Virus record (IMG/VR): IMGVR_UViG_3300047564_001122
Coordinates: 1 to 26,833 of that record
Strand: one strand, 5' to 3'
Length of the DNA stretch: 26,833 nt
Source: a virus
Position numbers and translations under genes: made by a program
The notes under the pieces: model-generated
Seen by the model: only the letters and a program-made list of their open reading frames with translations
Told to the model about the DNA's origin: nothing
Databases searched by the model: none
In this document: piece by piece, positions 1-26,833 of the stretch
Numbering within the stretch: position 1 is the stretch's first letter
Layout: every line of letters begins with the position of its first letter

Positions 1-93
1 GTATCAGGTAGAACGAATGCGACCCATATTGAGCGACTGGGTATCAATCATGCATTTTTTGCAATTCAACCCCCTACCCCGTATTCCGGGCCT

Positions 94-132
94 TGTCACA
101 GCATCGATAGCCTGTGACAGCAAGTGTGACAG
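94..132. repeat. Three-copy TGTGACA/TGTCACA cluster before small terminase (cosB-like?)
   Basis: TGTCACA occurs at 94-100 and its reverse complement TGTGACA at 113-119 and 125-131. The first two copies form an inverted repeat with 8-base arms (94-101 and 112-119) and a 10-base spacer; the last two are direct repeats 12 bases apart. The cluster ends 12 bases before the start of the small terminase gene. In lambda, gpNu1 binds repeated R sites (cosB) in the same place relative to its gene, so a packaging-recognition role is possible; an operator is the alternative. The rest of 1-144 is AT-richer (T-run near 55-60) and holds no convincing gene or promoter. Confidence 0.45.
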
Positions 133-144
133 GCTGCGACTGTA

Positions 145-684
145 GTGCTGATCAGTGTTTCTGAAGCGGCGACCATCCTTCAGCTGACCAGCAGGGGCAG
201 CCTGTACCGCAAAGTGAACAGCGGTGAGATGGCCCACGTGCAGGGCCCAGGTGGCGTGAAGCTGCTGGAGCGCGATGGGTTGGAGGACCGCTGGCATGCG
301 GTGACCAGGCCCAAGGCCAGATCACCCAAGCCACGCAAGCCGGTGGTGTCAGTGCTTGATCGTGCGCCGGAGTCAGTGCCACCAGCTGCGCAGGAACGTG
401 GCGAGGTGATCCCTGAGTACAACGAGAGTCGCGCCAAGACGGAGTATGAGCGGGCCAACCTGCTCGAGCTGGAGCGGCGGCAGAAGGAAGGGCTGCTGGT
501 GGAGCGCAAGACGGTGGAGAGCACCTGGTCGGTGCTGGTGACCAATGCAAAGACCAAGCTGCTGGCGGTGCCCAGTCGTGCGAAGCAGCGCATCCCGCAC
601 CTGACGCTGGAGGAGGTTGAGATCCTCAACGACTTGGTGCGTGAATCGCTGGAGGATCTGGCGGGGTCTGGAGCGGAAGAATGA
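145..684 (+). CDS. Terminase small subunit (Nu1-like DNA packaging protein)
   Basis: The 179-residue protein would recognise the packaging site and load phage DNA onto the large terminase. Residues 1-50 look like the winged helix-turn-helix of the MerR/Nu1 type (ISVSEAATILQLT start). Residues 90-179 are a highly charged helical region with the ERANLLELERRQKEGLLVE pattern typical of Nu1-like proteins, where dimerisation and contact with the large subunit occur. The start is a GTG at 145, the first start codon after an in-frame TGA at 127; no clear Shine-Dalgarno is present, so the start is not certain. The last four bases overlap the ATG of the large terminase gene (ATGA), implying coupled translation. 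Length matches the family. Confidence 0.85.
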   Translation: MLISVSEAATILQLTSRGSLYRKVNSGEMAHVQGPGGVKLLERDGLEDRWHAVTRPKARSPKPRKPVVSVLDRAPESVPPAAQERGEVIPEYNESRAKTEYERANLLELERRQKEGLLVERKTVESTWSVLVTNAKTKLLAVPSRAKQRIPHLTLEEVEILNDLVRESLEDLAGSGAEE

Positions 685-2588
685 CAGTGCTGGATCCGCA
701 GCTGCTGGAACGCGGCTATGGCCTGTGGCGGCCACCGCCGAAGCTGACGCTGAGCGAATGGGCCGATCGGTTTGCGGTGTTGTCGGCGGAGAGCTCAGCG
801 GAAGCTGGCCGCTGGAAGACGCTGGCGTACCAGAAGGGGATCATGGATGCCTTCACCGATACGACGGTGGAGATGGTGGTGTGGATGAAGTCGGCCCGGG
901 TGGGTGCGACCAAGATCTTCAACCACGTCTGTGGGTATCACATCCACCAGGACCCGTGCCCGATCATGGTGGTGCAGCCCACGGTGGAAGACTCCGAGGG
1001 CTACAGCAAGGATGAGATCGCCCCGATGATTCGGGACACACCAGTGCTGCGTGAGCTGGTGAGTGAACCGAAGGCAAAGGATGGCAGCAACACCATCCTG
1101 CTCAAGGCGTTCCGTGGCGGGACGCTACAGATGGTGGGTGCGAACAGTGCTCGAGGGTTCCGGCGGGTCAGCCGACGGGTGGTGCTGTTTGATGAGGTCG
1201 ATGGCTATCCGGCGAGCACGCCGGAAGGGGACCAGATCAAGCTGGGCATCAAGCGGTCGGAGTATTACTGGAACCGGAAGATCGGGATCGCGAGCACCCC
1301 GACGACCAAAGACTTCAGCCGCATCGAGCGGTGGTTCAACATGTCGGACCAGCGGCGCTACTTCGTGCCCTGTCCTGATTGTGGCCACATGCAGTACCTG
1401 CGCTGGCCGCAGATGAAGTGGGAGAAGGGGCAACCGGAGACGGCTGCGTATGAGTGTGAGAACTGCAAGGTGCTGATTCCGCACCGGTTGAAGCGATGGA
1501 TGGTGGATCGCGGGGAGTGGCGTGCGACGGCAGAGGCGACACAGCCTGGCTTGGTTGGATTCCACCTGTGGGCTGGGTATAGCTACAGCCCGAATGCCAG
1601 CTGGGAGCAGCTGGTGCGGGAGTTCCTTGAGGTGAAGTCTGACCCGGATCAGCTGCGAACGTTTGTCAACACGTCGCTTGGTGAGTCTTATGAGATCGAC
1701 TATGCCGCGAAGCTGAGTGCCGATGGCCTGATGGCACGACGTGAGGCGTATGGCGCTGGGGAGGTGCCGGCTGGGGCGTTGCTGCTGACGGCTGGTGTCG
1801 ATGTGCAGGGTGGTGGCGGCAGTGCAGCCGATCGCCTGGTGGTCAGTGTCTGGGGCTGGGGGCAGGCAGAAGAATCATGGCTGGTGTGGCATCAGGAGAT
1901 CCACGGTGACCCGACACAACCTGAGGTGTGGGGTCAGTTGGTAGCAGTGTTGCAGTCCACCTGGACCCGGGCGGATGGCCGTGAGATGACGATCTCTCGA
2001 ATGGCGATCGACTCCGGTGGCCACGCTACCCATGAGGTGTACCAGTTCACCAGGGAATGGCGGCAGTACGGCGTGGTGGCGGTGAAGGGCAGCAGCAGCA
2101 GGGCGCAGGCGCCGGTGAACAAGGGCAAGCCGGTGGACATCAACTGGCGCGGGCAGACGATGAAGCGCGGCTGCACGTTGTACATGGTGGGAACCGACAC
2201 GATCAAGACGACGATCTACGGCAGGCTGCGGCAGCCGCCACCGGGGCCTGGGGCGTTCCATTTTGGGATGGCTGCAGACGATGAGTTCTTCCGGCAGCTG
2301 ACGGCAGAGAAGCAGGCGATGCGAACGGTGAAGGGTTTCCCGGTGAGGGAGTGGGTGAAGAAATCAGGCGACCGTAATGAGGCGCTGGATTGCCTGGTGT
2401 ATGCGTATGCCGCATTGCAGCTTGAGGCACGGCGCTACAACCGGGCGACGATGTGGGAGCAGCTGGAGCAGGCACCACCACCGCCGAGGGTCGTGCCGGT
2501 GGTGAAAGCACCAGAAGAGGATGAAGATGGCAATCCGGTGGTTGGTCTGCGGCGAAAGCGTGGAAACTGGTTGGCTGGTAGTCGGTAG
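681..2588 (+). CDS. Terminase large subunit (lambda GpA family)
   Basis: The 635-residue ATPase/nuclease would pump DNA into the prohead and cut it at genome ends. A deviant Walker A, KSARVGATK (70-78), closely resembles lambda gpA KSARVGYSK. Walker B is VVLFDEVD with acidic residues D171/E172. A zinc-ribbon-like set of cysteines is at C231, C234, C259 and C262. The nuclease half begins at AGVDVQ (D374) and ends with RNEALDCLVYAYAAL near 583-597, as in the GpA family (PF05876). Length is close to lambda gpA (641). It starts with the ATGA overlap after the small terminase and is followed by gpW and portal genes as in lambda. No interruption was seen. Confidence 0.95.
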   Translation: MTVLDPQLLERGYGLWRPPPKLTLSEWADRFAVLSAESSAEAGRWKTLAYQKGIMDAFTDTTVEMVVWMKSARVGATKIFNHVCGYHIHQDPCPIMVVQPTVEDSEGYSKDEIAPMIRDTPVLRELVSEPKAKDGSNTILLKAFRGGTLQMVGANSARGFRRVSRRVVLFDEVDGYPASTPEGDQIKLGIKRSEYYWNRKIGIASTPTTKDFSRIERWFNMSDQRRYFVPCPDCGHMQYLRWPQMKWEKGQPETAAYECENCKVLIPHRLKRWMVDRGEWRATAEATQPGLVGFHLWAGYSYSPNASWEQLVREFLEVKSDPDQLRTFVNTSLGESYEIDYAAKLSADGLMARREAYGAGEVPAGALLLTAGVDVQGGGGSAADRLVVSVWGWGQAEESWLVWHQEIHGDPTQPEVWGQLVAVLQSTWTRADGREMTISRMAIDSGGHATHEVYQFTREWRQYGVVAVKGSSSRAQAPVNKGKPVDINWRGQTMKRGCTLYMVGTDTIKTTIYGRLRQPPPGPGAFHFGMAADDEFFRQLTAEKQAMRTVKGFPVREWVKKSGDRNEALDCLVYAYAALQLEARRYNRATMWEQLEQAPPPPRVVPVVKAPEEDEDGNPVVGLRRKRGNWLAGSR

Positions 2589-2610
2589 CCTGCGCTAGGA
2601 GGTAGATCGC

Positions 2611-2808
2611 ATGGCTTTCACTCAGACGCAATACGATGATCTGACGGCTGCGATTGCCGAAGGTGTCACGACAGTGAAGAGCAACGGTCGTGAGGTGTCG
2701 TATCGCAATCTGAGCGATATGTTGCGGCTGCGCGATCAGATGGCAGCAGAGCTTGGTATTGCTGGCGCCGGCCGATGGCGCAAGTATGCCAGCTTCAAGA
2801 GGGACTGA
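2611..2808 (+). CDS. Head-tail connector/joining protein gpW
   Basis: This 65-residue protein matches lambda gpW in size, position and composition: a helical N-terminus, a short basic hairpin (VKSNGREVSY, about 22-31), a second helix (LSDMLRLRDQMAAEL) and a basic tail. gpW closes the portal after DNA packaging so that gpFII and the tail can attach. An excellent Shine-Dalgarno, AGGAGGT, lies at 2597-2603, 7 bases before the ATG. Its TGA overlaps the portal ATG (TGATG at 2806-2810). Confidence 0.85.
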   Translation: MAFTQTQYDDLTAAIAEGVTTVKSNGREVSYRNLSDMLRLRDQMAAELGIAGAGRWRKYASFKRD

Positions 2809-4217
2809 TGGCAAAACGTAAGGCATCCCGTGACCAGCTGGAGATTGCGCTGAAGACTGCGCAGAAGGAGCTGGCGATCACTCACCTGCGAGCGTTTGAA
2901 GCAGCAAAGGAAACTCGGCGCACCGAGAACTGGTACACCAAGAATGGCGGGCCCAATTCTGATATTCGCGTTGCGTTGAGCATGCTGGTGCGACGGCACC
3001 AGGACTTGATCGATTCCAATCCTTGGGCCAACCGTGCCATCAAGGTCATCTGCAACAACTGGATCGGTGATGGGATCATCGGATCACCGGTTGGTGCGTC
3101 GAAGCGTTACTTGGGCGCATGGAACGATTGGGCGGACACGGTTGAGTGTGACCATGACGGCAAGCTCAACTGGTATGGGCTGCAGAACCTGATCGCCCGT
3201 ACGACGGCTGCTCGAGGGTCGTGCCTGATCCGGCGACGGGTGGATGAGACGATGATGAATCAAGGGCTGGTGCCCTTGCGGCTGCAGGTGATGGAGCCGG
3301 ACATGCTGGACATGGGGAAGGACGACGGCAGCCGGATCAAGTTTGGCAAGCAGTACAGCATCAGCGGTCGGCTGGAGGGCTACTGGCTGCGGGACACGCA
3401 CCCAGGGGAGACCGACTGGCGTGGGGTGAAGATCAGCTCTACCTTTGTGCCAGCCTCTGAGATCCTCCACACGTATGAGGTGCTGAGGCCCCAGCAGGCG
3501 ATTGGTGTGCCGTTTGGGTCGTCGGTGCTGCTGCACCTGCGTGATGTTGAGGATATTGCGCAAGCGCAGCTGCTCAAAACAAAGATCGCGGCATGCTTCA
3601 CAGCTTTTGTGTACAGCAATGAGCCATCAGAGTTTGATGCTGGCGGCAGTGTGCTGACGGAGTCGCTGGAGCCTGGCGCGATTGAGATCCTGCCTGATGG
3701 CAAGCAGATCACATTCTCCAACCCACCGCAATCACCGGATTACGTCAGCCATCAGAAGCACCATTTACACGCAATCGCGGCCGGGTATGGAGTGACGTAT
3801 GAAGCATTGACCGGCATTCTGTCGGATGTGAACTTCAGCTCAGCCCGTATGGGTTGGATTGAGTTCCACCGCAACGTGGCGGCATGGCGTTGGAACGTCA
3901 GCATCCCGCAGGTGATGGATCCGATCCATCGGTGGTTCAATGATGCCGCAACGCTGGCCCAGGTACGCGGTCCACGCAAAGTGGTCTGGACGCCACCGCG
4001 GCGTGAGCTGGTGGATCCAGCGAAGGAGATGAGTGCCTTGATTGAAGGCGTGAAGGCTGGCTTCATGTCCCTCTCTGAGGTGCAGAGATCTCTTGGCTAC
4101 ATTCCGACTGAAGTGATGGACGAACTGCAGGCAGACATCGCCAATGCTCGAATCAAGGGGCTGTCCTTGAGTGTTGATGGTGGAGAGACTCAACCTCTTG
4201 GTGTTGAAGTTCCATAG
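2808..4217 (+). CDS. Portal protein (lambda GpB family)
   Basis: The 469-residue protein would form the dodecameric ring through which DNA enters and to which the connector binds. Recognisable lambda-family (PF05136) stretches include DLIDSNPWANRAIKVICNN (about 58-76), RRRVDETM, the HTYEVLRPQQAIGVP segment (about 220) and the YGVTYEALTGILSDVNFSSA-type motif (about 330-350). I chose the ATG at 2808 because it overlaps the gpW stop (TGATG) and follows AGAGGG; an upstream in-frame ATG at 2775 would overlap gpW by 34 bases. It is followed 9 bases later by the protease/capsid gene. Confidence 0.93.
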   Translation: MAKRKASRDQLEIALKTAQKELAITHLRAFEAAKETRRTENWYTKNGGPNSDIRVALSMLVRRHQDLIDSNPWANRAIKVICNNWIGDGIIGSPVGASKRYLGAWNDWADTVECDHDGKLNWYGLQNLIARTTAARGSCLIRRRVDETMMNQGLVPLRLQVMEPDMLDMGKDDGSRIKFGKQYSISGRLEGYWLRDTHPGETDWRGVKISSTFVPASEILHTYEVLRPQQAIGVPFGSSVLLHLRDVEDIAQAQLLKTKIAACFTAFVYSNEPSEFDAGGSVLTESLEPGAIEILPDGKQITFSNPPQSPDYVSHQKHHLHAIAAGYGVTYEALTGILSDVNFSSARMGWIEFHRNVAAWRWNVSIPQVMDPIHRWFNDAATLAQVRGPRKVVWTPPRRELVDPAKEMSALIEGVKAGFMSLSEVQRSLGYIPTEVMDELQADIANARIKGLSLSVDGGETQPLGVEVP

Positions 4218-4226
4218 CCTGACGGC

Positions 4227-6161
4227 ATGGAACACAAACCTCCTTGTGATCTGCGTCGCGCTGCATTCCAGCCAGCGACACTGAACCGCGACAGCCGAAC
4301 GATCGAGCTGACGTGGACGACAGGAGCACGAGGGCGTCGTGCGTCCTGGTTTGATGGCGACTGGTATGAGGAGCTCGATATGAGCGCTTCTGCCGTTCGT
4401 CTCGACCGGTTGAACAGTGGCGCTGCGCTACTGAACAACCATCAATCTGGTGACCTGTCCAACATCCTTGGGGTGGTGGAGAGGGCATGGATTGAGAACG
4501 GGGAAGGCCGTGCGCGTGTGCGCTTCAGTGAGCGTGCAGACGTTGATCCAATTTGGAACGACGTTGCAAACGGCATCATCCGCAATGTCTCGGTTGGGTA
4601 TCAGGTCCATCGGTGGTCTGATCCCATTCGTGGTGCGGAGAAGGATCCCCCGACCTACAGAGCGCTGGATTGGGAACCAATGGAGCTCAGCCTCGTTGGT
4701 GTGCCATTCGACGCCGGTGCCCAGACCCGAAATTCAATCACGGACACTTCCATGCCCGATCTCCTGAAAAGCCAGGCCGGAGGTGATCCGGCCGTTGTGC
4801 AGCAGCCTGCGGAGCAGGTGCGCGCTGCGGACCCCAATCCCCCCCAGCCTGAGCCGGTGCCTGCCGCCGATCAGGAGCTGCAGCGCACTGCTGCTGAACT
4901 GCGTCGTGAGCGCGACCTGCTGCGCCTCGGCCAGGAAGCTGGCCTTACCGCTGAGCAAACCGATGAGCTGATCCGTTCCGGTAAGTCGGTGATGGACTGC
5001 AGCCGTGAAGCGGTGCGGCTGGTGCGGGAGCGACTGGAAGGCAACACGCCGACCATCGCCAACCCTGCTCGCGGTATCGAGGTCACCCGCGACCAAGGCG
5101 ACACCCTGCTGCGTGGCATTGGTGAAGCCCTGTCCGCTCGGGTGATGCCCGGCAATCCCGTCAGTGACCTGGGCCGTGAGTATCGCGGCTACAGCCTGAT
5201 CGAGTTCGCCCGGATGTACCTCGAGTCGCGTGGTGTCAACACCCGTGGGCTGAGCAAGACCGAGATCGTCACCCGTGGTTTCCATTCCACCAGTGATTTC
5301 CCGCTGCTGTTCTCCAACCTGGCCGGCAAGTCGCTTGACGCTGCCTATCAGGAGGAGCCCCACACCTGGAAGCCGATCGCCCGGCAACGCAACCTGCCCG
5401 ACTTCAAGCTGGCCTCCGATCTCGTGATCGGTGGTGATCTCACTCCTGAGGTGCTGCTCGAAGGTGGTGAGTACCGCGCCGGCACGCTGAAGGAAGCGCA
5501 GCATCAGTGGAAGCTGGCGACCTACGCCCGCAAGCTGACGGTCACTCGTCAGGCGATCATCAACGACGACCTGTCGGCCCTCGAGGGTGTGCCCGAAATG
5601 CTGGGCCGTGGCTTCCGTCGTCTGGAATCCAACCTGGTCTGGGCCCTGATCACCGGTAATGCGGTGACCAGCGTCGACGGTCAGGTGCTGTTCCATGCCA
5701 GCCACAACAACACCGGCAGCGGCGCGATTGGCACCACGGGCTTCAATGCCATGCGGAAGGCGATGCGGAAGCAGACCGACATCGCGGGCAACACTGTCAA
5801 CCTTGCGCCCAGCTACATGATGGTGCCGACGGATCTGGAGGCCACTGCTCTGCAGTTCCTCTATCCGACGGGCTTCATGCCGAGTGCCCGCGTCGGCGCT
5901 GATGGCCCTGTGACCGCGCAAACCGCCGGGATGCAGCTGATCGTTGAGCCGCGGCTTGATGGTTCGGCCACTCAGTGGTACGCCGCTGCGGCGCCTGGTG
6001 CGGTGGAAGGCATCGTTTACGGCTACCTCGCTGGTGAGGAAGGCCCGACGGTGACCACGAATGAGAAGCGTGATCCTGATGGCGTTGAGCTGCTGGCCCG
6101 CTTCGACTTCGGTTGTGCGGTGAAGGACTACCGCTTCATCTATCGCTCCTCGGGTACCTGA
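4227..6161 (+). CDS. Prohead protease / major capsid protein fusion
   Basis: This 644-residue single chain joins an S78-type (HK97-like) prohead protease to an HK97-fold major capsid protein. Residues about 15-175 are the protease: the catalytic-type His is in LLNNHQ (H72) and the Ser in NVSVGYQV (S122), followed by the family-typical MELSLVGVPFD (152-162). Residues 176-300 are a Pro/Gln-rich linker and charged helices, which fit a scaffold-like delta region. From about 320 the capsid domain follows, with GDLTPEVLLEGGEYRAGTLK and TRQAIINDDLSAL-like segments. The protease would release itself and the scaffold during head maturation. An internal ATG at residue 176 (about 4752) could start a separate capsid product, but no good ribosome site precedes it. 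The same fusion is known in other siphoviruses. Confidence 0.92.
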   Translation: MEHKPPCDLRRAAFQPATLNRDSRTIELTWTTGARGRRASWFDGDWYEELDMSASAVRLDRLNSGAALLNNHQSGDLSNILGVVERAWIENGEGRARVRFSERADVDPIWNDVANGIIRNVSVGYQVHRWSDPIRGAEKDPPTYRALDWEPMELSLVGVPFDAGAQTRNSITDTSMPDLLKSQAGGDPAVVQQPAEQVRAADPNPPQPEPVPAADQELQRTAAELRRERDLLRLGQEAGLTAEQTDELIRSGKSVMDCSREAVRLVRERLEGNTPTIANPARGIEVTRDQGDTLLRGIGEALSARVMPGNPVSDLGREYRGYSLIEFARMYLESRGVNTRGLSKTEIVTRGFHSTSDFPLLFSNLAGKSLDAAYQEEPHTWKPIARQRNLPDFKLASDLVIGGDLTPEVLLEGGEYRAGTLKEAQHQWKLATYARKLTVTRQAIINDDLSALEGVPEMLGRGFRRLESNLVWALITGNAVTSVDGQVLFHASHNNTGSGAIGTTGFNAMRKAMRKQTDIAGNTVNLAPSYMMVPTDLEATALQFLYPTGFMPSARVGADGPVTAQTAGMQLIVEPRLDGSATQWYAAAAPGAVEGIVYGYLAGEEGPTVTTNEKRDPDGVELLARFDFGCAVKDYRFIYRSSGT

Positions 6162-6201
6162 TGGAGCCTGTTCTAATCAATCAACCTGAGGACTTCTTCC
6201 G

Positions 6202-6537
6202 ATGAAAAACTTCGTTCAAGAGGGTGAGTACCTGCGGATGACGGCACCGTATGCCGTCAGTTCCGGTGGTGGCGCCCTGGTTGGTGCCACGTTCGGCGTG
6301 GCTGTGACCGATCTGGCCAATGCTGAGGTCGGTGTGTTCGCCCTGGAAGGGGTGTACACGCTGACCAAGGCGACGGGTGCCAGCACCGGCGGCGCGCAGG
6401 GCGCCAAGGCGTACTGGATCGCTGCAGACAAGAAGGTGACTGCTGCCTCGAGTGGTAACACCCTGATCGGGGTGTTTGCTGCCACCTGCGCCGATGGTGA
6501 CGCGACCGCGAATGTGCGGCTGAACGGATCGTTCTGA
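6202..6537 (+). CDS. Head decoration/cement protein, DUF2190 family
   Basis: The 111-residue protein begins MKNFVQEGEYLRMTAPYAVSS, a DUF2190 signature, followed by GGGALVGATFGVAVTD and the closing V.LNGSF strand. DUF2190 proteins sit on the capsid surface and stabilise the head, taking the role of lambda gpD. The position directly after the capsid gene supports this. A TGAGGA ribosome site lies at 6187-6192, 9 bases before the ATG. The gene is followed at once by a strong GC hairpin (6547-6566). Confidence 0.88.
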   Translation: MKNFVQEGEYLRMTAPYAVSSGGGALVGATFGVAVTDLANAEVGVFALEGVYTLTKATGASTGGAQGAKAYWIAADKKVTAASSGNTLIGVFAATCADGDATANVRLNGSF

Positions 6538-6546
6538 TCCTGACCT

Positions 6547-6579
6547 GGCCCCGGGAAACCGGGGCCTCCATTCTTCATT
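6547..6579 (+). terminator. GNRA-capped 8-bp hairpin after head genes, probable intrinsic terminator
   Basis: A perfect 8-bp GC stem (GGCCCCGG at 6547-6554, CCGGGGCC at 6559-6566) encloses a GAAA tetraloop at 6555-6558. It is followed by a broken T-rich stretch (tccattcttcatt, 6567-6579). The stem is very stable, but the T-tract is interrupted, so this may be partial termination or an RNA-stabilising end for the abundant capsid transcript. It lies 9 bases after the decoration-protein stop. Confidence 0.6.
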
Positions 6580-6590
6580 GAGGCACAGCC

Positions 6591-6857
6591 ATGGGCGCTG
6601 CGGTTGGATTTCTTGGGAGCGATGGCAAGGGCCGGACGGTAAGCCCGAGCGATCCGCTGCCGATCGTCACTGGCTTCTCGATTCCGAAGCACGACTACGC
6701 GGAGCTGAGCTACACCGGCAGCGACATGACTGGCGTCACCTACAAGCTGGGCGGCACCTGGGACACTTCCACCAACATCTACACGGGCGGAACCATCGTC
6801 GGCCAGCTGGAGCTGGTCTACGACGGCGGGAACCTCGTCCAGATCGTGGAGGTCTGA
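6591..6857 (+). CDS. Small hypothetical protein preceding the adhesin
   Basis: This 88-residue protein is not recognised. It is rich in Gly, Thr and Tyr, has no membrane segment, and its C-terminal half (LGGTWDTSTNIYTGGTIVG) looks like beta structure common in virion proteins. It starts 24 bases after the hairpin stem, with GAGG at about 6580-6583 as the likely ribosome site, and ends 3 bases before the adhesin ATG, so the two are probably co-translated. The context suggests a structural or fibre-associated protein, but no function can be assigned. Confidence 0.7.
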   Translation: MGAAVGFLGSDGKGRTVSPSDPLPIVTGFSIPKHDYAELSYTGSDMTGVTYKLGGTWDTSTNIYTGGTIVGQLELVYDGGNLVQIVEV

Positions 6858-6860
6858 CCC

Positions 6861-8318
6861 ATGGGATACCAGTTCAATCCGTTCACGGGCAATCTTGACA
6901 TCGTTGGTGACGGCGGTGGTGGCGGTGGTGACGGTGGCGACATCACGGCAGTCACAGCAGGCACCGGCCTGAGCGGCGGCGGCACCAGCGGCTCAGTGAC
7001 GCTGAGCTTGGCCAACACGGCCGTGACGGCCGGCAGCTACACCTACGGCTCGTTCACGGTTGACGCGCAGGGGCGGATCACCAGCGCCAGCAACGGCACA
7101 GCTCCTGTCACGGGAGTCACCGCGGGCACGGGCCTCAGCGGTGGCGGGGCCGGTGGAGGGGTGACACTCACCCTGGCCAACACGGCCGTGACGGCCGGCA
7201 GCTACACCTACGGTTCGTTCACGGTTGATGCCCAGGGGCGGATCACCAGCGCCAGTAACGGTACGGCTCCTGTCACCAGCGTGACGGCCACCGGGCCGAT
7301 CAGCAGCAGTGGCGGCACCACGCCAACGATCAGCACCAGCATGGCAAGCAACCGCCTGTTGGGCCGCACTACGGCAGGGACCGGCGTTGCTGAGGAGATC
7401 AGCATTGGCACGGGCCTGAGCCTCACTGGCGGCACGCTGTCCAGCACGGGCGGTGGTGGTGGTGGCGGCACATCCCTGGATGTGCAGGTCTTCACGGCCA
7501 ACGGAACGTGGACAAAGCCGGCTAATGCAGAGCTGGTAAAGGTCTGGATGGCCGGCGGTGGCGGTGGCGGTGGCTCGGGCCGCAGGGGCGCATCTGGCAC
7601 CGATCGTGGTGGTGGTGGCGGTGGCGGTGGTGCTGCCTGTGTTTACTTTGAGGCCAATCCATCACGATTTAATGCAACAGAAGCGATTGTCATCGGAGCT
7701 GCTGGAGTTGGCGGCGCTGGGCCAACTACCAATGATACCAATGGCGCAAATGGCACCATAGGCGGCACTACAACATTTGCGGGCATTAACGCCGTAGGCG
7801 GCAACTTTGGCTCTGGAGGATCAACAACTGGCGGCGCCGGAGGAGCGGCAAGGGCATTTACTTGTTTCTATCAAGGGTTTGATGCCGCCCTGGCTTCTAC
7901 TATTGCCGGCGGGGATGGATCCGCTACCGGCTCGGGTGGTACCATTTCCGCTTGCACGGGAATTAGATCAAATGGCGGCGGCGGCGGCTGTGGAATTACA
8001 TCTACAAACACTAGAGTTGGAACAGGTGGTTCCTCGCAAGGAATTTCTGGCGGAACAATCGGCACAGTTTTCCCAGGCGGTAGCGCAATAACAGGAGACG
8101 GAAGTAATGGCCAAGACGGCAGCCTCATTCGTTATTTTGGTGTAGGTGGCGGCGGTGGTAACGGTCATCCAACCGGGTCGGGTGGCCGAGGAGGTGATGG
8201 CATTGCCTATGGCGCAGGCGGCGGCGGTGCAGGTGCAAGCCTCAATGACAATGTTGGCGGCAGAGGCGGCAATGGTGGACCTGGCGTTGTTGTAATCATC
8301 ACCACGATCAAGCCATGA
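6861..8318 (+). CDS. Tail fibre/adhesin with tandem repeats and glycine-rich C-terminal domain
   Basis: The 485-residue protein is likely a receptor-contacting fibre. Residues 1-30 ([19 protein letters not shown]) form a short attachment region. Residues 31-140 are two 55-residue repeats containing [20 protein letters not shown], a module common in fibres. Residues about 150-210 carry [19 protein letters not shown], also typical of fibres. From about 212 ([20 protein letters not shown]) to the end is a polyglycine domain with runs of 6-8 Gly and repeated GGNG/GGAG turns, like the Gly-rich C-terminal domains of tail adhesins. Base use shifts to AT-richer from about 7640, inside the Gly-rich part, suggesting a separately acquired receptor-binding end. 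Its last four bases overlap the next gene (ATGA). A fibre gene between head genes and gpFII is unusual. Confidence 0.8.
6951..7280 (+). repeat. Two 165-bp in-frame tandem repeats in the adhesin gene
   Basis: Repeat 1 spans 6951-7115 and repeat 2 spans 7116-7280; each encodes 55 residues. The second two-thirds are nearly identical at the DNA level (for example, the stretch around 7012-7050 recurs at 7177-7215), while the first third has diverged. This indicates a fairly recent duplication within the fibre shaft, and the repeats could recombine to vary shaft length. Confidence 0.85.
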
Positions 8319-8758
8319 AAAGGATTGCACACATCGCCGATGGCTTTATCGCCAACATCTCCATCCTCCCGGATAACTTTGAGCTTCCCGTAGATACAAT
8401 GCTTGAAAGCGATGCTTTGGAGCAGGGTTATACACGGCGTCCAAAGACAGAAGCCGAGCTGGCCGAAGAGTATCGCTTATCTCATCCGCCACGGTGGATT
8501 GAGTTTAGCGATGCGCTGCCAGTTGAGGTGGATCAGTTGCTAACTGCCGCGCAGGCCGTCTCGCCGCGTCTTGCGCTAGCGCTCGGCGTGGGACTAGGGA
8601 AAGCCGCTGATGGTGACAGTAGAGTATTTCTAAATGCCTGGCAGACGGCTCGTGGTATCGGCTTGGTGTCGCCTGAGCTGATGATTGGCCTTCAGGGATT
8701 GGCTGTGCAGTTTGACCTGCCTGCTGAGTTTGTTGCTGGCTTGGCTGCATCGCAGTAG
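8315..8758 (+). CDS. Fibre-associated hypothetical protein (possible adhesin companion)
   Basis: This 147-residue protein overlaps the adhesin stop by four bases (ATGA), the usual arrangement for a fibre and its assembly chaperone or cap. The N-terminus ([19 protein letters not shown]) is beta-like, and residues about 60-147 are mainly helical and Ala/Leu-rich. No named domain was recognised. Base composition stays lower in GC than in flanking genes, like the end of the adhesin, so the two probably moved together. A tail-fibre assembly chaperone is a reasonable inference but unproven. Confidence 0.72.
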
Positions 8759-8862
8759 TGGCTTCTCACCATCTCACCAACGGGCAGACGTGGACGGACA
8801 CGAATACAGGCATCGCCTGGGTCTATTCCACCAGCACGAGTAGCTGGACCATCCAGTCGTAG
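8758..8862 (+). CDS. 34-residue mini-protein with a fibre-type TWTDTNTG...W motif
   Basis: A GTG start at 8758 overlaps the previous stop (TAGTG), and the stop at 8860-8862 overlaps another GTG in the same way. The peptide contains GQTWTDTNTGIAWVY followed by TSSWTIQS. Gly-x-x-Trp-x-Asp...Tyr...Ser-Ser-Trp patterns like this are common in short carbohydrate-binding or fibre-tip modules of phages. It may be a genuine small virion peptide or the detached remnant of a longer fibre domain. No Shine-Dalgarno is seen; translation would rely on coupling. Confidence 0.5.
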   Translation: MASHHLTNGQTWTDTNTGIAWVYSTSTSSWTIQS

Positions 8863-8879
8863 TGTCCCCGTCTTCGGCC

Positions 8880-9128
8880 ATGAACCGCCAGCTTGAACTC
8901 ACTGCTGCCGCCGTGGCCCTGCTGGTCACCCTGGTGGGCGGGACCGTGGCGATCGAGAACCGCTACGCCAAGGCCCAGGACGTCAAGCAGCAGCTGAACA
9001 GCATGTATGCCCGTCAGCTCAAGACGCGGATCCTGGAGCTGCAGCTCAAGGCACCAGACCAGTTCACGCCGGCGGACCGGGCCATGCTGCTGCACCTGCA
9101 GCAAGAGCTGAAGGAAGCCACGCAGTAG
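8880..9128 (+). CDS. Small single-pass membrane protein with helical tail
   Basis: This is an 82-residue protein if started at ATG 8880; a GTG at 8862 overlapping the preceding stop would add 6 residues. Residues about 6-25 (ELTAAAVALLVTLVGGTVAI) form a membrane segment. The rest is a charged, Gln/Lys/Leu-rich helix (DVKQQLNSMYARQLK...LLHLQQELKEA) likely to form a coiled coil on one side of the membrane. This layout is shared by spanin-, holin-associated and superinfection-exclusion proteins; none is recognised specifically. It is the last gene before a strong terminator. Confidence 0.65.
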   Translation: MNRQLELTAAAVALLVTLVGGTVAIENRYAKAQDVKQQLNSMYARQLKTRILELQLKAPDQFTPADRAMLLHLQQELKEATQ

Positions 9129-9170
9129 GCGCCTCACGGCTACCGTGGACGGGTGACCTGATCCCATCTG

Positions 9171-9202
9171 GCCGGGTGCTGCGGTAACAGCCCCGGCTTT
9201 TT
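9171..9202 (+). terminator. Intrinsic terminator closing the adhesin cassette
   Basis: The stem pairs GCCGGG (9171-9176) with CCCGGC (9192-9197) and, after one bulged T, GCTG (9178-9181) with CAGC (9188-9191), around a CGGTAA loop. TTTTT follows at 9198-9202. This is a classic Rho-independent terminator, 43 bases after the previous stop. Genes from 9241 onward would need read-through, antitermination or their own promoter; none was recognised in 9203-9240. Confidence 0.85.
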
Positions 9203-9240
9203 GCTGCGCCTTCGCAGACTGAAGGCACTGCGCATTCACA

Positions 9241-9546
9241 ATGGCCGACCCTTGGGATCGATTGCACATGAGGATGTGGGATGCCGCATCCCGTCGCCTT
9301 GGCCGTGTGTCGGTGGTGGCTGGTGCTGTGACCACCACCGGGATGTTTGATCGGCAGTCTGAGCTCATCCTGGATGACCAGGTGATCAGTGTTGAGAATG
9401 CCCTCACGGTGAAGACCAGCGAGCTGGGCACCCTCAGCTATGGCCAGGCCATCGTGGTCGGTGGTGTGAACTACACGGTGCGGCAGGAGCCGATGCGGAT
9501 CGGTGATGGCATGCTCTGCGTCGTACCGCTGCAGGCTGCATCATGA
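9241..9546 (+). CDS. Head-tail joining protein, gpFII-like
   Basis: This 101-residue protein is similar in size and pattern to lambda gpFII. It has a helical N-terminus (MADPWDRLHMRMWDAASRR), then beta strands with GMFDRQSELILDDQ, a Leu-x-Val-x-Thr segment, the LSYGQAIVVGGVNYTVRQ strand pair, and an Asp-Gly-rich closing strand. gpFII completes the head and forms the surface to which the tail attaches. Its TGA overlaps the next ATG (ATGA at 9543-9546). The order gpFII, tail terminator, tail tube is conserved with lambda. No strong ribosome site is visible upstream. Confidence 0.78.
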   Translation: MADPWDRLHMRMWDAASRRLGRVSVVAGAVTTTGMFDRQSELILDDQVISVENALTVKTSELGTLSYGQAIVVGGVNYTVRQEPMRIGDGMLCVVPLQAAS

Positions 9547-9971
9547 GCAGCAAGCGCGAGCAGATTCTGGCGGCGGTCGCCACCACCTTGATCGGTACCA
9601 CTGGGGTGAGTACCAGGATCTACCGCTCGAGGCAGGATGCCTTTGCACGTAACGAGTCGCCGGCATTGGTGATCGAGCCTGGCAAGGACACACCAGCACC
9701 GGAGCCGATCAGCACCTGCAAGATTGACTGGAACTTCCTGCTGGTCATTGCGGTCTACAGCCGCGGTGCCATCCCTGACCAGGTAGCAGATCCAGTGATC
9801 AGCTCAATCCACACCAAGCTGATGGCAGATCGCAGCCTCGGCGGGCTGGTGATGGACATCTGGCCTGGCGAGGTCGACTATCAGTTTGAGCGTGGCGATC
9901 TACCGGCGCTCTGGACTGTGATGCCTTATCAAGTGCGCTATCGCACCAGTGTCACTGACCTGAGTGCATAG
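9543..9971 (+). CDS. Tail terminator protein (gpU-like)
   Basis: The 142-residue protein begins with a helix (MSSKREQILAAVATTLIG) followed by TRIYRSRQDAFARNESPALVI, a recognisable tail-terminator pattern in siphoviruses. Residues about 58-142 are alternating beta strands ending in a VRYRTS strand. Such proteins form a hexameric ring that caps the tail tube at its finished length and binds the head connector. The position between gpFII and the tube protein supports this. Confidence 0.8.
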   Translation: MSSKREQILAAVATTLIGTTGVSTRIYRSRQDAFARNESPALVIEPGKDTPAPEPISTCKIDWNFLLVIAVYSRGAIPDQVADPVISSIHTKLMADRSLGGLVMDIWPGEVDYQFERGDLPALWTVMPYQVRYRTSVTDLSA

Positions 9972-9998
9972 CGTGAGACTGAAGCTGTAATCGGTGAC

Positions 9999-10175
9999 AT
10001 GCCTACGTTGGATGAGAACTGGGGTCTCGGTGGTAGCTACCTCCTGGATCCTAAAACCGGAAAGCGCAAGCTCATTGAGCGGACAGCACCGGCACTCACT
10101 GCTTCCGACTCTGATCCCGAGGTGATTACTGATGGCACTGCTGTCTCGCAAACGCCTGATCCTGGCGAAGGCTGA
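9999..10175 (+). CDS. Small hypothetical protein between tail terminator and tail tube
   Basis: This 58-residue reading frame starts MPTLDENWGLGGSYLLDP and continues KTGKRKLIERT. Short proteins with a Gly-Gly-Ser/His-Tyr...Asp-Pro-x-Thr-Gly...Glu-Arg-Thr pattern occur at this position in many lambda-like phages. Its 3' end overlaps the tail tube gene by 44 bases in another frame, and the tube's GAGGT site (10119-10123) lies inside it. Function unknown. It fills an otherwise empty 160-base gap, which supports it being real. Confidence 0.6.
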   Translation: MPTLDENWGLGGSYLLDPKTGKRKLIERTAPALTASDSDPEVITDGTAVSQTPDPGEG

Positions 10176-11064
10176 GTCTGTCTACGGGACAGATGCCAGT
10201 CCTGCTGGCACTGATGCCGTCCTGGTGCGTAACCTCGACATCACGCCGATCTCGGCTGATGTGGTGAGTCGTGATCTGATCCGCCCGTATATGGGCAACT
10301 CAGATCAGCTGATCGCCAACAGCAGGGTTGAGATCAGCTTTGAGGTGGAGCTGGCCGGTTCCGGCACTGCAGGGACTGCTCCACGGTACGGCGCTGTCCT
10401 GAAGGCATGTGGCCTCAGTGAGACGACTGTGGCTGCCACCAGCGTCACTTATGCGCCGGTGAGTGCGAGCTTCAGCAGCGTCACGATCTACTTCAACGCT
10501 GATGGCCTGTTGCACAAGCTGACCGGTTGCCGCGGCACCTTCACGATGAGCTGCCAGGTGGGGCAGATCCCCGTGCTGCAGTTCCAGATGACCGGCGTCT
10601 ACAACGCCCCAACGGATACCGCTGCGCCCGCTGTGACCTACAGCAACCAGGCAGCGCCGCTGGTTTTCCGTGATGGCAACACCTCGGCGTTCCAGCTGCT
10701 GTCCTATGCCGGCTGCCTGATGTCGGTCGACTTCAACATGGCCAATGAGGTGGCGTACCGCGAGCTGATCGGCTGCACCAAGGAGGTGCTGATCACCGAT
10801 CGCAAGCCTGCTGGTACGGCCACCATTGAGGCACCGACGATTGCGGCGAAGGACTTCTTTGCGGCATCGCTGGCCACCACCACCGGCAACCTGACGTTCT
10901 TGCATGGCACCACTGCCGGCAACCGCGTCACCTTCACCGCTTCCCAGGTGGATGTCGCAAACCCCACCTATAGCGACACCGATGGGGTGCTGATGCTGAG
11001 CGTGCCGTATGTGGGGCTGCCGACCACTGCTGGCAACGACGAGCTGTCGCTGGCCTTCACCTGA
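10132..11064 (+). CDS. Major tail tube protein
   Basis: The 310-residue protein begins MALLSRKRLILAKAESVYGT followed by DASPAGTDAVLVRNLDITP, the N-terminal signature of the siphovirus tail-tube family (Phage_tube_2-type). The body is beta-rich with many Thr/Val strands and closes with a domain including VANPTYSDTDGVLMLSVPY. It would stack in hexameric rings to form the tail tube. The ribosome site GAGGT (10119-10123) lies 8 bases before the ATG. The chaperone pair and tape measure follow, as expected. Confidence 0.9.
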   Translation: MALLSRKRLILAKAESVYGTDASPAGTDAVLVRNLDITPISADVVSRDLIRPYMGNSDQLIANSRVEISFEVELAGSGTAGTAPRYGAVLKACGLSETTVAATSVTYAPVSASFSSVTIYFNADGLLHKLTGCRGTFTMSCQVGQIPVLQFQMTGVYNAPTDTAAPAVTYSNQAAPLVFRDGNTSAFQLLSYAGCLMSVDFNMANEVAYRELIGCTKEVLITDRKPAGTATIEAPTIAAKDFFAASLATTTGNLTFLHGTTAGNRVTFTASQVDVANPTYSDTDGVLMLSVPYVGLPTTAGNDELSLAFT

Positions 11065-11097
11065 GCCAGTTCATCCCACCCTCTACCTTCAACCCCC

Positions 11098-11442
11098 ATG
11101 GCATTCACCCTGTCGCAGACGGCTTCGTATAAGTGGCCGGTCACCTTGTCGATTCCTGCCGATGGTGGGAAGTTTGACAAGTTCGTCTTTGATGCGGAGT
11201 TCCGGCGGTTGAGCCAGACCCGCATCCGGGAGATTGGTGATGCCATCTCGGCTGGTGATTCCGATGATCCCAGTGTGGCTCGCGAGATCCTCTGCGGCTG
11301 GAGTGGCATCAACGATGAGCAGGGCAAGGCCATTCCCTTCAGTGAGAAGGCCATGAATGACCTGCTGGATATTCCGATGGTGGCCACCTTCATCATGCGC
11401 GCCTGGTTTGCCAGCCTGAAGGGAGCGAAGGTAAAAAACTGA
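11098..11442 (+). CDS. Tail assembly chaperone (lambda G analogue)
   Basis: The 114-residue protein sits between the tube and tape-measure genes, where siphoviruses carry their G-type chaperone. It starts MAFTLSQTASYKWPVTLSIP, then a charged helical body (FRRLSQTRIREIGDAI), and ends KGAKVKN-stop. Chaperones of this kind coat the tape-measure protein and recruit tube subunits. The last two sense codons are AAA AAC, which form a -1 slippery site, so a fraction of ribosomes would extend it by 105 residues into the next frame. No ribosome site is obvious in the 33-base gap upstream. Confidence 0.85.
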   Translation: MAFTLSQTASYKWPVTLSIPADGGKFDKFVFDAEFRRLSQTRIREIGDAISAGDSDDPSVAREILCGWSGINDEQGKAIPFSEKAMNDLLDIPMVATFIMRAWFASLKGAKVKN

Positions 11443-11472
11443 TCGACGCCGCTGAGCATTGGGCTCGCGGCG
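11433..11472 (+). promoter_or_regulatory. Programmed -1 ribosomal frameshift signal (A AAA AAC + stem-loop)
   Basis: The heptamer A AAA AAC (11433-11439) is in the correct zero-frame phase (GTA AAA AAC TGA). After 7 bases a stem-loop begins: CGCCGC (11447-11452) pairs with GCGGCG (11467-11472), and inside it GAGC (11454-11457) pairs with GCTC (11463-11466) around an ATTGG loop. A GGGAG Shine-Dalgarno-like element at 11421-11425 may assist. A -1 shift enters an open frame running to 11756, giving a 219-residue G-GT type protein. Confidence 0.9.
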
Positions 11473-11756
11473 GGAACAGCAGCAAGCAGTTGGATGCTGA
11501 TGCTGCAGCATTCAATGTGACGATTGAAGAGGAAGAACCAGAACTGTTTGAGGTGTTCCCAGAGAACTGGCCAGTGGTTCAGATGTTCCTCAGGTTGCAG
11601 ACCCAGTGGCGTGTTGGTGGTATGGGTTTGATTGGGTTGGATTATGGCGTCGCGCAGTGGCTCTTTAGCCTGTATGCAGTGGAAGATCCCACAGCCATGC
11701 TTGAGGATCTGCAGGTGATGGAAGCAGCTGTACTCATCAACGAGCAGGAGGGCTGA
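11439..11756 (+). CDS. Frameshift extension of tail chaperone (lambda T analogue)
   Basis: The frame entered by the -1 shift at 11439 encodes 105 residues, beginning LIDAAEHWARGGNSSKQ. No ATG exists near its start; a TTG at 11490 is the first possible independent start, so frameshifting is the likely route. The segment is acidic (TIEEEEPELFEVFPENW) and then helical, resembling DUF1799-type proteins found at this position in other siphoviruses. The T domain of the fusion is thought to bind tube subunits while the G domain binds the tape measure. The stop overlaps the tape-measure ATG by one base. Confidence 0.85.
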   Translation: MIDAAEHWARGGNSSKQLDADAAAFNVTIEEEEPELFEVFPENWPVVQMFLRLQTQWRVGGMGLIGLDYGVAQWLFSLYAVEDPTAMLEDLQVMEAAVLINEQEG

Positions 11757-14467
11757 TGGCAGTCAACATGGATACACTGCTGCGCCTTCGCGTTGCAGTG
11801 GATGGTGAGAACAATATCCGGCGACTGAGCGGTCAGCTGCAGGGCCTTGAGCGTGCGGCTGGGTCGGTGTCGAGTGGGTTCAATGCGATGCGTGCGGCAT
11901 CGGCTGCATTGGCCAGCTCGGCGGTGGTGGCGGGGCTCACAGGGATCATCAAGAATGCGATTGATGCAGGCGATGAACTGAACAACCTGCAGATGAAGAC
12001 GGGCATTGCAGCGGATGCCTTGCTTGGTCTGCGCGCTGCGGCAAAGCTGGGCGACGTTGATACGGCGATGCTGGCCAAGGGCCTCAACCGGCTGAATGTG
12101 GTGATCGCTGAAGCGGCGGCAGGAAATCAGCAGTCTGCGGACAAGTTCAAGGGCCTAGGCGTCAGCATCCGCGATGCCAGCGGCCAGGTGGCCAGCACTG
12201 ATGTGGTGTTCAAGCGGCTGGCAGATCGGTTCCGCGACATGCCGGATGGTGCTGGTAAGGCAGCAGCAGCTGCGGCATTGTTTGGCACCAAGATGGGTGC
12301 CGAGTTCATCCCAGTGCTGAATGAAGGCAGCATGGCGATGGACAATCTGAACGTGAAGATCGGGGATGACTTCCCGGCGCGATCAGATCAGTTCAATGAT
12401 ACGCTCACGGTGATGGGCCTCAAAACTGAGGCAATGGGATTGGAGTTGACGGAAGCACTGCTGCCAGCTTTGCAGTCAATCCTTAATGAGTTCAGCAATC
12501 TGTTTGACACCAAGGAAGACTGGTCGCTGCTGTTTGACACTATCAAGATCGGCGTCCGCAGTCTGGCCACGTTTGTCTTTGCTTCAATCAAGCTAGTGGA
12601 CCAGCTAATCAAGAGCGTGCAGACACTGGCTGGTGCCTTTGGTGCGATCACCGCCGGTGACTTTGGCCTGGCCTTCAACATTTTGAAGGAGCGTGGTGGT
12701 AATCAACTTCAACAAGCAATCGCAGATTTTGAATCTATCGGTCGGATGTGGACCGACGCTGCAGCCCCCCCCAGCAGCAGCCGTAGAGGTGGCCGCCAGG
12801 CTGATACGGCGACAATGCGGGGCATCGAGGATCAGCCCACTGGTGGTGGCAGCAAGGGTGGCAGTGGCACGCAGCCAAAGAGCCTTGGCGCTGAGATTGC
12901 CCTGGCGTTGAAGGAATCGCTGAGCCTGTCGCCTGCTCAAGCTGCTGGCATTGTCGGCAACTTCATGCGGGAGTCTGGCCTCAATCCAAGAATCAACGAG
13001 GGCGGCGCCGTAGGAATGCCTCGCGGCATCGGCGGCTATGGCCTGGCCCAGTGGACCGGCACCAGGCAAACCGATCTGGTGCGCTTTGCCGGTGGTGCGG
13101 CTAATGCCGGCAGCTTGGATGCTCAACTGCGCTTCACAATCAGCGAATTGCTTGGCCCTGAGAAGCATGCTCTTGAGATGTTGCGCACGGCAACCACCCC
13201 AGAGGACGCAGCCGTCCTGTTTGACAAGTTCTACGAGCGGTCAGGCATCAAGGCATTGGGCGAGCGCAAGGCCAATGCCCGGCAGGTGTTTGGTGAGATC
13301 GCCGGTACTGGTGCAGGCAGTGGACTGGCTGACTACGCCAGAGCTGAGGATGAACGCCAGAAGGCTCGCGAAGCTGCAAGGCAGCAACTGGAAGACTCCA
13401 AGGTGCTGCTGGCCCAGTCGGAGATGGATCTCAATATTCAAAAAGCTACAACTGACGAGCAGCGCATCCAGCTTGAATATCAGAAGGAAGCCACCCAGGT
13501 TTATGAGAAGTATGTCGACCTTGGTGCCAAGGCAAAGACTTCAATGGAGTGGCAAAACATCAACCAGGCCTACAACAATGAGATGAAAGCGCTGGAACTC
13601 GACTACGAGAATCAGATCACCGAAGCCCGCCAGAAGTCCTATGAAGCCACGCTTTTGCAGATTGAGGCGCAGCGGGAAGCTATGACGCAGATGGGTGATG
13701 CGTTGGGTGGCCAGGTCTTTGGCACGCCTGACATCGTGGCGCCTGGTGACCAGCAGTTCAGTCCCTTCGCTGGCTACGTCGAGGGCATCGGTTCCATGAA
13801 CGAAGCACTCAACGGTCTGGCGACCACAGGATTCAAGGGCATTGAGGATGCCATGGTCAGCCTGGCCACCACCGGCAAGGCCAACTTCCGGGAGTTCGCT
13901 GCGGCCCTGCTGGAGGACACGGCGCGGCTGATCATCCAGCAGCTGGTGCTGAAGACGATCCTGTCCGCCATCGGTGGGGGTGGCCCCAGCTTTGGAGGCA
14001 TCCCTGGGTTTGCGCCATCGACCGGCAACCTGATGGATGGATTCAGCGGGTTCAACCCTGGGGCCTTCTCCATGTCGGGCTTGTCCGGCGGGCTGGGCTT
14101 CTCTCCTGGTATTGGCTTTGCTCGCGGTGGCGTCTTCGCCCGCAATGGCATCGTCCCCTTCGCCAATGGCGGCATCATCAACCGCGCCACCCTGTTCCCC
14201 TTCGCCCGTGGCGGCACCTTCGGCACCGGCGTCATGGGTGAGGCTGGCCCTGAAGCGATCCTTCCCCTGAAGCGTGGCCGTGATGGCCGGCTCGGTGTTG
14301 CCGGCGGGGGTGGCGGTGACATCAACATCTCCGTCCAGGTGGATGCCGGTGGCACCAACGCAGAAGGCAATGCCGACACCGGCCGCCAGCTGGCCAACGT
14401 TGTCGCCAATGCAGTGAAGACCGAGATGATCCGCCAGAAGCGTCCTGGTGGCATCCTGTCCAAGTAA
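11756..14467 (+). CDS. Tape measure protein with embedded tail lysozyme domain
   Basis: The 903-residue protein sets tail length and enters the host with DNA. Residues 1-260 are typical TMP sequence (INNLQMKTG...KGLNRL pattern; hydrophobic stretch about 53-66). Residues about 383-505 form a phage tail lysozyme-like domain: SLSPAQAAGIVGNFMRESG with the likely catalytic Glu near 405, then GGYGLAQWTGTRQTDL and LFDKFYERSG. Residues about 525-650 are coiled coil. Near 705-735 is the lambda-H-like segment FREFAAALLEDTARLIIQQ, followed by Gly/Phe-rich sequence and an EAGPEAILPLKRG motif common in TMP C-termini. The lysozyme part would locally open peptidoglycan during infection. A run of eight C at 12765-12772 leaves the frame intact. 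Confidence 0.95.
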   Translation: MAVNMDTLLRLRVAVDGENNIRRLSGQLQGLERAAGSVSSGFNAMRAASAALASSAVVAGLTGIIKNAIDAGDELNNLQMKTGIAADALLGLRAAAKLGDVDTAMLAKGLNRLNVVIAEAAAGNQQSADKFKGLGVSIRDASGQVASTDVVFKRLADRFRDMPDGAGKAAAAAALFGTKMGAEFIPVLNEGSMAMDNLNVKIGDDFPARSDQFNDTLTVMGLKTEAMGLELTEALLPALQSILNEFSNLFDTKEDWSLLFDTIKIGVRSLATFVFASIKLVDQLIKSVQTLAGAFGAITAGDFGLAFNILKERGGNQLQQAIADFESIGRMWTDAAAPPSSSRRGGRQADTATMRGIEDQPTGGGSKGGSGTQPKSLGAEIALALKESLSLSPAQAAGIVGNFMRESGLNPRINEGGAVGMPRGIGGYGLAQWTGTRQTDLVRFAGGAANAGSLDAQLRFTISELLGPEKHALEMLRTATTPEDAAVLFDKFYERSGIKALGERKANARQVFGEIAGTGAGSGLADYARAEDERQKAREAARQQLEDSKVLLAQSEMDLNIQKATTDEQRIQLEYQKEATQVYEKYVDLGAKAKTSMEWQNINQAYNNEMKALELDYENQITEARQKSYEATLLQIEAQREAMTQMGDALGGQVFGTPDIVAPGDQQFSPFAGYVEGIGSMNEALNGLATTGFKGIEDAMVSLATTGKANFREFAAALLEDTARLIIQQLVLKTILSAIGGGGPSFGGIPGFAPSTGNLMDGFSGFNPGAFSMSGLSGGLGFSPGIGFARGGVFARNGIVPFANGGIINRATLFPFARGGTFGTGVMGEAGPEAILPLKRGRDGRLGVAGGGGGDINISVQVDAGGTNAEGNADTGRQLANVVANAVKTEMIRQKRPGGILSK

Positions 14468-14473
14468 CCAGCC

Positions 14474-14809
14474 ATGGCCACCTTCACCTACACCCCATCG
14501 TTTGAAGCGACCGAGGCAAGCAAGCCTCGCGCCAAGAAGTTTCAAGCGGGTGATGGCTACGAACAGCGGATCCGGTTTGGCCTGAACACCGACCCCAAGG
14601 AGTGGCAGCTGGTATTCAAAGAACGCACCGACACCGAACGGGACAACATCCTCGCCTTCCTCGAGGCCCGTGCTGGGGTGGAGAGCTTTGACTGGACACC
14701 ACCTCGAGGTACGGCGGGCAAGTTTGTCTGTGAGGATTGGCAGGTCACCTTACGATCCTGCAACTTCAACACGATCAGCGCAACATTCCGTCAAGTGTTT
14801 GAGGCGTAA
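14474..14809 (+). CDS. Minor tail protein M
   Basis: The 111-residue protein starts MATFTYTPSFEATEASKPRA and contains GDGYEQRIRFGLNTDPKEWQ and ARAGVESFDWTPPRG, clear signatures of the lambda gpM family (PF05939). gpM-type proteins form part of the tail tip between the tape-measure end and gpL. It lies directly after the tape measure and its stop overlaps the next start (TAATG). Confidence 0.9.
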   Translation: MATFTYTPSFEATEASKPRAKKFQAGDGYEQRIRFGLNTDPKEWQLVFKERTDTERDNILAFLEARAGVESFDWTPPRGTAGKFVCEDWQVTLRSCNFNTISATFRQVFEA

Positions 14810-15489
14810 TGGCAGTTCCCTATTCAGAGCTCCAGAAGCCAGCACCCAGCAGCGTCATTGAGCTATTCCAGCTGACGCTGAATGCTGCGCAGCATGGCGT
14901 CGACATCACCTATAACTTCCACGCGGGCACCAGTCTGGTGGCCAATGGTGATCTGGTCTTCAATGGCGTCACCTTCACGCAGTATCCCGTGGAGGTGGAT
15001 GGCTTTGAGTATTCCGGCAATGGTGAACTGCCACGGCCAAAGATCAGGGTGAGCAACATTCTGGGCACGATGACCGCCTTGATCCTGACGGTGCCGCGGG
15101 GGCTGGAGGGCGCCAAGCTGCAGCGGCTCAGGACAATGGCGCGCTACATCGATGGGGTGAACTTCCCCGGTGGTACCAACCCATTGGGCACGCCAGACCC
15201 TACGGCTGAATTCCCGCGAGAGATCTACTACGTCGACCGCAAGACGGTGGAGAACCGTGAGGTGGTTGAGTACGAGCTGGCCGCTGCATTCGACCTTGCT
15301 GGGGTCAGGGCACCGAAGCGGCAATGCATCGCCAACCTCTGCTCATGGGTGTACAAGTCCGCAGAATGCGGATACACCGGTGCCCTGCCGACGTGTGACA
15401 AGACCTTTGCAGCTTGCCTGCAGCATTTCGGTGGTGGCGTTGACCTGCCGTATGGCGGATTCCCTGGCGTTGGAGCCTATACGCAATGA
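14809..15489 (+). CDS. Minor tail protein L (tail tip, probable Fe-S protein)
   Basis: The 226-residue protein matches the lambda gpL family (PF05100) in length (lambda 232) and in its Cys-rich C-terminus: C173, C178, C187, C196 and C203, within [16 protein letters not shown] and [15 protein letters not shown]. Lambda gpL carries a [4Fe-4S] cluster held by C-terminal cysteines, so a cluster is likely here. The N-terminal domain is beta-rich ([17 protein letters not shown]). gpL forms the ring joining tube to tip. Overlaps: TAATG with M, ATGA with K. Confidence 0.92.
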
Positions 15490-16220
15490 ACTGGCGTGAT
15501 GCTGCCCTCGAGCATGCGGTGGAGGCTTCACCAGAGGAAGCCTGCGGCCTGGTGGTGGTGGTCAAAGGTCGTGAGCAGTATCACCGCTGCCGCAATCTGG
15601 CGACCAACCCTCACGACCAGTTCATCCTCAACCCCGATGACTGGGCTGCTGCGGAAGATGCCGGTGAGGTCATGGCTGTGGTCCACAGCCATCCATTCAC
15701 CCCACCGGCACCATCACAGCCCGATCAGGTGGCATGCGAGCGCAGCGGCCTGCCTTGGTACATCGTCAACCCCACCACCGGGGAATGGGGCGGCTGTGAA
15801 CCGTGCGGCTATAAGGCGCCACTGATCGGGCGATCGTGGGCCTGGGGCGTGACTGATTGCTGGACGCTGGTGCGGGACTGGTATCAGGAGCATGGACTGG
15901 AGCTGCCGGACTGGGAGAGACCGCTGACCCCAGAAGAGTTTGAAGCGGCACCGATGTTTGAAGACTGCTGGAAGAAGGCAGGCTTCAGGTTGCTGCTCTC
16001 TGATGAAATGATGCAACCCGGTGATGCTGTTTTGCTGAACATTGGCGGGATCAGCTTGTCACCCAATCACGTCGGAGTGTATGTTGGTGATCAAATGTTG
16101 CTACATCATATCCGTGGCAGGTTGAGCAGTCGTGATCTGTATGGCGGCTGGCTGCAGAAGTGTACGGGGTTGGTATTGCGTCATTACAATGCAGATAAGC
16201 TAAAGCTAGGATCATGCTGA
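15486..16220 (+). CDS. Tail assembly protein K: JAMM + NlpC/P60 domains
   Basis: The 244-residue protein has two hydrolase domains as in lambda gpK. Residues 1-100 are a JAB1/MPN (JAMM) metalloprotease fold with an N-terminal Glu (E17/E18) and the metal motif HSHP...S..D (H67, H69, S77, D80). Residues about 115-244 are an NlpC/P60 peptidoglycan hydrolase-like domain with Cys in [10 protein letters not shown] (C125) and His in NHVGVYVGD (H195). These may process tail proteins during assembly or cut murein on entry; in lambda the exact role is unsettled. Key residues of both domains appear present. Overlaps L by ATGA and I by 7 bases. Confidence 0.9.
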
Positions 16221-16789
16221 CCAAGATCCGAGTCTATGGTCGGCTGGCAAAGTTCTTGGGCCAGCGATCGTATGAAGCTGCCGTCTCCAGTGCAGCCGAA
16301 GCGGTGCGTTTCCTGCTGGCCAACTTCCCGCATCTGGAACCTGAGCTTGCCAAAGGTCACTATCGCGTCACGGTTGGTACCTACGACCTGAGTGATCATG
16401 AGCTCCATGATCCCTGCGGTCAGCAGGAGATCAAGATCATCCCGGTGGTGGTGGGTGCTGGTGCCATCGGTCGGATCGTGGCTGGCGTTGCCTTGATTGC
16501 GCTCTCCTTCATCCCAGGTGTTGGTGCATTGGCTGCTCCATTGCTGTTTGGCATTGGATCTTCCTTGGTGCTTGGCGGTGTGGCCCAGCTGCTGACCCCA
16601 GTGCCAAAGCTGATCCAGCCTGGCAACTCAGGCAATGACACCGAGAAGGATCCGCGCAAGAGCTACAGCTTCTCAGGTATTCAGAACGTCAGCCGGCAGG
16701 GTGTGCCGGTGCCGATCGTCTACGGCGAGACCATCGTCGGATCGGTCACAATCTCGGCCGGTATCGACACCATCCAGGTGACCGGATGA
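16214..16789 (+). CDS. Tail assembly protein I
   Basis: The 191-residue protein begins with a ubiquitin-like beta-grasp region ([19 protein letters not shown]), contains a hydrophobic Gly/Ala-rich segment at about 78-125 ([20 protein letters not shown]), and ends [14 protein letters not shown]...VTG, all typical of the lambda gpI family (PF06805). gpI is needed to assemble the tip with J and is not clearly retained in the virion. Position between K and J is conserved; the stop overlaps the J start (ATGA). Confidence 0.92.
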
Positions 16790-19700
16790 CCAAGCTGATT
16801 GCCGGTGACGGTGGATTCAATCGTGCGGCAGCCAGTGCCGTTGGCTACAAGGGTCGTCAAGCGCAGGGAACACCGAATACTGACCCTGACAGTCTCGACT
16901 CGTCGCAGTACGCCACGATCCTGGACCTACTGAGCGAGGGAGAGATTGAGGGCCTTGTTGGTGGTGCCAAGGGGATCTACCTCGACAACACCCCACTGCA
17001 GAACCCTGATGGCAGTCTGAACTTCACCAACGTGCAGGCGGATGCACGCAACGGCACGCAGAACCAGACGTTCATACCTATTGCCAGTGACATCAGCAAC
17101 GAGATCCCGGTTGGTGTGGTCGTGCTGGAGAATACGCCGATCGTGCGTACCATCACCGATCCAACCGTTGGTGCTGTTCGTATCACCCTCTCGTTCCCGC
17201 GGCTGGAGCAGTATCAAGCAGATGGTGACATCCGTGGCGTAAGTGTCCGCCTGCGGTTGTCGGTGCAATACAACGGTGGAGGCTATGTCACGGTCATTGA
17301 AGACACGGTGAGAGGTCGCACTGCTGATCTCTATCAGCGGGATTACCGGATCACCTTCACATCAAACGTGAAGCCGGTCGACATCAAGGTGCAGCGGCTG
17401 AGTGAAGACAGTGCCAGCCCGCAATACGTTGATGCCTTCCAGTGGACCAGCTACACAGAGCTGACCTATGGCCGGCTGTCGTATCCGAACAGTGCCCTGG
17501 TGGCGCTGCGGATCAATGCGGAGCAGTTCAGCAACATCCCATCCCGGTCGTACCGGATCCGTGGCATCAAGGTGAAGGTGCCGACCAGCGTGGCGTATGT
17601 CGACCAGACCAACGGTCGGCTGGTGTATGCCAGTGGCCCATGGAACGGATTGTTCACTGCTGCGGCATGGACCACGGACCCAGCTTGGATTCTGTACGAC
17701 CTGCTGATCAGCAAGCGGTACGGCTTCGGCGATCACATCATCGAAGCGCAGCTCGACAAGTGGGCGTTCCTCGCAGCTAGCCAATACTGCGCCGAACTGG
17801 TGTCCGATGGCTTCGGTGGTGTTGAGCCACGCTTCACCTGCAACGTGGCGATCCAGACCGCAGAGGACGCCTACAAGCTGATCTCAGATATGTGCTCGGT
17901 GTTCCGTGCCATGCCCTTCTGGAGCGGTGGTGCGGTCACCATCAGCCAGGATCGCCCGGTCGATAGCTCATACCTGTTCACCCTGGCGAACGTGGGGGAG
18001 GACGGCTTCACCTATCAGGGCAGTTCGCTGAAGCAACGGCCGACTGTTGCCGTGGTCTCCTACCTGGACCTTGAGAGCCGGGACATTGCCTATGAGGCCG
18101 TGGAGGACCAGGCCGCCATCGCTCGCTATGGGGTGGTGACGACCGAGATCTCCGCATTCGCCTGCACCTCCCGAGGGCAGGCGCATCGCATCGGCGAGTG
18201 GCTGCTGTACTCCGAGCAGTACGAAGGCGAGATCGTCACGTTCACTACCTCGCTGGATGCTGGCGTGATGGTGCGCCCCGGGCAGATCATCGAGATCGCC
18301 GACCCTGTACGTGCCGGCACCCGTCGTGGTGGTCGCATCGTGGCGGCCACCACCACCACGATCACGCTGGATGACATCACCAGCATCAGTGCGCTGACCA
18401 GCGGCACCATCTCGGTCATCACCCCCAGCGGTGGCGTCCAGAGCCGCACCTATGTCAGCCGTAGCGGCAGCATCGTCACCGTCACACCAGCCTTCAGCGT
18501 GGCGCCCAACGTCAACAGCGTCTGGGTGTGGCAGACCAACGACGTGCAGACCTCCACCTGGCGGGTGCTGGGCGTACAGGAGCAGGAACAGTCGCAGTAC
18601 ACAATCAGCGCATTGTCGTACAACGTCAGCAAGTACAACTACGTCGAGCGTGGCGTGCCGCTGCAAGCGCGGGACATCACCAACCTGAACATTGTCCCGC
18701 CACCTCCTGCGGCACTGTCGGCATCGGAGACGTTGTATGAATCCAACGGTCGCGCCGAAAGCAAGATCGTCGTGAGCTGGCGTTCAGTGTCGGGAGTGTT
18801 GAACTACCGCTTGCGGTATCGCTTTGGCAATGATAACTGGGTCACGGTTGATTCCAGATCAGCCGTTGACTACGAGATCACCAATAGCCAGCCGGGTATT
18901 TATTCCATTGAGGTCTACTCTCTCAGCCCCGCCAATATCCCATCACGTACTGCAGCGCAGCTCACGGTCAATACCTACGGCAAGACGGCACTGCCAGCCA
19001 ATATCACTGGGCTGAACCTGGTGCCGATTGATTCGGCCAGCGCCATTCTGTCGTGGGATCGCGCCACTGATCTGGACGTGGTGTTGGGTGGCAAAATCCT
19101 GATCCGCCATAACCCGCTTCTGGTTGGTGCGACATGGGAGCAGAGCGCCGAGATCGTTGCCGCTACGGCTGGCGGCCAAACCCAGAAGCAAGTGCCATTG
19201 CTGGAGGGCACGTACCTGGTGAAGGCAGAGGATGATGGCGGGCGCCGTTCTGCTGCTGCTTCAACGGTGGTGGCTGATCTGCCGACCCCACAGCCAAGGC
19301 TGCTGGTGCTCACCTACCGGGAGGATCTGGAGACCCCACCATTTAGCGGCAACACGACGGGGATGTTCTACTCCGCCGACCAGTCGGGCATCATCATCTC
19401 CGGTGGCATTGAGGTCGACTCCATGGCCACTGATGGCAACTGGGATGGCCTGGTGTCGATCGATGCTGTGGGTGGCATCAATGCCAGTGGATCGTATGAG
19501 TTTGGCTCCACACTGGATCTTGGTGGTGTGTATGACATCAACCTGCGGCGCATCCTTGGCATTGCGCCCTTTGTGCCAGGTGAGCTGATTGATGACAAGA
19601 CGGCCAATATTGACGACTGGACCGGCATTGATGACCTAGCACCGGATGATGTCAACGCTGCGCTCTACGTTCGATCTACTGCAGATGATCCAAGCGGCAC

Positions 19701-20088
19701 GCCAACATGGGGTGAGTGGCAGGAGTTTGCCAATGCCATTGTGCGTGGTCGTGGCTTCCAGTTTCAGGTCGTCGCTACTTCCGCTGATCCGAGTCATAAC
19801 ATCTCGATTGAAACGCTTGGCGTAGAGGTTGAGCTGCAGCAACGCATCGCTGAACCGGCGGCTGTGATTACCAGCGGCACCTCCACCTATTCGGTCTCCT
19901 TCGCAGCACCGTTCTACCAGGCGCCGCAGATTGGAATCACTGCGTACAATATGGGGACAGGTGATTACTTTGCCATCACTGCAGTAACACGCACTGGCTT
20001 TGACGTTACCTTCAGGAACTCTGCTGCCACTGTTGTCAGTCGGCAATTTACCTATTCTGCGATTGGTTACGGCCGGGAGATCATCTAA
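16786..20088 (+). CDS. Central tail tip / host specificity protein J
   Basis: The 1100-residue protein has the gpJ layout. The N-terminus includes DLLSEGEIEGLVGGAKGIYL (about 46-65) and the baseplate-hub beta domains with YRIRGIKVKVPT. The middle holds the WILYDLLISKRYGFGDHI stretch (about 304-321), a strong J-family marker. Two fibronectin-III-like domains follow (about 635-735 and 740-840). The last about 70 residues (YQAPQIGITAYNMGTGDY, then TGFDVTFRNS) look like a compact beta lectin-like receptor-binding domain. It would contact the cell-surface receptor and trigger DNA release. Length is close to lambda J (1132). Its stop overlaps the next gene (TAATG). Confidence 0.95.
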   Translation: MTKLIAGDGGFNRAAASAVGYKGRQAQGTPNTDPDSLDSSQYATILDLLSEGEIEGLVGGAKGIYLDNTPLQNPDGSLNFTNVQADARNGTQNQTFIPIASDISNEIPVGVVVLENTPIVRTITDPTVGAVRITLSFPRLEQYQADGDIRGVSVRLRLSVQYNGGGYVTVIEDTVRGRTADLYQRDYRITFTSNVKPVDIKVQRLSEDSASPQYVDAFQWTSYTELTYGRLSYPNSALVALRINAEQFSNIPSRSYRIRGIKVKVPTSVAYVDQTNGRLVYASGPWNGLFTAAAWTTDPAWILYDLLISKRYGFGDHIIEAQLDKWAFLAASQYCAELVSDGFGGVEPRFTCNVAIQTAEDAYKLISDMCSVFRAMPFWSGGAVTISQDRPVDSSYLFTLANVGEDGFTYQGSSLKQRPTVAVVSYLDLESRDIAYEAVEDQAAIARYGVVTTEISAFACTSRGQAHRIGEWLLYSEQYEGEIVTFTTSLDAGVMVRPGQIIEIADPVRAGTRRGGRIVAATTTTITLDDITSISALTSGTISVITPSGGVQSRTYVSRSGSIVTVTPAFSVAPNVNSVWVWQTNDVQTSTWRVLGVQEQEQSQYTISALSYNVSKYNYVERGVPLQARDITNLNIVPPPPAALSASETLYESNGRAESKIVVSWRSVSGVLNYRLRYRFGNDNWVTVDSRSAVDYEITNSQPGIYSIEVYSLSPANIPSRTAAQLTVNTYGKTALPANITGLNLVPIDSASAILSWDRATDLDVVLGGKILIRHNPLLVGATWEQSAEIVAATAGGQTQKQVPLLEGTYLVKAEDDGGRRSAAASTVVADLPTPQPRLLVLTYREDLETPPFSGNTTGMFYSADQSGIIISGGIEVDSMATDGNWDGLVSIDAVGGINASGSYEFGSTLDLGGVYDINLRRILGIAPFVPGELIDDKTANIDDWTGIDDLAPDDVNAALYVRSTADDPSGTPTWGEWQEFANAIVRGRGFQFQVVATSADPSHNISIETLGVEVELQQRIAEPAAVITSGTSTYSVSFAAPFYQAPQIGITAYNMGTGDYFAITAVTRTGFDVTFRNSAATVVSRQFTYSAIGYGREII

Positions 20089-20816
20089 TGGCACAAGCAG
20101 ACCTCAACGTCGCCAACGCATCTGGTGCTTCCTTCCGGCAGGACATCAACAATCAGCTGCTGGCCTTGGGCACCCTGCAGAGTGGCGCCTCCGCACCGAG
20201 CACGACCTACGCCTACATGCTGTGGGCGGATACCGCAAACGACCTACTGAAGGTCCGCAACAGCGGCAACAGCGGCTGGATTGAGGTCGGCACCCTATCG
20301 CTGGAGAACTGGGGCTTTGGCCGATTGCGGCTGGAGACCACCAAGCTGACCACCAGCGGCACCTCTGTCGACTTCACCGGCATCCCCAGCTGGGCAAAGC
20401 GGATCACGTTGAGCTTGGCTGCTGTCAGCCTGAGCGGCGCCAGCAACCCCGTCGTGCGGCTGGGTGACTCCGGTGGCATTGAGACCAACAACTACCTGGG
20501 CGCCACCTCCCTGGTTGGCCCGACGACCACCACCGGCTCCTATGCCCACTCCTCCACCTCTGGCTTCAACCTGCTGGGTGCGACCCCATCGGCAGATACT
20601 GTCGATTTCCACGGCTCCCTGATCCTCACGCTTGTCGAGGCATCGTCCAACACCTGGTCCTGCATGGGCAACATGGCGCGGACTGACGTGATCCAGGTGA
20701 ATCAGATTGCTGGCAGTAAGGCATTGTCAGCCACGCTTGATCGCATCCAAATCACTACCGTCGGCGGCGCCAACACCTTCGACGCTGGTAAGGCCAACAT
20801 CATCTATGAAGGTTGA
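20088..20816 (+). CDS. Tail fibre-like protein after J
   Basis: The 242-residue protein starts with a module (LNVANASGASFRQDINNQ, then GASAPSTTYAYMLWAD and NSGNSGWIEVG) that recurs at the N-terminus of fibre proteins in phages; it probably docks to J or a tip protein. Residues about 80-242 are a Ser/Thr/Gly-rich beta domain (IPSWAKRITLSLAAVSL) ending in a short strand, possibly a jelly-roll-like receptor-binding domain. Start overlaps the J stop (TAATG). It is the second candidate adhesin here besides 6861-8318. Confidence 0.8.
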   Translation: MAQADLNVANASGASFRQDINNQLLALGTLQSGASAPSTTYAYMLWADTANDLLKVRNSGNSGWIEVGTLSLENWGFGRLRLETTKLTTSGTSVDFTGIPSWAKRITLSLAAVSLSGASNPVVRLGDSGGIETNNYLGATSLVGPTTTTGSYAHSSTSGFNLLGATPSADTVDFHGSLILTLVEASSNTWSCMGNMARTDVIQVNQIAGSKALSATLDRIQITTVGGANTFDAGKANIIYEG

Positions 20817-20855
20817 GCTGTCTTCATAGCCTGAAGGGGACCTAGGCCACTTGTT

Positions 20856-21089
20856 GTGGACGACACCAGCCACCCATGGACAAGCGCCTGGCCACAGCTC
20901 TTGATCTTGGTAGCCGCATCCTCCGTGATCGCTACGGGCGGGATGTTCATATCGACCGTGGTGGGCCAGGCCAGGCTGGAGACCACCCTGTCGACGCTGC
21001 TGCGGACGGTGGAGGAGATCAAGGTAGACCAGCGGGATTGGCGCAATCAGATCGATCAGCGGGTGCGGGCCTTGGAGGTGAAGCAATGA
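20856..21089 (+). CDS. Small membrane protein, holin/spanin candidate
   Basis: The 77-residue protein starts at GTG 20856. Residues about 13-36 (PQLLILVAASSVIATGGMFI) form one membrane segment, followed by a heptad-like helix (LETTLSTLLRTVEEIKVDQRD). This resembles small lysis proteins such as holins, holin regulators or inner-membrane spanins. AAGGGGA at 20834-20840 is a possible ribosome site, 15 bases upstream, a little far. It overlaps the next small membrane gene (ATGA at 21086-21089), and the endolysin follows. Role inferred from topology and context only. Confidence 0.7.
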   Translation: MDDTSHPWTSAWPQLLILVAASSVIATGGMFISTVVGQARLETTLSTLLRTVEEIKVDQRDWRNQIDQRVRALEVKQ

Positions 21090-21316
21090 AGCGCCTCGCG
21101 GCCTTGATCGGTTCCGCCTCGCTGCTCAGCGTCGCGATCGGCAGCGTCTACCTGGTCGACTGCCGCCGGCATGCTCGCGGCCTGGACCAGATCGATCGCT
21201 GTTATCTCACGTCGTTGCCGCTGATGGGTATCGGCACGGCAGGTGCTGGTGCCTTCCGCATTGGCTACAACACCTTCAACCCTGCCCTGCGGAAGAAAGA
21301 GGAGGGTGAAGGATGA
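21086..21316 (+). CDS. Small membrane protein in lysis cluster, holin candidate
   Basis: The 76-residue protein has an N-terminal hydrophobic segment at about 4-24 (LAALIGSASLLSVAIGSVYL) ending at C26 and a weaker second hydrophobic segment at about 42-60 (LTSLPLMGIGTAGAGAF), then a basic/acidic tail. Two membrane segments would fit a class II-like holin; the VDC sequence is a poor lipobox because of Asp before Cys, so a lipoprotein is less likely. It overlaps its neighbours on both sides (ATGA upstream; GGATGAG with the endolysin), so all three are translated together. Confidence 0.68.
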   Translation: MKRLAALIGSASLLSVAIGSVYLVDCRRHARGLDQIDRCYLTSLPLMGIGTAGAGAFRIGYNTFNPALRKKEEGEG

Positions 21317-22383
21317 GCACCAAGCAAACCGTCCGGCTGCTGGATCTGTTCCGCTACTACAAGGGCTTGCCACATCAGATGGCCGCCATCACGGAGCTGC
21401 AGGAGGCCATGCCGGCCGGCTTGCTCAGCCGTGACAACGGCTGGTTCAAGACTTGGAGTGTCGACGGCAAGCAAGCACCAGAGCCCGCATGGTGGGCCTC
21501 AGCCCGTGGCATCGTCTCTGAGTTCGAGGGCTGTGAACTCACGGCCTACCCAGACCCTGGTACCGGTGGCGACCCTTGGACCATCGGCTATGGCCACACG
21601 GGGCCTGAGGTGCAGCCAGGAATGAAGATCACCAAGGCGGTCGCCGAGGACTACCTCCGTCAGGATCTGCAGGATGCCGCTGATGGTGTGTTCCAACTGC
21701 TGTCGCTGGCGATGGACTGGCGACCGCAGCAGCAGGCGGCACTGATCTCATTCGCGTTCAATGTCGGCCTTGGTGGGCTGGGCGATTCCACCCTGCGGCG
21801 CAGGCTGCTGGCAGGGGAGGACCCGGCCACTGCCGTGAAGGAGGAACTGCCGCGGTGGAACAAGGGCGGCCATGGCGTGATGCCTGGGTTGACGCGGCGC
21901 AGGGCGGCGGAAGTGGCCCTGTTCTGCTCGCAGCCTGCCCTGGCCCATGCACCGCAGCAACCAGCGGTGATCAGGCACAACTCACCGTTCACGGCACGGC
22001 TGACGCCGAACGTCACCCTGGGCGACTTTGCCCTGCAGCAGGATGCCAGGCGGTTTCAGCAGCAACACCAGGTCGATACGGCGGCGCTGTTGGCGAACTT
22101 CCTCGAGCGGGTGAAGCGCAATCTGGGCGGCACCATCGTCATCACCAGCGGCTACCGTCCGCCGGCCATCAACCGATCGGTCGGTGGTGCTTCTGCCAGT
22201 GAGCACCTATTTGACGCCCCGGGCGTTGGGGCGGTGGACTTCTACCTTGAGGGTGTGGACATCAACAAGGTGCAAGCCTTCTGCGATCGGTACTGGGACT
22301 ATTCGGTCGGCTACGGCGCTCCCAAGGGTTTTGTCCACTTGGGCATCAGGAAGGGCAAGCCTCGTCTGCGCTGGGATTATTGA
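21313..22383 (+). CDS. Bifunctional endolysin: GH24 lysozyme + M15 peptidase
   Basis: The 356-residue protein would cut both glycan and peptide parts of murein at lysis. After about 60 extra N-terminal residues of unknown role, a GH24 lysozyme domain spans about 63-210 with the E72 (SEFEG), D81 and T90 (WTIGYGHT) catalytic pattern, plus AFNVGLGGLGDSTLRRR and a closing LTRRRAAEVALF helix. Residues about 235-356 resemble M15-type D-Ala-D-Ala peptidases: ITSGYRPPAINRSVGGAS, then zinc-ligand candidates H298 (SEH), D309 (AVDF) and H342 (FVHLGI). The H298-D309 spacing is four residues longer than usual. No signal peptide is seen, so a holin is needed. AGGAGGG at 21300-21306 is a strong ribosome site. 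Confidence 0.92.
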   Translation: MSTKQTVRLLDLFRYYKGLPHQMAAITELQEAMPAGLLSRDNGWFKTWSVDGKQAPEPAWWASARGIVSEFEGCELTAYPDPGTGGDPWTIGYGHTGPEVQPGMKITKAVAEDYLRQDLQDAADGVFQLLSLAMDWRPQQQAALISFAFNVGLGGLGDSTLRRRLLAGEDPATAVKEELPRWNKGGHGVMPGLTRRRAAEVALFCSQPALAHAPQQPAVIRHNSPFTARLTPNVTLGDFALQQDARRFQQQHQVDTAALLANFLERVKRNLGGTIVITSGYRPPAINRSVGGASASEHLFDAPGVGAVDFYLEGVDINKVQAFCDRYWDYSVGYGAPKGFVHLGIRKGKPRLRWDY

Positions 22384-22559
22384 GGCACTGGCAGCCCCTT
22401 GCTGCGGCATAGCGCACGCAGCTTCTCAATCGCTCGCTGGCCGCAACGATCCCGGCAGCAGACACCACCGCAACACACCTGCCACCACGGCTCCCCTTCA
22501 ATCTCCACTACCTCAATCCGTGGCTGCTCCGCAGACTGGTTCATGATCCCATCGTTCAT
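22377..22559 (-). CDS. Cys-rich 60-residue hypothetical protein
   Basis: The - strand frame encodes 60 residues with an acidic start (RIEVVEIEGEPWWQVCC) and a cysteine cluster CCGGVCCRDRC at about 29-39, followed by a basic helix (RAIEKLRALCRSKGLP). Six cysteines in a short span suggest zinc binding or disulphides. It ends 7 bases inside the 3' end of the endolysin gene on the other strand and diverges from the NblA-like ORF, whose start is 23 bases away. ATG is at 22559 or at 22544 (MNQS). No strong ribosome site. Not recognised. Confidence 0.55.
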   Translation of the reverse strand: MNDGIMNQSAEQPRIEVVEIEGEPWWQVCCGGVCCRDRCGQRAIEKLRALCRSKGLPVPQ

Positions 22560-22582
22560 GTCTCGTGAGCTTCTCGAATTGG

Positions 22583-22909
22583 ATGGTCCCGGAACTCAGT
22601 CTGACGATGGAGCTTGGACTGGAAGCGGCCAGGCGTGAACTGCACCAGATGAATCGCGACGAAGCAATCGCGATGGCCGATCAATTCATGGGTCGTTCTG
22701 TCATGCAGGAGGTCTGCCTGCGCAACAGCCTCAAGCGGGTGGCAGAGCTTGAGATTCAACTGGCGATCATGCAGGCTGATCCCTATGTCAATGGCAAGAC
22801 AAGTTGCCCGGGGCAGGAGCGCACCCGACGCCATGGTATTCGCGGGATGTGGAGCACGCTGGCGCATGCCATCGGTGCTGGTGGCAAGGGTGCAGCAGGT
22901 GAAGCCTGA
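22583..22909 (+). CDS. NblA/Ycf18-like small protein (putative phycobilisome degradation factor)
   Basis: From ATG 22583 the protein has 108 residues (GTG at 22565 would add 6). Residues about 3-55 match the NblA pattern without gaps: ELSL..EL.L...R.E.HQM.RDEA, followed by a second helix with Met/Glu and ending NSLKRV. In NblA proteins the equivalents are ELSLEQEF.L, a QMS.EQA turn and a closing LLK. NblA is a helical-hairpin adaptor that directs phycobilisomes to Clp proteolysis; several freshwater cyanophages carry it. Residues beyond about 70 are unrelated, Gly/Arg-rich and overlap the sigma gene on the other strand. The match is from memory of the family, so this is a candidate only. It may be expressed as the last late gene, 199 bases after the endolysin. 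Confidence 0.5.
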   Translation: MVPELSLTMELGLEAARRELHQMNRDEAIAMADQFMGRSVMQEVCLRNSLKRVAELEIQLAIMQADPYVNGKTSCPGQERTRRHGIRGMWSTLAHAIGAGGKGAAGEA

Positions 22910-23769
22910 ACGGCACCCAGCAGGACCCCTAGGCGATCGCGGGCATCACTGATCAATCCTTCCACCTCCCGCATCCGTAGGCCCTCTATACGGGCCAGAG
23001 CGGTGATGGATTGCGGGCTGCCATTCAAGCCGTAGTGCCCCATTACCAGCCGCTGCTGCAGGGGATCCAGTGTTGTGATCGCTGCAGTCAGGTTCTCACG
23101 TCGCACCAGATCATCAAGCTGATCGATCCAGTTCCCTTCACCATCGGCTAGCAGGCTGCCTAGTGGGCTGTGCTCATCGTCACCTGCGGCAGCATCCAAT
23201 GACGCACATGGCATGGCCATCTGCAGGATGGCAGCCAATCGATCTTCGGTGACGCCCATCCGGTGGGCCAGCTCATGGCGTGATGGCCGGTGGTTGCCTT
23301 CTGCCGCAAGCTGCCGCGTTGCCGCCAACATCTGACCCCAGACTTTGGGATACGTGGTCGGCAGTCGAATCGTATGGGACTGGCCATCGATCGCATTGCC
23401 GACCCCTTGGCGAATCCACCAATAGGCGTAGGTGGAGAACTTGTAGCCGCGTGCGGGATCAAACAGCTCGACGGCACGGATCATGCCCAGGTTGCCAGCC
23501 TGCACTAGGTCCATGAACTCGAGTGAGGTGCGACGACCGATGCGTTGCACGACATGGACCACCAGCCGGAGGTTGGCGCGCACCATTCGATCCTTGGCGC
23601 GCTTGCCGATGCGCTTCACGCTGCGTGGTGCGTGCTCTGACCCGTCGGGATGATCGAGCCAGGCACGCACGGCATTGCCAAGGGTGATCTCTTCTGCGGC
23701 GGTCAGTAGCGGCTCACGGCCGATCTGATCTAGGTACCAGCTGACATCAGACCCTTCGGCTGTCGTCAC
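22783..23769 (-). CDS. Sigma-70 family factor, cyanobacterial group-2-like
   Basis: The 328-residue protein would bind host RNA polymerase core and choose promoters. Region 1.2 is at about 7-36 (DVSWYLDQIGREPLLTAAEE). Region 2 is at about 60-126 with MVRANLRLVVHVVQ, DLVQAGNLGMIRAVE and GYKFSTYAYWWIRQG (2.3/2.4, melting and -10 contact). Region 3 is at about 130-210 (RLPTTYPKVW). Region 4 is at about 225-282, with a recognisable but divergent HTH (QSITALARIEGL...VEGLISDARDRL), suggesting altered -35 choice. Region 1.1 is missing. The YL..IGR.PLLT.AEEI.LG pattern is typical of picocyanobacterial group-2 sigmas. A tail (283-328), Pro-rich then basic, overlaps the NblA-like ORF. Start GTG is supported by GGAGGT. 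Confidence 0.93.
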   Translation of the reverse strand: MTTAEGSDVSWYLDQIGREPLLTAAEEITLGNAVRAWLDHPDGSEHAPRSVKRIGKRAKDRMVRANLRLVVHVVQRIGRRTSLEFMDLVQAGNLGMIRAVELFDPARGYKFSTYAYWWIRQGVGNAIDGQSHTIRLPTTYPKVWGQMLAATRQLAAEGNHRPSRHELAHRMGVTEDRLAAILQMAMPCASLDAAAGDDEHSPLGSLLADGEGNWIDQLDDLVRRENLTAAITTLDPLQQRLVMGHYGLNGSPQSITALARIEGLRMREVEGLISDARDRLGVLLGAVQASPAAPLPPAPMACASVLHIPRIPWRRVRSCPGQLVLPLT

Positions 23770-23924
23770 GATCGCGGTACCTCCGGACGTTGCGGCTCCT
23801 GCTGTTGCCTGCGGATGTGATCAGCGAATGCCACGCACACCATTTCGGTGTGAGTGGCGGGCTTGGTGGCGTAGCTCAAAGCCCACCAGCGGCGGAACTC
23901 AGCAATCAGATCGGGGTGGGTCAT
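23766..23924 (-). CDS. 52-residue hypothetical protein upstream of the sigma gene
   Basis: An open frame starting MTHPDLIAEFRRWWALSYAT runs 52 residues to a TGA that overlaps the sigma-factor GTG (GTGA). Its ATG overlaps the stop of the gene before it (ATGA at 23924-23921). The first 40 residues are helical with two adjacent Trp; the last 12 are Gln/Pro/Arg-rich and encode the sigma ribosome site. No family recognised. The double overlap is the main reason to accept it. Confidence 0.6.
   Translation of the reverse strand: MTHPDLIAEFRRWWALSYATKPATHTEMVCVAFADHIRRQQQEPQRPEVPRS
23779..23784 (-). promoter_or_regulatory. Ribosome binding site of the sigma-factor gene
   Basis: GGAGGT (ACCTCC on the + strand) lies 9 bases upstream of the GTG at 23769 and inside the end of the preceding 52-residue gene. 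It fixes GTG 23769 as the start and is the clearest ribosome site in the leftward operon, suggesting the sigma factor is translated independently and well. Confidence 0.75.
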
Positions 23925-24061
23925 TGCCATTTGAAGAGCAGCCAGATGATTGTGAGCATGTTGAAGACGATCGACAGCATCAGCAGGCGATGCATGCTGC
24001 GCAATGTCGTGATCGGTACCAGCCTGGTGCGACGGGTATCAAACAGCGGAAGTTCAGCCAT
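23921..24061 (-). CDS. 46-residue single-pass membrane protein
   Basis: The peptide starts MAELPLFDTRRTRLVPIT, with a basic N-terminal half (RTRL...TTLRSMHR), and ends with one membrane helix, about 25-45 (LLMLSIVFNMLTIIWLLFKW). By the positive-inside rule the N-terminus would be cytoplasmic. It overlaps the genes on both sides (8 bases upstream, ATGA downstream). No family recognised; small membrane proteins in early phage operons often act on host functions, but nothing here shows which. Confidence 0.62.
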   Translation of the reverse strand: MAELPLFDTRRTRLVPITTLRSMHRLLMLSIVFNMLTIIWLLFKWQ

Positions 24062-24251
24062 TGCTCTCCAGTAGGTAATCAAGTTGCAGGCATAGCAGCT
24101 GCACTGTCGCTGCTGTCTTGGTGGCATGCACCAAGGGAGTGAGCTGGCCATCAGCGAGCTTGTAGGCGGCTGCCGACTGCTGGGCCCGGGATAGCTCCCG
24201 GGCTTGCTGCAGCAGCTCACGCGCACCGCTCAGGGCGTCGTGAAGAGTCAT
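24054..24251 (-). CDS. 65-residue helical hypothetical protein
   Basis: The protein is almost wholly helical (MTLHDALSGARELLQQAREL ... ATVQLLCLQLDYLLESNG), probably a helical hairpin, with no membrane segment. The start overlaps the stop of the SSB-like gene by one base (TGATG) and its own stop overlaps the next ATG by 8 bases. Close coupling with the ssDNA-binding protein suggests a role in the same early module. Not recognised. Confidence 0.62.
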   Translation of the reverse strand: MTLHDALSGARELLQQARELSRAQQSAAAYKLADGQLTPLVHATKTAATVQLLCLQLDYLLESNG

Positions 24252-24829
24252 CAGAACGGCGGCTCCTCATCACCGAACTCATCAACAAACTCATCGGCCT
24301 TGGCAACGGCATAACCTTCCTGCTCGTCAAAGCCGTCCACACCGTCATCAATGATGTACGGCACGAAGTGGACCACTTGGGCAGCGGTGATGATCAGGCT
24401 GATGCCGCAACCTTCAGGGCGATCCCACGGGTAGACCTTGAAGGCAACGATCAGCTTCGAGCCGTTGCCGATGGCAGCGCCATCCCATGGCTGCTTTTTG
24501 GCGTCCAGGATCTTGGGCCCTGGCGCCGTGCTGCCGTCGCGGTTGGTCAGCTGCTGCGCCTTGAACTTGGCGATCAGCAGGTTGGGATCATTCTTGTCAG
24601 GCTTGAGAGGAAACCCCTTGTCACTGCGGCGCTTCTTGGTACCGTGCTCCGCGGTGAACACCTCCTCGAGCTTGGCCTGAAATGCTGCCGTCTTGGGATC
24701 GCTGGTGGGCAGCACCAGATCGACCGACCATGCCAGCGGCTTGTCAGGGTCCATCTGCTGCCGGGGCTCCACCAGGTACGCCCAACGGGCCAGCGCAAGC
24801 GGTGAATACAGGATCTTGGATTCAGTCAT
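24251..24829 (-). CDS. Single-stranded DNA-binding protein (gp2.5/DUF2815-like)
   Basis: From ATG 24829 the protein has 192 residues. It begins with a beta-strand region (SKILYSPLALARWAYLVEP), has a Lys-rich middle (KKRRSDKGFPLKPDKNDPNL), then IGNGSKLIVAFKVYPWDRP and ISLIITAAQVVHFVPY, an OB-fold-like pattern seen in phage ssDNA-binding proteins. The tail is strongly acidic and ends GDEEPPF, like the C-terminal tip of SSB proteins that recruits partners. I chose 24829 rather than an in-frame ATG at 24871 because it overlaps the preceding stop by 8 bases and gives a family-like start. It would coat ssDNA in replication and recombination. Confidence 0.8.
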   Translation of the reverse strand: MTESKILYSPLALARWAYLVEPRQQMDPDKPLAWSVDLVLPTSDPKTAAFQAKLEEVFTAEHGTKKRRSDKGFPLKPDKNDPNLLIAKFKAQQLTNRDGSTAPGPKILDAKKQPWDGAAIGNGSKLIVAFKVYPWDRPEGCGISLIITAAQVVHFVPYIIDDGVDGFDEQEGYAVAKADEFVDEFGDEEPPF

Positions 24830-25034
24830 CGGAGTTCTCAAAGGGGAAGAGGGGTTGAAGGCCAGCACCAAGCCGCATCAGGTGATGGGCAGCGCCAGAG
24901 ATTGAGAGGCCATGCCGTTCGGTCAATGACTGGATGGCAGCCCATACATCAGGTCGCACGCAGGACTGCAGGTAATGACGACCTGGGGACCGGCGCGAGC
25001 CATAGGGCACGGCTTGCTTTTTGCTGTCAGTCAT
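24822..25034 (-). CDS. 70-residue ribbon-helix-helix-like small protein
   Basis: After a basic N-terminus (MTDSKKQAVPYGSRRSPGRH), residues about 25-58 read as a strand and two helices (VRPDVWAAIQSLTERHG, then LSISGAAHHLMRLGAG), which fits an Arc/CopG ribbon-helix-helix fold. Such proteins bind DNA as dimers and regulate nearby genes. The match is by shape, not clear sequence identity. It overlaps the SSB-like gene by 8 bases and follows the possible annealing-protein gene by 28 bases. Confidence 0.6.
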   Translation of the reverse strand: MTDSKKQAVPYGSRRSPGRHYLQSCVRPDVWAAIQSLTERHGLSISGAAHHLMRLGAGLQPLFPFENSDD

Positions 25035-25062
25035 CAGCAGGTGATGGCAGAGTGATCAGCGG

Positions 25063-25782
25063 TCATGCCGCCACTCCCTGGAGCTCCAGCTCATCCAGGA
25101 ATGCCTGAACGAATTGCTGATGCTGCACCTGGGTGATGAATCCCGAGATGGTGCGAGCCTCGCGGTCGATATTGAAGTGATTGCGGAACTCGATCGTGAA
25201 CGACTTGCGGGCATCAGGGCTCATCGCCTTGATCACCGCAATGCAGGTATCGCGATCAGCAGCAGACAGCAGCTGCAGGTTCTCAGGCAGCACTTCGGTG
25301 TCGGGTGATCCCTCGCCAATCAGATCAGCTGGTGCCTCGTCGGGTTCGGCAATGGGGTCAGGCGCTGCAACTTCAGGCTCCGGCTGGGGCTTGGCTGCTG
25401 CCTTGGGCGTAGGCGGTATGACGGTGGGTTGCGGCTGCGCAGTAGCAGCTGATACGGCAACGCGAATGCCCAGCAGGTTGGCCAGCAGCTGACCGGTCAG
25501 CAGCTCATTGGCATCCTCGGTAGGAACCGTTGAGCTGTGGTCCCAGCCGCTGCGATGCAGCAACCGAACGGTCAGGTCGTCGTGGCTCACCTCCATCGAC
25601 CAGGCAAAGCCCAGCTTGTAGGCGGGCTCCATTGCAGTCACGACATCGTTGATGTCGAAGCTGGCAGCCATCGGCGCAGTCGCCTGAAAGGCTGCGAGGT
25701 CGGCAGCCATGGATCCGTAGGCAGCGATCCATGAGGTGGGATCGGCGGCGCCGCCCCCGAGGACGGCGGGTGGTTGGGGCAT
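25063..25782 (-). CDS. Hypothetical early protein, possible ERF-like annealing protein
   Basis: The 239-residue protein has an N-terminal part (about 40-105) with DINDVVTAMEPAYKLGF, then LTVRLLHRSGWDHSSTVP. The order resembles ERF-family ssDNA annealing proteins, where a strand-helix region ends in a Leu-x-His-x-Ser-Gly motif followed by Ser-Ser-Thr-Leu-Pro-type sequence. A Pro/Ala/Glu linker (about 115-160) leads to a helical C-terminal domain (about 165-239; SAADRDTCIAVIKAMSPDA) not recognised. It is the first gene of the leftward operon and is followed by an SSB-like protein, a common pairing. ERF assignment is weak; start at ATG 25782 lacks a clear ribosome site. Confidence 0.6.
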   Translation of the reverse strand: MPQPPAVLGGGAADPTSWIAAYGSMAADLAAFQATAPMAASFDINDVVTAMEPAYKLGFAWSMEVSHDDLTVRLLHRSGWDHSSTVPTEDANELLTGQLLANLLGIRVAVSAATAQPQPTVIPPTPKAAAKPQPEPEVAAPDPIAEPDEAPADLIGEGSPDTEVLPENLQLLSAADRDTCIAVIKAMSPDARKSFTIEFRNHFNIDREARTISGFITQVQHQQFVQAFLDELELQGVAA

Positions 25783-25803
25783 AGAGGGCTAGTGCTGCGC
25801 AGC

Positions 25804-25835
25804 CCTTAGCGGCTGCTGAGACGCACCTTAGCGGC
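25804..25835. promoter_or_regulatory. Two direct repeats CCTTAGCGGC, 22 bases apart, probable operators
   Basis: CCTTAGCGGC is at 25804-25813 and 25826-25835, two helical turns apart, 22-53 bases upstream of the first gene of the leftward operon. TTAGCGGCTGCTGAG (25806-25820) is an imperfect version of the TTAGC-N4-GCTAAG palindrome found in front of the XRE gene. A TGCTGCGCA 9-mer flanks them at 25793-25801 and 25839-25847. This is likely where the regulator controls the early operon. The rest of 25783-25941 has no gene; no clear -10 was found. Confidence 0.5.
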
Positions 25836-25941
25836 ATCTGCTGCGCAAGCGCAACCCGGCTCACCTAATGCGCAGTCACAGCACCGTGCTGGGATTTCAG
25901 CCAACTGTCCTGCCCCATGGGCCCTTGCAGCCCTGCGACGG

Positions 25942-26643
25942 TTAGTTTCTTTCCAATGGCAGGTCTTGCAATTTCCATTGCTGTAATGCTTTGGCAGGCA
26001 ACCAGCCGTTTTCCCATGTCGCCTTCAGTTCCGCTGCGTCATACAGCGCATCGGCTACCAGCAGCTGCGTCAGCCGCCGCCGGTGTTCCTTTGGGATGTG
26101 GCGCCCCAGGGCAGCAAGCGCTTCACCTGGATCCAGGTCGTGGGTGAGCAGCGCATCCTTCCATTCCTTGCGCCACTGCTCTGACAGCTGACGTGCTTGC
26201 TCTTCGGTGATCCGCGGCACTGGTTCAGGCTCCGGGCTGGCCAGTTCCTCTGGCACCGCCAGTAGGCCCACGGAGCAGGACCAGAACTCAGTGGGTCCCC
26301 ACGGCTTGCCGTTGCTGTACGCAATGGGCTTGGACAGCTCCAGCTGATCCATCAGCCCCCTGGAGCGCACGGTGCCCCAGTCCTGATCGGCAACACGGCA
26401 GTTGAGCTCGGCCAGGTGGAAGAGGGTTGCCGGTGTCAGGTTGCCCTGCTTGCCGTGCTCGATGTTGGAGAGGTTGCCCGGCGCGATCGCCTTAAAGCCG
26501 GCCTCCTTGCCCCATTGCGAGGCTGTGTACTGGGTCCAGCCATTGCGGATCCTCCAGTTGCGGAGCATGCCGCCGAAGCGTCGCAGGGCATCGTCGCGCT
26601 GTGCTGCGTACTGCGCAGCAGATGGTGGTCTTGGTGTTGCCAC
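25942..26643 (-). CDS. XRE-type helix-turn-helix regulator, repressor candidate
   Basis: The 233-residue protein starts at GTG 26643. Residues about 20-75 are an XRE/HTH_3-like domain: FGGMLRNWRIRNGWTQYTAS, then AIAPGNLSNIEHGKQGNLTP, with the recognition helix around APGNLSNIE and an insertion lengthening the usual domain. Residues about 105-150 are Pro/Glu-rich, and 150-233 are helical (EEQARQLSEQWRKEWKDALL). No LexA/CI-type S24 Ser-Lys protease is visible, so RecA-induced self-cleavage is not expected. A palindrome overlaps its probable promoter, suggesting autoregulation. It is separated by 159 bases from the leftward operon. A cyanobacterial phage repressor is the best guess. Confidence 0.82.
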   Translation of the reverse strand: MATPRPPSAAQYAAQRDDALRRFGGMLRNWRIRNGWTQYTASQWGKEAGFKAIAPGNLSNIEHGKQGNLTPATLFHLAELNCRVADQDWGTVRSRGLMDQLELSKPIAYSNGKPWGPTEFWSCSVGLLAVPEELASPEPEPVPRITEEQARQLSEQWRKEWKDALLTHDLDPGEALAALGRHIPKEHRRRLTQLLVADALYDAAELKATWENGWLPAKALQQWKLQDLPLERN

Positions 26644-26661
26644 TGTCCAATCGGAACACTG

Positions 26662-26699
26662 TTAGCTGACGCTAAGACGGAATCGGGCGGACGAGTCAA
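26662..26699 (-). promoter_or_regulatory. Promoter/operator region of the XRE gene
   Basis: On the - strand TTGACT (26699-26694) is a good -35 element. The -10 region, 17-19 bases on, is weak (CTTAGC or TAGCGT), but it is covered by the palindrome TTAGC-TGAC-GCTAA (26662-26675). Transcription would begin about 20 bases before the GTG. The overlap of palindrome and -10 is what an autorepressor site looks like. The remainder of the window to 26833 holds no recognised gene. Confidence 0.4.
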
Positions 26700-26734
26700 C
26701 CCCGGGCCGTACCTCGTTTCAACCTCGTCGCTGC

Positions 26735-26764
26735 CATCCGAAATGCGCTGCATCGCAGCGGATG
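26735..26764. repeat. Inverted repeat at right edge
   Basis: CGCTGC (26746-26751) and GCAGCG (26755-26760) form a 6-bp stem with an ATC loop; CATCC (26735-26739) and GGATG (26760-26764) add an outer arm with an unpaired internal stretch. No T-tract follows on either strand, so a terminator is unlikely. Function unknown; it could be another protein-binding site or chance. Confidence 0.3.
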
Positions 26765-26833
26765 CAGTCCCGTAACGCCCTGTGTCGCGGGTGGTGTGCC
26801 AGTCGGCTTCCCGCCCATCGGCTTGATCTACCC

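Follow-up and report, generated by a model that had tools for sequence, protein, structure and literature searches.

Adhesin cassettes in the head-to-tail gene block of a lambda-like siphovirus clade are probably exchanged together with their virion plugs

The window, a stretch of 26,833 nucleotides (positions 1 to 26,833 of virus record IMGVR_UViG_3300047564_001122), has, between its cement and gpFII genes, a tight run of five ORFs (6591-9128), as the preliminary description had proposed and as ORF calls and Pfam profiles confirm. The block and its landmarks are as follows.

6202-6537, plus strand: cement/decoration protein gene, left neighbour (Pfam Phage_cement_2, PF09956, E = 9.9e-19; PHROG head decoration)
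6547-6566, plus strand: 8-bp tetraloop hairpin at the 3′ end of the cement gene; the sub-clade keeps it whether or not a cassette is present
6591-6857, plus strand: ORF of an 88-aa mosaic protein
6591-6662, plus strand: constant N-terminal stretch of the 88-aa protein, 24 codons, putative virion anchor (identity among relatives)
6663-6857, plus strand: beta domain at the C-terminus of the 88-aa protein, exchangeable and putatively an adaptor for fibres of FNPFTG type (comparison with L002)
6861-8318, plus strand: ORF of a 485-aa Gly-rich fibre/adhesin (Gly_rich_2, PHROG tail fibre, repeats)
8315-8758, plus strand: ORF of a 147-aa fibre companion (residues 45-147 common to many cassettes)
8758-8862, plus strand: ORF of a 34-aa peptide (sequence comparison with companion proteins)
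8862-9128, plus strand: ORF of an 88-aa small membrane-type protein (one hydrophobic segment; relatives in 16 other loci)
9170-9202, plus strand: intrinsic terminator; the stem spans 9170-9198 and has one bulge, and T5 lies at 9198-9202
9241-9546, plus strand: gpFII-type neck stopper gene, tail-less form (Pfam Phage_attach, PF05354, E = 2.7e-10)
9543-9971, plus strand: gene of the gpU-type tail terminator, the landmark on the right (PHROG tail terminator, E = 9e-38)
20088-20816, plus strand: second adhesin-type gene after J (its N-terminal part is also found in post-J genes of records L014 and L062)

Four of the block ORFs overlap or are coupled to a neighbour (ATGA at 8315, TAGTG at 8756 and 8860), and the membrane-type protein ORF has a possible ATG start at 8880. 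The gpFII assignment follows from the Phage_attach profile, the adjoining gpU gene and the stopper fold, the last examined in the relative L005, where the modelled FII agrees with lambda gpFII as seen in the neck structure 8k37. The product of 6861-8318 is of adhesin type, matching Gly_rich_2 (E = 9e-7) and a PHROG "tail fiber" family (E = 2e-24), and Mtd_N is found in the relative L175. It consists of an FNPFTG-type N-terminus, two 55-aa repeats encoded by two 165-nt repeats of 85% identity, and a Gly-rich distal half. PDB sequence searches with the fibre and the companion returned nothing useful, and the fibre has no PDB sequence match and no Pfam match to a characterised NPS or fibritin. 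The companion, possibly an assembly factor or a virion protein, has a helical-type C-terminal domain common to many cassettes, and its residues 45-147 are 70-81% identical in phages with very different or undetected head genes. The 34-aa peptide resembles the extension that longer companion proteins have at their C-terminus (GxEWTxxxGxxW); a homologue search with the ORF itself found no relatives. The gene order companion, membrane protein, U is seen in L232, L236 and L237, and companion and membrane protein form an adjacent pair in L238 and L239. That the block holds a second adhesin besides the one after J, as had been suggested, is supported by the post-J gene itself, assigned by PHROG and by its similarity to L014 and L062. 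Rfam and tRNA scans of the whole window found nothing.

Among the relatives, this is a region of adhesin swapping with two sites, site A between the cement and FII genes, which the window uses, and site B between FII and U, which is commoner. An insert at one or the other was found in 41 of the 44 loci. The preliminary description had noted that lambda has no fibre genes here, which is true of lambda, but fibre genes are the rule in the phage's own relatives. Nor do all relatives carry one block at one place with one base composition: the region occupies two different positions, its contents being unrelated, and in the window's fibre the GC3 of the distal half is sharply different (about 0.3-0.5 from roughly codon 245 on, compared with 0.725 ± 0.088 elsewhere). 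Nucleotides 6547-6661 share 77-78% identity with relatives carrying different cassettes, and the N-terminus of the 88-aa protein has the motif MGAAxGFxGxDGxGRTVSxxDPLP. L002 and the window are 98.8% identical up to 6662 and unrelated afterwards, with another 88-aa C-terminus and another fibre, so that near-identical genomes hold unrelated cassettes at a fixed locus. (The right flank of L002 is not usable, as the contig there becomes reverse-strand TMP-tube-U-FII and looks chimeric.) This comparison puts the point of exchange within the 88-aa gene, after about codon 24. The unrelated contents among relatives and the case of L002 support the view of the block as an exchangeable adhesin unit, and the sequences establish that cassettes are exchanged at two sites, with junctions inside the 88-aa gene and inside FII. 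The AF2 model of the 88-aa protein shows a confident beta domain at residues 31-88 (pLDDT about 90), and a structure search with the predicted structure gave no clear PDB match. This domain precedes FNPFTG-type fibres in other phages too, and the pair is also found outside this gene block (L083, L084 and L124); in L144, a relative of the domain precedes another kind of ORF.

The hairpin at 6547-6566 has 8 bp, a GAAA loop and a folding energy of -20.4 kcal/mol; its z is -3.9 for the 28-nt element and only -0.8 in a 66-nt frame. In an alignment of 11 sequences, 88 of 88 cells are paired, compensatory changes occur at two pairs, and the loops are of GNRA or YNMG/UNCG type. Ten relatives keep the hairpin with gpFII directly behind it and no cassette there. 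The GNRA-capped hairpin described before the block is a real structure, but its role as the left boundary of the cassette was rejected because it is conserved in relatives without a cassette at that place; to judge from the alignment, it belongs to the 3′ end of the cement gene. The strong intrinsic terminator with T5 reported after the block is confirmed. Its stem of 10-11 bp with one bulge (-20.3 kcal/mol) makes it the sole plus-strand terminator so strong, with 0.07 expected per shuffled window; a simpler terminator scan misses it owing to the bulge. No terminator was found upstream of FII in the site-A relatives L030, L034, L068 and L009, and the terminator was rejected as a general cassette boundary, being specific to the window among the site-A relatives checked.

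In site-B phages, the neck stopper FII carries an exchangeable C-terminal tail (15-115 residues) whose type corresponds to the N-terminal type of the fibre encoded next. A tail is present in 38 of 39 loci with an insert after FII and in none of the seven without (P = 1.5e-7). Fibre N-termini were clustered by average linkage on 40 residues, since single linkage merges types via low-complexity sequence. The observed tail score (same minus different fibre type) is 24.3, as compared with 4.5 ± 1.6 in sets with fibre labels shuffled within FII core clades (0 of 2000 permutations). In several clades, FIIs with an 85-100% shared core have tails that differ exactly where the fibre types differ. The site-B locus L222 has a tail-requiring fibre type and no FII tail. 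Three cultured Synechococcus phages from outside the set in which the pairing rule was found also follow it: S-LBS1 pairs the tail VFQAGVYL with MSLDLVRRLVKGSPLTAAEHDGNLDELE, S-CBS1 and S-CBS3 pair tails VVMDGGA.. with the Mtd_N-like RNxTAAxWTAxNPxLLQGEIG, and a small beta-type adaptor lies directly 5′ of an FxxNxL fibre in all three. A literature search that covered few subscription papers found no prior report of this docking pattern; adhesin genes in the region are already annotated in these three phages. The pairing, like the conservation of the hairpin and the terminator-like sequence, can be read directly from the nucleotides. It is worth noting that the FII tail and the fibre N-terminus are neighbouring DNA, the FII stop and the fibre start often overlapping or touching, and co-transfer alone gives part of the correlation. 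The whole of it could be explained by linkage, with the tail a by-product of overlapping, coupled genes that travel with each fibre. We consider this doubtful, for nucleotide changes in the tails fall mostly at third codon positions (29/50/101 over the codon positions for type T1 and 12/0/22 for T3), and therefore the protein sequence and its motifs are kept; similar tails recur on FII cores less than 45% identical (mean score 30.9 versus 12.5); and FIIs are tail-less where no fibre follows.

A constant anchor with an exchangeable distal part is found both in the 88-aa protein and in FII with its tails. We favour, as a reasonably likely reading, interchangeable adhesin cassettes in this lambda-like siphovirus clade, each consisting of a fibre gene and the piece that would plug the fibre into the virion, with recombination joining one cassette to another within the gene that bears the plug. 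For most relatives, this plug would be the short tail on FII (site B). In the window (site A), it would be the 88-aa protein, whose 24-residue anchor stays constant and whose beta domain would pair with the FNPFTG-type fibre N-terminus; this protein appears, from the sequence comparisons, to be the site-A adaptor, playing the part played elsewhere by the FII tail. The Gly-rich distal half of the fibre, with its other base composition, would contact the host surface, the companion would aid fibre folding or assembly, translation would be coupled through the unit, and the terminator would close it. A more specific form, about which we are evenly divided, makes FII a loading dock: its exchangeable tails would choose the neck fibre family, a split 88-aa adaptor would do the same where FII is tail-less, and complete plug-and-fibre units would be swapped.

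In lambda, the neck has gpFII as its hexameric stopper (PMC10721106). The mode of plugging in points to a fibre that hangs from the neck, not from the tail tip. The block is probably a swappable virion fibre attached to the neck, a position that we infer. The preliminary description had allowed for a capsid-associated or head-proximal fibre; the neck is favoured by the FII tails of the site-B relatives, not of the window, and nothing favours the capsid over the neck. The window's own FII is tail-less, with four residues beyond the core, and therefore its fibre would attach via another part and could sit on the capsid or the tail. An ordinary tail or tail-tip fibre in a region merely permissive for adhesin genes, whose position would then be uninformative, is unlikely. 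Such a reading would fit the second adhesin gene after J, the usual place, and the adaptor/fibre pairs in other gene neighbourhoods of other phages, but not a neck protein whose tail matches the next fibre and is missing when none follows, nor FII genes naturally extended by a fibre-like segment (L005/L180). Also unlikely is docking of the 88-aa N-terminus on the cement protein or the capsid, which would make site-A fibres head fibres and site-B fibres neck fibres. Head fibres exist in other phages, for example 7-7-1 (PMC12796354), and the site-A gene directly follows the cement gene in the clade; however, a related N-terminus (MTTSFIDAAGKGQTVSPTTPLPV) is found after FII in L013, and S-CBS1 and S-CBS3 have site-A and site-B genes side by side with no sign of a capsid link. 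The moron with its own boundaries that had been proposed, an independent transcription unit gained by illegitimate recombination and expressed on its own, is quite improbable: the strong terminator at the right end and the foreign GC3 of the distal fibre agree with it, but the left hairpin exists without the cassette, the junction lies within a gene and not between genes, some cassette is nearly universal in the clade and not an occasional extra absent from most close relatives at the site, and a crude scan limited to sigma-70-like sites, a weak test, found none in 6000-9600.

Under the reading of exchangeable plug-and-fibre cassettes, we infer from the genes the presence of the fibre in the virion and at the neck, its binding by the tail, a host ligand, the roles of the companion and the membrane protein, and the host, which for this clade is probably Synechococcus-type cyanobacteria. 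A prophage and host genome scan found only distant MCP relatives in Bacteroidota MAGs and no host genome. Tail-tip and tail-fibre genes are the usual basis for judging phage host range. If the reading is true, annotation of these abundant aquatic phages has missed a second host-binding layer that evolves separately, and the FII tail or adaptor type would give a simple sequence rule for matching the fibre in metagenomes.

S-CBS1, S-CBS3 and S-LBS1 resemble the window clade in that their corresponding head-tail block contains "mtd", "fibre protein" and "tail fiber" genes and their FII tails and small adaptors belong to types also seen in the relatives. S-CBS1 and S-CBS3 have genes at both sites and S-LBS1 after FII only, whereas the window uses site A alone, for a Gly-rich fibre, and has its own terminator. 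T4 fibritin (wac) is an accessory fibre attached to the neck, with a C-terminal domain that is swapped modularly (PMC3797505); here the neck position is the probable one, T4 is a myovirus, and the proteins are unrelated as far as tested, with no fibritin match in Pfam and PDB searches. The neck passage structure of the lactococcal phages 936 and TP901-1 forms collar or whisker accessory fibres with a near-constant N-terminus and carbohydrate-binding C-termini that are exchangeable and fall into several classes (PMC6669499, PMC4493119). The likeness lies in a constant anchor with an exchangeable adhesin and, probably, in the position at the neck. In 936 and TP901-1, anchor and adhesin are in one protein whose gene may lie elsewhere, whereas here each has its own gene and, in the relatives, a tail of the stopper protein would serve as the anchor, with no sequence match to solved structures. 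Lambda gpFII shares the Pfam family, the predicted fold and the gpU neighbour, but where the relatives described here have exchangeable tails, it ends in a short C-terminal loop that lies at the contact with gpU (PMC10721106).

No host genome is attached to the window, a viral contig of 26.8 kb, and the genes near its cassette are ordered as portal, major capsid protein (MCP) with protease, cement, cassette, gpFII-type neck stopper (FII), gpU-type tail terminator (U) and tube. The five genes proposed for the cassette in the preliminary description lie at 6591-9128 and are borne out by tight spacing and by family matches, although a search for relatives of the 34-aa ORF found none. For the 88-aa ORF the match is to an uncharacterised PHROG (E 4e-18) and for the 485-aa ORF to Gly_rich_2 and a tail-fibre PHROG; the 147-aa companion and the membrane protein have relatives in many contigs. 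The last four ORFs are coupled by ATGA and TAGTG overlaps.

More than 100 related loci were gathered by MCP searches, mostly from freshwater samples as judged by record names. A single contig spans cement, FII and U in 44 loci, some of them duplicates or near duplicates. Of these, 32 carry an insert at the FII-U site alone, eight only between cement and FII as in the window, one at both sites and three at neither, one of these three being the Rhodobacter outgroup L160. These counts modify the earlier view of a moron-type insertion: an insert is typical of the clade, yet it lies at either of two sites and its contents are unrelated. According to their annotation, Pseudomonas LPPA33 and Roseobacter CRP-406 have the gene block without fibre genes. 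Two cassette sets stand in tandem in locus L030, and L009/L056 keep a cement-FII remnant beside a 1,339-aa fibre between FII and U.

The related locus L002 shares 98.8% identity with the window along 5,169 bases, ending at 6662, beyond which it has a different C-terminus of the 88-aa protein and a different fibre. In relatives whose cassettes differ, 6547-6661 is conserved at 77-78%. The 88-aa protein is a mosaic: its first 24 residues are constant, and its C-terminal part comes in three or more unrelated types. The type in the window (IPxHDYxxLSYTGxxLTGVxYK..) precedes FNPFTG-starting fibres in loci of quite different phages; most of these loci were fetched via either gene, and L013 and L129, not fetched via the small protein, also show the pair. 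L144, with a relative of the small protein, is an exception. In the AlphaFold model of the 88-aa protein, residues 31-88 form a beta domain predicted with confidence, the start being less certain; a PDB structure search with the model gave no match. In L002 (7976-11665), the contig switches from the cassette to TMP, G, tube, U and FII on the reverse strand, which is probably an assembly chimera or, less likely, an inversion.

GC3 of the fibre drops from ~0.75 to ~0.3-0.5 from about codon 245 to the end (other genes: 0.725 ± 0.088, minimum 0.48, in 60-codon windows), and the Gly-rich distal half therefore looks more recently acquired than the fibre base. Companion GC3 is intermediate. The companion C-terminal domain shares 70-81% identity among phages with very different head genes, a further sign of module traffic. 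The order companion, membrane protein, U in L232, L236 and L237 shows that the first two also travel together. A recurrent C-terminal peptide, GxFxADDPxTPxxxEAW, was seen in L009/L056 and the companions of L010, L014, L134 and L238, on companion-type proteins and short ORFs.

Two hairpins had been proposed to frame the cassette, and they differ in kind. By sequence, the right element (9170-9202) is an intrinsic terminator with T5 and -20.3 kcal/mol, against an expectation of 0.07 in shuffles; L030, L034, L068 and L009 lack it upstream of FII. The left hairpin (6547-6566; 8 bp, ~10 nt 3' of the cement stop) is at the same place in 25 loci, 10 of which have no cassette and FII directly behind (L006, L008, L010, L011, L012, L019, L025, L026, L066 and L069). 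Across 11 distinct sequences 88/88 cells are paired, with two pairs changed on both sides, and no shuffle reached the covariation score, a result inflated by kinship of the sequences. The loops are GNRA in some loci and of UNCG/YNMG type in others, as expected of a selected RNA hairpin. The left hairpin is therefore a cement 3'-end element. At L022/L023, a terminator-like 10-bp hairpin with TTTT lies just 3' of cement, where the sub-clade of the window has the tetraloop hairpin.

FII ends differ past a common core, and each type of C-terminal tail is matched by a single type of N-terminus in the ORF that follows.

FII tail types and the start of the next ORF
GVFEAGVFV: MTLNLxRRxxKGxPLTAxxHDGNLDKLE
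TLSGLRxTTL..L, LLLESGDRLLLE or LRTGSGQLLVTGSG: TITGLPNA..GTERVPMDQ / ISQLPDLG / LSQLDPAA family
VLILDGDFL or IYDGGGA: Mtd_N-like starts (Pfam Mtd_N in L175)
Fibre-like extension of roughly 110 residues: xVYVDLDL/xIFTDFDF starts

The association between tail and fibre (24.3) exceeds that obtained when fibre type is permuted within FII core clades (4.5 ± 1.6; 0/2000 shuffles). Where FII cores are 85-100% alike, tails differ exactly where the fibre differs; tail changes fall mostly at third codon positions. Among dereplicated loci, tails of at least 12 residues occur in 38/39 with an FII-U insert (one of the 38 being outgroup L160, with a non-fibre insert) versus 0/7 without; L222 is the sole exception. 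The FII of L039 (1707-2309) has a C-terminal extension with a weak phage cement domain match (E 0.004, below the Pfam cut-off).

In the lambda neck, gpFII forms a hexameric stopper ring with its C-terminal loop at the gpU contact (PMC10721106). The FII of the window has a Pfam match to Phage_attach, and the L005 FII, modelled with AlphaFold, has structural matches to lambda neck chain 8k37_M and R4C stopper 8gtf_M. The pairing could alternatively reflect that FII tail and fibre start are neighbouring DNA. Since the tail changes with the fibre on a protein of neck stopper type, it is most simply explained as a docking site for the fibre. In the window FII is tail-less, and the candidate adaptor there is the 88-aa protein, whose start is constant.

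The tail rule was derived from metagenomic contigs, and three cultured Synechococcus phages fetched afterwards by FII or U similarity all obey it (3/3), S-CBS1 and S-CBS3 being closely related and hence not two independent tests. The FII tail of S-LBS1 (..VPDVFQAGVYL) is followed by MSLDLVRRLVKGSPLTAAEHDGNLDELE, and those of S-CBS1 and S-CBS3 (..VVMDGGA..VLD..) by Mtd_N-like starts. In all three phages, a fibre that begins with MxxKxNxL is immediately preceded by a 61-63-residue protein resembling the 88-aa beta domain. In S-CBS3 (L248) this is an unannotated 63-aa ORF (3252-3443) directly 5' of 'mtd', homologous to S-CBS1 gp06. S-LBS1 (L246) has an annotated integrase gene (9941-10795) between the fibre and tail terminator genes, i.e. 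within the swap region.

In the L014 and L062 records, which also have head-tail block cassettes, a gene after J has a related N-terminus, so two adhesin loci per genome are the norm for at least some of the clade. The window also encodes a sigma-70 family factor (22783-23769, minus strand; regions 1.2, 2 and 3 by Pfam), unusual in a lambda-like siphovirus and likened by eye to cyanobacterial group-2 sigma factors, which could redirect host or late transcription.

The existing annotation of S-CBS1, S-CBS3 and S-LBS1 already shows adhesin genes in the head-tail block. No description of tail-coded docking on a stopper protein was found in the literature searched, most subscription papers lying outside it. 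Lactococcal phages are known to have neck fibres whose carbohydrate-binding ends are exchangeable (PMC6669499, PMC4493119).

Follow-up and report, generated by a model that had tools for sequence, protein, structure and literature searches.

Does a small open reading frame (ORF) lying between an endolysin gene and a sigma-factor gene of a siphovirus encode a relative of NblA, the protein by which cyanobacteria dismantle their light-harvesting antennae? The question was raised by an earlier note, made from the DNA letters without database searches, on a 26.8-kb IMG/VR virus record of a lambda-type siphovirus that was analysed here over its whole length (hereafter "the window"). Among the isolates in our phage collection its nearest relative is Synechococcus phage S-LBS1, with 53% identity between the terminases. 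The features on which the argument depends are as follows (positions in the window):

21313..22383, + strand: endolysin (lysozyme plus M15 peptidase), the upstream gene of the module
22377..22559, − strand: small conserved antisense ORF of 60 aa, starting divergently 5 nt from the NblA-like start (counterparts: S-LBS1 A31, S-CBS1 gp25, KBS-S-2A 00009)
22565..22909, + strand: divergent NblA-like gene, 114 aa from its probable GTG start at 22565, with an N-terminal Trp motif and under purifying selection
22589..22735, + strand: NblA-homologous core, PELSL...NSLK, comprising predicted helix 1, a tight Met-Asn turn and the first part of helix 2 (PSSM, hhalign, AlphaFold)
22736..22777, + strand: predicted lengthening of helix 2 (RVAELEIQLAIMQA), kept across the phage family (..RIAxLE..) and not found in NblA (alignment, AlphaFold)
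22783..22909, + strand: C-terminal tail, antisense to the sigma-factor 3' end, of variable length and low model confidence
22783..23769, − strand: phage RNA polymerase sigma factor, cyanobacterial RpoD-like, sharing 127 nt at its 3' end with the NblA-like gene

The gene and its surroundings

The reading frame on the + strand that ends at 22909 is present and real, but the ATG at 22583 from which it had been read (108 aa) is probably not its start. Members of the phage family described below share an N-terminal motif W-(M/L)-x-x, whose nearly invariant Trp precedes the core and, by the family consensus, lies upstream of this ATG; the GTG at 22565 is therefore the probable start and MSFSNWMVPELSL (114 aa) the probable product. 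Comparison of the core with that of a sister phage revealed 10, 2 and 25 changes at codon positions 1, 2 and 3, respectively (dN 0.11, dS 0.88, dN/dS ~0.13). The gene is thus under purifying selection, and the ORF corresponds to a real protein that is selected as a protein.

The C-terminal extension (approximately residues 67–108 if counted from the ATG) is indeed absent from normal NblA, as the earlier note had remarked, but most of it is encoded opposite the 3' end of the sigma-factor gene, and its length is not fixed: in the sister phage the ORF continues to 139 aa. The tails of several family members are basic and amphipathic. In the comparison of the window with the sister phage, selection on the tail is inseparable from selection on the sigma factor, because the tail is antisense to that gene and the third codon positions of both genes coincide. 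Such a register of third positions, seen throughout the tail-to-tail overlap (22783–22909), is the one that imposes the least mutual constraint on the two genes.

A scan for promoters and terminators found none. The starts of the NblA-like gene and the small ORF point away from each other across just 5 nt, which makes it probable that the former is transcribed as part of the late operon. The order endolysin (+), small ORF (−), NblA-like gene (+), sigma factor (−) is common to the window, S-LBS1, S-CBS1 and KBS-S-2A, and in the 80 phage loci that we collected with the endolysin as anchor, an NblA-like gene was found in 46, every time on the endolysin strand. In S-CBS3 the slot after the endolysin is occupied by an HNH endonuclease gene (20605–20904 of locus L005), and in three S-CBS3-like loci (L069, L075 and L081) the sigma factor is present and an NblA-like gene was not detected. 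Elsewhere in the window, positions 6861–8318 encode a glycine-rich, tail-fibre-like ORF with near-identical repeats.

Relationship to NblA

The gap-free alignment of the first ~55 residues with NblA, originally made by eye, was reproduced with an ungapped position-specific scoring matrix (PSSM) of 51 columns built from 36 NblA sequences. The ORF ranks first among the 282 ORFs of the window (score 2.5, against −12.6 for the runner-up), with MVPELSL...RNSLK as its best-scoring segment, and of 20,000 shuffles that preserve the composition of the protein only 2 score as high. Across 82 related phage loci (8,153 ORFs), the same matrix gave its three highest scores to this ORF, its homolog from the sister phage and protein A32 of S-LBS1. 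The gap-free resemblance to NblA therefore goes beyond chance.

Taken alone, the window protein has no match to the Pfam family of NblA (PF04485) and stays below every Pfam and PHROG cut-off; searches of Pfam, PHROGs and NCBIfam returned only noise (SP_0191-like 0.016, Smr 0.16), as did sequence searches of the PDB. The EQ pair that is invariant among the NblA references is replaced by TM, while ELSL is retained. Ser49 and Lys51 align with Leu51 and Lys53 of Anabaena NblA, reportedly described by Bienert in 2006 as the C-terminal phycobiliprotein-binding residues, and are not conserved across the phage family. In hhalign the single sequence yields just 12% against NblA, so that the claim of homology rests on the family.

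The sister protein P0002 is 78% identical to the window protein, and NblA is the sole family among 24,736 Pfam models that it matches at E ≤ 10 (13.2 bits, E 0.13; 14.4 bits in another search), with residues 4–52 aligned to profile positions 1–49/50. Because these scores, like the family as a whole, remain under the curated gathering cut-off of PF04485 (25 bits), we do not file the protein as a member of PF04485. The profile check that the earlier note had proposed thus comes out empty for the lone window sequence, and the outcome is reversed by its sister sequence and by the family profile. The phage family was put together from the 80 endolysin-anchored loci; further members are A32 of S-LBS1 (33% identity to the window protein, at an equivalent location), gp26 of S-CBS1 and CPKG_00010 of KBS-S-2A.

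A profile built from 17 phage members, with no NblA included, detected the NblA of phage Ma-LMM01 (E 0.003) and partly preselected NblA-like genes of host cyanobacteria (E down to 8e-8) among ~15,000 ORFs. Whole genomes offered the cleanest test. Searched against those of 40 NblA-bearing cyanobacteria, the profile placed the canonical NblA genes first: PF04485 genes from 16 genomes account for 17 of its 22 matches at E ≤ 0.1. Of its matches in 201 Cyanobiaceae genomes, the 15 that were examined all belong to a picocyanobacterial NblA-like family. The hhalign comparison of the phage family gave 82% with NblA over 48 columns and 96% with the picocyanobacterial family over 50 columns. The maximum over 600 column shuffles was 9.7%, the NblA value being far above those of its own 200 shuffles, and real endolysin and sigma-factor alignments, taken as 102 windows of sixty columns, reached at most 1.4%; on these controls convergent resemblance was rejected. 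Judged from these sequence comparisons, the window gene very likely encodes a divergent member of the NblA superfamily, homologous to NblA, and several profile tests, independent of each other, bear out the suggestion of an NblA-like protein encoded by a siphovirus in the sense of remote homology. The gene is widespread in cyanosiphoviruses and is annotated as hypothetical in the isolates S-LBS1, S-CBS1 and KBS-S-2A; a cyanosiphovirus member may already have been listed in the set of Nadel et al. 2019.

AlphaFold, run with 20 family sequences as input, models the core as helix 7–22, a two-residue Met-Asn turn and helix 25–63 (mean pLDDT 91.8); in the full model helix 2 spans residues 25–65 and the tail has low confidence. 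The predicted fold is that of NblA, a helix-turn-helix with a longer second helix, in agreement with the helical hairpin expected at the outset, here for the single chain. Neither the full model nor the core, submitted to Foldseek against the PDB and BFVD, returned a credible match or retrieved NblA, which we take as uninformative because the protein has two helices only.

Host and phage relatives

The resemblance to NblA/Ycf18 of cyanobacteria (PF04485; structures 1ojh, 2q8v, 2qdo and 3cs5) comprises a gap-free core of ~50 residues with a helix-turn-helix, the ELSL start, the turn M-(S/N)-x-(D/E)-x-A and the closing LK. The phage protein differs in its score below the Pfam cut-off, its replaced EQ motif, its added N-terminal Trp, a second helix longer by ~14 residues and its variable C-terminal tail; core, longer helix and tail together make 114 aa here, as against ~60 residues in NblA. 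S-LBS1 A32, S-CBS1 gp26 and KBS-S-2A CPKG_00010 are true members of the family with a shared module order, although ELSL is kept only in the freshwater members (the window and S-LBS1), whereas the marine S-CBS1 and KBS-S-2A have EQEL and EEQL, and the tails differ.

Published phage NblA proteins (Ma-LMM01, PaV-LD, MaMV-DC, S-SCSM1) are likewise phage-borne, and that of Ma-LMM01 is matched by our family profile; in contrast, they are 54–79 aa long and are encoded by large myoviruses or by PaV-LD, outside an endolysin/sigma-factor cassette. The earlier view that phage NblA genes belong chiefly to phages of freshwater and of filamentous hosts is outdated, since podoviruses and myoviruses from marine and estuarine waters have been predicted to carry divergent nblA genes, according to the mention of Nadel et al. 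2019 in PMC9602691. Expression of phage NblA from metagenomes (marine ones included) and from freshwater phages leads to loss of phycobilins (PMC9602691).

The picocyanobacterial NblA-like family is present in 142 of the 201 Cyanobiaceae genomes, in 1–7 copies; canonical PF04485 was absent from the nine picocyanobacterial genomes first tested. Phage and host families match each other's profiles in both directions, and the profile of the host family also recovers the published NblA of S-SCSM1 (ORF237) and gp049 of PSS2. Unlike the phage genes, the host genes are chromosomal and their products lack the N-terminal Trp and the helix-2 extension. Some copies form close divergent pairs (e.g. in L264 and L276). 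One member of the phage type is encoded on a contig of 5.6 kb (C136; loci L210/L223) that was binned with a Cyanobiaceae genome and is possibly a prophage or a co-binned phage. As cited in PMC7439483, Nadel et al. 2019 reported a divergent nblA-like gene in Synechococcus WH8102, and we infer that the host family found here is the same gene.

Members of the host family occur also in small genomes that lack an ApcE-like protein and encode at most one phycobilisome (PBS) linker; the superfamily is therefore not tied to whole phycobilisomes. Four regions around host NblA-like genes, read by eye, contain no recognisable phycobilisome genes beside them, and co-occurrence with PBS linkers does not separate the small genomes that have a host NblA-like gene from those that lack it.

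Proposed function and its alternatives

NblA links the chaperone ClpC to phycobiliproteins, whose helices it mimics (PMC7966870, PMC4103541); in crystals it is a dimer (PMC7966870), which forms a four-helix bundle, and its conserved N-terminal motif binds ClpC (PMC4103541). By homology, the antenna-degradation role is probable for the phage protein, and our main reading, to which we assign a probability of roughly 0.6, is that it is a divergent NblA-superfamily adaptor of picocyanobacterial siphoviruses that promotes phycobilisome disassembly and Clp proteolysis late in infection. The protein would pair as a helix-turn-helix dimer, one face of which would contact phycobiliproteins, and its N-terminal ELSL segment would contact the ClpC chaperone of the host. 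Expressed late, as we suppose, it would promote the disassembly of phycobilisomes and their proteolysis by Clp, so that amino acids might be freed and light capture by the host lowered. Two observations count against a role confined strictly to phycobilisomes: the EQ pair of NblA is lost in the window protein, and members of the host family are present in small genomes that lack an ApcE-like protein.

The best-surviving alternative, which we consider unlikely though worth keeping in mind, is an NblA-fold Clp adaptor with a target other than the phycobilisome, which would deliver a different protein, of host or phage origin, to ClpC or would block the adaptors of the host. It would fit the multiple copies of NblA-like genes in host genomes, found even where full phycobilisomes are missing, the strong divergence of the phage proteins (33% identity between the window and S-LBS1), and the conserved N-terminal Trp and lengthened helix 2 that NblA lacks. 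Nevertheless, the phage profile, when run against whole genomes, still ranks canonical NblA genes at the top, and the host strain of S-LBS1, TCC793, is rich in phycoerythrin (PMC6157547).

Less probable again, at about the level of an outside chance, is an NblA-derived regulator of the neighbouring genes, in which the protein or an antisense transcript would control the sigma factor or lysis with no role in proteolysis. In its favour, the 3'-to-3' antisense overlap with the sigma-factor gene is conserved (65–232 nt in 10 of the 11 loci that have both genes), and the gene starts back-to-back with the small ORF; yet a second large group of phages has the gene 3.2–5.2 kb downstream of the endolysin with no sigma-factor gene detected nearby, and the purifying selection at the codon level indicates that the protein itself matters. 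An unrelated small helical-hairpin protein that came to look like NblA through shared amphipathic helices is very improbable, for although the proteins are short, helical and of low identity, with no score above curated cut-offs and no answer from Foldseek, real helical control alignments score far lower, and what the searches of whole genomes bring up is NblA genes, aligned in the same gap-free register, and not the many other helical proteins.

The antenna-degradation adaptor, our preferred reading, bears on how these phages treat the photosynthetic apparatus of their hosts. Cyanosiphoviruses have been described as lacking psbA and psbD, and other auxiliary genes have been suggested as possible replacements (PMC6157547). 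The NblA-like gene, which many of them carry, would take that place with a reversed logic, breakdown of the antenna versus maintenance of photosystem II. More tentatively, and with somewhat less than even odds, we propose that a core gene of picocyanobacterial siphoviruses is an NblA-type adaptor that dismantles the antenna instead of propping up photosystem II; it would have an architecture of its own, marked by the Trp cap, the lengthened helix 2 and the basic tail, and would be firmly embedded in a cassette of lysis and sigma-factor genes. Whether the NblA-like gene acts as a replacement of this kind can be tested directly, since S-LBS1, S-CBS1 and KBS-S-2A have been isolated and their Synechococcus hosts are in culture. 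The analysis also gives a name to a family annotated so far as hypothetical, which the profiles link both to canonical NblA and to a poorly studied NblA-like family of the hosts.
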